From an uncultured Gammaproteobacteria bacterium (GTDB lineage: Bacteria; Pseudomonadota; Gammaproteobacteria; SZUA-229), in the NCBI GenBank assembly GCA_913065105.1, contig CAJXZZ010000010.1, positions 1-52,775 of the forward strand: 52,775 nucleotides of DNA, in the 5' to 3' direction. The notes below the pieces were generated by a model. It saw only the letters and a program-made list of their open reading frames with translations. It ran no database searches and was not told the DNA's origin. Positions within the stretch are counted from its first letter, which is position 1; each line of letters starts with the position of its first letter. Shown piece after piece: positions 1 to 52,775 of the stretch. A program made the position numbers and the translations under genes.

Positions 1-274
1 GTGTACCAATTTCTTGGTTTTGATGTTTCTGTAAAACTGCCATTGGAGCTAAGCCAATTAACTTTAATTTGTTTTTATTACCTGCTAGCTCAACAGGTGT
101 AAAAAGTATGTGCCCAATAACTTTATTTTCAGTTTCAGCTACTAGCGAAATAAAGGTGCAATTACTACTTCTGAGCGCGTTAACTAGATTGGCTTCATCT
201 TCTGTTTCAAATGCATCTGCATTTATATTCCATATGGCTTCAGTATCTGCCGATTCTTCTTCACGTATATTCAT
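1..274 (-). CDS. GNAT-family N-acetyltransferase, partial (probable first integron cassette)
   Basis: The reading frame starts at the ATG complementary to 272-274 and runs off the left edge, giving 91 residues. The start MNIREEESADTEAI and the later segments FISLVAETENKVIGHILF and LGLAPMAVL-like (IGLAPMAVLQ) are the usual N-terminal strands of GNAT acetyltransferases of the YhbS type, which move an acetyl group from acetyl-CoA to an amine. The acetyl-CoA binding loop would lie just beyond the edge, where QNQEIGT begins it. The gene points away from the integron integrase and begins 17 bases after an attI-like core site, which is where a first cassette gene belongs; acetyltransferases are frequent cassette cargo. 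No good ribosome binding site precedes it, which is also common in cassettes. Its substrate cannot be told. Confidence 0.8.
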   Translation of the reverse strand, partial: MNIREEESADTEAIWNINADAFETEDEANLVNALRSSNCTFISLVAETENKVIGHILFTPVELAGNKNKLKLIGLAPMAVLQKHQNQEIGT

Positions 275-317
275 CTAGATTCTTTTTTGCGTATAACAAT
301 TGGATAGGGCGCCTACC

Positions 318-364
318 CAGGCGTCATAATTTTCTATAATATGTAGCCTTGCAGGCGTCATAAT
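318..364. repeat. Pair of 13-bp direct repeats in attI-like region
   Basis: The sequence CAGGCGTCATAAT occurs at 318-330 and again at 352-364, identical in all 13 positions and 34 bp apart. The two copies flank a perfect TATAAT at 335-340. They may be integrase-binding repeats comparable to DR1 and DR2 of attI1, or operator sites. Confidence 0.7.
335..341. promoter_or_regulatory. Overlapping -10 elements for intI (plus) and cassettes (minus)
   Basis: A perfect TATAAT lies at 335-340 on the plus strand, suitable for the integrase gene, and TATTAT lies on the minus strand at 341-336, suitable for the cassette. The minus-strand box has a weak -35 (TTATGA) 16 bases upstream; the plus-strand box has no clear -35. 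No LexA box (CTGT-N8-ACAG) is visible. This is a prediction from consensus only. Confidence 0.35.
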
Positions 365-411
365 ACGATATTTAAGGGTAAAAAGGCGCCAGAACATAAG
401 GAGATGTTAAT

Positions 412-1407
412 ATGGATAGTCCTACAAGGAAGTTTGTTCCAAAATCCACTCGGTTGATGGATCAAGTGCGTGAGGTCCTTCGTTTTCATCACTATGCCTA
501 TAATACTGAAAAGTCCTATGTTAGCTGGATATTACAGTATATTCGTTTTAATGACAGGTGCCACCCTAAGGATATGGGCAAGTCTGAAGTTGAGGCTTTT
601 CTAAGTTATCTTGCGCTAAATCGCGGTGTATCTGCATCGACTCAAAACCAGGCCTTTAGTGCGATTGTTTTTTTATATAAACAAGTCCTTCACATGGATT
701 TTGATTTGGATATACGTGCCTCGCGTGCGCGTAAATCAACAAGGCTGCCTGTTGTATTAAATAGGAAGGAGGTGGCGGATATCATTAACCAGTTAAATGG
801 TACTGCCAAAGTTTTAACGCAATTGATGTACGGCTGTGGGTTACGATCATTAGAGGTAATTAGACTACGTGTTCATGATATCGATTTCAGTCAGAAACAG
901 ATTATAATAAGGGCGGCAAAAGGCAATAAGGATCGTGTGACGTTTTTACCAACAAACCTTGTCAGTTTACTTAAAGCACAAATTATCAGTGTCGAGCAGT
1001 TGCACCAGGATGATCTGGCTAACGGCTTTGGTGAGGTATTTCTTCCTGATGCATTGGCTAGAAAATATGTCAATGCGGCGAAGTCATTCGGCTGGCAATA
1101 TTTGTTTCCATCAAAAACTATTTCAAAAGATCCTCGAAGCGGCAAGTCTATGAGGCATCATCTTCATAAGTCGGCTCTGCAAAAAGCGATATCACAAGTT
1201 GTTAAGAAGCTTGGTATGCAAAAAAGAGTGACGCCACATGTCTTTCGCCACTCGTTTGCTACCCATATGTTAGAGGATGGCGCTAACATAAGAATGGTGC
1301 AGACTTTATTGGGCCACAAAGATGTTAAAACCACTGAAATTTATACGCACGTTATGAGTACGCAGTTTGATAATGTGCAAAGCCCGTTAGACAATCTGCA
1401 ACAATAA
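412..1407 (+). CDS. intI: Integron integrase (tyrosine recombinase)
   Basis: This site-specific recombinase inserts and excises gene cassettes at attI and attC sites. The 331-residue protein has an N-terminal SAM-like core-binding domain (about 15-100) and a C-terminal catalytic domain with the full set of active residues: Arg145 (GCGLRSLE), His276 and Arg279 (HVFRH), His302 (LLGHK) and nucleophile Tyr311 (TEIYTH), one residue off the numbering of IntI1. The extra patch found only in integron integrases is present at about 205-235 ([15 protein letters not shown], then GWQYLFPS). An AAGGAG ribosome binding site (398-403) fits the ATG at 412. It is transcribed away from the cassette, as in chromosomal integrons. 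It looks intact and active; nothing in the frame is broken. Confidence 0.96.
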
Positions 1408-1424
1408 TCGCTGTTAACCATTAG

Positions 1425-2861
1425 TTATAAAGAGGGTGATCGTATTACCATCATCTTTTCGATCTGCATGTCTTTAAAGGTATGCGGTATACCGCCAACA
1501 CCATGACCAGAATGTTTTAAACCGGCGAAGGGCATCCAGTCGACACGGAATGCGGTGTGGTCATTAACCATAACGGCCGATGCGTCGAGTTGTTTGAAGG
1601 CGTGCATACAGGTGTCGATGTTTTTGGAAAATACCGCGGCCTGAAAGGCGACATCTAAACTGTTTGCCTGTGTGATTGCTTCATCAATATTTTCGTATTC
1701 ATAAACACAGATTACAGGGCCAAAAATTTCGTTCTGTGAAATGATGGCATCAGCTGGCGGGTTAAATAAAACCGTTGCCTGATAACAGCTATCGGAAATC
1801 TTTTTGCCGCCAGAGATTAACTCGGCACCTTTAGTGACCGCATCTTGTACCCATTCATCGATGCGTTCGGTTTCTGCATGGCGGATAAGAGGGCCAATGT
1901 CTGTATCAGCTAAGGTGGGGTCACCGATCTTCATCTTATTGCCGGCTTCGGCAATTCTTTCTGCAAGTTCTCGGGCGATTGATTTTTCTGCATAGACACG
2001 CTGTACAGAAACACAGACCTGACCGGCATGATAGAAACCGGCTTTGGATAATAGGGCGACGGTGTCATCCATGTCAGCATCATGTGAAACGATAACGGGG
2101 GCAACGCCGCCGTGTTCGAGTGCACAACGTGTGCCATCGGCCAGTCTGGAACGTAACATCCAGCCAACACGTGCACTGCCGATAAAACTGAAGAAACCAA
2201 CTCGGTTATCTGACACTAACTGGCTTGCAGCATCGTGATCGGTGGTAACGATTCCCTGGCACCAGGCCTCGGGTAATCCGGCTTCATGTAATATATTAAT
2301 AAGTCGGAAGCAGGAGAGCGGTGTGTCTTCAGCGGGTTTGATAATAACCGGACAGCCAGCGGCGATCGCTGGGCCGACCTGATGAACGGCCAGGTTAAGC
2401 GGGTGGTTAAATGCGCTGACAGCTACGACCACACCGATGGGTTCGCGGGTGGTAAAGGCGAGGCGGTTCATTGAGGCGGCGTTTCTACTCATGGGGATCT
2501 CTTCGCCATGTTCGCTGCGAATAACGTCAACGCAGTTTTTTATACCATCGATGGCACGCGTTACTTCAACTTTTGAATCGGTTAATGGTTTGCCACCTTC
2601 GCGTGCGGCTTCAATGGCGAGTTCATCAAAACGGGACAACATGATGCCAGCGGTTTTTTCTAAGATGTTTATTCGTTGTTCGGCGCTGAGCCAGTTTTTT
2701 TTGTTAGTAAATAAGTTGTGCGCAGTGTTCAATGCCGTTTCGACGGCAGAAGAGTCACCGGTTTCGATGCTGGCGATGTGTGCACCGTCATAAGGTGCAG
2801 TGACATTGACGGTGCCAGCAGCTGTTGCACCGGGGACTAAAAGTTTGAAATGGTCAGACAT
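1425..2861 (-). CDS. Aldehyde dehydrogenase (NAD(P)-dependent, ALDH superfamily)
   Basis: The 478-residue protein is a full-length member of the aldehyde dehydrogenase superfamily, which oxidises aldehydes to acids or acyl-CoA with NAD(P). Visible motifs are the N-terminal TREPIGVVVAVSAFNHP, the KPAEDTPLS cofactor segment, FIGSARVGW, the general-base region ALEHGG (Glu) and the catalytic Cys in FYHAGQVCVSVQR, followed by NEIFGPV and PFAGLKHSGHG. It is closest in style to lactaldehyde or phosphonoacetaldehyde dehydrogenases, but the substrate cannot be assigned. It lies 58 bases downstream of the ThDP enzyme on the same strand and probably shares its transcript, suggesting that they act in one pathway. 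It converges on intI. Confidence 0.88.
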   Translation of the reverse strand: MSDHFKLLVPGATAAGTVNVTAPYDGAHIASIETGDSSAVETALNTAHNLFTNKKNWLSAEQRINILEKTAGIMLSRFDELAIEAAREGGKPLTDSKVEVTRAIDGIKNCVDVIRSEHGEEIPMSRNAASMNRLAFTTREPIGVVVAVSAFNHPLNLAVHQVGPAIAAGCPVIIKPAEDTPLSCFRLINILHEAGLPEAWCQGIVTTDHDAASQLVSDNRVGFFSFIGSARVGWMLRSRLADGTRCALEHGGVAPVIVSHDADMDDTVALLSKAGFYHAGQVCVSVQRVYAEKSIARELAERIAEAGNKMKIGDPTLADTDIGPLIRHAETERIDEWVQDAVTKGAELISGGKKISDSCYQATVLFNPPADAIISQNEIFGPVICVYEYENIDEAITQANSLDVAFQAAVFSKNIDTCMHAFKQLDASAVMVNDHTAFRVDWMPFAGLKHSGHGVGGIPHTFKDMQIEKMMVIRSPSL

Positions 2862-2884
2862 GGTTCTTCTCTTTATAAATTTTT

Positions 2885-2900
2885 TTCACCGCAGAGACGC
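2885..2900 (+). repeat. Dispersed 16-bp repeat TTCACCGCAGAGACGC
   Basis: This 16-base sequence lies between the ALDH and ThDP genes. The same 16 bases occur on the opposite strand at 5481-5496, and the first 11 recur at 5311-5321. It is an interspersed intergenic repeat, not a coding sequence. Confidence 0.7.
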
Positions 2901-2919
2901 GGAGATTTGCTTTTGATTT

Positions 2920-4572
2920 TTAAATCGGACAGGCGATATTACCTAACCGTTCCGTCAGTATCATATTCTCACGATAATCAATCGGTATCACCACCAGGCT
3001 AGGCCCTTTTTCGTTGAAGGCTGTCTCTAAAGTATCGACAAGGTCTTTGCTGTTTTCTACTTTGTGACCAAACCAGCCAAATGACTCTGCCAGTTTTAAC
3101 CAGTCTGGATTACCAAAAGATAAGTCTGTGTGTTTGCCGAATTCATTCTGCTGTTTCCAGGCGATTAATCCGTACATGTTATCTTCCCATATCATGGTGA
3201 CAATATTTGAGTTCAGGCGTCTGGCGGTTTCCATCTCCTGCACGTTCATCAGGTAACCGGCGTCACCAGAAATTGAGAGTATGCGTTTGTCCGGGTAAAC
3301 CAGAGAGGCAGAAATGGCACCGGGCAGGGCAAAACCCATGGAACAAAAACCATTGGGAATCAGGCAGGTGTTCGGTTCATGGCATTGGTAATGCCTGGCG
3401 ATCCACATTTTATGCGCGCCGACATCCGAAAGCAGAATGTCCTCTGGTCCCATTACCTGACGGCAGTCCCAGAGTACTTTTTGTGGCCGAATAGTTCCTT
3501 GTGTATCGTCATCTTTATGCATGGCTAATTCGTTCTGCATGCTGCGACGTGTTGCAGCCTGGTGCGAGTGATCGAAATTAAAATTACCGTTAGCTGCAGC
3601 GCGTGTATTTAACATCCACAGGGTGTGCGCAAGGTCACCGACCAGTTCTGTTTCGGGATGATAATCAGAATCGATTTCTGCGGGCAGGAAGTCGGCATGG
3701 ATAATGTGACGTTTACCTTCTTTGTTCCACAGGTTAGGGTGGTATTCCACCATGTCGTAACCCAATGCAAGCACTACATCTGCCGCCTCCAGGGCACAGG
3801 CAACGACGTCTCGTGATTGTAGACCGATGGTATACATGCAGTAGTCAGCATCCATATCTACACAGCCCTTTGCCATGAAAGTGTTGATGACACCGATACC
3901 GGTCTTCTCACAAAACAGGCGTAACTGTTTACTCGCGCGTCGACGGATACAACCGTTGCCGGCGAGGATGACTGGGTGTTTAGCGTTTTTTAATATCTCG
4001 AATGCCTGATTAATAATTTTGTCATCGGTAACCGCGCGTCTGAAGCGTTGAGGTTTTAGTGGTTTGGTGATGGTCTGTAATTTGGCGATGTCTTCTGGTA
4101 GTTCAATATGCACTGCACCGGGTTTTTCAGAGCGTGCAACACGTATGGCTTTGCGAATGATCTCCGGGATGTTGTCCGGATGTAAGACCGTGGTTGCCCA
4201 TTTGGTCACGGGCTCAAACATTTTCACCACATCCATAATCTGATGCGATTCTTTATGTAAACGTTGTGAGGAGCCCTGTCCGGTGAGGGCCAGTAACGGT
4301 GCGTGATCCATATTAGAATCTGCAACGCCGGTTATAAGATTGGTTGCACCGGGACCTAGTGTGCCCAGGCAACCGGCGACATTGCCGGTGAGTCGGCCAT
4401 AGATCTCAGCCATGAATGCAGCGCCTTGCTCGTGACGGGTGAGGATAAATTTGATCTTGTCTGATTTTTCCAGAGAGACCATGAAATCAGCATTTTCTTC
4501 GCCAGGCACGCCGAAGATGTATTCTATGCCTTCTTCTTCCAGGCACTTTACGAATAGGTCAGATGCTTTCAT
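2920..4572 (-). CDS. Thiamine-diphosphate enzyme, acetolactate synthase large-subunit family
   Basis: The 550-residue protein has the three-domain plan of ThDP enzymes. The N-terminal pyrimidine-binding domain shows FGVPGEENADF and the catalytic glutamate in TRHEQGAAFMAEIYGR, then GPGATNLITG. The middle domain (about 190-330) follows. The C-terminal PP-binding domain shows SGDAGYLMNVQE and the downstream Asn-Met-Tyr-Gly, a GDG-type motif with Ala as third residue. In the family these enzymes join pyruvate to pyruvate or another keto acid, or act as related lyases. No regulatory small subunit (IlvN/IlvH) is adjacent, which fits a catabolic enzyme (AlsS-like) better than the biosynthetic one. 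The neighbouring ALDH could oxidise an aldehyde product. The exact reaction is unknown. Confidence 0.85.
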   Translation of the reverse strand: MKASDLFVKCLEEEGIEYIFGVPGEENADFMVSLEKSDKIKFILTRHEQGAAFMAEIYGRLTGNVAGCLGTLGPGATNLITGVADSNMDHAPLLALTGQGSSQRLHKESHQIMDVVKMFEPVTKWATTVLHPDNIPEIIRKAIRVARSEKPGAVHIELPEDIAKLQTITKPLKPQRFRRAVTDDKIINQAFEILKNAKHPVILAGNGCIRRRASKQLRLFCEKTGIGVINTFMAKGCVDMDADYCMYTIGLQSRDVVACALEAADVVLALGYDMVEYHPNLWNKEGKRHIIHADFLPAEIDSDYHPETELVGDLAHTLWMLNTRAAANGNFNFDHSHQAATRRSMQNELAMHKDDDTQGTIRPQKVLWDCRQVMGPEDILLSDVGAHKMWIARHYQCHEPNTCLIPNGFCSMGFALPGAISASLVYPDKRILSISGDAGYLMNVQEMETARRLNSNIVTMIWEDNMYGLIAWKQQNEFGKHTDLSFGNPDWLKLAESFGWFGHKVENSKDLVDTLETAFNEKGPSLVVIPIDYRENMILTERLGNIACPI

Positions 4573-4771
4573 AGTATTTTATCCTTAATTTATTTTTGCT
4601 TATTTGTATGAGAATGACGCTACCAATAAGTTCAACGAGCACTGCCATACACTATAAACCTCTGACTATTGTTGTCCATTATTTTGTTGCGATTGAAGTT
4701 ATTGAGTCATTACACTCTGTGTTATTATTGCCGCATTGATAAGATTAGTGATGAATTTAGAGGGTAGCGAT

Positions 4772-5305
4772 ATGCAAACAAAGCAGTTGAAAATACGCGT
4801 GATTACGATTACAACCATAATATTTGCACTGGCATTGTTTCGATTATTGCCCCACCTGCCCAACGTGTCACCAGTAGCGGCTATGGCATTGTTTGGCGGT
4901 GCCTATTTCGCAGATAAACGCATGGCCTTTGTCGTGCCTTTTGTGGCGCTTTTTGTCAGCGACCTTGTGCTAGGTCTACATAATTCGATGATTTTCGTTT
5001 ATGCCGGTTTTGCATTAACCGTGGTTATCGGTTTCCAGTTGCAAAAAAGGCTTACTGTTACTAATACGGCGTTTGCTGTTGTGGCTTCATCGGTGTTGTT
5101 CTTCCTGCTGACTAATTTTGGCGCATGGATGACATCAGGCTTATATGCAAAAACAGCAGCGGGTCTTATGCAGGCTTATGCTGCCGGCATCCCATTCTTC
5201 CAGAATTCGCTGTTAGGTAATGCGGTTTATGCGGCGGTTATCTTTGGTGGTTACCATCTGCTGCAGAAGAATATTGCAGTATTAAAAGAGCCTGCTCTTA
5301 AGTAA
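4772..5305 (+). CDS. DUF6580-like integral membrane protein
   Basis: About 177 residues with five or so hydrophobic segments and the recognisable N-terminal pattern RLLPHLPNVSPVAAMALFGGAYF, plus FVSDLVLGLHNSM and TNFGAWMTSGLYAKT. These are features of the DUF6580 family, small membrane proteins that resemble substrate-binding subunits of ECF transporters, although no function is established. The start is placed at ATG 4772 because an AGAGGG ribosome binding site (4759-4764) sits seven bases upstream; an in-frame start at 4736 exists but lacks such a site. The gene stands alone, divergent from the ThDP gene, and nothing nearby shows its ligand. Confidence 0.7.
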   Translation: MQTKQLKIRVITITTIIFALALFRLLPHLPNVSPVAAMALFGGAYFADKRMAFVVPFVALFVSDLVLGLHNSMIFVYAGFALTVVIGFQLQKRLTVTNTAFAVVASSVLFFLLTNFGAWMTSGLYAKTAAGLMQAYAAGIPFFQNSLLGNAVYAAVIFGGYHLLQKNIAVLKEPALK

Positions 5306-5310
5306 AAAAC

Positions 5311-5496
5311 TTCACCGCAGATTAGGGCAGGAAGCCCGTAAGTAGAATAACGCATATGTCCATGGATGGACGGTAGTAGGGTAATGCAGGAGCTATTACC
5401 GAGGAGCAGTTATCGAGGCGCAGAGTTTTTATTGTTAACCTGGCCTTCGGCCTGTTAAGAACTAAGAGATGTTTTTCTCAGCGTCTCTGCGGTGAA
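5311..5496. repeat. Intergenic element bounded by inverted TTCACCGCAGA repeats
   Basis: The space between two converging genes starts with TTCACCGCAGA (5311-5321) and ends with its inverse TCTGCGGTGAA (5486-5496), about 186 bp in all. Inside is a GGCCTTCGGCC hairpin (near 5440-5455) that could serve as a terminator. The layout resembles a small non-autonomous element or two independent copies of a dispersed repeat; no coding frame is convincing. Confidence 0.5.
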
Positions 5497-5503
5497 TAGT
5501 CTT

Positions 5504-6277
5504 TTAAGGTTTTAACCCAACCCCAATCCTCAACAGTCGCAGTGCAAAATAATACAGCACCACGATAAAGCCGATGATGATGACAAACGCTGTTGTTACA
5601 TCGATATCACTTACTCCCAGAATACCGTAATGAAACGCGTTAACCATGTACAGTATAGGGTTGACCAGCGAAACATTCTGCCAGAATTCCGGCAGCATCT
5701 TTATCGAATAGAAAACCCCGCCGAGATAGATCAGAGGAGTTAATACAAACGTTGGGATAATGGTGATGTCATCAAAACTTCTGGCATAAGCGGCATTGAT
5801 GAAACCGGCCAGTGCAAACAGTATCGACGTCAGGATAAATACGGCTAATGTAACGCTATAACTATGTATCTGAATCTCGGAAAAAAACATCGATACTACG
5901 GTTGCGATAGTGCCAACGATGATTCCTCTGGCTACACCGCCAGAGACGAAACCGAGCAATATAATGTAATTTGGTAATGGCGATACCAGCATCTCTTCAA
6001 TACTGTGGTGAAATTTTGAGCTGAAAAACGACGACACTACATTGGCGTAAGCATTGGTAATGACCGCCATCAGGATAAGCCCGGGCACGATGTAGTCCAT
6101 GTATTTATAACCGTCGATGTCACCGATCTGCTTGCCGATAATCTCACCGAAAATAATAAAATAAAGTGCGATAGTAATGGCCGGCGGCAATATGGTCTGC
6201 ACCCAGATGCGGATGAATCGCAGATATTCTTTGGTTGCGATCGTTTTCAGCGCCGTCATCTGTTGTGGAAAATTCAT
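5504..6277 (-). CDS. yadH: ABC-2 type transporter permease, YadH family
   Basis: This 257-residue integral membrane protein carries the six-helix ABC-2 fold of exporter permeases. It closely follows E. coli YadH in length and in segments such as PPAITIALYFIIFGEIIG, DYIVPGLILMAVI, SIEEMLVSPLPN and a late YLGGVFYSI. Its start overlaps the stop of the ATPase gene by four bases, so the two are translationally coupled and form one half-size ABC exporter, expected to be two permeases with two ATPases in the inner membrane. The exported substrate of YadGH is not established. Confidence 0.9.
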   Translation of the reverse strand: MNFPQQMTALKTIATKEYLRFIRIWVQTILPPAITIALYFIIFGEIIGKQIGDIDGYKYMDYIVPGLILMAVITNAYANVVSSFFSSKFHHSIEEMLVSPLPNYIILLGFVSGGVARGIIVGTIATVVSMFFSEIQIHSYSVTLAVFILTSILFALAGFINAAYARSFDDITIIPTFVLTPLIYLGGVFYSIKMLPEFWQNVSLVNPILYMVNAFHYGILGVSDIDVTTAFVIIIGFIVVLYYFALRLLRIGVGLKP

Positions 6278-7215
6278 CGTGTAACTACCTCGTTGGCGTC
6301 ACCATCTTTATTGTTCATCATGGAAATAAACAGTTGTTCCAGGCGATTGGTTTTGTTTTTCATGCTGACAACTTTGATGCCGCAAGCATTAAGAGTAGTA
6401 AACAGGCCATTGATGTCTTGTGTGGCATTGACGTCGGCTTCCAGGGTAGTGTTATCTATCATCCGTACAGAGTAATCTTTGCAATCAGGTATCGCTTCGA
6501 TGTCGTTGGCAAGATATAACACGAAGGTTTCGAGATGTAAGCGGTCCAGCAATGTACGCATCTTTGTCTGTTCGATGGTGATGCCATGATCAATAATGGC
6601 AATGTTGTTACAGAGGCTTTCAGCTTCTTCCAGATAATGGGTGGTTAGAATAATGGTGGTGCCTTTGGCGTTCTGCTGTTTTAGAAACTGCCACATAGAG
6701 CGGCGTATCTCGATATCAACACCGGCAGTGGGTTCATCGAGAATGAGTAACTTGGGTCGGTGCATCAGTGCGCGCGCGATCATCAGCCGGCGCTTCATGC
6801 CGCCGGAAAGCTCTTTTGCCATATCAAAGCGTTTTCCCCAGAGGTCGAGTTGTTTTAGATAGACTTCAGCGCGTTTCGTGGCTTCTTCCCGATTGATGCC
6901 GTAATAACCTGCCTGGTTGATAAGGATTTCGCCTACCGGTTCAAAAATGTTGAAGTTGAATTCTTGCGGTACCAGACCGATATGCATGCGAACATCAGCA
7001 GAGTTTGTATCGATATTTCGCCCAAAAACTTCAACTTGGCCGGATGTTTTGTTTACCAGTGAGGCGATAATGCCGATAACGGTCGATTTACCGGCGCCGT
7101 TGGGTCCGAGCAGGGCAAAAAAGTCTCCCTCTTTTACCGTCAGGTCGACGCCTTTGAGAGCATTTACCCCGTTTTTATAGGTTTTTTGTAGATTTTTAAT
7201 GTTGAGTGCGTTCAA
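6274..7215 (-). CDS. yadG: ABC transporter ATP-binding protein, YadG family
   Basis: The 313-residue ATPase has Walker A (LLGPNGAGKST, near residues 34-44), the Q-loop (VPQEFNFN), signature LSGGMKRRL, Walker B (LLILDEPTAGVD) and the switch His (TTHYLEE). A C-terminal extension of about 90 residues ends with the NRLEQLFISMM pattern seen in E. coli YadG. It powers the coupled YadH permease encoded four bases into its stop. It is divergent from the TetR gene at 7379, and the 163-base gap probably holds promoters for both, so the regulator may control it. Confidence 0.92.
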   Translation of the reverse strand: MNALNIKNLQKTYKNGVNALKGVDLTVKEGDFFALLGPNGAGKSTVIGIIASLVNKTSGQVEVFGRNIDTNSADVRMHIGLVPQEFNFNIFEPVGEILINQAGYYGINREEATKRAEVYLKQLDLWGKRFDMAKELSGGMKRRLMIARALMHRPKLLILDEPTAGVDIEIRRSMWQFLKQQNAKGTTIILTTHYLEEAESLCNNIAIIDHGITIEQTKMRTLLDRLHLETFVLYLANDIEAIPDCKDYSVRMIDNTTLEADVNATQDINGLFTTLNACGIKVVSMKNKTNRLEQLFISMMNNKDGDANEVVTR

Positions 7216-7378
7216 TTTTTTATTTGTGTGTAGTCATTCATGTTGTTTTTTAGGTTGCGCTGATGGTACAGTGTTTGTATTAGTAATACGACCGTCTAAT
7301 ATTTGTGTGTATTTTCGCTGCCTGGAAGTAGCTCTAATGGTGGCGGGTTTGTTGGTTTCAAGATGATGAGAGAGATTT

Positions 7379-7951
7379 ATGGGTACGAAAGGTGAAGGTA
7401 ATCGTCAACGCATTATAGAGGCTGCGGATAGCCTGTTTTACCGGCGTGGTTATAATCAGACTTCATTTCAGGATATTTCAGATGCGACGGGAATTCCACG
7501 GGGTAATTTTTATTATTACTTTAAAACCAAGGACGATATTTTAAATGCAGTCGTTGATACGCGCATTGCAGATCTGACGCTTATGGTAAATAGCTGTGAG
7601 TCTGCAACCAGTGATGCCAGAGAGCGTTTGCTGATGTTCAGTAATATGCTTGAACATCAGCAAGATGATGTTATTCAATCGGGTTGTCCTATCGGTTCTT
7701 TAACGACTGAACTGGCTAAAGATGAACCTGCTTTACATGAAAAATCCCGACAGCCATTTGTTTTATTACGTAACTGGATAAAGTCACAGTTTGAGTCTCT
7801 AGGGCTAAGCAATGCTGAAGATCTTGCGATGGATCTGCTGGCCAAGTTACAGGGTGTTACGGTTATGGCCTGCGCGTTTAAAGATGTTGAATATCTAAAA
7901 CGCAGTCATCATGAGATAAAAGACTGGATCAATAAAAAAACATTAAATTAA
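7379..7951 (+). CDS. TetR/AcrR-family transcriptional regulator
   Basis: The 190-residue protein begins with a TetR DNA-binding domain (about residues 8-55): RIIEAADSLFYRRGYNQTS, then FQDISDATGIPRGNFYYYFKTKDDIL, which contains the helix-turn-helix. The C-terminal half is the variable ligand-binding domain and includes GCPIGSLTTELA, typical of a TetR subgroup with a C-terminal AefR-like domain. It is likely a repressor responding to a small molecule. It sits divergently from yadGH and 46 bases before a hypothetical gene in the same direction. Its targets are not shown by the sequence. Confidence 0.9.
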   Translation: MGTKGEGNRQRIIEAADSLFYRRGYNQTSFQDISDATGIPRGNFYYYFKTKDDILNAVVDTRIADLTLMVNSCESATSDARERLLMFSNMLEHQQDDVIQSGCPIGSLTTELAKDEPALHEKSRQPFVLLRNWIKSQFESLGLSNAEDLAMDLLAKLQGVTVMACAFKDVEYLKRSHHEIKDWINKKTLN

Positions 7952-7997
7952 TTCACCCCTCTGAATAACAACAGAGGATGGGCCTGAGGTATTTGTG

Positions 7998-8438
7998 ATG
8001 GAGATGTCTATCGAAGAAGCTTACCTGAGCGCATTTAAAGGAAATTTTACGTCAACAATGCGTTGGCATGATCTAGATGCGTTTTGGCTAACCTTGAAAT
8101 CACGTGCAGATGATCACTGGTATATCTATGCTGTCGGTGAAGAGCCACCGGAAGCCACCGTTGATCAACAGTATTTTCTGAATTTTATCGATAAGGTCGA
8201 TGAATTACTGCGTAAGGAACATGATGAAGATTACTGCGGTATTGTTTATATCGATAACAAAGAATCGCCTGAATTCATCAAAATTTTTGATCCTAATAAC
8301 CTGGGCGTTAGCTGCGGTTTTAGTGAGAAACCACCATTGCCTGGGTGGATCTTATCCAGAATTCAACCAGTAGAACTTGAAGCTGCGTTATACCCACCAA
8401 AGAACCGCCAGCGCTGGTGGCAACAGTTATTTACATAA
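7998..8438 (+). CDS. Conserved hypothetical protein
   Basis: A soluble acidic protein of about 146 residues with no signal peptide or membrane segment. It is rich in aromatic residues (MRWHDLDAFW, DDHWYIYAVGEEPP, PPLPGWILSRIQP, a final RQRWWQQLF). The ATG at 7998 is preferred: a GAGG at 7986-7989 lies eight bases before it. A GTG directly upstream (7995) is possible. It follows the TetR gene by 46 bases in the same direction and may be co-transcribed. I do not recognise a characterised family, and no catalytic motif stands out. Confidence 0.7.
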   Translation: MEMSIEEAYLSAFKGNFTSTMRWHDLDAFWLTLKSRADDHWYIYAVGEEPPEATVDQQYFLNFIDKVDELLRKEHDEDYCGIVYIDNKESPEFIKIFDPNNLGVSCGFSEKPPLPGWILSRIQPVELEAALYPPKNRQRWWQQLFT

Positions 8439-8512
8439 ATTTATGGTAGGTCGTGGCAAATAATGCAGGCATTATTGCTATTAATAGAAAGTTAATTTGT
8501 TCTGTGTTTACT

Positions 8513-8743
8513 CTATTCTGGATGAGAAGGATCTTTAGTTAAATCTTCCCGACTTTTTTGGTAGTCATTGTAGGTTTCGTCTGACTGTTTATTACAGTCA
8601 TCATATTCAGAGGCAGGTCCTTTCATACAGTCTGCTGTTTGTGCAGATTGCATGCCCTGATACCAGTTCTGTTTACTGCATGCGGTTAATGCCAGCGCTA
8701 ATGTTAAGGTTAGAATTATATGTTGGCGAGTGATTTTCATCAT
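8513..8743 (-). CDS. Small lipoprotein at the end of the Hvf operon
   Basis: A 76-residue protein with a lipoprotein signal: a hydrophobic stretch ending in the lipobox LTAC, with the lipidated cysteine at about residue 22. The mature part is short and polar (NWYQGMQSAQ, then KGPASEYDDCNKQSDE) with two further cysteines. It begins 18 bases after hvfC on the same strand, so it is probably the last gene of that operon. A role in envelope copper handling would be an inference from position only. Confidence 0.75.
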   Translation of the reverse strand: MMKITRQHIILTLTLALALTACSKQNWYQGMQSAQTADCMKGPASEYDDCNKQSDETYNDYQKSREDLTKDPSHPE

Positions 8744-8760
8744 TGTTTTACCACGCTAAA

Positions 8761-9525
8761 TCAGTCGCACTGTGTGCCTAAAATAATGCCGTACTGCTGT
8801 AATTCCTGTAAAGCATTTAGGCCACCTTGTTCTACTGCCTCTGGATTGGGATGATTCATCTCTTTGATGATATGTTCAATCGCATCAAGTCCGCTATATG
8901 ATTCATTTTCCTGCAGCAGGCCGATAAGGCGTGCGCTAACTGGATTGATTTCGAGAAAGCGTACTTCGTCATTTCTGTTGCGGTAAACCACCAGATACGT
9001 CGGTTGTGCAGGTGCTTCGTCTGGAAGATTATCTGGGCCCATGGTGTGAACCGGAAACTGATAAACTAGTGGCCAGGCAAGGGGTGAGAATACAGGGTGC
9101 TGGCTAAGAAGATCGCCATTGGCATCAATATTATCCATACTGATAGTTTCATCCGAAACGTGTAATGCTAGCTCTACCCATTCATAATGTGCCAGTTCGA
9201 TCAGTCCAGCTGGGTCTTCACTGTGTGGGCTTCTTTCATTTTGCAGGTAATCGATAAACTCCTGTGATATTTCCAGGAAATAGGGTGAATGGCTTTTATG
9301 CTGGGCAAAAAAGTCTCGAACCATGCTGTGCCAGTTTTCATCGTTGTAAATTTCACGGATGATAGGGAAGCCACTGGCAATAAATCCTTCGATATTGTTA
9401 TACAGCAGTTCACGATAGATACCCATGCGTCGGTCTTCGATACCATCGGGTTTTGGGTTTTTTTTCGGGTTACGAATATGCGCGGTAAATTCGTATTGAT
9501 GTTTTTTAAATTCTGCTAATGCCAT
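8761..9525 (-). CDS. hvfC: HvfC-type RiPP maturation partner (DUF2063)
   Basis: The 254-residue protein belongs to the DUF2063 family: N-terminal FKKHQYEFTAHIRNP and RRMGIYRELLYNNIEGFIASGFPI are its landmark segments, and a C-terminal domain follows (about 165-250, ending EELQQYGIILG-like). In bufferin and Hvf systems this protein partners the DUF692 enzyme, and is thought to recognise the precursor peptide. Its start lies three bases after the hvfB stop, so translation of the two is likely coupled. Function is assigned from family and context. Confidence 0.9.
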   Translation of the reverse strand: MALAEFKKHQYEFTAHIRNPKKNPKPDGIEDRRMGIYRELLYNNIEGFIASGFPIIREIYNDENWHSMVRDFFAQHKSHSPYFLEISQEFIDYLQNERSPHSEDPAGLIELAHYEWVELALHVSDETISMDNIDANGDLLSQHPVFSPLAWPLVYQFPVHTMGPDNLPDEAPAQPTYLVVYRNRNDEVRFLEINPVSARLIGLLQENESYSGLDAIEHIIKEMNHPNPEAVEQGGLNALQELQQYGIILGTQCD

Positions 9526-9528
9526 GGT

Positions 9529-10419
9529 TTAGGACGCCTGCCGCTTTTTATCTAAGACCATTTTATCTGTAGCTGATGCCTGGTTCTGCCATTTGGTTTG
9601 CATGTCTGCAATCTGTTTTACTTCTACCAGCAATTCTTCGACAGCGGGTATATTGAAATCACGTTCCAGCAAGGTTGGAAACACACCAAAATGCTCATAG
9701 GCTTTATCGAGAATGTCCCATACGGGGTCAATCACATCGGCACCATGAGTATCAACAATTAGATCTTCATCTTCATTGTAATGTCCGGCGATATGTCCAT
9801 AACGGATTCGTTTTTCGGGTAGCTGTTTTAAGAACTCGATCGGGTCATAATGGTGATTGATCGAGTTAACGTATATATTATTTACATCCAGTAATAAACC
9901 GCAGTTTGCTTCTTCAAGAACGGCGTTGATAAATTCGATCTCGTGCATTTCTTTACCTGGAGCGGCAGTGTAATAAGAAGCATTCTCCATAGATATTTCC
10001 TGTTGCAAAATATCCTGCACCCGACGAATACGTTCAGCGACATAATGAACCGCTTCTTCAGTAAAAGGGATCGGTAATAAATCGTAGAGGTGGCCGTCAT
10101 CCGAACAGTAGGTTAAGTGCTCACTGTAGTGTTTGATGTCGTGTGTCTGTAGAAACTGGCCGACATCTTTAACAAAGTCTTCATCCAGAGGGGCTGGGCT
10201 GCCTATAGATAAAGAAAGACCATGGCAGATGAAATCATGCTTTTCTGTGAACTGTCTGAATTTTTTACCGAATGTGCCACCAACATTAATCCAGTTTTCT
10301 GGCGCAACTTCCATAAAATCGACTGCTGATAAATCGCTGTTCAGCATCTCATCAAGTTTCTCTCGGCGCAGTCCCAGACCGGCACCAGAAACAGGATATT
10401 GTTGTTTTATTTTTGTCAT
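9529..10419 (-). CDS. hvfB: HvfB-type MNIO peptide maturase (DUF692)
   Basis: The 296-residue protein is a DUF692 enzyme, the multinuclear non-heme iron oxidase group that includes MbnB of methanobactin synthesis. It keeps the metal-ligand pattern of a TIM-barrel: His in FICHGLSLSIG, HYSEHLTYC, Glu in SMENASYY, Asp/Asn in LLLDVNNIYVN, HIAGH, VDTHG and LLERDFN. Family members oxidise cysteines of a RiPP precursor to oxazolone/thioamide groups that bind copper. Here the substrate is presumably HvfA, encoded upstream at 12867-13211. The close partner hvfC follows directly. Confidence 0.92.
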   Translation of the reverse strand: MTKIKQQYPVSGAGLGLRREKLDEMLNSDLSAVDFMEVAPENWINVGGTFGKKFRQFTEKHDFICHGLSLSIGSPAPLDEDFVKDVGQFLQTHDIKHYSEHLTYCSDDGHLYDLLPIPFTEEAVHYVAERIRRVQDILQQEISMENASYYTAAPGKEMHEIEFINAVLEEANCGLLLDVNNIYVNSINHHYDPIEFLKQLPEKRIRYGHIAGHYNEDEDLIVDTHGADVIDPVWDILDKAYEHFGVFPTLLERDFNIPAVEELLVEVKQIADMQTKWQNQASATDKMVLDKKRQAS

Positions 10420-10453
10420 TATTTAGCTGTTCTGTCTGTTAATGCATATTGAA

Positions 10454-11056
10454 TTAGCACTGATTAAATTTTTTGCTGATGAAGTAATCAACGCTGGCTT
10501 TACCCGGGCCAATAAAAAATAATACCAGTAGCATAATGGAATATGTCGCTGCAAATTCGATACCGTTGTTTAATATAACGATACTACCATTTTCAGTTAT
10601 CCAGTCGTAATTCGCATGTTCACGTAATATATCTTTTGCGACGTCGAGGCGTTCGATTGCGCCTGCAGTTCGGTCGCTGGCAAAAAAACCAGAGCCTTCG
10701 GCAATCGCTAACCAGCCATTTTGTAGATGCACGGTAACAGCGGCAACAATCATCGTGACCAGTAATGGCAGAGATATCCAGCGTACACCAAAGCCAAAGA
10801 ACAACATGATAGCACCGCCCGCTTCTGTTAGAGAGGCTGCCCATGCCATTAATTCAGGGAAGGGTAGGCCAAGGCCCCAGTCAGGGTTACCAAACCAGGC
10901 GGCGGTACTTTCGATGTCGCCAAGTTTTTTACTGCCAGCCATCCAGAATATAGGCACCAGGTATAAGCGTAGCGCGAGGGGCCCAAGAAAGTCTACTGCT
11001 CTTGTTTTGTTAAGAAGTGATTGTGCTTTACAGGCTAGAGTGCATAGTTTTTCCAT
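10454..11056 (-). CDS. hvfX: DoxX-family membrane protein (HvfX-type)
   Basis: The 200-residue protein has four hydrophobic helices and DoxX landmarks: LALRLYLVPIFWMAGSKKL near the N-terminus, then AWAASLTEAGGAIMLFFGFGVRW. An insert between helices 3 and 4 (about 110-160) is expected to lie outside the membrane. DoxX proteins are regular members of Hvf/bufferin operons; their exact role, perhaps in redox support or membrane retention, is not settled. It ends 35 bases before hvfB on the same strand. Confidence 0.87.
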   Translation of the reverse strand: MEKLCTLACKAQSLLNKTRAVDFLGPLALRLYLVPIFWMAGSKKLGDIESTAAWFGNPDWGLGLPFPELMAWAASLTEAGGAIMLFFGFGVRWISLPLLVTMIVAAVTVHLQNGWLAIAEGSGFFASDRTAGAIERLDVAKDILREHANYDWITENGSIVILNNGIEFAATYSIMLLVLFFIGPGKASVDYFISKKFNQC

Positions 11057-11150
11057 AGTTTTAATCCCTGTTGGTTTATTATTTTATTGAATACGGTTGC
11101 TGTGGTTGACAGCATAATAAGTGTAATAGTTCATTTGCTAAGGCAAAGCG

Positions 11151-12653
11151 CTATAGCGTTGGTGTTTTGTCTGGATAGATATCGGCCAGCATAGTAGAGG
11201 TACCATTTTGCTGTACGATGCGTGCGTGCCGCCGACCGAGTTCACGTGGTTCATGCACGCCGCAGGAGTGCGCAATCATGCCGACTTCGTAGTTTATATT
11301 TTTAATGTAGTTGGCTACGCGAATTGATTTTTGTTCGGCAACCAGGCCACGTTGTAATTTTTTGTTGTGGGTGGTGATGCCTGTCGGGCAGGTATTCTGG
11401 TGGCATTGTAAGGCCTGTATGCAACCCAGTGAGAACATGAAGCCACGAGCCGAAGTGATAAAGTCAGCGCCTACACACAGAGCCCAGGCGACTTCGGCAG
11501 GGTTAATTAACTTACCCGAGGCAATGACTTTTATCCGGTCACGTAAACCGGCTTCGCAGATCTTATCGATGACACGAGGCAGACTTTCGGTAATTGGCAT
11601 GCCGACGTAATCGAGCAGGCTCATGGGTGCTGCACCGGTACCGCCGTCGGCACTATCGATGGTTATAAAATCAGGTGCGGTTTCTTTGCCGCGTTTGTTC
11701 ACTGCGGCTAGAAATTCGCCTAACCAGGTTTTATCACCGATCACCGCTTTAAAACCAACTGGTTTGCCGGTGACTTTACGGACGTGGTTAATCATATCGA
11801 TCAGATCATCGTTGTTTTCTATTTCAGGGTGGCGGTTTGGGCTGACGGAGTTTTCACCCACTGGAATGCCACGAATTTCTGCGATCTGTTCATTGACTTT
11901 GGCTGCGGGTAATATGCCACCTTTGCCGGGTTTGGCACCCTGTGACATTTTTATCTCAAACATTCTGACGTTTTCATGCGCAGCGATTTCACGAAGTTTT
12001 TCATCGGATAAATTGCCATCTTTATCGCGTACGCCATATTTCGCCGTACCGATCTGAAACACGATGTCTGCACCACCTTCCAGATGAAAGGGTGAAAGAC
12101 CACCTTCACCGGTATTCATCCATGCGTTGGCTTTTTTTGCGCCATAAGATAAAGCTAGTACCGCCGGTTTTGAGATTGCGCCATAACTCATTCCGGAAAT
12201 ATTAAAAAAGGAATGCGCAGTAAAAGGTTTTTGTGCGGAGTTCTCGCCGATGACTACTGGTTTTGAATTAACTGCGTCTTTGCCCAGGGTGGGGAATGCG
12301 GTGTTAACAAAAAGTACTGAGCCACTAGGTTTTAAGTCACGTGTTGAGCCAAACGCAACCGTGTTTTCTATGTCTTTGGAAGCGCGATATACCCAGGTTC
12401 GCTGTGCTCGATTGAAAGGCATTTCTTCACGGTCCATGGTGAAAAAATATTGTCGAAAAAAAGCACCTATATGTTCAAAATAATATCGGAAATGACCGAT
12501 AACTGGGTAGTTTCGCCGAATGGCCTGTTTGGTCTGTGTGACGTCGGCAATGTAAACGCCGATAAGAAAAAGAATAAAGACACCTACTACAAATACAAAA
12601 ACAGTGGCCAGCCAACTGAGGACTTCAAGTCCAAAAGATTCTGCAGAAAACAT
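11151..12653 (-). CDS. Membrane-anchored FMN-binding glutamate-synthase-like protein
   Basis: The 500-residue protein has one or two N-terminal transmembrane helices (about 8-35) and then a domain like the FMN/Fe-S core of glutamate synthase (GltB2 type): FFNISGMSYGAISKPA, GEGGLSPFH, KMSQGAKPGKGG, TIDSADGGTGAAPMS, and a 3Fe-4S cysteine set CIQALQCHQNTCP. No glutaminase domain is present, so it cannot be ordinary GOGAT. Related stand-alone proteins lack a settled reaction. It lies between hvfA and hvfX on the same strand, 95 bases before hvfX, so it may belong to the Hvf operon as an oxidoreductase, or may simply be a neighbour. Confidence 0.88.
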   Translation of the reverse strand: MFSAESFGLEVLSWLATVFVFVVGVFILFLIGVYIADVTQTKQAIRRNYPVIGHFRYYFEHIGAFFRQYFFTMDREEMPFNRAQRTWVYRASKDIENTVAFGSTRDLKPSGSVLFVNTAFPTLGKDAVNSKPVVIGENSAQKPFTAHSFFNISGMSYGAISKPAVLALSYGAKKANAWMNTGEGGLSPFHLEGGADIVFQIGTAKYGVRDKDGNLSDEKLREIAAHENVRMFEIKMSQGAKPGKGGILPAAKVNEQIAEIRGIPVGENSVSPNRHPEIENNDDLIDMINHVRKVTGKPVGFKAVIGDKTWLGEFLAAVNKRGKETAPDFITIDSADGGTGAAPMSLLDYVGMPITESLPRVIDKICEAGLRDRIKVIASGKLINPAEVAWALCVGADFITSARGFMFSLGCIQALQCHQNTCPTGITTHNKKLQRGLVAEQKSIRVANYIKNINYEVGMIAHSCGVHEPRELGRRHARIVQQNGTSTMLADIYPDKTPTL

Positions 12654-12720
12654 TTATTCTTCCATTTATTGATCCAGGTGGAATGTTTAGTGTTCTTTAT
12701 TTAGTATTCGTTCACTAGCT

Positions 12721-12760
12721 TGTTGATATTAATATTATTTTTTTACTATTAATATCAACA
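12721..12760. repeat. Perfect 14-bp inverted repeat between hvfA and the FMN gene
   Basis: TGTTGATATTAATA (12721-12734) is repeated exactly as its reverse complement at 12747-12760, with a 12-base T-rich loop. It lies between the hvfA terminator and the start of the FMN gene, where a promoter or operator for the downstream genes would be. It is AT-rich and lacks a proper T-tract on the minus side, so an operator or a hairpin in the mRNA leader are both possible. Confidence 0.65.
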
Positions 12761-12795
12761 TACCTGGTTTATATGTTTTCGAGTTATCCCGGGCG

Positions 12796-12826
12796 AAAAA
12801 AAGCCCCGAAAATTCGAGGCTTTTTA
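12796..12826. terminator. Bidirectional terminator downstream of hvfA
   Basis: A run of A, a stem AGCCCCGAA/TTCGAGGCT with one wobble pair, and a run of T form a symmetric intrinsic terminator. It sits 41 bases past the hvfA stop, so most hvfA transcripts should end here and only read-through or a new promoter would express the enzyme genes. This would give much more precursor than enzyme. Confidence 0.8.
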
Positions 12827-12866
12827 AACTATTATTAATAATAGTTAGATTGGCAAGAATGCCTGA

Positions 12867-13211
12867 TTACATACCGCTGCCACCGCATTTGCCTTCGCCA
12901 CATTTAGCTTCTTTCTTAGCTTTGTCATCTGCAGATTTACTGTCACCGCATTTGCCTTCTTTGGCTTTGCTGTCGCCGCATTTACCTTCTTTGGCTTTGC
13001 TGTCGCCGCATTTACCTTCTTTAGCTTTGTCTTTGCCTTCACCGCACTTGCCTTCGCCACATTTACCTTCAGCAACTTGCATGTAACCGCCGCTCAGGTT
13101 CTGCATACCAAAAGGGTTTGCATCAGCACTTGCGATTGGTGAAGCAGCCATTGCTGTTAAAAAAGTTGCACCCATTGCAACTGATAGTGATTTTTTCATA
13201 GTGGTTTTCAT
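12867..13211 (-). CDS. hvfA: HvfA-type oxazolone/thioamide copper RiPP precursor
   Basis: The 114-residue precursor starts at the ATG complementary to 13209-13211, with GGAG nine bases upstream; an in-frame start 12 codons earlier has no such site. A Sec signal (hydrophobic core VAMGATFLTAMAA) ends at ASA before Asp30. The mature part is low-complexity, rich in Lys, Glu and Gly, with seven cysteines (51, 56, 68, 78, 88, 104, 109). Six lie in exact EGKCG motifs and one in EAKCG; EGKDK at 58-62 is a decayed motif without cysteine. In Haemophilus HvfA the EGKCG cysteines are converted by HvfBC to copper-binding oxazolone/thioamide pairs. The HvfB and HvfC genes lie downstream, so the same chemistry is expected, with export to the periplasm. 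Confidence 0.92.
   Translation of the reverse strand: MKTTMKKSLSVAMGATFLTAMAASPIASADANPFGMQNLSGGYMQVAEGKCGEGKCGEGKDKAKEGKCGDSKAKEGKCGDSKAKEGKCGDSKSADDKAKKEAKCGEGKCGGSGM
12941..13029 (-). repeat. Three 30-bp tandem repeats within hvfA
   Basis: Three head-to-tail units of 30 bp (12941-12970, 12971-13000, 13001-13029, the last cut short) encode the ten-residue unit KEGKCGDSKA. Units two and three are nearly identical at the DNA level, so the array was probably made by recent duplication or slippage and the motif number may vary between strains. Confidence 0.85.
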
Positions 13212-13339
13212 TAAAATATTCTCCAATAGTTTTTGGTCACGCCTCAAAAGGGGTGGTTGAGTCTACAATGTAGTCGTATTCAAAGACAAGACCTTGAAAT
13301 GTAAGTTCACATACTTTTTAAAATAAGTTGAATTTTTTG

Positions 13340-13771
13340 TTATTTACTTACTAATAACTTTTTAATGCACTCTAAATAGGCCGTTTCATCGGGCATGGTT
13401 TGATTGCGCTGTGCATGCCATAGTGCCTCGCCTAGACATTCCATCATGGCATGTTCTGCATCATGCGGGCCGCCAAATTGAATACATAACTTCTGATAAC
13501 AGTCGTTAATACCTTCAGGGCGATTAGTGCTGATCTGCTCGTGCAGAGCGATGTGCATGCTCATGTGTAGGAAGGGATTGCTCTCACCGGTTTCAGCGGA
13601 GAAGTCTTTATCGACTATCTCTTCATTCTCTAATAGATCATGGTATTCAGGGTGAAGTTCTACGATAGTGGCGACGACTTCCTGCATGGGGTCCATCGGG
13701 AGCTGGTTCTTTTTTAGTTGCCAGCAACTCAGGTAGACCTGGCGTAATTCGTTTCTGTTGTTTCCGAACAT
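13340..13771 (-). CDS. DUF1841 family protein
   Basis: A soluble protein of 143 residues matching the DUF1841 family by its start MFGNNRNELRQVYLSCW, the centre ELHPEYHDLLEN and the histidine-rich helix NPFLHMSMHIALHEQI. The function is unknown. In many gammaproteobacteria this gene follows nth at the end of the rnf operon; here it is on the same strand as nth but 2.5 kb away, with tag, YCII and nlpC genes and repeats in between. The conserved histidines would suit a metal site, but this is inference. Confidence 0.88.
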   Translation of the reverse strand: MFGNNRNELRQVYLSCWQLKKNQLPMDPMQEVVATIVELHPEYHDLLENEEIVDKDFSAETGESNPFLHMSMHIALHEQISTNRPEGINDCYQKLCIQFGGPHDAEHAMMECLGEALWHAQRNQTMPDETAYLECIKKLLVSK

Positions 13772-13849
13772 GGTATTTTGCTTGGGTGTTTGTGTGGAGG
13801 GGTAATTCTACAGGATGTGATGAGTGTTTGATAATTCGTACGGAGTTAC

Positions 13850-14083
13850 TTAACATTTACACTTTACTAATCATTGAGCTTTGCGGGTCTCGCCCCGCTG
13901 GCGAGTCACTTTTTTTCTACAGCTAAAAAAAGTAACCAAAAAAAGCCGCCCCAACTCGTTTGCCCTCCGGGTACCTGAAACCTCAGTCACTGCCAACGAG
14001 CCCGCCTTGACGCGCTGTCCCTGCGCGCAAGGCTAAATTCGCCGTCCATGGCGAATTTACTCTACCAGCGACTGAGGTTTCAG
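13850..14083 (-). repeat. Structured dispersed repeat, copy A
   Basis: About 234 bases without a gene, homologous to 15353-15600 in the opposite orientation. Read on the minus strand it has an 18-bp outer stem (14066-14083 with 13975-13992, one wobble pair), two hairpins inside it (AAATTCGCC/GGCGAATTT at 14035-14058; a CCTTG..GCGCGC stem), then a T/A hairpin (13908-13916 with 13925-13933), a GC-rich hairpin and a tail ending TTAGTAAAGTGTAA. The pairing is shared with copy B although several stem sequences differ. Confidence 0.85.
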
Positions 14084-14276
14084 CAAACGAAAAGGGGGGA
14101 TTAAAAACAAGCGTTGCAAGGAGAGTTATTTGCCTGTAAAACTTCAGGTTAATTTTTGGTGGTTTATATATGTGATAGATGGATGTCCGCCTATCACTGT
14201 ATTATCGTCATCCACCAAATACACGGTTAGGGCTTGAAATAAAAACTACGGAAATTAAATTGAAAGGAAAAATCCA

Positions 14277-14564
14277 ATGTTTATAGTAGAACTTAAATTT
14301 TCTGACAACAAAGGCTTAGCCAGTCAATTCATGGAAGGTCACAATGAATGGATCAAACGTGGTTTTGATGATGGAGTATTTTTATTGGTCGGTAGTCTCC
14401 AGCCTAATTTGGGCGGTGGAATTATAGCTCATAGTACGACACTCCAAGATCTTCAAAATAGGGTGAATAACGATCCGTTTGTTGTCGAAAATGTTGTGAA
14501 TGCAGAAATCATTGAAATCGCACCTGCAAAAGCTGATGAACGATTGAAGTTTCTTATTGAGTAA
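14277..14564 (+). CDS. YCII-related domain protein
   Basis: A 95-residue protein of the YCII superfamily (small dimeric alpha/beta barrel): MFIVELKF at the start, then HNEWIKRGFDDGVFLLVGSL and the late NDPFVVENVVNAEIIEIAP. YCII proteins of this kind often have a catalytic His-Asp pair; His21 (HNEW) is present. Their substrates are mostly unknown. An AAGGA site lies nine bases upstream of the ATG. It is 32 bases before tag in the same direction and probably co-transcribed. The pair lies between inverted copies of the structured repeat. Confidence 0.85.
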   Translation: MFIVELKFSDNKGLASQFMEGHNEWIKRGFDDGVFLLVGSLQPNLGGGIIAHSTTLQDLQNRVNNDPFVVENVVNAEIIEIAPAKADERLKFLIE

Positions 14565-14596
14565 CTGCGTTATAAATTTATGCAAAGAGTAAATAT

Positions 14597-15214
14597 ATGA
14601 GCACAACAATAAAAGGCTCTGATGGTAAATTACGCTGCAAGTGGTGTGATGCTGCACCGGAGTTTCTTGCCTATCACGATACCGAATGGGGATTCCCTGT
14701 CAGTGATGATCATCGATTGTTTGAAAAAATTTGTTTAGAGAGTTTTCAATCTGGTCTTAGTTGGCGCACTATCCTCAACAAACGCGAGAATTTCCGCTCT
14801 GCCTTTAAAGATTTCGATTTCAACAAAATCGCACGTTTCACCCAGAGCGATATAAATCGTCTTCTTAATGACGAAGGTATCGTTCGTCACCGTGGCAAGA
14901 TCGAGGCGGTTATCAACAACGCAAAACGAGCTAAGGAACTGGTCAAACAAGAAGGTTCGTTAGCTGCCTTTTTTTGGCGTTACGAACCAGGCACTAAACA
15001 AAGTGTTAAACCACAGACTGTATCGACATCGGCTGAGTCGATCTTACTGTCAAAGGATCTAAAAAAACTGGGCTGGAAATTTGTTGGACCCACAACAGCT
15101 TATGCTTTTATACAAGCGATGGGGCTGATCAACGATCATGTTGAAGGTTGCGTAATCAGAGCTGAAGTTGAGGGTGCGCGCAAAAGTTTTAAGCGTCCAT
15201 GTGGTGACAGTTAG
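14597..15214 (+). CDS. tag: DNA-3-methyladenine glycosylase I
   Basis: This base-excision enzyme removes 3-methyladenine from alkylated DNA. The 205-residue length and landmarks fit Tag: RCKWCDAAPEFLAYHDTEWG at the N-terminus with the zinc-ligand Cys and His, FEKICLESFQSGLSWRTIL (substrate pocket), RHRGKIEAVINNA, and the second zinc pair in NDHVEGC near the C-terminus. All expected zinc ligands are present, so it should be functional. It follows the YCII gene closely. Confidence 0.95.
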   Translation: MSTTIKGSDGKLRCKWCDAAPEFLAYHDTEWGFPVSDDHRLFEKICLESFQSGLSWRTILNKRENFRSAFKDFDFNKIARFTQSDINRLLNDEGIVRHRGKIEAVINNAKRAKELVKQEGSLAAFFWRYEPGTKQSVKPQTVSTSAESILLSKDLKKLGWKFVGPTTAYAFIQAMGLINDHVEGCVIRAEVEGARKSFKRPCGDS

Positions 15215-15262
15215 CGTGTTTATATTTATATAGAGCTGTTTCTTTGCCCAACAAAAAGCACG

Positions 15263-15296
15263 GTAGGTCCGATTACGCTGTGCTAATCGGACCTAC
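15263..15296. repeat. 13-bp perfect hairpin after tag
   Basis: GTAGGTCCGATTA (15263-15275) pairs exactly with TAATCGGACCTAC (15284-15296) around an eight-base loop. It follows the tag stop by 48 bases. Lacking a T-tract, it is more like a palindromic intergenic repeat than an intrinsic terminator, though it might still stabilise the tag mRNA end. Confidence 0.7.
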
Positions 15297-15352
15297 ACAC
15301 TGTAAATTATGCTGGTTTTTTAGTTGTTGTTTTTAACTCCCTCTTTCATTTG

Positions 15353-15600
15353 CTGAATTATTTGGTGTTGGTAGAACAAATCCGCCAGGGAAGGCGGATT
15401 TAGCCTTGCGCGCAGGGATAGCGCGTCAAGGCGGGTTCGTAGGCAACATCAAATAATTCAGGCACCCCGAGTGTTTTTCTCGGGGCAAACGAATAAGGGC
15501 GGCCTTTTCTGCTTACTCTTTTGGGCTGTAGCAAAAGAGTGAGTCGCCCGCGAGGCGAGACTCGCAATGGTTAAACTTAGTAAGGTGTAATTGTCTTAAC
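15353..15600 (+). repeat. Structured dispersed repeat, copy B
   Basis: A 248-base intergenic element, inverted relative to copy A. Its outer stem pairs 15353-15370 with 15444-15461 (one G-T wobble). Inside are hairpins AAATCCGCC/GGCGGATTT (15378-15401) and CCTTGCGCGC/GCGCGTCAAGG (15404-15431). After it come CCCCGAG/CTCGGGG, the ACTCTTTTG/CAAAAGAGT hairpin (15515-15540), a GC-rich hairpin and a tail ending TTAGTAAGGTGTAA. Confidence 0.85.
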
Positions 15601-15713
15601 ATTAGTGTTTTTCTCCTTTAATACAATTATCATAATCGTGAGTAGGCTACGTTTTCCTAACGTTCTTTGCACTCTTCACAGTAAATCAGTATTTTTCAGC
15701 TAATATATTTTCT

Positions 15714-16208
15714 ATGTATAAATTAATATCTGTAATTCTCTGTGGAATGCTGTTGATATCCTGCTCATCATCACCCCGCTATGAATCAAAAACACCATCT
15801 GTAAAGATGGCTGTAAAACGTGTCGACCTTAACGACACAGGCAAAGTAAAAACGATTTTAAATCAGCAATATGCTGACTGGCGTTATGTTAAACATCGTA
15901 TGGGTGGTATGTCAAAGAAGGGTATTGATTGTTCGGGTCTCGTATATAAAACCTACCGATCAAAGTTTGGCATCGATGTGCCGCGTTCTACCGAATATCA
16001 ATCACAGGTCGGACAATCAGTAAAAAAGAGTCAATTAAAAGCGGGTGATATGGTGTTTTTTAAAACCGGGTTTAACGCTCGACACGTTGGTATGTATATA
16101 GACAAAGGTGATTTCCTTCATGTTTCTTCCAGTAAGGGTGTGATGATTTCTAATATGAAAGATCCTTACTGGGATGATGCGTACTGGAAATCTCGGCGAC
16201 TTCAATAA
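15714..16208 (+). CDS. NlpC/P60-family lipoprotein endopeptidase
   Basis: A 164-residue lipoprotein with lipobox LISC (Cys about residue 17) and an NlpC/P60 cysteine-peptidase domain over about 45-160. The catalytic Cys is in KGIDCSGLVYKTY, the His in RHVGMYI, and the third polar residue in FLHVSSS. Length and order match E. coli NlpC. Such enzymes cut D-Glu-type or mDap cross-links of peptidoglycan in the periplasm. The ribosome binding site is weak. The stop codon touches the partial repeat copy at 16209. Confidence 0.92.
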   Translation: MYKLISVILCGMLLISCSSSPRYESKTPSVKMAVKRVDLNDTGKVKTILNQQYADWRYVKHRMGGMSKKGIDCSGLVYKTYRSKFGIDVPRSTEYQSQVGQSVKKSQLKAGDMVFFKTGFNARHVGMYIDKGDFLHVSSSKGVMISNMKDPYWDDAYWKSRRLQ

Positions 16209-16264
16209 AGTAACTCGCCCGCGAGGTGAGACTCGCAATATTTAAGGATTAGTAAGGTGTAAAT
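16209..16264 (+). repeat. Structured dispersed repeat, partial copy C
   Basis: Fifty-six bases directly between the stop codons of nlpC and nth match the last part of copy B: GTAACTCGCCCGCGAGG, GAGACTCGCAAT and the tail TTAGTAAGGTGTAA. Only the GC-rich hairpin and tail are present. It may act as the terminator region for the two converging genes. Confidence 0.75.
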
Positions 16265-16265
16265 G

Positions 16266-16898
16266 TCATTCAGTCTTATTTTTAAATTCACACAAATCCT
16301 CAATAAGACAAGACCCGCACCGAGGTTTTCTTGCAACACAAGTATACCTGCCAAGTAAAATTAACCAGTGATGTGCATCGACCATAAACTCATCAGGGAT
16401 AAACTTAACCAGCTTCTTTTCAACTTCCAGTACGTTCTTACCAGGTGCAATTTTAGTTCGATTCGATACGCGAAATATGTGTGTATCGACTGCCATGGTG
16501 GGATGTCCAAACGCGGTGTTACGCACGACGTTAGCCGTTTTCCTGCCGACACCGGGCAGGGCTTCTAACATGGCTTGATCATCGGGCACGATGCTGTTGT
16601 GCTGTTCGACTAAAATCTTGCAGGTCTTGATGATGTTGGCCGCTTTGCTGTTGAACAGGCCGATGGTTTTTATATAACTTTTCAGACCATCCAGGCCAAG
16701 TGCGTAAATCGCCTCGGGGGTATTGGCGACTGGGTAGAGTTTAGCGGTGGCGATGTTGACGCCTTTGTCGGTCGCCTGTGCCGACAGGATAACGGCGATC
16801 AATAATTCAAAGGTGGAACTAAAGTTGAGTTCGGTGGTGGGTTTTGGATTGTCTTTTCGCAGGCGTGAAAATATTTCGTAGCGTTTGTCTTTGTTCAT
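16266..16898 (-). CDS. nth: Endonuclease III
   Basis: A bifunctional DNA glycosylase/AP lyase that removes oxidised pyrimidines. The 210 residues match E. coli Nth in length and numbering: helix-hairpin-helix LPGVGRKTANVV with catalytic Lys120, Asp138 in VDTHIFRV, and the C-terminal 4Fe-4S ligand pattern C-x6-C-x2-C-x5-C (CVARKPRCGSC, then EDLC). It lies 34 bases after rnfE on the same strand, the usual end of the rnf operon in gammaproteobacteria. Confidence 0.97.
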   Translation of the reverse strand: MNKDKRYEIFSRLRKDNPKPTTELNFSSTFELLIAVILSAQATDKGVNIATAKLYPVANTPEAIYALGLDGLKSYIKTIGLFNSKAANIIKTCKILVEQHNSIVPDDQAMLEALPGVGRKTANVVRNTAFGHPTMAVDTHIFRVSNRTKIAPGKNVLEVEKKLVKFIPDEFMVDAHHWLILLGRYTCVARKPRCGSCLIEDLCEFKNKTE

Positions 16899-16932
16899 TT
16901 TTAGGCGGCCTGTTATGCCGGCATGACGTTGT

Positions 16933-17637
16933 TTAACCTACCGCTGGTGTTGCGTCAGGTATGACTATAGCCTGTTTAGCTTTCTGCTGTTTATCGATTA
17001 CGTTTTTAAGCGCGATGAGTAGACCAAGCCCGATGAATGCACCCGGTGGTAATACCGCGAGTAGAAAACCTGGGTAGCTGTCACTGAAAGAGATGGTCAT
17101 GGATTCGCCAAAACTGCCGAACATAAGTTGCGCGTTTGCAAACAGGGTACCGAAACCGATTAACTCACGCATTCCGCCGAGCACGACGAGTACCAGGGTG
17201 AAACCTAAACCCATCATAAAACCATCGAGCGCAGAATCCACCAAATTATTTTTCGAGGCGAAAGCTTCGGCGCGGGCAATGATCGAACAGTTGGTGACGA
17301 TCAGTGGAATGAATATGCCTAAGATAAGATACAGCTCATGAAACCAGGCGTTCATGATTAATTCGATGGTAGTAACGATAGAGGCAATAATAAGCACGAA
17401 GACAGGAATTCGAATTTCAGCTTTTAGCCAGGGACGTGTCAGTGAAACGATGCTGTTAGATAAGACCAGAGTGATTAAGGTGGCGATGCCAAGCCCCAGA
17501 CCGTTGATGATGGTGCCGGTTACAGCAAGTAGGGGGCACAGGCCTAACAATTGAACGAGTGCAACGTTATTTGTCCACAGGCCACTTTTACTGATGGTTA
17601 ATGCGGCGGCTGTTTGAGTGCCGGTATCATCTGTCAT
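16933..17637 (-). CDS. rnfE: Electron transport complex subunit RnfE
   Basis: A 234-residue integral membrane subunit of the Rnf complex, related to NqrD, with six hydrophobic helices and the landmarks [34 protein letters not shown] and a late [15 protein letters not shown]. RnfA and RnfE form the inverted pair that holds a membrane Fe-S cluster; the cysteines in LGLCPLL and TNCSI are present. Its start overlaps the rnfG stop by four bases, so translation is coupled. Confidence 0.96.
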
Positions 17638-18287
17638 GGTTTTTCTACCTTATCAGGCTGTACGCTAAACAACATGTTCTGATTTTTTTTAAAGTATAAC
17701 AATGAATTATGCACTGCTTTCACTACAGCACGTGGGGTAATGGTAGCACCGGTGAACTGGTCAAATACACCGCCATCGCGTTTCACTTTCCAGCCTCTCT
17801 CATCTGGCTGTTCGAGTGACTTGTCATCAAAGCCAAGTATCCAGTTTGAATGGCTTATGCTAACGACATCACCCAGCCCGGGTGTCTCGCGATGTTTGAC
17901 GACTCGAACACCCGCTAACTGACCGTTTGCCCTAACACCTACTAATAAGTGGATGGGACCATTATAACCATTGGCTGCAATACTGGAATAAACCGTAGCA
18001 ACGTTTTGATTGTTTTTTCGCGCCCTGTACACCAGAGACTCTTCTTCAGTGCCGAGTAAAATGCTGGGCGGTATGGTTATCGTATCGAGCAGTAGGTCGT
18101 TATCGTAAGACTCAGCGGGGATAATATTGTTTAACTTTTTAAGTAAGGTGAGTTTTTCATTATAGATAATGTCATCTTCAGTCTGGATAAAAGTTAGACC
18201 GACCAGGGCTGCGCCAGACATCGCAAATAACATTAGCAATGATGCCGTTATCAAGATGGTTTTTGATTGTTTAGGAGAAAAATTCAT
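17634..18287 (-). CDS. rnfG: Electron transport complex subunit RnfG
   Basis: A 217-residue flavoprotein with one N-terminal membrane helix (about 10-33) and a periplasmic FMN-binding domain. The covalent FMN attachment motif is FTGATIT, with Thr182 the expected acceptor. [12 protein letters not shown] and ETPGLGD are other family landmarks. It moves electrons within the Rnf complex between RnfD/RnfA/RnfE and RnfC. ApbE, needed to attach the FMN, is not encoded in this window. It lies 15 bases after rnfD. Confidence 0.96.
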
Positions 18288-18302
18288 GGTCTATCTGATA
18301 GC

Positions 18303-19349
18303 CTATTTATTCGGGTCGCCATACACTTTTGGTTGTGTGTAATAGTCGATCAGCGGTGCGGCAATATTCATTAATACCACGGCAAAGGCGATGCCATCGG
18401 GGTAACCGCCCCAGCTTCGAATGATATAAACCAGAACGCCAATGCCTGCGCCATAAATCCATCGACCCCTCGGTGTAGTGCTTGCGGTTACCGGGTCCGT
18501 GGCGATGAAAAAAGCACATAACATGGTGCCACCACTGAAGGCGTGAAATAGTGCCGAACTGTTGTTTGCATAATCAACCACAGAAAATAGATTAGCGATT
18601 AAAACTAAACTGATCAGAAAGGCGGTGGGTATGCGCCAGTCTGCCACCCCTTTTTTAACTAACCAGATACCGCCAGCGAGGAATAGAAGGTTGACCCACT
18701 GCCAGCCGGTACCGCTTATGTTTGAAAATAAGGCGCTGTATTTAATATTGTTTCTGGTTTCAGTTATATCGTGCAGCTGACTGAGCTGGGTTTTAATCAG
18801 ATCGATAGGTGTCGCCATCGAAATGCTATCAATAGTTTCTGCAAAAGGCAGTGTGCCAAGAAATACCCAGTTAAAGCTGGTGCTGAAATCCGGCCAGCCA
18901 TCATTGACGCCTAAGGGTGCAGACCATAATGTCATCTCGAGTGGGAATGAGATCATCACTACGATATAACCAACCATGGCAGGGTTAAATGGGTTAAAGC
19001 CTAAACCGCCATATAGATGTTTAGCCACTGCGATGGCAGACAGTGAGGCGATAACGGTTAACCACCAGGGCGCGAGTGATGGTAGAGCCAGGGCAAGCAG
19101 GCAGGCGGTGAGCAATGCGCTGCCGTCCATCAGCGTGGCATAAACATCACGGTGGCGTAATTTTAATATGATGGCCTCAGCCGACAGGCAGACACTGATC
19201 GCGATAATAAAATTAAATAAAACACCCCAGCCAAAGAAATACATAGAGGCCAGTGCGCCGGGTATCAAAGCGTATAACACCTTAAACATCATGTCGTGCA
19301 CGCTGATATTTTGTTTTATATGTGGTGAAGGTGTTTGTTTAAATAACAT
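18303..19349 (-). CDS. rnfD: Electron transport complex subunit RnfD
   Basis: A 348-residue membrane subunit related to NqrB, with about nine hydrophobic helices. The covalent flavin attachment motif is SMATPID, with Thr180 as acceptor. GGLGFNPFNPAMVGY and FFIATDPVTASTTPRGR are conserved in the family. It is thought to form the ion-conducting part of Rnf, which couples electron flow between ferredoxin and NAD to Na+ or H+ movement. It lies five bases after rnfC. Confidence 0.96.
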   Translation of the reverse strand: MLFKQTPSPHIKQNISVHDMMFKVLYALIPGALASMYFFGWGVLFNFIIAISVCLSAEAIILKLRHRDVYATLMDGSALLTACLLALALPSLAPWWLTVIASLSAIAVAKHLYGGLGFNPFNPAMVGYIVVMISFPLEMTLWSAPLGVNDGWPDFSTSFNWVFLGTLPFAETIDSISMATPIDLIKTQLSQLHDITETRNNIKYSALFSNISGTGWQWVNLLFLAGGIWLVKKGVADWRIPTAFLISLVLIANLFSVVDYANNSSALFHAFSGGTMLCAFFIATDPVTASTTPRGRWIYGAGIGVLVYIIRSWGGYPDGIAFAVVLMNIAAPLIDYYTQPKVYGDPNK

Positions 19350-19354
19350 TTTTT

Positions 19355-20947
19355 CTAGCCGGTCTCTTTATCTTCATTGTTATTAACCTTGTTGCGTTCG
19401 GCTTTTTTAGCCTGTGCACGTGCGACAGCTTCAGCAATGGTTGTCTGTTTATTATTCTTATCGCTGCCTTTGGTACCAGCGGCATTATCATCTGATTTAT
19501 TTTTTAGTAGTTCACGCTTTTTGCGTAATTTTTCTTCACGTTCCTGTTTCTGTTTTTCCAGTCTTAGCTGGTGGCTCTCATGGCGTTGGCGTGAGATATC
19601 GGATGACTTGCGTTCACGTTCCTGCTGCCAGATAGTTGTTTTGGCATAACGATAATATTGTACCAGTGGTATCTCACTGGGGCAGACGTAAGCGCAACAA
19701 CCACATTCGATGCAGTCAAATATATTATGTTCGATCAGGCGGTCAATATTTTTGCTGCTGGCATACCAGTATAGTTGCTGGGGTAACAGACGGACCGGGC
19801 AAACTTCAACACATTTTCCGCAGCGAATGCAGGGCAGGTGTTTTTGTTGATAGGGATTTTCTTCTTTTGCAGTAACAAGTAAACAGTTGGTGGCTTTGAC
19901 TACAGGTAAGGAATCAGACTTGAGTGAAAACCCCATCATCGGGCCACCCATGATGAGTTCTTCACTGTTTTCGGTGTAACCACCACAATGTTCGATACAC
20001 GATCGCATTGGAGTGCCAATCAATACTTCGATATTCTGTGGTTGTTTAACACCATGGCCAGTAACGGTAGTTATACGCGATATCAGCGGTTCGTCCAGAT
20101 AGACCGCACGGTAGATGGCGTAGGCAGTGGCAACGTTATGGCATAACACACCGAGTTCTGCAGGGTATCGACCTTTAGGAACTTCCTGACCGGTTATGAT
20201 CTGAATCAGTTGTTTTTCACCGCCGCTCGGATAGATGGTGGGGATGACCTGAATTTTAAAAAAGCCAGTGCCGTCATTATCGATAGCTAGCTGTATTGCT
20301 TTAATGGCTTCAGGCTTATTTTCTTCGATGGCGATGATGCATTGCCTGGCTTTGATGATGTGACCAATAATGTCAGCGCCGGATAAAACGTCTTTAGCAT
20401 GCTCGCGCATCAGCACGTCATCACAGGTTATGTAGGGTTCACATTCCACAGCATTAAGAATTAATGTCTCGATGTTCATTTCAGTCTGTTTAACTGAAGC
20501 AGGGAAAGTTGCCCCACCTAGACCGACGATACCTGCATCACGAATAAGTTTACGCATGTCGGAAGAGCTGGTCTGATTATAGTCATCAGCTAAAGGATGA
20601 CGTTCTATCCATTCATCTTTAAAGTCGTTTTCAATAAAAATGCATAGATCGGAGTTACCAGAGATGTGAGGAATGTCATGTTGCTTAACATCGCAAACAA
20701 TTCCTGACACAGGTGAATGTACCGCAGCACTTATCAGGTTGCCGGGTTTGGCCAGCATCTGTCCTTTTAATACTCTGTCACCTTTTTTGACCAGAGCCTG
20801 GCTGATCACGCCGATGTGCTGTTGCAGTGGAACAATGTACTGTTTGCTCTGCTCCATGCTTGAGATTGCCGAACCTGTTGACAGATGTTTATGGGCGACC
20901 AGTGTTAAGCCGCCATCTAATGTTGAAATTGAGTCTGTCTGTTTCAT
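19355..20947 (-). CDS. rnfC: Electron transport complex subunit RnfC
   Basis: A 530-residue peripheral subunit that binds NAD(H), FMN and two 4Fe-4S clusters. Visible features are an N-terminal barrel-sandwich domain, the GIVGLGGATFP nucleotide motif (about 145-155), IYPSGGEKQL (FMN region) and two ferredoxin sets, CIRCGKCVEVCP near residue 372 and CIECGCCAYVCP near 412. The last 90 residues are a highly charged helical tail (RLEKQKQEREEKLRKKREL) of the kind that varies in length in gammaproteobacterial RnfC. It lies nine bases after rnfB. Confidence 0.96.
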   Translation of the reverse strand: MKQTDSISTLDGGLTLVAHKHLSTGSAISSMEQSKQYIVPLQQHIGVISQALVKKGDRVLKGQMLAKPGNLISAAVHSPVSGIVCDVKQHDIPHISGNSDLCIFIENDFKDEWIERHPLADDYNQTSSSDMRKLIRDAGIVGLGGATFPASVKQTEMNIETLILNAVECEPYITCDDVLMREHAKDVLSGADIIGHIIKARQCIIAIEENKPEAIKAIQLAIDNDGTGFFKIQVIPTIYPSGGEKQLIQIITGQEVPKGRYPAELGVLCHNVATAYAIYRAVYLDEPLISRITTVTGHGVKQPQNIEVLIGTPMRSCIEHCGGYTENSEELIMGGPMMGFSLKSDSLPVVKATNCLLVTAKEENPYQQKHLPCIRCGKCVEVCPVRLLPQQLYWYASSKNIDRLIEHNIFDCIECGCCAYVCPSEIPLVQYYRYAKTTIWQQERERKSSDISRQRHESHQLRLEKQKQEREEKLRKKRELLKNKSDDNAAGTKGSDKNNKQTTIAEAVARAQAKKAERNKVNNNEDKETG

Positions 20948-20956
20948 TACGCTATT

Positions 20957-21517
20957 TTAACTGGCATGGGGTGCTGCATAATCACCATCGGGTAATTCAG
21001 CGGCCCAGTTGCGGACAGTAGGTTCAACCTCAAAAATATGAATACAGTCAACCGGACACGGTGGTATGCATAGATTGCAACCGGTGCATTCTGATTCGAT
21101 GACTGTATGCATCAGTTTGGCCGCACCTAGTATGGCGTCGACAGGGCAGGCCTGAATGCACAGCGTGCAGCCGATACAGGTCTGTTCATCGATGCGGACG
21201 ATGGTGGGCAACGTCTTAACTTCACCGTGTTCTGCATTCAACGGTTTGAAGTCAACACCGAGTAAATCTGCTAGCGCAATAATGGTGGCTTCACCACCGG
21301 GGGGGCACTGGTTAATATCGGCTTCACCCTTTGCCATGGCTTCTGCATAGGGACGGCAACCGGGGTAAGTACACTGTCCGCACTGTGTTTGTGGTAACAG
21401 GGCATCAATCTTGTCAACCACCGGATCGCCTTCAACTTTAAAGCGAACGGCAGAATACGCCAGTATCAAACCGAAGATACTGGCGATGATGGCGAGAGTA
21501 ATAGTGACGGTGAACAT
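20957..21517 (-). CDS. rnfB: Electron transport complex subunit RnfB
   Basis: A 186-residue ferredoxin-like subunit with an N-terminal membrane anchor (about 1-25). It has an Fe-S domain [15 protein letters not shown] (about 49-63) completed by a later Cys in QCPPGG, and two 4Fe-4S sets [12 protein letters not shown] and [12 protein letters not shown] (about 107-155). It accepts electrons from, or gives them to, soluble ferredoxin at the cytoplasmic face. It lies 13 bases after rnfA. Confidence 0.97.
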
Positions 21518-21530
21518 GTTGTATTGCAGT

Positions 21531-22112
21531 CTATATTTTTATGAGGCCGGCAAACCCCATGAATGCGAGTGACATAATGCCAGCCGTGATTAACGCGATT
21601 GACGTGCCCTTAAAAGCTTCCGGTACGTCAGCAACGTTAATACGTTCACGTAACGCTGAAAATAAGATTAATACCAGGGAAAAACCGACAGCGGCGCCAA
21701 AACCATAAAACAGGGATTGTAAAAACCCATGCTGTTCCTGAATGTTGAGTAGAGCGACACCAAGCACGGCGCAATTTGTTGTTATCAGCGGTAGAAATAT
21801 GCCAAGCACGTTGTATAACAATGGACTGGTTTTATGCACCACCATTTCTGTAAATTGCACGACCACCGCGATGACCAGAATGAACATAATAGTACGCATA
21901 TATTCGAGCTCTAGCGGTGCCAGAATATATTCATTAACCAGGTAACTGCTGACTGAAGAGAGTGTCAGTACAAAGGTGGTTGCCAATGCCATGCCGATGG
22001 CTGTTTCCAGTTTTCGGGAGACGCCCATAAAAGGACACAGACCAAGAAATTTAACCAGCACAAAGTTATTAACCAGTATGGTGCTTAGCAAAATGAGCGC
22101 GTATTCTGTCAT
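21531..22112 (-). CDS. rnfA: Electron transport complex subunit RnfA
   Basis: A 193-residue membrane subunit related to NqrE, with six helices, [16 protein letters not shown] and [12 protein letters not shown] carrying the two cysteines for the shared membrane Fe-S cluster with RnfE. It is the first gene of rnfABCDGE-nth; intergenic distances within the operon are tiny. The 117 bases upstream (22113-22229) must hold the operon promoter, but I see no convincing consensus there. Confidence 0.97.
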
Positions 22113-22229
22113 GCGCGCATTCTATCAGATTGCAGGTTTGAATTTTATTGATTTAACTTAAAGAAAAGCGAATAAAATCAATGAGGAAAGTAGGTTTATA
22201 GAGACACTCTGAGGACGCCTTTATGGCAG

Positions 22230-23558
22230 TTATTGATTGCTGGCCTGGTCTAGTTCTGCGGCATCCAGGCTGTGAGGGTCTGCTGTCACACGATTCCGAC
22301 CGTTTTCTTTTGAGCAATAAACCGCGCTATCAGCGGCTTTGTACAGGTTGTCAAACTCTTCATCATGTTCTTTTATTAACGAAGCGGTACCGATACTGGC
22401 CGTTATTTTTAAACCGCCCGGCTCAGACAACTCTATCATGGATCGGATATTTTCTGCTTTATGCATCGCATCAGTAATGGTGCAGTGCGGTAATAAAATT
22501 AAAAATTCTTCGCCGCCGATCCTCGACACGATGTCGCCCTGACGGCAGGTTGCCATTAATAATTTGCCGGTCTCCTCAAGCACGATATCGCCTGTGGTAT
22601 GACCAAACTCGTCATTAATCCGTTTGAAAAAATCGAGGTCAAGGATCAAGATGCTCAGCGGATAATCGTAACGTACTGCATCTTTAATATATTTAGGCGC
22701 GTAATCTGACAGGCTGTGACGATTATGACAGGTGGTCAATTGATCCGTCATTGCAATATTGAACAGTGAGCGTTGCTGTTGCCTCACCTGATCGGCCAGT
22801 CTCTTATTGGTAATTAAATTGTTAACACGTGCTGCCAGCTCTTCTTCTATAGGCGGCTTTGTTACGTAATCATTAATGCCAGCATGTAATAGATCAATGC
22901 GAAGTTGTGAGTCATCGTGACCGGTCATCGCTAGAATGGGTATTTTTGCAGCGTGTGTATTTTGCGCGCGGATCATGCGGACCAGTGACAATCCATCCAT
23001 CGTGCCTTCGAGCATCACATCGGTGATCACCAGGTCATAATCATTATCAGTAAAGGCATGAAATGCTTCTTCTGCCCTGGCAAAATGTGTGACTTCAAGA
23101 TTAAGTTTTTTAAGGTACTTGGTTACGATGTGCGCGACAGAAGCACTATCTTCAATATAAAGAATTCTTCCGCCCTGAATTTCAAATGTGGTTTCACCCT
23201 GAACATAATAACGAATACTTGATTTCAGATAGGTGATATTGGTTTTTGGAAAAATATCTTTTATGCCAGCTGCGCGAGCATTTTTCAGCAGGGTATCGTT
23301 TGGCTCCGAAGTGAGCAGGATAATGGGTGTATTACGTTCTGAGTGTTTGCAGTGTTCGATAAACTTGGCACCCGATTTATCGAAGATATGTTGCGATGCA
23401 ATGATTAAGTCGTATTTGGTTTCTTCTGTGGTATTGATTAATAGATCAAGCCCTTCTTCACCTGTTCTAACACAGCTAACCGTGCAGTCTAACTCGATGA
23501 GTAAATCCTGCAGAATTTTTTGAAACAAACGACCGTTTTCTAATATAAGTACTTTCAT
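22230..23558 (-). CDS. Two-receiver response regulator with diguanylate cyclase domain
   Basis: The 442-residue protein has REC1 (1-120), REC2 (130-250) and GGDEF (260-430) domains. REC2 looks functional: acidic pair in YIEDS, phospho-acceptor Asp180 (ITDVM), Thr212 (AMTG) and Lys234 (VTKP). REC1 has lost the acceptor, with Ser55 in IIASQ, so it is probably a non-phosphorylated scaffold or sensor domain. The cyclase domain has GGEEF (348-352), which should make c-di-GMP, and a product-inhibition RxxD site (Arg339-Asp342) five residues before it. No histidine kinase is adjacent. Confidence 0.93.
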   Translation of the reverse strand: MKVLILENGRLFQKILQDLLIELDCTVSCVRTGEEGLDLLINTTEETKYDLIIASQHIFDKSGAKFIEHCKHSERNTPIILLTSEPNDTLLKNARAAGIKDIFPKTNITYLKSSIRYYVQGETTFEIQGGRILYIEDSASVAHIVTKYLKKLNLEVTHFARAEEAFHAFTDNDYDLVITDVMLEGTMDGLSLVRMIRAQNTHAAKIPILAMTGHDDSQLRIDLLHAGINDYVTKPPIEEELAARVNNLITNKRLADQVRQQQRSLFNIAMTDQLTTCHNRHSLSDYAPKYIKDAVRYDYPLSILILDLDFFKRINDEFGHTTGDIVLEETGKLLMATCRQGDIVSRIGGEEFLILLPHCTITDAMHKAENIRSMIELSEPGGLKITASIGTASLIKEHDEEFDNLYKAADSAVYCSKENGRNRVTADPHSLDAAELDQASNQ

Positions 23559-23686
23559 TGACGACTAGTATAATTTAGTCAGGCTTCAGACTTCAGTATA
23601 TATGATAAAACGTTGTTTTTTACGGATGACCGGAAGAAGTTGTTTGTGGTTTATAATCAGTCTTGATTCGAATGCGACATATATCA

Positions 23687-25726
23687 TTATTTGACTTTCA
23701 TTCCCGCAGCGGCGCCCTCATCAGGATTGAGAATAAATAAGTCTTTCCCGCCTGGACCGGCAGCAAGAACCATGCCTTCGGATAGACCAAAACGCATTTT
23801 ACGTGGCGCCAGGTTGGCAACCATGACCGTGAGTTTGCCTTCAAGGTCTTCAGGTTTATAAGCCGATTTAATGCCTGCAAATACGTTGCGTGTCTGGCCA
23901 TCGAGGTCAAGTGTGAGTTGCAGTAATTTATCGGCGCCTTCAACGTGTTCAGCTTTTACTATTCTGGCAATGCGCAGATCGATTTTGGCAAAATCATCAA
24001 AGCTGATTTCATCCGCAATAGGGTCATCAGCCAGTGGACCGGTAATCTTTTCTTCTGCAGCAGGCATGTTTTCTGTGGATGCGGCGTTCTCTATTGAGTC
24101 ATGGGTCATGGCTTCGATCTGCTCTTTTTCAATGCGGGTAAGCAAAGGTTTAAATTTATTTATTTCATGTGAAAGTAATGGTTGGCTGATGTTTGACCAT
24201 TTAAATTCAGTATTTAAAAATGCTTCAGATTTTTCAGCCGTCGCGGGCAAAATAGGTTTTAAGTAAGTCATCAACAGACGGAACATATTAAGCCCCTGGG
24301 TGCAGATTTTTTGCACTTCGTCTTCGCGGCCTTCTTCTTTAATCAATACCCAGGGTTTATTTTCGTCGATATAGACATTGGCTTTATCTGCCTGTGCCAT
24401 GATCTCGCGAACCGCTTTATTATATTCACGATTTTCATAGTGTTCGGCTATCTGTTCACCCGCAGCAACAATGTCATTGTAAAGTTCGGGCTCGGGTAAT
24501 TCTGCGGATAACTGGTTATCAAACTTTTTGGTGATAAAGCCGGCGCAGCGACTGGCGATGTTGACGACTTTGCCGACAAGGTCAGAATTAACTCGTTGCA
24601 TGAAATCTTCAAGATTTAAATCGATGTCATCGACACCCGATGATAATTTGGCGGTGTAGTAATAACGTAGATATTCGGGATTTAAATTATCGAGATAGGT
24701 GCGTGCCTTGATAAAAGTGCCGCGTGACTTCGACATTTTCTGACCATTGACGGTAAGAAAACCATGGCAGAATACCGCCGTCGGTTTACGGTAACCGGCA
24801 CCATCTAAAACCGCTGGCCAGAATAGAGTATGGAAACGGGCGATGTCTTTACCGATGAAATGATAGAGTTCATTTTTACTGTCGGCTGCCCAGTAGTCAT
24901 CAAAATTTATGTTCTGTTTGTCGCACAGGTTTTTAAAGCTCGCCATGTAACCCATGGGTGCGTCCATCCAGACATAAAAATATTTCCCTGGTGCGTCGGG
25001 AATTTCAAAACCCCAGTAGGGCGCATTACGAGAAATGTCCCAGTCCTTTAAGCCTTCTTCGAACCATTCGTCCAGTTTGTTGGCCACTTCAGATTGCACG
25101 TGACCGGCTTTCAGCCATTGTTGCAACATCTCGGTGAAATCGCTGAGCTTGAAAAAATACTGTTCCGAATCTTTTTCGATGGGGGTTGCGCCACTGACGG
25201 CAGATACCGGATTTTTTAATTCAGTGGGGTCGTAGGTCGCGCCACAGACTTCGCAGTTATCACCGTACTGATCATCCGCGCCACATTTAGGACAGGTGCC
25301 TTTAATGAAACGATCCGGCAAAAACATTTCTGCCTCTGGATCGTAAGCCTGTTTAATTGTCTGTGTCCGGATGTGGCCTTGTTCACGTAACTTTAGATAA
25401 ATGCTGGAAGCAAAGTCTCTGTTTTCATCTGAGTGGGTGCTGTAGTAATTATCGAAATCGATAAGAAAATCAGCAAAGTCGGCTTCGTGTTCTTTTTGAG
25501 TAGCGGCAATCAATTCTTCTGGTGTGATGCCATCCTGACGTGCGCGCAACATAATGGGCGTGCCATGAGCGTCATCAGCACACACGTAATAACAGCTATT
25601 GTCACGCAGACGTTGGAAGCGCGCCCAGATATCCGTCTGGATATATTCAACCAGGTGACCCAGATGAATAGGACCATTGGCATAAGGTAGAGCGCTGGTG
25701 ACCAGGATGTTGCGTTTGGATGTCAT
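23687..25726 (-). CDS. metG: Methionyl-tRNA synthetase
   Basis: Charges tRNA-Met. The start [18 protein letters not shown] at the ATG complementary to 25724-25726 matches the family; an in-frame GTG 13 codons upstream would add non-conserved residues. The 679-residue protein has the class I HLGH motif, zinc-binding [23 protein letters not shown], an anticodon-binding helical domain, and a C-terminal EMAP/Trbp-type tRNA-binding domain (about 575-679) that also mediates dimer formation. Between the last two lies a low-complexity linker. The gene is upstream of nothing obviously linked on its strand. Confidence 0.97.
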
Positions 25727-25797
25727 TATATATTTGCTGTGTGCTGCAGTGGACAAAGGGCGCACAATTTAGCATTTTGGCGGATTTAATGCACTAT

Positions 25798-25825
25798 AAA
25801 CCCGAAGCAGATCTGCTTCGGGTTT
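25798..25825 (-). terminator. Perfect 28-bp palindrome, probable terminator of the FecR-SPOR gene
   Basis: AAACCCGAAGCAG pairs exactly with CTGCTTCGGGTTT around AT. It lies 27 bases past the stop of the FecR-SPOR gene and upstream of metG. The T-run is short on the minus side, so termination may be partial. Confidence 0.65.
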
Positions 25826-25852
25826 ATTTTAAAGTGGTGGGATTAAGTTCGG

Positions 25853-26749
25853 TTAAATTTTAGAACTAGTAACCCAGGGGCTTTGGATACCGTACTGATT
25901 GGTCATTCTGCTAGCAAGACTGCTGGCATCATCACGTGTGCTAAAACCTTCGATACGAACACGTAACCAGGTGGTTTTATCAATCTGTGTTTGTTGTATG
26001 TCGGTCGCATAACCGGCATCGTTTAATTTTTGCTGTAACTGAGCGGCTGCTTCGGGATTTTGCAGTGACATCATGTTAACGGCCCATTCACCGTCGGCCG
26101 TTATGATTCCCTGGCCCTGTTGCATTTCTGTTTCGTCAGCCCAGTCATCCAGTTTATCTAAATCGATGGGTGCAACGGCTGTAGTCGGCTGGTTTTTAGG
26201 TGCAAGAATGTAACTCAGTTTGTCCTGCATAATAAATTTTTCTTCACCATCACGCTGTACAGTTACTTTACCTTCAAGCAGCGCAAATAAATCTTCATTC
26301 TCAGCGGAGCGTCCCCAGATGTCTGTGCCGCGTATACCAACGCTAACGGTACCGATTTTTACGTCGATATTACGTCTATGATCTCTGCCAAGTTTAGTAG
26401 TGGTGAAACGAAAGGCGCCACGTGTGATACGTAAAAGTGCGGCAAAAATCCCGTTTTTTTGTTCTTGTGGCGCTAGTGCACTGATATTAAGTTTTGTGTC
26501 CTGACCAAGCTTGATGATACTGCCTTCCTGCATGCGAATTAAGGCACGTGAGTTTTTACCGGTGCGAATGACATCGCGAGCATAGATTTTAGTGCCGGCT
26601 TTAAGCGGGAACGTTTCACCATCGCGGTCATACCACGCAGGCATTTGTAGACTTTCTACGAAGCCACCTGGTTTGTCACCTGTAGCCGCAGAAACATAAA
26701 GTGGGTTTATGGCCAGTAGGGTTATAAGTAAGAGAGAAATGCGCTTCAT
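25853..26749 (-). CDS. Secreted FecR-domain protein with C-terminal SPOR domain
   Basis: The 298-residue protein has a Sec signal peptide (cleavage after VSA, about residue 21), a FecR-type beta domain (about 40-190) with the usual KAGTKIYARDVIRTGKNSRA, SVGIRGTDIWGR and LEGKVTV segments, and a SPOR-like domain at the end (about 222-298, from EWAVNMMSLQN to FSTRDDASSLASRM). SPOR domains bind denuded peptidoglycan glycan strands. The FecR domain here is not a sigma regulator: there is no anti-sigma N-terminus or sigma factor nearby. It is probably a periplasmic wall-binding protein of unknown role. Confidence 0.82.
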   Translation of the reverse strand: MKRISLLLITLLAINPLYVSAATGDKPGGFVESLQMPAWYDRDGETFPLKAGTKIYARDVIRTGKNSRALIRMQEGSIIKLGQDTKLNISALAPQEQKNGIFAALLRITRGAFRFTTTKLGRDHRRNIDVKIGTVSVGIRGTDIWGRSAENEDLFALLEGKVTVQRDGEEKFIMQDKLSYILAPKNQPTTAVAPIDLDKLDDWADETEMQQGQGIITADGEWAVNMMSLQNPEAAAQLQQKLNDAGYATDIQQTQIDKTTWLRVRIEGFSTRDDASSLASRMTNQYGIQSPWVTSSKI

Positions 26750-27077
26750 AGGTGTGTTCCGTTATTCATGGGCCTGTTTTATTATTCTGTTGTCTGAGCA
26801 AAAGCATAGGAGAAAGTTTTCAAAGTGGCGTCATTGTTGGCAATTCTGTGATTTATTTCTCAGCAACAGGGTGAAATGCTGTCATTGAAATTGATAATTA
26901 TGGCCATATATTATGAAAGCTACCTATTTAGGGTTAGTTTAGCGGTTATCATCCACCCTGAAAAGTTAGGGTTTAATCAAGGCGCATTGCTGTAGAATGT
27001 GCCATCAAATTTTAGAGATAGATCCTCGGTTTGCCTAACAGGCAGCCTGTCGAGTATCTAGCCAATGCGGAGTCGCC
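26750..27077. other. 328-bp divergent intergenic region
   Basis: This holds the promoters for the FecR-SPOR gene (minus) and apbC (plus). A TAGAAT box near 26993 could be the apbC -10, without a clear -35. A GCGGAG ribosome binding site precedes apbC. A small CAGGCAGCCTG palindrome lies about 25 bases before that. No small gene or known riboswitch is apparent. Confidence 0.4.
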
Positions 27078-28166
27078 ATGAGCGTTACAAAAGAACAAGT
27101 TGAATCAGCCCTCAAACAATATATCGATCCTTATCTTGAGAAAGATCCGGTGACTGCTGGTGTGGTTAAAGACATCGCCATAGAAGGTGACAATGTCAAA
27201 GTTACAATCGTTCTCGGCTATCCTGCTTTTGGTTTTGTTGATAAATTATCAGCGGATTTAAAAGAAAAAATTGAAGCAATAGATGGCGTATCGTCAGCCG
27301 AAGTTGATGCCACATGGAAAATTGGTAGTCACAGTGTACAAGGTGGCATGAATCCACTAGAAGGCATTAAAAATGTAATCGCCGTAGCGTCAGGTAAAGG
27401 TGGTGTAGGTAAATCAACCACTGCGGTTAACCTCGCGCTGGCGTTGCAGATAGAAGGCGCGCGCGTCGGTGTGCTGGATGCAGACATCTACGGCCCAAGT
27501 ATTCCCCGTATGTTAGGTATCGAAGGTAAACCCGAATCTTCTGATGGCAAGTCGCTTGAGCCTATGGGTGGTCATGGCCTGCAGGCTATGTCGATTGGTT
27601 TCATGATCGACGACGAGACCCCGATGATCTGGCGTGGCCCGATGGTTACCCAGGCACTGGAACAGTTACTGCGTGATACTCGCTGGAAATCACTGGATTA
27701 TTTGATTATCGATCTGCCACCAGGTACTGGTGATGTGCAATTAACACTGGCACAAAAAGTACCGGTCAGTGGTGCAGTCATCGTAACCACGCCACAGGAC
27801 ATCGCATTATTAGACGCACGTAAGGGTCTTAAAATGTTTGAGAAGGTAGAGGTGCCGGTATTGGGTGTGGTGGAGAACATGAGTATTCACATCTGTACTG
27901 AATGTGGCCATGCTGAACATATCTTTGGTCAGGGCGGTGGAGAGAAAATGTGTGATCTACACAATGTTGATTTTCTTGGCGCCTTACCGCTGGATATTAA
28001 TATCCGTATTAATGCCGATGAAGGTCATCCTTCTGTGGCAGATGACCCTGAAAGTAAAGCATCAATGATCTATCGCGATATTGCTCGTCGCACAGCGGCA
28101 AAACTGTCACTGAGAGCGAAAGACTATACGGCTAAATTTCCGAATATCGTTATTCAGAATAATTGA
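27078..28166 (+). CDS. apbC: Iron-sulfur cluster carrier ApbC/Mrp
   Basis: A P-loop ATPase that carries and delivers 4Fe-4S clusters. The 362 residues hold an N-terminal MIP18/DUF59 domain (about 1-85), then the deviant Walker A VASGKGGVGKSTTAVNLA, Walker B LIIDLPPGTGD, and the cluster-binding C-x2-C (CTECGH). This is a full-length Mrp. It may serve the many Fe-S proteins of this region (Rnf, Nth, the FMN protein). It is divergent from the FecR-SPOR gene and ends at a clear terminator. Confidence 0.96.
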   Translation: MSVTKEQVESALKQYIDPYLEKDPVTAGVVKDIAIEGDNVKVTIVLGYPAFGFVDKLSADLKEKIEAIDGVSSAEVDATWKIGSHSVQGGMNPLEGIKNVIAVASGKGGVGKSTTAVNLALALQIEGARVGVLDADIYGPSIPRMLGIEGKPESSDGKSLEPMGGHGLQAMSIGFMIDDETPMIWRGPMVTQALEQLLRDTRWKSLDYLIIDLPPGTGDVQLTLAQKVPVSGAVIVTTPQDIALLDARKGLKMFEKVEVPVLGVVENMSIHICTECGHAEHIFGQGGGEKMCDLHNVDFLGALPLDINIRINADEGHPSVADDPESKASMIYRDIARRTAAKLSLRAKDYTAKFPNIVIQNN

Positions 28167-28187
28167 TCTGAATTTTATTCTGGAATC

Positions 28188-28219
28188 AAAAAAAAGCAGT
28201 CTTCGGACTGTTTTTTTTG
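28188..28219 (+). terminator. Intrinsic terminator after apbC
   Basis: An A-run, the stem CAGTC-TTCG-GACTG with a stable tetraloop, and eight T form a textbook intrinsic terminator 22 bases after the apbC stop. Confidence 0.9.
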
Positions 28220-28353
28220 TGTTAAAAAAACGGACAAATCTTTTTAGTTTTTTAAATGGATCTGCCCTCTTTGCACCACCAACGCTTTGCTTGAAATGGT
28301 AAATAAACTATAGTCAGTGAAACTTTAATTAAACTTTGGCAAAGATGGAGTAA

Positions 28354-28953
<600 letters not shown>

Positions 28954-29109
28954 GCACATTGCATAAGGCATATTTTTCGATATGGTTGCGTTATAAAAAG
29001 TCTCAAAATACTTACTTGCTCAGCTTTGCCCTAACGAAAAATCTACCTCATGCAAAGTACTCATGTCTTTTAAAAAACGTTGAAATTTAAAGCACAAAAT
29101 TAACAAATC

Positions 29110-31086
29110 ATGAATTTTTTCGAAGCACAGGACTCCGCTAGACGCAGTACCTCATTGTTAATTTTCTTGTTCGTACTAGCGATTGTTTTTTTGCTGGTGC
29201 TGAGTAATCTCCTGGTTTTTGAATTTCTTTATTTTACTGAATATCAAGCGCTGACACTTTCGTTGTCGCAGCTTGATCTTGTATTCGACCCTGATCTTAG
29301 TATTGTTCTTTGTTCAGCGATTCTTTTATTTATCATCCTGGGCAGTCTTTATAAACTGGTACAGCTTTCTGCTGGCGGTTCTGTTATCGCGCAATATCTG
29401 GGCGGCGTCATCATACCGCGCAGTAGTAGCGACCCCTTGCATAAAAAAATATTAAACATAGTTGAAGAGATGGCGATTGCATCTGGCATGCCGGTGCCGC
29501 AGGTTTATATATTAAATGAGCAGGGTATTAATGCATTTGCTGCCGGCTGGAAAACCACCAATGTGGTTATTGGTATTACCCAGGGTGCTCTAGAACGGTT
29601 AAGCCGTGATGAATTACAAGGTGTGATAGCGCACGAGTTCAGCCATATATTTAATGGAGATATGCGGCTAAACATTCGTCTGATAGCTATCTTGCATGGT
29701 ATTTTGATGATAGGAATGTTAGGGCGAATGATTTTGCGTTCCCTGCGTTATGTTAGAACATCACGTAATAGTAAGGAGGGTGGGTGGGCAGTTTTGCTGA
29801 TTGTAGGCATTGGTGGTGCACTTGCGATAGTCGGTTATTCCGGTATGTTTTTTGGCAACTGGATCAAGTCACTGATAAGCAGACAACGAGAATACCTGGC
29901 AGATGCGTCTGCTGTGCAGTTTACCCGCAGTAGTGAAGGCATTGCCAATGCACTGAAAAAAATAGGTGGCGCAATACCCGGCTCGGCATTACTGGCTGCT
30001 TCGGTAGACGAATACAGTCACGCTTATTTTGCTTTGGGTGATACGCATTCTGGTTTCTTTTCTTTTTCAACGCATCCTCCCTTGAAACAGCGTATTTTGC
30101 GGATCGAACCAGGCTGGGACGGAAAGTATTTTTTCGATGAAAGAAAACCGCTTCGCGAGAGTGACAAAGAAAAACAAAAGGCTGCAGATGATAAACGCAA
30201 AAAAAGATTTGCCACCACTATAGCCGCCAGTGTAGGTATAGCTGCCGGTATGGAATTTGCCATAAACGACGCGATGAACGCGCTGGATAATATTGGTGAT
30301 GTTACAAAGGAGCAGGTGGACGCGGCACATGTCTGGCACAAGCAGTTGCCTGATGCCGTGCTTGCGCATGCGGAAAACCCATACGGTGCGCAGGCATTAA
30401 TTCTGGCGTTGTTGTTAGATGAAAATGCAGGCATCGAGAAAAAACAATATGATGTTCTGAATAATGTGATTGGCGAGTTACACACGAAAAATATAAAACA
30501 GGTACAGCAGGATGTTGCCGAGCTGGCACGTACCCAGACGTTATCACTGATCGATCTGACCCTGCCTACTTTGAGGGAAATGACCGTTGAGCAGTACCAG
30601 CGATTTAAACTATGTATACAGCAGTTAATAAAAGCTGACAAAAAAGTGAATCTGCGTGAATGGATTGTTCAGCGTGTAGTACTGCAGCATCTGGAAGAAC
30701 ACTACGGCCACCGTAAAAAACCGGTGGCAAAATATTTTGTACTGGGTTCAGCAAAATATTCCAGCGAGATCATATTATCTTTACTGGCGTATCTGGAACA
30801 TTCTGATGAAGGTCGGGCACAACAGGCATTTGATGCAGCAAAACGTTCGGTTGGCGCGGGGGCATTAAAAATGGTGCCAAAATCGACAGTATCGCTTGAT
30901 AGTTTGAACACCGCGATGGATGAGCTGGAATTTTTGAAACCACCGCTAAAAAAACGTTTCTTGCTGGCCTGTGTCGGTTGCATTGCGCATGATGGCAAAG
31001 TGACTATTCAGGCATATGAGCTAACGCGTGCCATTGCTAGCTGTCTGGATTGCCCGATGCCACCAGTTTTGGTGGATAAAAGTTAA
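29110..31086 (+). CDS. Membrane-bound M48 family metalloprotease (HtpX-like) with long C-terminal domain
   Basis: The 658-residue protein has two N-terminal helices (about 17-38 and 60-80), then an M48 zinc protease domain with active site HEFSH (His175 and His179), the third ligand in REYLADASAVQFTR, and two more hydrophobic segments (about 195 and 235). The catalytic region ends near residue 330 (HPPLKQRI). A 320-residue soluble C-terminal part of no recognised fold follows, rich in helices. Ordinary HtpX is about 290 residues. LemA-M48 pairs recur in bacteria and suggest joint membrane protein quality control. Confidence 0.9.
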   Translation: MNFFEAQDSARRSTSLLIFLFVLAIVFLLVLSNLLVFEFLYFTEYQALTLSLSQLDLVFDPDLSIVLCSAILLFIILGSLYKLVQLSAGGSVIAQYLGGVIIPRSSSDPLHKKILNIVEEMAIASGMPVPQVYILNEQGINAFAAGWKTTNVVIGITQGALERLSRDELQGVIAHEFSHIFNGDMRLNIRLIAILHGILMIGMLGRMILRSLRYVRTSRNSKEGGWAVLLIVGIGGALAIVGYSGMFFGNWIKSLISRQREYLADASAVQFTRSSEGIANALKKIGGAIPGSALLAASVDEYSHAYFALGDTHSGFFSFSTHPPLKQRILRIEPGWDGKYFFDERKPLRESDKEKQKAADDKRKKRFATTIAASVGIAAGMEFAINDAMNALDNIGDVTKEQVDAAHVWHKQLPDAVLAHAENPYGAQALILALLLDENAGIEKKQYDVLNNVIGELHTKNIKQVQQDVAELARTQTLSLIDLTLPTLREMTVEQYQRFKLCIQQLIKADKKVNLREWIVQRVVLQHLEEHYGHRKKPVAKYFVLGSAKYSSEIILSLLAYLEHSDEGRAQQAFDAAKRSVGAGALKMVPKSTVSLDSLNTAMDELEFLKPPLKKRFLLACVGCIAHDGKVTIQAYELTRAIASCLDCPMPPVLVDKS

Positions 31087-31187
31087 TTTCACTGCGCATT
31101 AGCGATGAAAGTTTTTGATCTTCGCCTGTTGCAGTAGAGTCTGATACAATCTCCCCGTTTTTTATGTCTCTAAATTTGGGGTAAGTA

Positions 31188-31754
31188 GTGAGTATTAAAT
31201 CTGATAAGTGGATACGTCGGCAGTCTGAAAAAGGCATGATTGAACCGTTTGAGGCGGGCCAGGTAAAAACAAATGCTGCCGGTGAAAGACTCATCTCCTA
31301 TGGTACATCCAGCTACGGTTATGATGTGCGTTGCTCCGATCATTTTAAGATATTCACCAATATCAATTCGGCGATCGTCGACCCTAAAAATTTCTCCGAG
31401 CATAGTTTTGTTGATTTTACCGGCGATGTTTGCATCATTCCTCCGAACTCCTTTGCACTTGCTCGCACCGTTGAAAATTTCAAAATACCCAGAAATGTAT
31501 TAACCATATGCCTGGGTAAATCGACCTATGCTCGCTGCGGAATCATTGTTAATGTGACACCGCTCGAGCCCGAGTGGGAAGGCCACGTAACACTGGAATT
31601 CTCCAACACTACGCCGCTGCCGGCGAAGATATACGCCAATGAAGGCGTGGCGCAGATGCTGTTCTTTGAGTCTGACGAAGTATGCGAAACCTCTTATGCC
31701 GATCGTGGTGGTAAATATCAGGGCCAGCAGGGCGTTACGCTGCCAAAAGCCTGA
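31188..31754 (+). CDS. dcd: dCTP deaminase
   Basis: Deaminates dCTP to dUTP in thymidylate synthesis. The 188-residue protein has the trimeric dUTPase-like fold, with [15 protein letters not shown], the active-site segment [28 protein letters not shown] (catalytic Glu) and the C-terminal [20 protein letters not shown]. The start is a GTG at 31188 preceded by GGGG; the conserved MSIKSDKWI confirms it. In relatives dcd follows apbC; here lemA and the M48 gene lie between. Confidence 0.97.
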
Positions 31755-31778
31755 TCTTTTACTGAGGCTTTTAAATAA

Positions 31779-32426
31779 GTGAAAATATTTTTTTCCATAT
31801 TCGTTTTGCTGGCAGTGGTACTGGCGGTATATCCGTTTCTTGACGGGTCTAAAAATTCAGCAACAGTAACCGGTCTGCCGTGGCAGATTGAAACCCTGCC
31901 TGATGGTTCGACGCAGGTCTTTGGTCTACACATCGGTGTTAGTCGATTGTCTGATGCTTATAAAATGCTAGGCAGCGATATGGAACTGGCGATCGTTGCA
32001 GCCTCAGATGAGCTGGGTAATCTCGAAATGTATTATGGCCATTATCAGGCAGGTCTGCTTTCTGGCAAGCTGGTGTTACAAACCAGTGCCAGTGAGAAGA
32101 ATTTAAAAATCTGGCGCGATAATGCGGTGAAGTCAGAGTATATGGCTTCGGGTCTGGCAAAAAAATATACTCTGTCAGAAGACAATATCTCTCAGGTTCT
32201 TGATGAGGTTATCATTGCTTTAACCTTTATTCCTGCCGTTAACCTGGATGAAAAAGTGATACTAGATCGTTTCGGAGAGCCGGATAATCGCATTCAGTTA
32301 GACGCAGTGACACATTTTTTGTATTCGGCCAAAGGGCTTGATATAGCACTGCATGAGGATTCTAAAGAAGTTATGCAGTATGTTTCGCCCGCTGCCTTTG
32401 GCCAGCTGATACAGCCTCTCCAGTAA
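31779..32426 (+). CDS. Conserved hypothetical membrane-anchored protein
   Basis: A 215-residue protein that begins with a GTG (GAGG 11 bases upstream) and a single hydrophobic segment (about 4-20) serving as anchor or uncleaved signal. The rest is soluble and probably periplasmic, with VFGLHIGVSRLSDAYKMLG and a later DRFGEPDNRIQ, phrases seen in proteins with a BamE/SmpA-like fold. I do not recognise a named family. It follows dcd by 24 bases and is likely co-transcribed. Confidence 0.72.
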   Translation: MKIFFSIFVLLAVVLAVYPFLDGSKNSATVTGLPWQIETLPDGSTQVFGLHIGVSRLSDAYKMLGSDMELAIVAASDELGNLEMYYGHYQAGLLSGKLVLQTSASEKNLKIWRDNAVKSEYMASGLAKKYTLSEDNISQVLDEVIIALTFIPAVNLDEKVILDRFGEPDNRIQLDAVTHFLYSAKGLDIALHEDSKEVMQYVSPAAFGQLIQPLQ

Positions 32427-32455
32427 TCACGATTTTATTTTGTTTGGTTAGTGGT

Positions 32456-33109
32456 TTACCTGAAACTACGTATCTCCCAGTTTCTTTCTAATGCAGTTGC
32501 TTTTAATTCATCATCTGGGTCAACAGCAACAGGTGTGGTGACGCATTCTAACAGTGAAATATCGTTATGTGAGTCACTGTAGAAAGTACTGTTGTCGAGG
32601 TTGTGAGAGGTATTCTTTAGCCAATGATTAAGGCGTGTTTTCTTGCCTTCCTGAAAACAGGGTGTGCCGGCAACTTTTCCTGTGTATTGGCCGTTAATGA
32701 TTTCAGGATCTGTAGCAATTAGCGCATCGACCTTAAACGCCTCTGCGATGGGACCGGTGACAAAGCTGTTTGTTGCAGTAATGATGACGATAACGTCACC
32801 TTTGTCGCGGTGCAGTTGTATCTGTTTTTTTCCTTTTTCTGTCATTACAGGTTCGATATGTTTCTGCATGAACTCACTATGTAAAACATCAAGTTTTTCA
32901 CGTGGATATAACGTTAATGGTTTGAGTGAAAAGGCAAGAAACTCAAAGATATTCAGCGTGCCTTGTTTATATTCATCGTAAAAACGTTTATTTGCTTCAT
33001 CGTAGGTTGATTTGTCCACCAGACCTTTATCGACGAGAAAGCAGCCCCAGAGAAAATCGCTGTCGTCAGCAAGTAAGGTGTTATCGAGGTCGAAGAGTGC
33101 CAGGGCCAT
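32456..33109 (-). CDS. HAD-superfamily hydrolase, subfamily IB (SerB-like phosphatase)
   Basis: A 217-residue phosphatase with HAD motif I DLDNTLL (nucleophile Asp7), motif II in IIITATNSF, Lys of motif III in FQEGKKTRL, and motif IV YSDSHNDISLLE. A helical cap (about 20-90) is of the C1 type used by subfamily IB enzymes such as phosphoserine phosphatase. Substrates in this group include phosphoserine, histidinol phosphate and others and cannot be told here. It converges on the hypothetical gene at 31779. Confidence 0.9.
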   Translation of the reverse strand: MALALFDLDNTLLADDSDFLWGCFLVDKGLVDKSTYDEANKRFYDEYKQGTLNIFEFLAFSLKPLTLYPREKLDVLHSEFMQKHIEPVMTEKGKKQIQLHRDKGDVIVIITATNSFVTGPIAEAFKVDALIATDPEIINGQYTGKVAGTPCFQEGKKTRLNHWLKNTSHNLDNSTFYSDSHNDISLLECVTTPVAVDPDDELKATALERNWEIRSFR

Positions 33110-33324
33110 TTTTTTACACGTTTCTGGTGAATTGCGGAGCTCGGCATGTTACGGGTTTATTGGCCGAGGCTCAATCGAATACCATGCTGATTTTTCATAG
33201 GATAATAAATCATCCCTGAGATTAAACTTTTATTATTTTATTGGTCTGTTAATATAAATGTAATTAAAATTTTTGCGGCATGTTACAACTTAGGTTATAT
33301 GATATGCCCTGATGGTATTGACAA

Positions 33325-33792
33325 GTGATTGATTCTAAAGGCTTTAGAGCAAATGTTGGCATCATCCTGAGTAATTCAGAAGGTAAAGTGTTCTGGGCGC
33401 GTCGAGCCGGTCAAAAGACCTGGCAGTTTCCGCAGGGAGGCATCGACAGAGATGAATCGCCGACAGACGCTATGTTCCGTGAGTTACATGAAGAAACAGG
33501 ATTGTTGCCAGAACATGTTGAGGTCGTTGGTAAAACGGATGACTGGTTACGCTATCGTATTCCAGAGCATTTATTACGCCGACGATCCAAACCCTTATGC
33601 ATAGGGCAAAAGCAGATCTGGTTTTATCTGCGACTAACGGGTTGTGAAGGTGATTTTGATCTGTGCTGTAGTGACAAGCCAGAATTCGACTGTTGGCGTT
33701 GGGTAGACTACTGGACACCCGTCGATGAAATCGTGGCTTTTAAACGTAAAGTATATAAGCAGGCATTACGTCAGTTGGAGCAATACGTTTAG
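33325..33792 (+). CDS. rppH: RNA pyrophosphohydrolase RppH
   Basis: Removes pyrophosphate from the 5' end of mRNA, which opens it to RNase E decay. The 155-residue Nudix protein starts at GTG 33325, supported by the conserved MIDSKGFRANVGIIL. The Nudix box reads GGIDRDESPTDAMFREL followed by HEETGL. QKTWQFPQGG and the C-terminal FKRKVYKQALRQLE also match E. coli RppH. It converges with the hemJ-like gene. Confidence 0.96.
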   Translation: MIDSKGFRANVGIILSNSEGKVFWARRAGQKTWQFPQGGIDRDESPTDAMFRELHEETGLLPEHVEVVGKTDDWLRYRIPEHLLRRRSKPLCIGQKQIWFYLRLTGCEGDFDLCCSDKPEFDCWRWVDYWTPVDEIVAFKRKVYKQALRQLEQYV

Positions 33793-33818
33793 ATCTTCTT
33801 CGTTGACTTGTGATTGAG

Positions 33819-34241
33819 CTATTGTGGCTGTAATTCAACCAGCAGGATCACAGCAATCAGTATCAACACCGGGAATTCATTGAACCAGCGATACCAGACG
33901 TGACTGTGTCGATTATTATCGTGTTTGAAATCTATCAGCAGTTTTCCGCAATAAATATGGTAGATCACCAGTATAGCGACCAGTATCAGCTTAGCCTGTA
34001 ACCAGAAGCTGGACAGAATGGCGTACCCCATCAGGTGAATTAACCAGAATCCCAGAGCGATAGTTATTATTGCACCGGGGGTGGTTATTCCATAAAAAAG
34101 CTTTCTTTCCATGATTTTGAAGCGCTGATTACTGGCCTCATCACTTGCACCAGCATGATAGACAAACAGCCTCGGCAGATAGAATAAACCTGCAAACCAG
34201 GTCACCATGAAAATAATATGGAAGGCTTTAACCCATAACAT
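33819..34241 (-). CDS. hemJ: HemJ/UPF0093-type membrane protein (protoporphyrinogen oxidase)
   Basis: A 140-residue membrane protein with four helices and the family start MLWVKAFHIIFMVTWFAGLFYLPR, with the conserved His in KAFHI and Arg in LPRLFVYH. A second conserved Lys/Tyr region is LQAKLILVAILVIYH. HemJ oxidises protoporphyrinogen IX in haem synthesis in bacteria lacking HemG or HemY. The family assignment is firm; that this is the cell's main enzyme is inferred. Confidence 0.88.
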   Translation of the reverse strand: MLWVKAFHIIFMVTWFAGLFYLPRLFVYHAGASDEASNQRFKIMERKLFYGITTPGAIITIALGFWLIHLMGYAILSSFWLQAKLILVAILVIYHIYCGKLLIDFKHDNNRHSHVWYRWFNEFPVLILIAVILLVELQPQ

Positions 34242-34363
34242 AAGAAGTCCGTCTAGAATAAGCTTTAATAGTTATTTGAATGTTTGTGGCAATTGCCATC
34301 TGTGCATATTAGCGTGCTTTTAAAAAAACTGCACTGGAATCGTCCCCGACGACCCCGGTAGTG

Positions 34364-34379
34364 CTCCATCTAATGGAGG
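34364..34379 (+). promoter_or_regulatory. Hairpin covering the ribosome binding site of the argC leader ORF
   Basis: CTCCAT (34364-34369) pairs with ATGGAG (34373-34378) over a three-base loop. The second arm contains the GGAGG (34375-34379) that would serve the mini-ORF at 34389, so the hairpin can hide the site. The stem is only six pairs long. Confidence 0.4.
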
Positions 34380-34388
34380 CAAAAATAA

Positions 34389-34427
34389 ATGAGTAATAAA
34401 TTTAACGTTGAGGAATATACATGTTAA
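34389..34427 (+). CDS. Possible 12-codon leader peptide overlapping argC
   Basis: An ATG at 34389, nine bases after GGAGG, opens a 12-codon frame ([12 protein letters not shown]) whose TGTTAA end overlaps the argC start codon at 34421. Ribosomes ending it would be placed on the argC start, so it could couple or tune argC translation. It has no arginine codons, so classic arginine attenuation is unlikely. It may also be chance. Confidence 0.35.
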
Positions 34428-35455
34428 CGGTAGGTGTTGTTGGTGGAACCGGGTATACCGGTGCTGAATTATTGCGTTTGTTGGTCATGCATCCACAGGT
34501 CGAATTAAAGTATGTGACATCACGTTCTGAGTCAGGCATTAAAGTGGCAGATCTATTTCCTAATTTACGTGGTTTTACCGATATCTGCTTTTCTGAACCA
34601 GCAGTAGAAAGTCTGGCGGAATGCGACCTGGTGTTTTTTGCTACGCCCAACGGTACCGCAATGAAGATGGTGCCCGAGCTAATCGAAAACAATGTACGGG
34701 TAATCGATCTGGCCGCTGATTTCAGGTTACAGGACGCTGCAGTCTGGAGGCAATGGTATGGCATGGATCATGCCTGTGTCGACGTACTGGCTGACGCCGT
34801 ATATGGCCTGCCTGAAATAAATCGCGCTAAGATTAAATCTGCACAGGTAGTGGCAAATCCAGGATGTTACCCAACGGCAACTATATTGGGATTTTTACCA
34901 TTGATTGAAAATGCACTGGTTGATGACCAGCACTTGATTGCGGATGGCAAATCGGGTGTCAGTGGTGCAGGACGCGGTGCCAGTGTTGCAACTTTACAGG
35001 CCGAATCTGCTGAAAATTTCAAAGCCTATGCGGTTGATGGGCATCGGCATCTGCCGGAAATTAAACAGACCTTGAGCCAGGTGGCCTCACATGAAGTCGG
35101 TTTAACTTTTGTGCCTCATCTAGTGCCAATGATCCGTGGCATCGAAGCAAGTCTGTACGCGGTCTTACAGTCAGATTCAGCAGTCGATTTACATAAGCTG
35201 TATGTGGATCGTTATGCAAGTGAACCTTTCGTCGATGTGCTGCCAGAAGGAGTCATGCCAGAGACGCGTTCTGTGAAAGGCGCGAATACCTGTCGAATCT
35301 CTATTTTCAGGCCTCAGCAGGGTAATACTGTGGTGGTGTCATCAGTGATCGATAATCTAATGAAAGGTGCGGCCGGGCAGGCAATCCAGAATATGAATAT
35401 CATGTTCGAATTCGATGAAAGATTAGGCCTGAACCAGGTAGCCTTATTACCATAG
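34421..35455 (+). CDS. argC: N-acetyl-gamma-glutamyl-phosphate reductase
   Basis: Third step of arginine synthesis: NADPH-dependent reduction of N-acetylglutamyl phosphate. The 344-residue protein has the Rossmann start [18 protein letters not shown], the catalytic Cys in ANPGCYPTA and the His region [13 protein letters not shown]. Its own GAGG site (34410-34413) lies within the preceding mini-ORF. The downstream coiled-coil gene starts 11 bases after the stop, so argC probably shares a transcript with it and the bactofilin. Confidence 0.96.
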
Positions 35456-35466
35456 GTGTAAATATT

Positions 35467-36204
35467 ATGAATTTTAAACCAATACAAACTAAGAAGATTA
35501 TTACCATACAACAGCCTAAATTGTGGTTGCTTAGTTTCGTTATTATTGTCGCTATGATATTGATTTCACTCTGGGTATCTTTTGAATATGGTCGTAAGGT
35601 TGCTGGTTTTTACAGTGCCGATACAGACTCTTATATTAGTCAGTTACAGGAGCAGTTAGAAGAATCGCAGGCTGAAATCATTGAAAGTACACGACAAGCG
35701 ACTATGCTTGAACGTAACAGTCGAATTGATGATGATGCCTCTGTCCAGTTAAAGGAAACTTTGGCGCAGGCACAGAGTGAGGCACTGGAACTTAAAAAGG
35801 AGTTGTCATTCTATAAGAGTATTGTCTCGCCAGAACAGGGTGGCCGAAGTCTGGCAATACAGACAATTCAACTGACGAAAAATGAAGACGGTGGTTATAA
35901 CTACAAAATAATGGTGAGCCAGCGTGGTCGTAATGATCAGTTCGCTCGCGGTTCGATTGCTGTCAGTATCGAAGGCGTCGACAAAGGACAACCGGTAACC
36001 TTGACGTTAGCGGAAGTTTCAAATGATACCAAAAAACCGATGAAATTTGGTTTTAAATACTTTCAAAATTTTGAAGGGGTGTTGAATTTACCAGCTGCAT
36101 TTCAACCGGATTTTCTTCACGTAAAAGTGAAGCCGAGCACTGGCAAAATCAAAACTGTAGATGAGCAATTTGCGTGGTCTGATTTGACCGCTGGAGGAGT
36201 TTGA
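35467..36204 (+). CDS. DUF6776-like membrane protein with coiled coil
   Basis: A 245-residue protein with a short cytoplasmic start, one membrane helix (about 20-42), a coiled coil (about 55-120, SQLQEQLEESQAEI and LAQAQSEALELKKELSFYKS) and a C-terminal beta-rich domain. It fits DUF6776, found in gammaproteobacteria next to bactofilin and erpA; its function is not known. The bactofilin start lies two bases after its stop, so the two are coupled and may interact at the membrane. Confidence 0.75.
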   Translation: MNFKPIQTKKIITIQQPKLWLLSFVIIVAMILISLWVSFEYGRKVAGFYSADTDSYISQLQEQLEESQAEIIESTRQATMLERNSRIDDDASVQLKETLAQAQSEALELKKELSFYKSIVSPEQGGRSLAIQTIQLTKNEDGGYNYKIMVSQRGRNDQFARGSIAVSIEGVDKGQPVTLTLAEVSNDTKKPMKFGFKYFQNFEGVLNLPAAFQPDFLHVKVKPSTGKIKTVDEQFAWSDLTAGGV

Positions 36205-36206
36205 TT

Positions 36207-36650
36207 ATGTTTGGTAGTAAAAAGATTAAATCATCTAAAATAGATACTTTGGTTGGTCAGGGTGTAGAGGTTACGGGTAACATTAAATTTCAAGGTGGTT
36301 TACACCTTGATGGCAGGATTACAGGTAATGTGATAACAGCGGACAATGCTGAAGGCACTGTGCTTGTTATTAGTGACCGTGGTTGTGTGGAAGGTGATGT
36401 TCACGTAGCTTACGCGGTGATTAATGGTGAAGTTATCGGTAATGTTTATGCCAGCGAGAAACTGGAGCTGTCAGCGAAAGCTCGTATTTCTGGTAATGTT
36501 GAATATAACTTGCTGGAAATGGCTAGCGGCGCTGAGATCAATGGTACGATGCTGCACAATGTTAATGAGAAGAAATTGCTTGAGCATCAAAAAGAAGAAG
36601 CAAAGGCTAATGTCCATCATCTTGATGATTCCGTAGCAGCACAGAGTTAG
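36207..36650 (+). CDS. Bactofilin family cytoskeletal protein
   Basis: A 147-residue bactofilin. The central right-handed beta helix (about 15-110) has the glycine-rich repeat signature: VEVTGNIKFQGGLHLDGRI, ISDRGCVEGDVHVAYAVING and LSAKARISGNVEYNLLEMA. Bactofilins polymerise without nucleotide and organise wall enzymes. The ATG at 36207 is chosen because GGAGGAG (36193-36199) lies seven bases before it. It follows the coiled-coil membrane protein directly and could be tethered by it. Confidence 0.94.
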   Translation: MFGSKKIKSSKIDTLVGQGVEVTGNIKFQGGLHLDGRITGNVITADNAEGTVLVISDRGCVEGDVHVAYAVINGEVIGNVYASEKLELSAKARISGNVEYNLLEMASGAEINGTMLHNVNEKKLLEHQKEEAKANVHHLDDSVAAQS

Positions 36651-36763
36651 TGGTTTTAAAGATATAGATGTAGACCAAAGTGAATACTTGACTAAATTAC
36701 TGGGTTAATGCTAATTTAGCACAATCTAATATTAAGCAATTTATTCTAAGTAGGTCTATTTTA

Positions 36764-37138
36764 ATGGATATTCAAATAAACTTTGCACCAACGCCTAAAG
36801 TGATTGAGGGTGCAACGGTTGGTTTTACCGAATCGGCAGCCAATAAAGTGAAGGCACTGGTTGAGGAAGAAAATAACCCAAATCTGAAATTGCGTGTATC
36901 GGTCGATGGTGGTGGCTGTTCTGGATTTCAGTATGGTTTTGCTTTTGATGAAAAAGTCAGTGATGATGATACAGTGGTTGAAATGAACGGCGCCACAATG
37001 ATAGTGGATGTCACTAGTATGCAATACCTGAACGGTTCAGAAGTCGATTATCTGGAGGGTCTGGAAGGTGCGCGTTTTGTCATCAATAATCCTAATGCAA
37101 AATCGACCTGTGGCTGTGGTTCTTCATTTTCGGTTTAA
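36764..37138 (+). CDS. erpA: Iron-sulfur cluster insertion protein ErpA
   Basis: An A-type carrier that passes Fe-S clusters to target proteins. It has 124 residues with the three cluster cysteines in [11 protein letters not shown] and the terminal STCGCGSSF. The longer N-terminus ([18 protein letters not shown]) and location between bactofilin and metabolism genes are typical of ErpA rather than IscA. A clear terminator follows. Confidence 0.95.
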
Positions 37139-37167
37139 GCCGTAATTGGATTACAGTAGTGTTACCT

Positions 37168-37206
37168 AAAAGGTGCCTTATTCGATAGAATTTGGCGCCT
37201 TTTTTA
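37168..37206 (+). terminator. Intrinsic terminator after erpA
   Basis: AAAAGGTGCC (37168-37177) pairs with GGCGCCTTTT (from 37194) and runs into a T-tract, 30 bases past the erpA stop. Confidence 0.88.
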
Positions 37207-37295
37207 TTGTCAAAATTGTTATCTTGAAACATATGTTGATAAACATTGGCTGCATAGTTTGTTAAGCTATCGACCTGATTTTAAAGGATGCTGGT

Positions 37296-38453
37296 ATGAG
37301 TAGTGAATATTTACCTGGACTGGCGGGTGTGCCAGCCACCAAGTCAAACATTTCATCCATTGACGGTGAGAAGGGCATACTTGCTTACCGCGGTTACGAC
37401 ATAAAAGAACTCGCTGAAAAAAGCACGTTTGAAGAAACAGCATTATTGCTGCTTGACGGTCGCTTACCGTCTCGGGCTGAGTTAGATGATTTTGATTGTC
37501 AGCTACGCGGTGAGCGTCGTCTGAAGTATAAGATTCGCAGTATCATGAAAAATCTGCCGACCTCAGGCCATCCGATGGAGATGCTGCAAACATCGGTAGC
37601 CAGTTTGGGGATGTTCTATGGTGGCGAAGAAGTCCTCTCTGATGGTATTAGCGGTAACGATATCGATTATATTCATAGTATGTCGGTGAAAATTATTTCA
37701 CGTATGGCGACGATTGTCGCGATGTGGGAACACGTGCGAAATGGTTACGATCCTATCGAACCTCGCGATGATTTAAGCCATGCCGCCAACTTCCTTTATA
37801 TGTTGAACGGCAAAGAGCCAGATCCATTAGCGGTAAAAATCATGGATACCTGCCTGGTATTGCACGCCGAACATACTATCAATGCCTCTACTTTTGCTGC
37901 TATGGTCTGCAGCTCAACACTGGCCAGTCCATTTCTGGTTATTGCTGCAGCAATCGGTACGCTTGCGGGCCCCTTACATGGTGGTGCAAATCAGCGAGTG
38001 GTTGAAATGTTAAGAGAAATAGGCCGTCCGGAAAATGCTAAAGACTGGCTAGATAAACAACTGGCAGAGAAAAAAGTTGTCTGGGGAATGGGGCATCGTG
38101 AGTATAAAACCAAAGATCCCCGTGCCATTGTATTGCAGAAGCTGATGGTCGAGTGGGGTGAGTCGCACGGTAACCTGAGCCCGGAATTTGAAACCGCGTT
38201 AGTACTGGAAGAACTCTGTGAAGAAGCGCTGGGACCTAAAGGCGTGTACCCGAACGTGGATTATTATTCGGGCATTTTATATACGGAAATGGGCATCGCA
38301 CCTGATCAGTTCACACCTATTTTTGCTATCTCGCGTGTCGCTGGCTGGCTGGCGCACTGGCGTGAGCAGTTGTCGGATAACCGTATCTTTAGACCTACGC
38401 AGATTTACACTGGTGAGGGTGCTCGCAGTTATGTGGATATTCAGCAACGTTAG
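37296..38453 (+). CDS. Citrate synthase (short, type I; possibly 2-methylcitrate synthase)
   Basis: The 385-residue enzyme condenses acetyl-CoA (or propionyl-CoA) with oxaloacetate. Catalytic residues are visible: His in LHAEHTINAST, His in GPLHGGANQR, and Asp in NVDYYSGIL; MGHREYKTKDPRA binds substrate. It lacks the N-terminal domain of the hexameric NADH-regulated E. coli GltA, so it is the short dimeric kind, like Bacillus CitZ or PrpC. With no prpBCD genes nearby I favour citrate synthase. An AAAGGA site precedes the ATG. Confidence 0.92.
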   Translation: MSSEYLPGLAGVPATKSNISSIDGEKGILAYRGYDIKELAEKSTFEETALLLLDGRLPSRAELDDFDCQLRGERRLKYKIRSIMKNLPTSGHPMEMLQTSVASLGMFYGGEEVLSDGISGNDIDYIHSMSVKIISRMATIVAMWEHVRNGYDPIEPRDDLSHAANFLYMLNGKEPDPLAVKIMDTCLVLHAEHTINASTFAAMVCSSTLASPFLVIAAAIGTLAGPLHGGANQRVVEMLREIGRPENAKDWLDKQLAEKKVVWGMGHREYKTKDPRAIVLQKLMVEWGESHGNLSPEFETALVLEELCEEALGPKGVYPNVDYYSGILYTEMGIAPDQFTPIFAISRVAGWLAHWREQLSDNRIFRPTQIYTGEGARSYVDIQQR

Positions 38454-38550
38454 CGGTTGATCCGATACTTTAAAACTTGTCACAAGAAAAGCTAAGCTGT
38501 ATCCGACATCCTCAGTAAAACCGAAGGATCTAACCGCGCCGAGAAAGCTT

Positions 38551-39693
38551 TCAGCTGTACTGGATTGAATGCTTTGTGACTTTACCTAGAATTACTGCTT
38601 TTTGGGCACCGGTAACTGACGGCAGATTACCCGTCTGCTGGTGTATGTTGCGGTAAGCAAGCCACGCAAAGGCCATGGCTTCCACCCAGTCAGGATGAAC
38701 ACCTAGCTCTTCTGTCGTCGTGACTGAACATTTCGTTAGTTTCTGTAGTCGACGCATTAGCTCTTTGTTGTGTACACCGCCTCCGCAAATATAGATCTCA
38801 TCGGTGTTTTGCGCATACTGATTAATTGCACGTATGATCGATGTTGCCGTTAAGTCACATAAAGTGCTTAGTACGTCTGCGCACTGCATTTCATCTTCAA
38901 TGTGTCTATCTAGCCATTCGAGATTAAAATATTCAAAACCTGTGCTTTTAGGTGGTGCCAGTTGAAAATAATCATCCATCAGGAGATTGGCTAGTAATCG
39001 CACATTAGTTTTTCCGCTTGCAGCGAGTGCACCGCCTGCATCATAACGTCGTTGTTTGTGCCGTGTCATCCAGGCGTCCATCAGTGTATTGCCGGGGCCA
39101 CAATCAAAGCCGATTACTGCGTGAATGGCTTTGGATGGATTATTGCTTTTGGGTAATATCGTTATATTCGATATACCACCGATATTAATAATAACGCGAT
39201 TTACGAGGTCATTTTGAAATGTTGCCTGATGAAACGCAGGTGCTAATGGCGCCCCTTGACCACAGGCTTCGATATCAGCAGTACGAAAATCTGAAATAAC
39301 ATCAATACCCGTAATTGCGGCAAGTTTTTCTGCATTGCCAATTTGTAGTGAAAAGGGCTGGTCTATATCAGGGCGGTGACGAATGGTCTGACCATGGTTA
39401 CCTATAGCGATAATATCCTGCGCTTGATGTGAAGTATTTTTTAGCAGCTCGAAGCAGGCATCTGCGAATATTTCAGCGGTTTGTAAATCCAGTGAAGACA
39501 ATGAAAAAAGTTGTTCGTCTGGAATGTCCCGTGCGGCAATCAATGCCTGTTGAATTTCATCAGGCCATTGATGACTATGCGTATTAACTAGTTCAGGTTG
39601 AGCTTTAGAAAAATCGACCAGTGCGGCATCGATGCCGTCCATGCTGGTGCCAGACATCAAACCTATATACAGCTCAGGTTTTAATGATGGCAT
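38551..39693 (-). CDS. anmK: Anhydro-N-acetylmuramic acid kinase
   Basis: Recycles peptidoglycan: phosphorylates and opens 1,6-anhydro-MurNAc to MurNAc-6-phosphate. The 380-residue protein has GLMSGTSMDGIDAALVD (nucleotide loop), IGNHGQTIRHRP, NIGGISNITIL, and GFDCGPGNTLMDAW with the catalytic Asp, then ICGGGVHNKELM. It lies 29 bases after the M23 peptidase gene on the same strand, so cell-wall cutting and recycling are probably co-expressed. Confidence 0.96.
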   Translation of the reverse strand: MPSLKPELYIGLMSGTSMDGIDAALVDFSKAQPELVNTHSHQWPDEIQQALIAARDIPDEQLFSLSSLDLQTAEIFADACFELLKNTSHQAQDIIAIGNHGQTIRHRPDIDQPFSLQIGNAEKLAAITGIDVISDFRTADIEACGQGAPLAPAFHQATFQNDLVNRVIINIGGISNITILPKSNNPSKAIHAVIGFDCGPGNTLMDAWMTRHKQRRYDAGGALAASGKTNVRLLANLLMDDYFQLAPPKSTGFEYFNLEWLDRHIEDEMQCADVLSTLCDLTATSIIRAINQYAQNTDEIYICGGGVHNKELMRRLQKLTKCSVTTTEELGVHPDWVEAMAFAWLAYRNIHQQTGNLPSVTGAQKAVILGKVTKHSIQYS

Positions 39694-39722
39694 CGTGTGA
39701 TTATCGATCTAAGTTACAGGTT

Positions 39723-41135
39723 TTAGTTGTTGATTTCGGTATCTGCAAGCGCAACCTGTTGTGAGCGAGCTAGCAGGTCTAGCTGAACAAATTTGGGTGT
39801 CGTCGATAATTCAAAATCAGCCATATAACGTTTTGGAACCGGTTTTGATGCAGGCAATTTAACGGTCAGAGGATTTCTGTGTACACCGTTAACACGGAAT
39901 TCATAATGCAGATGCGGACCAGTAGCCAGGCCTGTACTACCAACATAAGCAATCGTTTGTCCCTGTTTCACCTTTGAGCCTATTCTGAGTTTACGGTTAT
40001 AAGTTTTCAGATGCGCATACAGCGTGGTGTATCTGCTACCATGCTGTACGATCATGACTTTGCCGTAACCACCTTTTTTACCTTTGAAGATGACTTTACC
40101 ATCACCCGCAGCATAGATAGGTGTACCACTTTTTGCGGCATAATCAACACCTTTGTGAGAGCGAACTTTATGCAACACAGGGTGGAAACGACTTACGGTA
40201 AACTTTGAACTGATACGTGCGAAATTAACGGGGGTGCGTAAAAACGCTTTACGCATGCTTTTACCGTCAGGGGTAAAATATTCGCTGACATTGGTCTGTG
40301 GATTGGTATATCGTACTGCACGATAAGTTTTTCCATCATTGATGAATTCGGCAGCCAGTATATCGCCATCGGAAATTTTTTCGCCATTACGAAATATTTC
40401 TTCGTATAACACGGTGAAGCTATCGCCTTTACGAATATCCAGGGCGAAGTCTACGTCCCAGCCGAAGACATTGGCCAGTTCCATAATGATATTCTGTGAG
40501 ATACCTGCATCCTGTGCCGCCAGGAACAGGGATGATTCGATTACGCCGCTAGCATGTGTCTGGCGAGTTTCAAGCTGGTGGTTATAGGTTTTTGCAACTA
40601 GCTCACCATTCTCGCGTTCGACCATCAAATACGATTTATGGTCTATGTCATAGCGCAGTGCCTGCAATATGCCTTTATCATCGGACAATACGCGGATGAG
40701 ATCTTTGGGGAAAACGCGAGTAAGAGTTTTTGCCGCATCGCCTGACTTCATCAGCTCGTCGAGTTGCTGCGGTTTTATTTTTGCACGTTTAAAAAGAAGG
40801 GCAAGATTATCGCCAGATTTAACTTTAAACTCACGCCATTCTTTTGGTGTGAGGTTGTTGGCATCGTCAATAATTTTTTGCTGAGCCTGTAATTCAGGCA
40901 GGCTGAGTGAAAAACTTTCTCGTGCTAGTTCATCGGTAGTAGTGGTTACTGACTCGAAAGCAGGTAGTGAATCAGTGGCAATTGCGTCAGAATATTGTGT
41001 GGCTGTGTTCGTGCTGGCGATTACCGCACCGATGCCAGCGCCGGCAATAGCTAACAACGCCCAGCGTAAACGCATGTGGCGGTGGTTATGAGTTTGGCTC
41101 TCGTTTAAGCGAAAATCTTTATTAATCAATGACAT
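39723..41135 (-). CDS. Murein DD-endopeptidase of the M23 family (MepM-like)
   Basis: A 470-residue envelope protein with a membrane or signal helix (about 20-45), an OapA/LysM-like region (about 95-175, VKSGDNLALLFKRAKI) and a C-terminal M23 zinc peptidase: HKGVDYAAKSGTP with the first His and Asp ligands, YAHLKTY, and HLHYEFRV. All catalytic residues are present. MepM-type enzymes cut D-Ala-mDap cross-links for wall growth. It precedes anmK; the bactofilin gene is 3 kb away and such enzymes can work with bactofilins. Confidence 0.93.
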   Translation of the reverse strand: MSLINKDFRLNESQTHNHRHMRLRWALLAIAGAGIGAVIASTNTATQYSDAIATDSLPAFESVTTTTDELARESFSLSLPELQAQQKIIDDANNLTPKEWREFKVKSGDNLALLFKRAKIKPQQLDELMKSGDAAKTLTRVFPKDLIRVLSDDKGILQALRYDIDHKSYLMVERENGELVAKTYNHQLETRQTHASGVIESSLFLAAQDAGISQNIIMELANVFGWDVDFALDIRKGDSFTVLYEEIFRNGEKISDGDILAAEFINDGKTYRAVRYTNPQTNVSEYFTPDGKSMRKAFLRTPVNFARISSKFTVSRFHPVLHKVRSHKGVDYAAKSGTPIYAAGDGKVIFKGKKGGYGKVMIVQHGSRYTTLYAHLKTYNRKLRIGSKVKQGQTIAYVGSTGLATGPHLHYEFRVNGVHRNPLTVKLPASKPVPKRYMADFELSTTPKFVQLDLLARSQQVALADTEINN

Positions 41136-41336
41136 TGGTGTAAGTTCTGCCTGTGAGAAATGTTGTAAATATTAAGTAGAATGTAGTCGTAAAATGCTAA
41201 CGGGTCAATGAAATTACGGGTAAAAAAGTTCATGTATTTGAAGCGTTTATTCAATATTGCTAATGAGTAGTTGAGAAAGCATCAAAGCGCAGGTATCTTA
41301 TACACCTTTTTAGCGTAAAACCAGTCGGGAATCAGA

Positions 41337-42536
41337 ATGAAATCGATACAAGAGCAACTTGAAATAATCCAGCGTGGAGCCGATGAAATCCTCGTGGAAA
41401 AAGAGCTGCTAGCTAAGTTAAGAGAGGATAGGCCACTGAGGATTAAGGCGGGTTTTGATCCGACAGCGCCTGATCTGCACCTGGGACACACTGTATTGAT
41501 CAATAAATTACGCCAGTTTCAGGATCTGGGCCACGAAGTACTATTTTTGATTGGCGACTTTACCGGCATGATCGGCGATCCCACCGGAAAGTCCGTGACA
41601 CGCCCGCCGCTGACAAAACAAGATGTCGAACAAAACTCACAATCTTATCAGCAGCAAATTTTCAAAATACTTGATAAGGATAAAACTAAAGTCCTGTTTA
41701 ACTCAGAGTGGATGGACAAGATGAGTGGTTCAGACATGATTAAGCTGGCAGCCAGCAGTACTGTGGCGAGAATGCTGGAGCGTGATGATTTTAGTAAAAG
41801 ATACAAAGGCGGGCAGTCGATAGCTATTCATGAATTCTTGTACCCGTTAATACAGGGTTATGATTCTGTTGTCATGCAGGCAGACGTCGAATTAGGTGGC
41901 ACCGATCAAAAATTTAATTTGCTAATGGGGCGCCAGCTACAGGAGCAACACGGCCAAAAACCGCAATGTGTATTAACCATGCCAATTCTTGAGGGTCTGG
42001 ATGGTGTGCAAAAAATGTCCAAATCGCTTAATAACTATATTGGTATTGCCGATGAGCCAAAAGACATGTTCGGCAAAATCATGTCAATTTCTGATGAGTT
42101 GATGTGGCGTTATTTCGAGCTGTTAAGTTTCCGTCCGATGAGTGAGATTGATGGTTTTAAACAGGAAATGGAACAGGGTAAAAATCCACGAGATATTAAA
42201 TTTCTGTTGGCGGAAGAAATTATCGCACGTTTTCATAGTGAGGCTGAAGCGACTTCTGCACGTGAAGGATTTATTGCACAGTTTGCTAAAAATAAAGTAC
42301 CTGATGATATTCCTGAACTTAGTTTTGATGCACCAGAAGAGGGTTATCCCGTAGCAAATCTGCTTAAGGATGCCGGTTTGTGCGGTAGCACCAGTGACGC
42401 TATGCGCATGATTAAACAAGGTGCGGTTAAGATTGACGGTGAAAAAATTGCTGATAAATCAGTGAAGATAATAAAAGGTACAGCGGCCGTATTCCAGGTG
42501 GGGAAACGCAAATTTGCCAGGCTAACAATCAATTAA
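41337..42536 (+). CDS. tyrS: Tyrosyl-tRNA synthetase (TyrS2/TyrZ type)
   Basis: Charges tRNA-Tyr. The 399-residue enzyme has HLGH of the class I HIGH motif in [15 protein letters not shown] in [10 protein letters not shown], the tyrosine pocket ([13 protein letters not shown]) and a C-terminal S4 RNA-binding domain (about 335-399, [16 protein letters not shown]). The length and [14 protein letters not shown] segment fit the second TyrS type. It is divergent from the M23 gene. The cognate tRNA-Tyr(GTA) gene is at 52206. Confidence 0.96.
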
Positions 42537-42556
42537 TATTTAATAAGGTGGCATTC

Positions 42557-43024
42557 ATGCTAGGTATTAAGTTCTACGCGATTATTTTAGTGCTGACGTT
42601 AATCATTGCCTGTTCACCAACATCCAATGATCCCACACATGTTGAAATGTCTGATCTGATTGGTTTATGGGATAGCTCTGAGAATATAGCGGCTAAAACA
42701 GATGTGATGTACACCCGGATCAGTAGTGATGGTTCGATAATCGAATATGATTTCGACGGTGATGAAGTTGATGGCGGATTAGAGTGCTACCAGATTGATA
42801 CTGGCTCTTTGAAAAACATTGTGGATAATCGGTTTTTGGTCAGCGTAGATATGCATGCTAAAAAACAGTTTGAAGTTGAGCTGGAATTACTTGATGCGGG
42901 GCATGCGCTGAAGATATATTTTCTAGATGACAATGATCCCGCCAACACTTTAAAGTCACAAATCTGGACGCGTGTTTCTGATCAGGCTTTACTGGATAAC
43001 GAACCCTCTTGCCGTAACCATTAA
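42557..43024 (+). CDS. Hypothetical lipoprotein
   Basis: About 155 residues; the ATG at 42557 is chosen because AAGGTGG (42544-42550) lies six bases upstream. A signal sequence ends in the lipobox LIIAC. The mature part is acidic (about 130 residues) with IGLWDSSENIA and a beta-rich pattern that recalls small lipocalin-like outer membrane lipoproteins. It follows tyrS by 20 bases. I do not recognise the family. Confidence 0.75.
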   Translation: MLGIKFYAIILVLTLIIACSPTSNDPTHVEMSDLIGLWDSSENIAAKTDVMYTRISSDGSIIEYDFDGDEVDGGLECYQIDTGSLKNIVDNRFLVSVDMHAKKQFEVELELLDAGHALKIYFLDDNDPANTLKSQIWTRVSDQALLDNEPSCRNH

Positions 43025-43235
43025 ATACCGGTTATGCATCTAATGCTGTTTTCACCGGATTTTTGAGAGAGATTAACTCCCGCAGAACTATTTGTCTTTA
43101 TCCTAAATGAAAACCTGTATCTGTCTACTATACTAAGCAGACCTAAAAGATGAATGTTATCAATCTCCAAAATGCAGCAGGTAAAACGGGATTGATGCAT
43201 TACTACGAATATTAGAATACTAAACAGGCACCTCA

Positions 43236-45632
43236 TTGAATCAGCATCGACGACTTTATTTTTCTGTATTTATTGTTTTTTGTTTTTTGCTGGCCTTATT
43301 ATCCTCACAAAACAGTACGGTTCTCTGGCTGGACGCACAGATGTTTCGCTTTGCCAGTTATCTGTTACCAGCGCAGTCAACATTAAATGATTTCCGCGTA
43401 ATACAACTGGATGAAGCACGCTTACAGAAACCCGAAGGGATACGTGAGTTTCGGTTTTTTTTGCGTAAGCTGAAAAAATCTCAAACTGCAGAAATTGTCT
43501 GGTTGAGTGATGATTTCCCACAGATGGATTATGTGCCGCTCGAGGATGAAAAAACCGAATCAACAGCTAAGTCTTCTAAAGCTAATCGCAAAACGGCCAA
43601 ACAACTAACATCAGACGCTGCTGATGAAGATGAGCAGCAGTGGCGTCCGACGCAAGGTGAACGTAATAAACTGGCGTGGATGCTGGAAAATCAGCGCGTT
43701 TTTTTAACCCAATATACAAATGTACCTGATCAGCAAAATTACATTCCTTACGATGAGTCCTTGCTATATAAGGATGGCTGGCGGCAGTTTATTCCGGCGG
43801 TATTTTTACCAGCGGCGCAGACATTCAGATTAACCAATACGCAGTTACCTTATCGAGTTTATCCGTTTAATCCCCATACTGCTGATCAGCAGTCGTTGAT
43901 CTGGTATGACGAAGCCAGAGATTTTTCTTTGCCGGATCTAACTCTTGCAGTGTTTAGCCGCTATCAAAATAGTGATCAATTGCACTGGAGTGAAGAAGGT
44001 CAGATCCGTCTGGATACACTAACTATCCCGGTTAATCTTTCAGGCAAGGTATTTAATTATTTCTCTGCTCTGACCGGACGCCACACAGAAATAAATGTGC
44101 TCTCACTTAAGGCGGCGGCTGCAAAGCCCAATGATTATTTTGCAAATAAGATGGTGTTGATTGGCCAGGACGTAAATCGTCTGCAGATACTGGCGGATTC
44201 ACTCAGTAGTTTAGAGGTGAATGCAATCTACTATACGCCATCTGAAAGCTGGTGGTTATTGCCTTCATTATTAGTATTGGTGGTTATTTATTTATTATGG
44301 TTATTGCCTTTGTTATCAAAACAAAGCGGTTTGTTTCTGGGCGCATTTCTGGTGTTGGGGATAATTTCAGTGCCGCCAGTACTGTTGATATTGAAAGGCA
44401 TCTGGTGGCCCACCATTAATATATTGCTGCTTATTATTATTGGGCAGCTAGTGGTTTATGTCTACACGTCTGGCCAGTCTATTTTAAATGACCTGATTAA
44501 AAAACAGCATGATGCATGGTTTCAGTTGGGGCATTATCAATACGAAAAAGGCGATTATGAAACCGCGATCACCAGTTTATTAAAATGTGGTGCTGATGAT
44601 GCTGCGCTATCTGATTTATATAAAATCGGATTAAGCTTTGAGCGCAAGAGGCAATATGATCGTGGGCTTCAGGTTTACTCGGAAATTAGTATCCGACGAA
44701 AAAATTATAAAGACATAGATAAACGCATTAAATCTATCGTTGGCTTCTCTTCGACACAGACAAAAATTTCATCGCCCAATCAATCGCAAAAAACACTGGT
44801 GATGTCACAGATGGAACTGCCAGAATTTGGTCGCTACATAATAGAAAAAGAATTAGGCCGTGGTGCTATGGGTGTGGTTTACCTGGGTAAAGACCCGAAA
44901 ATTAATCGGCAGGTTGCAATTAAAACGCTGGATTACTCTCAGTTTTCAAAAAAAGAGATAAATACATTTAAAAATCGTTTTTTCCGTGAAGCAGAAGCCG
45001 CTGGTCGATTAAGCCACAGCAATATTGTTACTGTGTATGATATGGGTGAAGAGGAAGACTTTGCTTTTATCGCTATGGATTATGTTTCGGGTGTGCCACT
45101 GTCTGATTTCACAATAGCTGGCGCCTTACTACCTGTGCAGGAAGTTTACCGCATTATTCAGATTGTCGCGGAAGCGCTGGATTATGCGCATAATCAGAAG
45201 ATAGTTCACCGTGATATTAAACCCGGTAACGTCATGTATAACCCTAAAGATAAGCAAGTGAAAATCACTGATTTTGGTATAGCTCGTATTACAGATTCAG
45301 TTAAAACTCGAACCGGCAGTTTTATGGGAAGTCCATCTTATATGGCTCCTGAGCAAATGACTGGCGCACATGTTGACGGACGGGCAGACATTTATGCGTT
45401 GGGCGTTAGTTTTTATCAATTACTTACTGGCAAACTACCATTTCAGGCAGATAATCTGGCAAATCTGGCATATAAAATTACCAATGAAAAATACCGGCCT
45501 ATTCGAGAGGTGCGAGCAGACCTGCCTGCCAGTGCGACACGTATTATTAATAAAGCCTTGCAGAAGAAACCAGAAAAACGGTTTGCAACCTGTGCTGAGA
45601 TGGTGATAGTACTAAAACGTGAAACATTTTAA
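43236..45632 (+). CDS. CHASE2-like receptor serine/threonine protein kinase
   Basis: The 798-residue protein starts at TTG 43236; this start is needed to include the first membrane helix (about 7-25), and no nearby ATG does so. A 300-residue periplasmic region (about 28-340) resembles CHASE2 (NKMVLIGQDVNRL). Three helices follow (about 345-420), then a TPR-like stretch (GHYQYEKGDYETAITSLLK), and a Hanks-type kinase (about 530-795) with LGRGAMGVVYLG, VAIK, HRDIKPGNVM, DFGIAR and APEQ, all intact. The signal and targets are unknown; no phosphatase partner is adjacent. Confidence 0.93.
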   Translation: MNQHRRLYFSVFIVFCFLLALLSSQNSTVLWLDAQMFRFASYLLPAQSTLNDFRVIQLDEARLQKPEGIREFRFFLRKLKKSQTAEIVWLSDDFPQMDYVPLEDEKTESTAKSSKANRKTAKQLTSDAADEDEQQWRPTQGERNKLAWMLENQRVFLTQYTNVPDQQNYIPYDESLLYKDGWRQFIPAVFLPAAQTFRLTNTQLPYRVYPFNPHTADQQSLIWYDEARDFSLPDLTLAVFSRYQNSDQLHWSEEGQIRLDTLTIPVNLSGKVFNYFSALTGRHTEINVLSLKAAAAKPNDYFANKMVLIGQDVNRLQILADSLSSLEVNAIYYTPSESWWLLPSLLVLVVIYLLWLLPLLSKQSGLFLGAFLVLGIISVPPVLLILKGIWWPTINILLLIIIGQLVVYVYTSGQSILNDLIKKQHDAWFQLGHYQYEKGDYETAITSLLKCGADDAALSDLYKIGLSFERKRQYDRGLQVYSEISIRRKNYKDIDKRIKSIVGFSSTQTKISSPNQSQKTLVMSQMELPEFGRYIIEKELGRGAMGVVYLGKDPKINRQVAIKTLDYSQFSKKEINTFKNRFFREAEAAGRLSHSNIVTVYDMGEEEDFAFIAMDYVSGVPLSDFTIAGALLPVQEVYRIIQIVAEALDYAHNQKIVHRDIKPGNVMYNPKDKQVKITDFGIARITDSVKTRTGSFMGSPSYMAPEQMTGAHVDGRADIYALGVSFYQLLTGKLPFQADNLANLAYKITNEKYRPIREVRADLPASATRIINKALQKKPEKRFATCAEMVIVLKRETF

Positions 45633-46046
45633 CTGGTTCCGGTGTGAGTCTTTTCGCCACAATGGACCAGGACTGAAAAAATGAGGTAGATTAAAATGTT
45701 GTCTGCTTTTAAATGACACAGCTAATCTTACTGTCCTCCCATGTTCCAATCTAAAGAATAACCGTAATGAATCAACGGCATCAGAGTGTATATAAACTAT
45801 GTATACGCTTTGCTTGATTCTGGTGAATAGTCTGGTTTTTATGTGACTTTAGTCACTTAATTTCCCAGTTTTTATACACTTCGTCGTTTTTTTCTTATTT
45901 TATTTGAGAAAAAAGGATATCTGTTGATTTTGTGACTATAGATGTCATTGATCTGACGTTCATGCAATTATCAGTTTTCAATGGAGCATGTAGATCGTAA
46001 TTAAATGGAAAAAATTTGAATAATAAACTTCAAAGGATGACGTATT
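45633..46046. other. 414-bp intergenic region with paired GTGACT palindromes
   Basis: No gene is apparent. A palindrome GTGACT-TT-AGTCAC lies at 45843-45856, and a related GTGACT-ATAGA-TGTCA lies at 45932-45948. A GTATA/TATAC repeat is near 45786-45806. An AAAGGA ribosome binding site precedes the ATG at 46047. The GTGACT sites may be regulator-binding sites for the downstream gene. Confidence 0.45.
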
Positions 46047-46880
46047 ATGAAAAATTTATACATAAGTAGGATGCTAGTAATCTTGGCCATGTTTTTATAC
46101 GCTGATGTATCGGCTGAGGAATATACTCTATCAATTCAACCAACACTGCCTAAAGATGTTGTAATGAAATCATACCAGCCACTGGCAGATTACCTTTCAA
46201 AGCAAACAGGGCATAAAATCAAGATTAAAGCCTATAGAAATTTTTTCACCTATTGGCAAAAAATGAAGAAGGCAGACGATTTTGATTTTGTTCTAGATGC
46301 AGCACATTTTACAGATTATCGTGTTTTGAGAAAAAACTATACCGTACTTGCGAAACTGCCTGACACGGTAAGTTACAGTATTGTAACCCGAGATGATGTA
46401 ATGATTCTTGACCCGGATGAGTTGGTTCTTGAAAAAGTTGCAACGATGACATCGCCTGGTCTAGGTGGAATTCGACTTTATGAGATGTTTCAAAATCCAA
46501 CGCGGTTACCTATAGAAGTAAGTGTTAATGACTCAAATGAAGCTGTTAATGCAATTATGGAAGGTAGAGCACTGGCAGCAATCATTCCTACACCGTTGGT
46601 TAGTAAATACGATTCTTTAAATACGGTGATGATAACGAAATCTGTCCCGCATATGGGGTTTTCAGCTTCACCAAATGTTCCAGAGATTGTACGACGTGAT
46701 ATTCAACAAGCCTTGATTAAAGCGCACAATACAAAAGACGGACAACAAATGCTTGCACAAATAAAAGTTAAAGAATTTGAAGCTACTAGCGAGAAGGCAT
46801 ATGCAGGGTATTCAGATTTGTTAAAAGATGTGTTTGGTTATTCACCAATTTCCAGGCAGTTATCTTATAGCGCCTACTGA
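46047..46880 (+). CDS. PhnD-like periplasmic substrate-binding protein
   Basis: A 277-residue secreted protein (signal peptide cut near VSAEE, residue 23) of the phosphate/phosphonate-binding PhnD superfamily: LSIQPTLPKDVVMKSYQPLADYLSKQTG is the standard opening, then FDFVLDAAHFTDYR and ALAAIIPTPLV. No PhnC or PhnE transporter genes are adjacent, so it may serve a distant transporter or act as a sensor. The conserved ligand residues of true PhnD cannot be confirmed by eye. It stands alone between a 414-bp upstream region and a terminator. Confidence 0.85.
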   Translation: MKNLYISRMLVILAMFLYADVSAEEYTLSIQPTLPKDVVMKSYQPLADYLSKQTGHKIKIKAYRNFFTYWQKMKKADDFDFVLDAAHFTDYRVLRKNYTVLAKLPDTVSYSIVTRDDVMILDPDELVLEKVATMTSPGLGGIRLYEMFQNPTRLPIEVSVNDSNEAVNAIMEGRALAAIIPTPLVSKYDSLNTVMITKSVPHMGFSASPNVPEIVRRDIQQALIKAHNTKDGQQMLAQIKVKEFEATSEKAYAGYSDLLKDVFGYSPISRQLSYSAY

Positions 46881-46933
46881 GCTCGGTGATGTTAGATTAA
46901 GTTTGTGGTATGACTTGATTTTGTGACAATAAG

Positions 46934-46980
46934 AAAAACGATGGGGTAAATTGAAATGCTTTTTACTCCATCGTTTTTTT
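46934..46980. terminator. Bidirectional terminator between PhnD-like gene and glnS
   Basis: AAAAACGATGGGGTAAA pairs with TTTACTCCATCGTTTTT with a single mismatch and ends in a T-run (and an A-run on the other side), between two converging genes. Confidence 0.9.
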
Positions 46981-47033
46981 ATTGCGCATTAGTAAAATCA
47001 TACGGTAAAAAATGAGGTTGAAGTTCGATTTAC

Positions 47034-48707
47034 CTATTGGTTTTGTTTGTCGAGTTTCGCCCAGGCATCACGTAAAGTAACAGTGCGGTTAAACGTCAGA
47101 TTTTCGGCTTTATTGTCTTTTACAAAATAACCAGTACGCTCAAACTGATAATACATGTCTGCACTTGCATCTGCGAGTGAAGGTTCCAGTTTGCAGTTAT
47201 TCATGATGGTTAATGATTCGGGATTTAAATATTCGGTAATGTCTTCGCTTGCTGCTGGGTTAGCATGTGTAAATAATCGATCATATAGGTTGATGCTTGC
47301 ATCGACTGCATGTTCAGCAGAAACCCAGTGGATGGTACCTTTCACTTTTCTACCGTCTGGTGATGAACCGCCTTTGGTTTCAGGGTCGTACTGACAGATT
47401 AATTCAACCACTTCACCATTTTCATCTTTCACAAAATCGGTACAGGTGATGTAGTAAGCATATCGTAAACGCACTTCACGGCCGACGGATAAACGGAAGA
47501 ATTTTTTCGGCGCATCTTCAAGAAAGTCATCACGTTCGATATAAATGACTTTGGAGAAATTGATACTACGTGTCCCCATTTCCGGTTTTTGTGGATGGTT
47601 TTGGGCAGTCACTTCTTCAGTCTGCTCATCGGGATAGTTTTCGATAGTGACTTTTAAAGGGTTTAATACACCCATGACACGTGTTGCGTGTTCGTTTAAA
47701 TCTTCACGGATACTGTTTTCCAGCACCGCCATTTCAATAAAGCTGTCTTTTTTGGTGACGCCGATACGGTCACAAAAATCACGAATCGCTGCAGCCGTAT
47801 AACCGCGGCGACGAAGACCGGAAATTGTTGGCATACGTGGGTCGTCCCAGCCATCGACGTGGTTGTCGGTTACCAGCTGATTAAGCTTGCGTTTACTGGT
47901 GATGGTGTATTTGAGTTGCAGGCGGGCGAACTCGATCTGCTGCGGATGGCTGGCTGTTTTTACTTCGTCCAGCACCCAGTCATAGAGCGGGCGATGGTCT
48001 TCAAATTCGAGCGTGCACAAAGAATGCGTAATATTTTCGATGGCATCAGAGATACAATGCGTGTAGTCGTACATCGGGTATATCGGCCAGTCATCACCGG
48101 TACGTTGATGATGTGCGCGTTTGATGCGGTATAGTGCAGGGTCGCGCATATTGATATTAGGTGAGGCCATATCAATTTTGGCGCGTAGCAAGTATTGACC
48201 GTCTTTAAATTCGCCAGCGCGCATGCGGGCAAATAAATCAAGATTTTCTTCTATGCTGCGACTGCGGTCTGGACTTTCTTTGCCGGGCGCTTTTAAGGTG
48301 CCTCGATATTCCCGAATTTCTTCGGCACTGAGGGAGTCAACATAAGCATTTCCCTGTTTAATTAACGCTACCGCGTAGTCATATAGCTGCTGAAAATAGT
48401 CAGATGCGTGATATAAACCGCTCCATTCGAAACCCAGCCATTTTACGTCTTCGATGATGGCATCAACATATTCGTTGTCTTCTTTTTCCGGGTTGGTATC
48501 GTCAAAACGCAGGTTACATTGACCTTTGAAATCTTCTGCTATGCCAAAATTCAGGCATATAGATTTGGCATGGCCAATATGGAGATAGCCGTTAGGTTCA
48601 GGCGGGAAACGGGTTTGTATGGCTGCGTGTTTACCAGAATCCAGATCTTTTTGAATGATGTTGCGTATAAAGTTCGTTGAGGTGTTAATTTCGTCTTCAG
48701 CTGACAT
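47034..48707 (-). CDS. glnS: Glutaminyl-tRNA synthetase
   Basis: Charges tRNA-Gln. The 557 residues match bacterial Gln[18 protein letters not shown] with the HIGH motif, [11 protein letters not shown], the KMSKS-equivalent [11 protein letters not shown], and the two anticodon-binding beta barrels in the C-terminal third ([20 protein letters not shown], then [11 protein letters not shown]). GlnS is limited to a few bacterial groups including gammaproteobacteria, which supports the host assignment. It converges on the PhnD-like gene. Confidence 0.97.
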
Positions 48708-48911
48708 AAAATTGTTCTGCGGGTATGGGTTATTTTTCTTTATGGTGTCGTCAATTAGCCGCGTATTCTACCGCTGAAATAAAGATTTTGCTGTTTTTTC
48801 TGGCGATTGTAAGCAGAGGTGTTCAGGGTTGGTAATCGAAATCATGACTTTTGCTGAGGTAAGCACGATTGTGAGCGTTGCTGTGTTAACTGGTGGTGAG
48901 TAATATTTTTC

Positions 48912-49259
48912 TCATCTGGCGCGTTTTTTCATAGCGCTGCGCCTTGCAGCATTGATTGCTTTGCGCGCCCACACAATCATCTCATCAGGATCGTCGAGAA
49001 CTTCTCCCGGTGCTTCACTGTATGACATTGAAAGCTGTTTACCGTTGCGCTCATAACGAAAAGGCTGAAGTTGGCGTTCTTCAAAATCAGCGAGATTGCC
49101 CTCGTCAGTTTTTAAATACAAGGCATCATCTGTTACCAGTGCAAACATGATGCCGTGCTGATAGATTCCATAACCACCAAACATGGCACGCGCTTTAACT
49201 TCGCCCGTTTGCTCGAGTAATTCAAGCAGGTATTCAATAAATTCATTGCTGTGCGCCAT
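48912..49259 (-). CDS. TfoX N-terminal-domain protein
   Basis: A 115-residue protein holding only the TfoX N-domain: VKARAMFGGYGIYQHGIMFALV, then LYLKTDEGN and SYSEAPGEVLDDPDEMIVWARKAI, and a basic end (RRSAMKKRAR). It lacks the C-terminal TfoX domain that competence regulators have, so it is a stand-alone YjhX/TfoX-N member without a known role. It is divergent from birA, with starts only 24 bases apart. Confidence 0.85.
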   Translation of the reverse strand: MAHSNEFIEYLLELLEQTGEVKARAMFGGYGIYQHGIMFALVTDDALYLKTDEGNLADFEERQLQPFRYERNGKQLSMSYSEAPGEVLDDPDEMIVWARKAINAARRSAMKKRAR

Positions 49260-49282
49260 TGCTGTCCGTACTGTGATATAAA

Positions 49283-50185
49283 GTGATTTTTATATGTAAC
49301 ATGTCCATCATAATAGAGCAGGTAATGGTTGAACAGGCTGTGATTGAGCGATTGCAAGCGGATAGCTTGAAAACAGCCCTTAAAATGTGTGCTGTAGATA
49401 TGGACGTGGTCGTACATGAATCAATCGATTCGACCAATAGCTGGTCATTGCAGCAAATTAAAGCGGGTAAAGACGTGCCCTTTGCCTGTTTCGCTGAAGA
49501 GCAGCTACAGGGCAGGGGGCGGCGTGGAAAACACTGGCACATGGCGGCCCATTCTAATATTGCAATGAGTCTCGTCTGGTCATTTTCTTTATCACGTCAA
49601 CCATTACATCTATTGCCATTATCAGTTGCTCTGGCGATTGTAGAAACATTAGAAAGTTTTAACTTCAAACAGGTGCAGATCAAATGGCCCAATGACGTTT
49701 ATGTCCGTGGTAAAAAAATTGCAGGCATCTTAATTGAGACGCAACCGCTTAAAAATACAGCGAAAGGTGAGTACCATGTTGCGGTCGTTATCGGTGTTGG
49801 TGTTAATTACGACATGTCATCGATAGAAAAAAATGAATTGCAGTATTTGCCGGATTTCACCGATATCCTCGATGAGATTAAAGTACAGGCAGTTGGCCGT
49901 AAGATAGGAAGAGCACTTGTAGCATCAACCCTACTCAAATGTATCGTTGATGTGTGTCAGAATTTCCAGGAAAATTCAAAGCAGTATCTGGAAAAATATC
50001 GGACTCAATACGACTACTGCAAAGAAAAAAATGTCGATATCCTTCTCGATAATAAAGAAATGTTGACAGGTATTGCGCAAGGTGTAAATGATGAGGCAGA
50101 GTTGATAGTGATGGTTGATGGTAGGAAACGCGTATTTAATAGTGCGGAGATCAGCGTTAAGACGACTAAAGGAAAGGGTCTGTGA
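49283..50185 (+). CDS. birA: Biotin--[acetyl-CoA-carboxylase] ligase, no DNA-binding domain
   Basis: Attaches biotin to the carboxyl carrier protein. The catalytic domain shows ESIDSTNSW, EEQLQGRGRRGKHW (biotinyl-AMP loop), IKWPNDVYVRGKKIAGILIE and VVIGVGVNYD; a C-terminal SH3-like domain follows (about 235-300). Only about 40 residues precede the catalytic core, so the winged-helix repressor domain of E. coli BirA is absent. The start is uncertain: GTG 49283, ATG 49301 or ATG 49325. The gene is four bases before coaX. Confidence 0.93.
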   Translation: MIFICNMSIIIEQVMVEQAVIERLQADSLKTALKMCAVDMDVVVHESIDSTNSWSLQQIKAGKDVPFACFAEEQLQGRGRRGKHWHMAAHSNIAMSLVWSFSLSRQPLHLLPLSVALAIVETLESFNFKQVQIKWPNDVYVRGKKIAGILIETQPLKNTAKGEYHVAVVIGVGVNYDMSSIEKNELQYLPDFTDILDEIKVQAVGRKIGRALVASTLLKCIVDVCQNFQENSKQYLEKYRTQYDYCKEKNVDILLDNKEMLTGIAQGVNDEAELIVMVDGRKRVFNSAEISVKTTKGKGL

Positions 50186-50189
50186 CGTA

Positions 50190-50960
50190 ATGATACTAAC
50201 GGTTGATATCGGCAATAGTCGAATTAAATGGGCCTTATGGCAGGCAGAGATCATTATTGCACGAGGTGTTGCAGCCCATGAGTCAGATAAAACGATGAGC
50301 TGCTTTGAAACGTTATTTTCTGTGCTGGAAAAGCCATCGCGAGTTTTTGCTGTGTGTGTTGCCGGGGATGAGCAGCAGCAGGCATTGAGTGAATGGATCA
50401 AACAACACTGGCAGCTGGAGGTTGAATATCTAAAAACACAAAAACAATATAAAAATATCATTAATGCCTACCAGGATCCTGAGCAACACGGTGCTGATCG
50501 CTGGGCTGCGGTCGTCGCAGGCCATCAATGTTTTCCAGATTCTTCGGTCTGTGTAATAAGTGCGGGTACCGCCATTACTTTTGATCTAATTGATAAAAAT
50601 GGACGCCACCTGGGGGGTTATATACTGCCATCGTACGCTAGCATGCACGCGGCATTGCTGGCAGATACGGCGAATGTATTATCAACTTTTAATGTGCCAT
50701 CTCATAAACATGGTATTCCAGAGAATACCGATGATGCGGTTAATCAAGGCTTACATATATTATTGCAGGCGGGAATTCGTGAGCTTTGTCGGATTTCACA
50801 AGAAAACATGGACAAATCTATGCAGATAATCGTTACCGGTGGTTTTGCTGAGACAATTCTGGATTATCTTGATATGCCTCTAATACACCATGAACCGGAT
50901 TTGATAATGCAGGGTCTGTATACCATCATGAACCAGCAAAAAAGAGGGGTGGGTGATTAA
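50190..50960 (+). CDS. coaX: Type III pantothenate kinase
   Basis: First step of coenzyme A synthesis from pantothenate, using ATP and a monovalent cation. The 256 residues begin MILTVDIGNSRIKWALW (phosphate loop with catalytic Asp6), then QHGADRWAAVVAG and ISAGTAITFDLI. The ATG at 50190 is confirmed by that conserved start; a GGAAAGGG lies about 12 bases upstream. It sits between birA and the SPOR gene in one operon, and the SPOR frame overlaps its stop. Confidence 0.95.
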   Translation: MILTVDIGNSRIKWALWQAEIIIARGVAAHESDKTMSCFETLFSVLEKPSRVFAVCVAGDEQQQALSEWIKQHWQLEVEYLKTQKQYKNIINAYQDPEQHGADRWAAVVAGHQCFPDSSVCVISAGTAITFDLIDKNGRHLGGYILPSYASMHAALLADTANVLSTFNVPSHKHGIPENTDDAVNQGLHILLQAGIRELCRISQENMDKSMQIIVTGGFAETILDYLDMPLIHHEPDLIMQGLYTIMNQQKRGVGD

Positions 50961-51822
50961 TATGCGATGGTTATTTTTAATCGTGTTGTCGTTGAATCTT
51001 GCTTATATCGCGTGGCAAACAAGTGTGTTGGGTGAAGATTCATCTGTGCATGTACAACCGCTAAAAAATGTTCAGCCTATTGTTTTATTAAGTGAGTTAA
51101 AGCCGCAATCAGTCCAGGTGGGTGAGGTGGCGGAAAGTGCTTCACAGCAAGAGCAGGATGTTGCAGAAAAAATAATAGAGGTGGAAAAGGTAGGCCCAGT
51201 AACTATTGGATCAGCAGAAGTAGCATCAACAGAAACGGTAACTGCAAACATAGAAGCGACCGTTTCGGCAGAGGCTAAAAAGCCAGAGCCCGAGTCCGGG
51301 CTAGCCAAAGATGTTTCAGCACCATCATCCGTACCGCCGTTATCAGTAACAAGTTGTTATACCCTTGGACCATTTCGTGATCTGGATAAATTGCGAAATT
51401 TAACCCGTGAGATTAAATCCTATGTGCTAGAAGCGGATTTTCGCGGTCGGGAAGAAAAAGAGCGGTCTTTATTTTTCGTTTATCTACGGCCAGAAAAAAG
51501 TCATAAAGAAGCGCTTGAAACGGGCAAACGCTTGAAAGAGAAAAAAATAAAGGATTTTTATGTTATTCGCGAAGGCGAAAAAATTCACGGCATCTCATTG
51601 GGGCACTTTAGAAATAAAGATGGCGCTTATGGTTTGGCGAAAAAAGTCAAAAAATTAGGCTTTGATGTACAGGTTGAGCCGGTATATAAAACATACACAG
51701 TTTACTGGCTGGACTACCAGCTTGCCGGTGGGGTTAGTATTCCTGAATCGATTTTTGATAAATACACTAAAAAGACAAAAAAAGACAAAGTTAGTCGCTT
51801 GAGTCGTGATTGTGGCGGTTGA
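50953..51822 (+). CDS. SPOR-like domain membrane protein
   Basis: A 289-residue protein with an N-terminal anchor (about 4-22), a low-complexity linker rich in Ala, Glu, Val and Ser (about 25-130), and a C-terminal SPOR-like domain (about 133-235, CYTLGPFRDLDKLRNL and GHFRNKDGAYGLAKKVKKLGF). It would bind peptidoglycan in the periplasm. The start is GTG 50953, overlapping the coaX stop, with GAGGGG upstream, or ATG 50962. The birA-coaX-SPOR order is common in gammaproteobacteria. Confidence 0.85.
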   Translation: MINMRWLFLIVLSLNLAYIAWQTSVLGEDSSVHVQPLKNVQPIVLLSELKPQSVQVGEVAESASQQEQDVAEKIIEVEKVGPVTIGSAEVASTETVTANIEATVSAEAKKPEPESGLAKDVSAPSSVPPLSVTSCYTLGPFRDLDKLRNLTREIKSYVLEADFRGREEKERSLFFVYLRPEKSHKEALETGKRLKEKKIKDFYVIREGEKIHGISLGHFRNKDGAYGLAKKVKKLGFDVQVEPVYKTYTVYWLDYQLAGGVSIPESIFDKYTKKTKKDKVSRLSRDCGG

Positions 51823-51898
51823 TATTTTTATATTCACGCTGTTGAGAGAAAGAAATCGAATAATTTTAAAATAAATGCCTGATTTAAGGTAAATCGTA

Positions 51899-51927
51899 TT
51901 GCTTTCAGTCGGTTGATTCCCTACAAT
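51899..51927 (+). promoter_or_regulatory. Sigma-70 promoter of the tRNA-tufB operon
   Basis: TTGCTT (51899-51904) and TACAAT (51922-51927) are separated by 17 bases. The following GCGCCCC is a GC-rich discriminator typical of promoters under stringent control. The first tRNA starts 10 bases after the -10 box. Confidence 0.75.
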
Positions 51928-51937
51928 TGCGCCCCTT

Positions 51938-52013
51938 GCCGGTGTAGCTCAGTTGGTAGAGCGCCTCACTTGTAATGAGGATGTCGTGGGTTCAACTCCT
52001 GTCACCGGCTCCA
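51938..52013 (+). tRNA. thrU: tRNA-Thr (anticodon TGT)
   Basis: A 76-base cloverleaf: acceptor GCCGGTG/CACCGGC, D arm with AGTTGGTA, anticodon stem CCTCA/TGAGG with loop CTTGTAA, T loop TTCAACT, and an encoded CCA end. It reads ACA and related Thr codons. Confidence 0.97.
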
Positions 52014-52205
52014 TATTCATGCCCATAGCCATTGAGTGCTATGGGCGTTTTTATTCCGCGGTTTTTTTGTTGGTTTTTCATTGCCGCAGTTGCTTGGGAA
52101 ACAGTCATGGCACGCAACTTTGCCAGACTAAAAAATATTCGCCGTATCAGCGCGTTACGGTTGACAGATGTGCTGCGCTCAAGCAAAATACGCGGCTTGA
52201 TTTTT

Positions 52206-52290
52206 GGAGGGGTTCCCGAGCGGTCAAAGGGGGCAGATTGTAAATCTGCTGGTTCTACCTTCGGAGGTTCAAATCCTCCCCCCTCCACCA
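52206..52290 (+). tRNA. tyrU: tRNA-Tyr (anticodon GTA)
   Basis: An 85-base class II tRNA with long variable arm (TGGTTCTACCTTC region), acceptor GGAGGGG/CCCCTCC, anticodon stem GCAGA/TCTGC with loop TTGTAAA, T loop TTCAAAT and encoded ACCA end. The 192 bases before it, after tRNA-Thr, show no gene. Confidence 0.97.
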
Positions 52291-52325
52291 TAAGTTTGAA
52301 GATGGGAAATGTTCGCAGAGTTTGT

Positions 52326-52399
52326 GCGGGTGTAGTTCAATGGTAGAACTTCAGCCTTCCAAGCTGAATACGTGGGTTCGATTCCCATCACCCGCTCCA
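52326..52399 (+). tRNA. glyT: tRNA-Gly (anticodon TCC)
   Basis: A 74-base cloverleaf: acceptor GCGGGTG/CACCCGC, D loop AATGGTA, anticodon stem TCAGC/GCTGA with loop CTTCCAA, T loop TTCGATT and encoded TCCA end. Confidence 0.97.
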
Positions 52400-52488
52400 T
52401 ATTTATAGTGGGGCAAGGTTTGATGATCTCCTGGTGTTGTAAGTCAGGCGGGTAGCGATTGGGCCGGAGTGATCAGGTAAAAGTTTTG

Positions 52489-52564
52489 GCTCATATAGCT
52501 CAGTCGGTAGAGTACTTCCTTGGTAAGGAAGAGGTCACCGGTTCAAATCCGGTTATGAGCTCCA
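52489..52564 (+). tRNA. thrT: tRNA-Thr (anticodon GGT)
   Basis: A 76-base cloverleaf: acceptor GCTCATA/TATGAGC, D loop AGTCGGTA, anticodon stem CTTCC/GGAAG with loop TTGGTAA, T loop TTCAAAT and encoded TCCA end. It directly precedes tufB, as in E. coli. Confidence 0.97.
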
Positions 52565-52639
52565 GTTGTATTGTTGTTTAAATATTTTTATAAATTGTTG
52601 TTAATTTAGTTATTAATACCTTCAGGGGAGACACTAGAC

Positions 52640-52775
52640 ATGTCTAAAGAAAAGTTTGAAAGAAATAAGCCACATGTAAATGTTGGCACAATTGGTCATG
52701 TAGATCATGGTAAAACTACCTTAACTGCAGCGCTGACGAAAGTGATGGCAGAAGCACAAGGTGGCGAAGTTAAGG
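52640..52775 (+). CDS. tufB: Elongation factor Tu, partial (5' end)
   Basis: The frame opens at ATG 52640 with AGGGGAG nine bases upstream and runs off the right edge after 45 codons. [18 protein letters not shown] begins EF-Tu and GHVDHGKTT is its P-loop. EF-Tu brings aminoacyl-tRNA to the ribosome as a GTP complex. Transcription with the four tRNA genes is the conserved tRNA-tufB arrangement. Confidence 0.98.

Follow-up and report, generated by a model that had tools for sequence, protein, structure and literature searches.

TwoAYGGAY, a catalogued RNA family, in a paired and probably mobile architecture in an uncultured gammaproteobacterium

The DNA analysed here (the window) is a stretch of 52,775 nucleotides from an uncultured Gammaproteobacteria bacterium (assembly GCA_913065105.1, contig CAJXZZ010000010.1). 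In the interval between DUF1841 and nth we found three genes and two structured arms of opposite orientation, copy A (14083 down to 13850, minus strand) and copy B (15353-15600, plus strand), together with part of a third arm. From 5' to 3' an arm consists of the stem P0, the outer stem P1 enclosing the two GGA hairpins P2 and P3 (TwoAYGGAY), the hairpin P4, the D3 module (P5, P6) and an A-rich tail. We used two search models of our own, R1 for D3 and R2 for the TwoAYGGAY module with P0. The features of the locus are as follows.

13854..13955, minus: copy A D3 module (P5, P6) and tail ending GTAAATG; R1 111.5 bits (copy A among the R1 building sequences)
13949..14100, minus: copy A TwoAYGGAY module with P0 (P0, P1, GGA hairpins P2 and P3, P4); Rfam RF01731 55.7 bits at 13956-14103, R2 160 bits (copy A among the R2 building sequences)
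13975..13992, minus: copy A P1 3' strand, pairing with 14066..14083
14066..14083, minus: copy A P1 5' strand (CTGAAACCTCAGTCGCTG); 18/18 paired with 13975-13992
14104..14231, minus: inner part of arm A, homologous by alignment to arms C7a and C64b to about CCTAAC
14277..14564, plus: gene enclosed by the arms, 95 aa, resembling YciI by eye only; without a Pfam match at 1e-3; homologue beside tag in a relative (G009)
14597..15214, plus: tag, 3-methyladenine DNA glycosylase, between the arms; PF03352, E 1.2e-69
15267..15335, plus: inner part of arm B, containing a small palindrome and homologous by alignment to arm C7b
15336..15499, plus: copy B TwoAYGGAY module with P0; Rfam RF01731 53.0 bits at 15346-15468, R2 183.3 bits (copy B among the R2 building sequences)
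15353..15370, plus: copy B P1 5' strand (CTGAATTATTTGGTGTTG); 18/18 paired with 15444-15461
15444..15461, plus: copy B P1 3' strand, pairing with 15353..15370
15493..15593, plus: copy B D3 module and tail; R1 102 bits (copy B among the R1 building sequences)
15714..16208, plus: NlpC/P60 gene, flanked by copy B and the partial third arm; PF00877, E 1.7e-31
16203..16265, plus: third, partial arm, P6 and tail GATTAGTAAGGTGTAAATG, abutting the nth stop codon; blastn 16203-16267, R1 40.9 bits at 16181-16265, sequence reading

Each copy folded on its own into the structure that the original prediction had described, an 18-pair outer stem round two hairpins, followed by more hairpins and a TTAGTAA.GTGTAA tail. 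Minimum free energies on the element strand were -101.2 kcal/mol for copy A and -111.5 kcal/mol for copy B, compared with -88.0 and -93.8 on the opposite strands. P1 was paired in 18 of 18 positions in both copies with a single wobble each, a G-T on the element strand, and the paired changes quoted for the inner and the third hairpin are present in the sequence, all as predicted. The extent of the structure had to be corrected in two respects: an additional stem, P0 (TTCGTTTG/CAAACGAA), lies outside the 18-bp stem and had been overlooked, and the end placed at 16264 belongs to the third arm, which consists of D3 only without the TwoAYGGAY part.

Selection acts on the fold of the element strand. 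Among 21 aligned copies, double changes were found in 35 of 57 stem pairs, a number reached by none of 500 shuffles, and 96.3% of the 1174 cells of the alignment were paired as opposed to 34.6-45.1% in slid controls. Wobbles were biased towards the element strand in the 5' part (51 G.T versus 7 A.C) as well as in the 3' part (43 versus 1). This excess of G.T over A.C indicates that one strand folds, probably as RNA. The many copies with non-covarying stems that would have spoken against selection on the fold, as originally proposed, were absent from the 21 copies. Regarding the alignments, A1 held 27 arms with ordinary D3 and omitted variant or interrupted arms (C7c, C3a, C33b, C12, C37, C92, C23c, C3e) and the partial arm at 16203, while A3 was obtained from A2 by removing L018 and L020 (unalignable) and L023 (P2 disrupted), reversing L010, L011 and L014 and slightly changing the ends of stretches.

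The core of the element is a catalogued RNA family, RF01731 (TwoAYGGAY), of unproven function, which answers the question of a known family that the original prediction had left open. With the Rfam covariance model, copy A scored 55.7 bits and copy B 53.0 bits (positions 1-168), both exceeding the gathering score of 43. Like the published family, both copies have an outer stem with two GGA-loop hairpins (PMC2864571). They differ from it as described there in that the loops of P2 and P3 are ANGGAN and NNGGAN rather than strictly AYGGAY, and in that the fold extends into P0 and D3 and is part of a dispersed element with paired arms. TwoAYGGAY thus represents the 5' half of a longer arm, the 3' half being D3 with two more covarying hairpins and the A-rich tail. 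The P2 loop is ATGGAC in copy A, which fits AYGGAY, and AGGGAA in copy B; P3 contains CAGGGAC and CAGGGAT, respectively. GGA was present in both loops in 21/21 copies, and P2 was an ANGGAN hexaloop directly on its stem in all of them. Conservation extends past the stems to the loop letters ANGGAN and GCGA, and ANGGAN is kept across genera while the stem sequence changes. The 2010 table of Weinberg et al. lists TwoAYGGAY as probably an RNA, probably not cis-regulatory and probably not a riboswitch, with a range of human gut, gamma-proteobacteria and Clostridiales (PMC2864571); the Rfam type of RF01731 is Cis-reg.

The family is dispersed, as predicted: in the own genome blastn with copy B gave 25 matches, counting the copy itself, and R1 gave 28 D3 matches, and R1 matches occur in at least 36 of 38 family genomes, the own genome again counted. 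Neighbouring arms up to 7 kb apart in six congeneric genomes (n=34) were outward-facing in 31 cases, on the same strand in 3 and inward-facing in none, and 25 of the 31 outward pairs had a start spacing of 249-670 bp. These pairs account for 62 of 123 matches (130 before merging of same-strand matches within 150 bp), the remainder being arms that stand alone or on the same strand; for eight single arms examined with their flanks, a contig end was 0.2 to 2 kb away. Some distant genera do have inward (convergent) pairs. The scan of genome contigs found 119 stretches, 80 of which were used, and a blastn search of copy A against plasmid and phage collections gave no match. A class relative (G045) carries a related element of different arrangement by eye, in whose interior no gene was seen and from which no transposase was obtained.

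This pairing bears on the three options originally raised, a non-coding RNA, a hairpin-based mobile element or an mRNA end structure. The first two are each upheld in part, and the third is not favoured because neighbouring arms form outward inverted pairs. It would make the arms structures of mRNA ends or of intergenic processing, such as stabilisers or RNase III substrates, which were scattered by past mobility and involve no regulator. Strong folds between genes are in line with it, and a review of MITEs describes transcripts with stable stem-loops and refers to nemis repeats as substrates of RNase III (PMC10969869). An arrangement in outward pairs rather than one arm per gene end, together with the conservation of ANGGAN and GCGA beyond the stems, makes this explanation improbable.

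Near-identical arm pairs enclose different contents. In the same genome, arm C7a is 89.6% identical to A and arm C7b 96.4% identical to B, but the two enclose unrelated DNA, the homology ending sharply, and arm C64b has the same inner boundary as arm A. This boundary at CTAAC resembled an integron attC site, but inspection by eye showed no GTT partner, and we do not claim an attC site. At the DUF1841-nth site five relatives have a gap of about 10-230 bp without R1 match, the whole interval being missing, and another relative (G001) has a different element of 590 bp. Copies A and B might instead be independent insertions that flank two resident genes by chance, the genes not being carried. The tag and nlpC homologues in 6 and 4 congeners, respectively, lie elsewhere and without R1 match within up to 1.5 kb on each side, which agrees with chance flanking and leaves carriage of these genes by the arms as something we infer. 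Since C7a and C7b show the same left and right arm types round other DNA, and the interval is missing as a whole in the five relatives, we regard independent insertion as somewhat unlikely.

Copies A and B are probably arms of a dispersed, mobile DNA element, the architecture of which looks MITE-like. It shares with bacterial MITEs, as reviewed in PMC10969869, numerous short non-coding copies, terminal inverted repeats in small copies and pairs round genes; MITEs have also been described at both ends of an integron (PMC3934969). The 590-bp element of G001 has perfect terminal inverted repeats of 45 bp, while the ends of the longer A-B pair are similar and not identical. Unlike the MITEs of that review, each arm contains a conserved one-strand fold, and neither target duplication nor parent transposase was found: no clear direct repeat was read by eye in the flanks of 18 pairs, where the A-rich tail blurs the exact end, and no transposase could be tied to the element. 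IS91 was rejected as mobiliser, as the IS91-type Y2 transposase (PF04986) was confined to 5 of 18 congeneric genomes and was found neither in the own genome nor in G004, which has most D3 matches among the matches listed. In G011 there is a broken IS91-type gene close to one arm. As in REPINs or REP doublets, two inverted structured units make up a dispersed unit with compensatory hairpin changes (PMC3116915); here, however, the unit is ~250 nt long with several stems, which falls outside the REPIN size of about 20-40 nt (REP 20-40 bp, PMC3733652).

A further explanation is that the fold acts as single-stranded DNA, with hairpin arms as recognition ends of a transposase in the style of IS200/IS605, REP/RAYT or IS91, and that covariation reflects selection for mobility and not for an RNA. 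Inverted arm pairs as in REPINs, for which compensatory hairpin changes are reported (PMC3116915), and the perfect repeats of G001 are compatible with this, and an element-strand bias would also be expected if only that DNA strand folds. A function as DNA end does not specially predict the retention of ANGGAN across genera despite stem change, and neither the own genome nor G004 has the Y2 transposase, so that we consider a purely DNA-level role rather unlikely. With modest confidence we prefer the reading that A and B are two outward-reading arms of one dispersed element resembling a non-autonomous mobile element, each arm specifying one structured RNA.

Binding of CsrA to TwoAYGGAY has been proposed before (PMC4333381), and an ANGGAX hexaloop placed directly on a stem is a high-affinity Csr/Rsm (CsrA/RsmE) site (PMC4005645). 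The ANGGAN loop of P2 has this published form and supports the earlier proposal; P3 retains GGA and not always the leading A, and so corresponds to it in part. Among 78 arms of named genomes picked by the D3 pattern alone we found 37 sense-strand ANGGAN hexaloop hairpins in 28 arms, compared with 3 on the antisense strand, 0.25 in letter shuffles (preserving single letters only) and only 5 for C/G/TNGGAN. We skipped arms that began fewer than 180 bases from an end and merged those with the same sequence between 120 bases upstream and 40 bases downstream. Such hairpins were absent from 21 Cupriavidus arms and from seven whole elements in three genomes (type ii arms or no R2 match above 30 bits). 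Similar to the decoys CsrB, CsrC, RsmX, RsmY and RsmZ, the arms carry ANGGAN hexaloops on stems with more than one GGA hairpin per RNA; they differ from these decoys in that a full arm has two predicted sites and occurs in many dispersed copies. The own genome encodes two CsrA genes. Co-occurrence with CsrA was 8/9 versus 1/9 within the genus, a comparison confounded by completeness and kinship, and 8/13 versus 2/5 (p 0.38) among family genomes at least 90% complete. CsrA was not found in G029 (94% complete, 21 TwoAYGGAY matches), whose loops stay ANGGAN, nor in G019 (100% complete, 1 TwoAYGGAY match). Being clear only inside the genus and contradicted by these two genomes, co-occurrence was rejected as proof and retained as weak evidence.

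In the proposed mechanism the element would have moved and its arms would be transcribed, P1 may serve as a sequence-free clamp presenting the two hairpins, the P2 loop (P3 more weakly) would bind CsrA/RsmA, and the arm RNA might then titrate or recruit this regulator. It is a bolder and rather doubtful proposition that this is a widespread proteobacterial mobile element with its own predicted CsrA/RsmA-binding arm RNA, which seeds the genome with many regulator-binding sites and carries genes of its host (a DNA-repair glycosylase and a T6SS amidase) between arms that can be exchanged.

When TwoAYGGAY was published in 2010, no function was assigned to it, and we found no description of its paired, probably mobile architecture in the literature. 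Its position as the 5' half of paired dispersed arms explains its many occurrences per genome, and P0, D3 and the tail give the family a fuller boundary. It also offers a case, in many copies per genome, of a stem that is free to change by letter but not to lose pairing. The paired-arm view makes the earlier CsrA-binding proposal directly testable and, if the bolder proposition were true, a mobile element would tune the post-transcriptional regulator of its host.

Folded on their own, copies A (minus strand) and B (plus strand) each formed an outer stem of 18 pairs (P1) enclosing two hairpins (P2 and P3), as the original prediction had described, followed 3' by P4, further hairpins P5 and P6 and a tail, and in both copies the element strand folded better than its complement. 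Reading of many copies added an extra stem P0 outside P1 (TTCGTTTG/CAAACGAA and variants). It had been left open whether the family was catalogued. Comparison with Rfam (release 15) identified A and B as TwoAYGGAY (RF01731), with scores of 55.7 and 53.0 bits for the two copies at a gathering threshold of 43. The RNA fold is real and already catalogued. In the 2010 paper (PMC2864571), TwoAYGGAY appears in a table only, where it is graded as a probable RNA that is unlikely to be cis-regulatory or a riboswitch; a 2014 paper proposed CsrA binding from motif matches (PMC4333381).

The predicted selection on the fold was supported by an alignment of 21 copies, 14 from the own genome and one each from seven congeneric genomes: the 18-pair P1 stems differ strongly among copies, yet 16 to 18 positions pair in all 21. 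Pairing was found in 96.3% of 1174 cells and double changes at 35 pairs (127 cells), counted, like the wobbles, in cells that are not independent, changes being common to related copies. None of 500 shuffles reached any of five covariation measures, and slid structures were only 34.6-45.1% paired, a control that leans towards the structure of copy B since the 57-pair structure used was read from that copy. Departures in the TwoAYGGAY part were one-sided (51 G.T versus 7 A.C, with 37 other mispaired cells), as they were in P1 alone (25 versus 1, with 16 others); equal numbers of G.T and A.C would be expected if both DNA strands mattered.

TwoAYGGAY makes up the 5' half of a longer arm. The 3' half, here called D3, or a variant of it trails every full copy in the own genome and consists of GGCGGCC, P5 (loop with conserved GCTG), CTCGCC, P6 (GCGA-type loop) and a stretch of some 20 bases, which in many copies leads to GTAAATG. 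P5 and P6 covary, with double changes in 9 of 18 predicted pairs, and this module is again one-sided (43 G.T versus 1 A.C in 27 arms). The element end is not sharp, the tail being A-rich for tens of bases past GTAAAT (22 tails). D3 is also preceded by a type ii 5' module, made up of a long variable stem, an inner hairpin and CCCCTGTG/CACAGGGG, and is found behind inserts too, two of which (C92, C98) bring additional ATGGAT hairpins by eye. At L033:3383-3709 and L035:3551-3824, arm inserts bring extra ATGGAT-loop hairpins to P5 or P4, also by eye.

A covariance model of D3 (R1) gave 28 matches in the own genome and was matched in 36 of 38 family genomes. Among neighbouring arms up to 7 kb apart in six congeneric genomes, own included, 31 pairs were divergent (outward), 3 same-strand and none convergent (inward), with start spacings of 249-670 bp in 25 of the outward pairs. 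These pairs account for 62 of 123 merged arms; the remainder are single or same-strand, and eight of the fetched non-paired arms sit 0.2-2 kb from a contig end. A D3-pattern scan of named genomes found at least 119 stretches, 80 of which were used; taxa among the matches listed were Pseudomonas, Stutzerimonas, Xanthomonas, Lysobacter, Cupriavidus, Methylophilus, Halothiobacillaceae and others. On the 80 stretches R1 found outward pairs in many taxa and inward pairs in some (e.g. Halothiobacillaceae), so that the outward arrangement does not hold throughout. With R2, a model of the TwoAYGGAY part, 28 matches were obtained there at E up to 0.01; when the two tables are compared, 26 of them lie 5' of a D3 match on the same strand, at most 100 bases away. 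A class relative (G045; L206-L225) has a multi-copy element of 0.7-0.8 kb that contains a TwoAYGGAY core and has the left end GTAACTACTCAGC; blastn gave 86 pieces of it, of which about 30 are long. Where the element has a second core, this is by eye inverted and convergent. In 4 of 20 stretches the right end is followed, no more than about 15 bases on, by another GTAACTGCTCAG-like start.

The window element is flanked by two genes:
13340-13771, DUF1841 gene, on one side
16266-16898, nth, on the other side

DUF1841 was found in 11 congeners and adjoined nth in 8. The gap was short in five of the eight (about 10, 95, 177, 226 and 230 bp), and R1 had no match in these five gaps. Intervals of about 730 and 800 bp in G008 and G004 contain another gene by eye, and G001 has a different element of 590 bp there, whose terminal repeats are perfect over 45 bp. 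The contig of G010 ends after the start of an arm; in G005 and G009 the stretch with DUF1841 did not include nth. Window positions 12867-13247 encode a short protein with many KCGEGKC-type repeats, adjoining a DoxX-like gene and a frame resembling, by eye, a DUF692 protein, a neighbourhood which we take to resemble a bufferin-type cluster.

Copy A is 89.6% identical to arm C7a and copy B 96.4% identical to arm C7b; the interiors of the two pairs are unrelated, homology stopping sharply about 130 and 70 bases past the modules. Between A and B lie a small frame, YciI-like by eye, for which Pfam gave no match, and tag, a 3-methyladenine DNA glycosylase gene (PF03352); an NlpC/P60 gene separates copy B from a partial third arm. 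On contig C64 of the own genome (L024:3689-5874), a further pair encloses a Tae4-type T6SS amidase gene (PF14113), and the right arm of this pair has its inner boundary in common with copy A. This pair also holds two small frames, one possibly the immunity gene of the amidase, and is flanked by DsbD-like and thioredoxin-like genes, both named by eye. Because R1 matched none of the stretches fetched around the homologues of tag (six congeners) and nlpC (four), we only infer that arms carry these genes. A transposase linked to the element was not found, the IS91-type (Y2) one being absent from the own genome and G004, and the flanks of 18 pairs, read by eye, showed no clear target duplication. 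G011 has a broken IS91-type transposase gene (L226:5929-7193), some 640 bases away from a D3 arm. A small palindrome, GTCCGATTACGCTGTGCTAATCGGAC (window 15267-15292; L022:4480-4665), recurs in altered forms at, and close to, the inner edge of B-type arms; it may constitute a separate repeat family.

The P2 loop reads ANGGAN in 21 of 21 copies and has a C-G closing pair, a form reported to be the high-affinity site of Csr/Rsm proteins (PMC4005645). P3 keeps GGA in all 21 and the leading A in only some. In a scan for hexaloop hairpins that was independent of the TwoAYGGAY model and used 78 named-genome arms, picked by D3 pattern alone, ANGGAN occurred 37 times in sense (28 arms), 3 times in antisense and 0.25 times in letter shuffles, and C/G/TNGGAN together 5 times. 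For 69 congeneric arms the corresponding numbers were 22, 1, 0.5 and 0. In 14 stretches of G029 the P2 stems are made of different letters, with an ANGGAN hexaloop retained in each stretch and one arm down to a pentaloop. The hairpin was found in none of 21 Cupriavidus arms (loci such as L095, L102 and L147) and was absent from seven other whole elements (five in G017, one each in G004 and G008).

In co-occurrence tests that ignore kinship and missing contigs, TwoAYGGAY was present in 8/9 CsrA-positive versus 1/9 CsrA-negative genomes of the genus (one-sided Fisher 0.0017) and in 14/21 versus 5/16 of the whole family (0.035), with 8/13 versus 2/5 at 90% completeness or more (0.38) and 6/12 versus 4/7 in the other genera alone (0.78). 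CsrA was not found in G029 despite 21 TwoAYGGAY matches, the strongest counter-case to co-occurrence. Though unproven, a function of the RNA via CsrA/RsmA is the mechanism with the best support; its main rival is a role of single-stranded DNA in movement of the element. The arrangement seen here, a dispersed, probably mobile element with TwoAYGGAY in its paired arms, was not found described in the open-licence literature searched.
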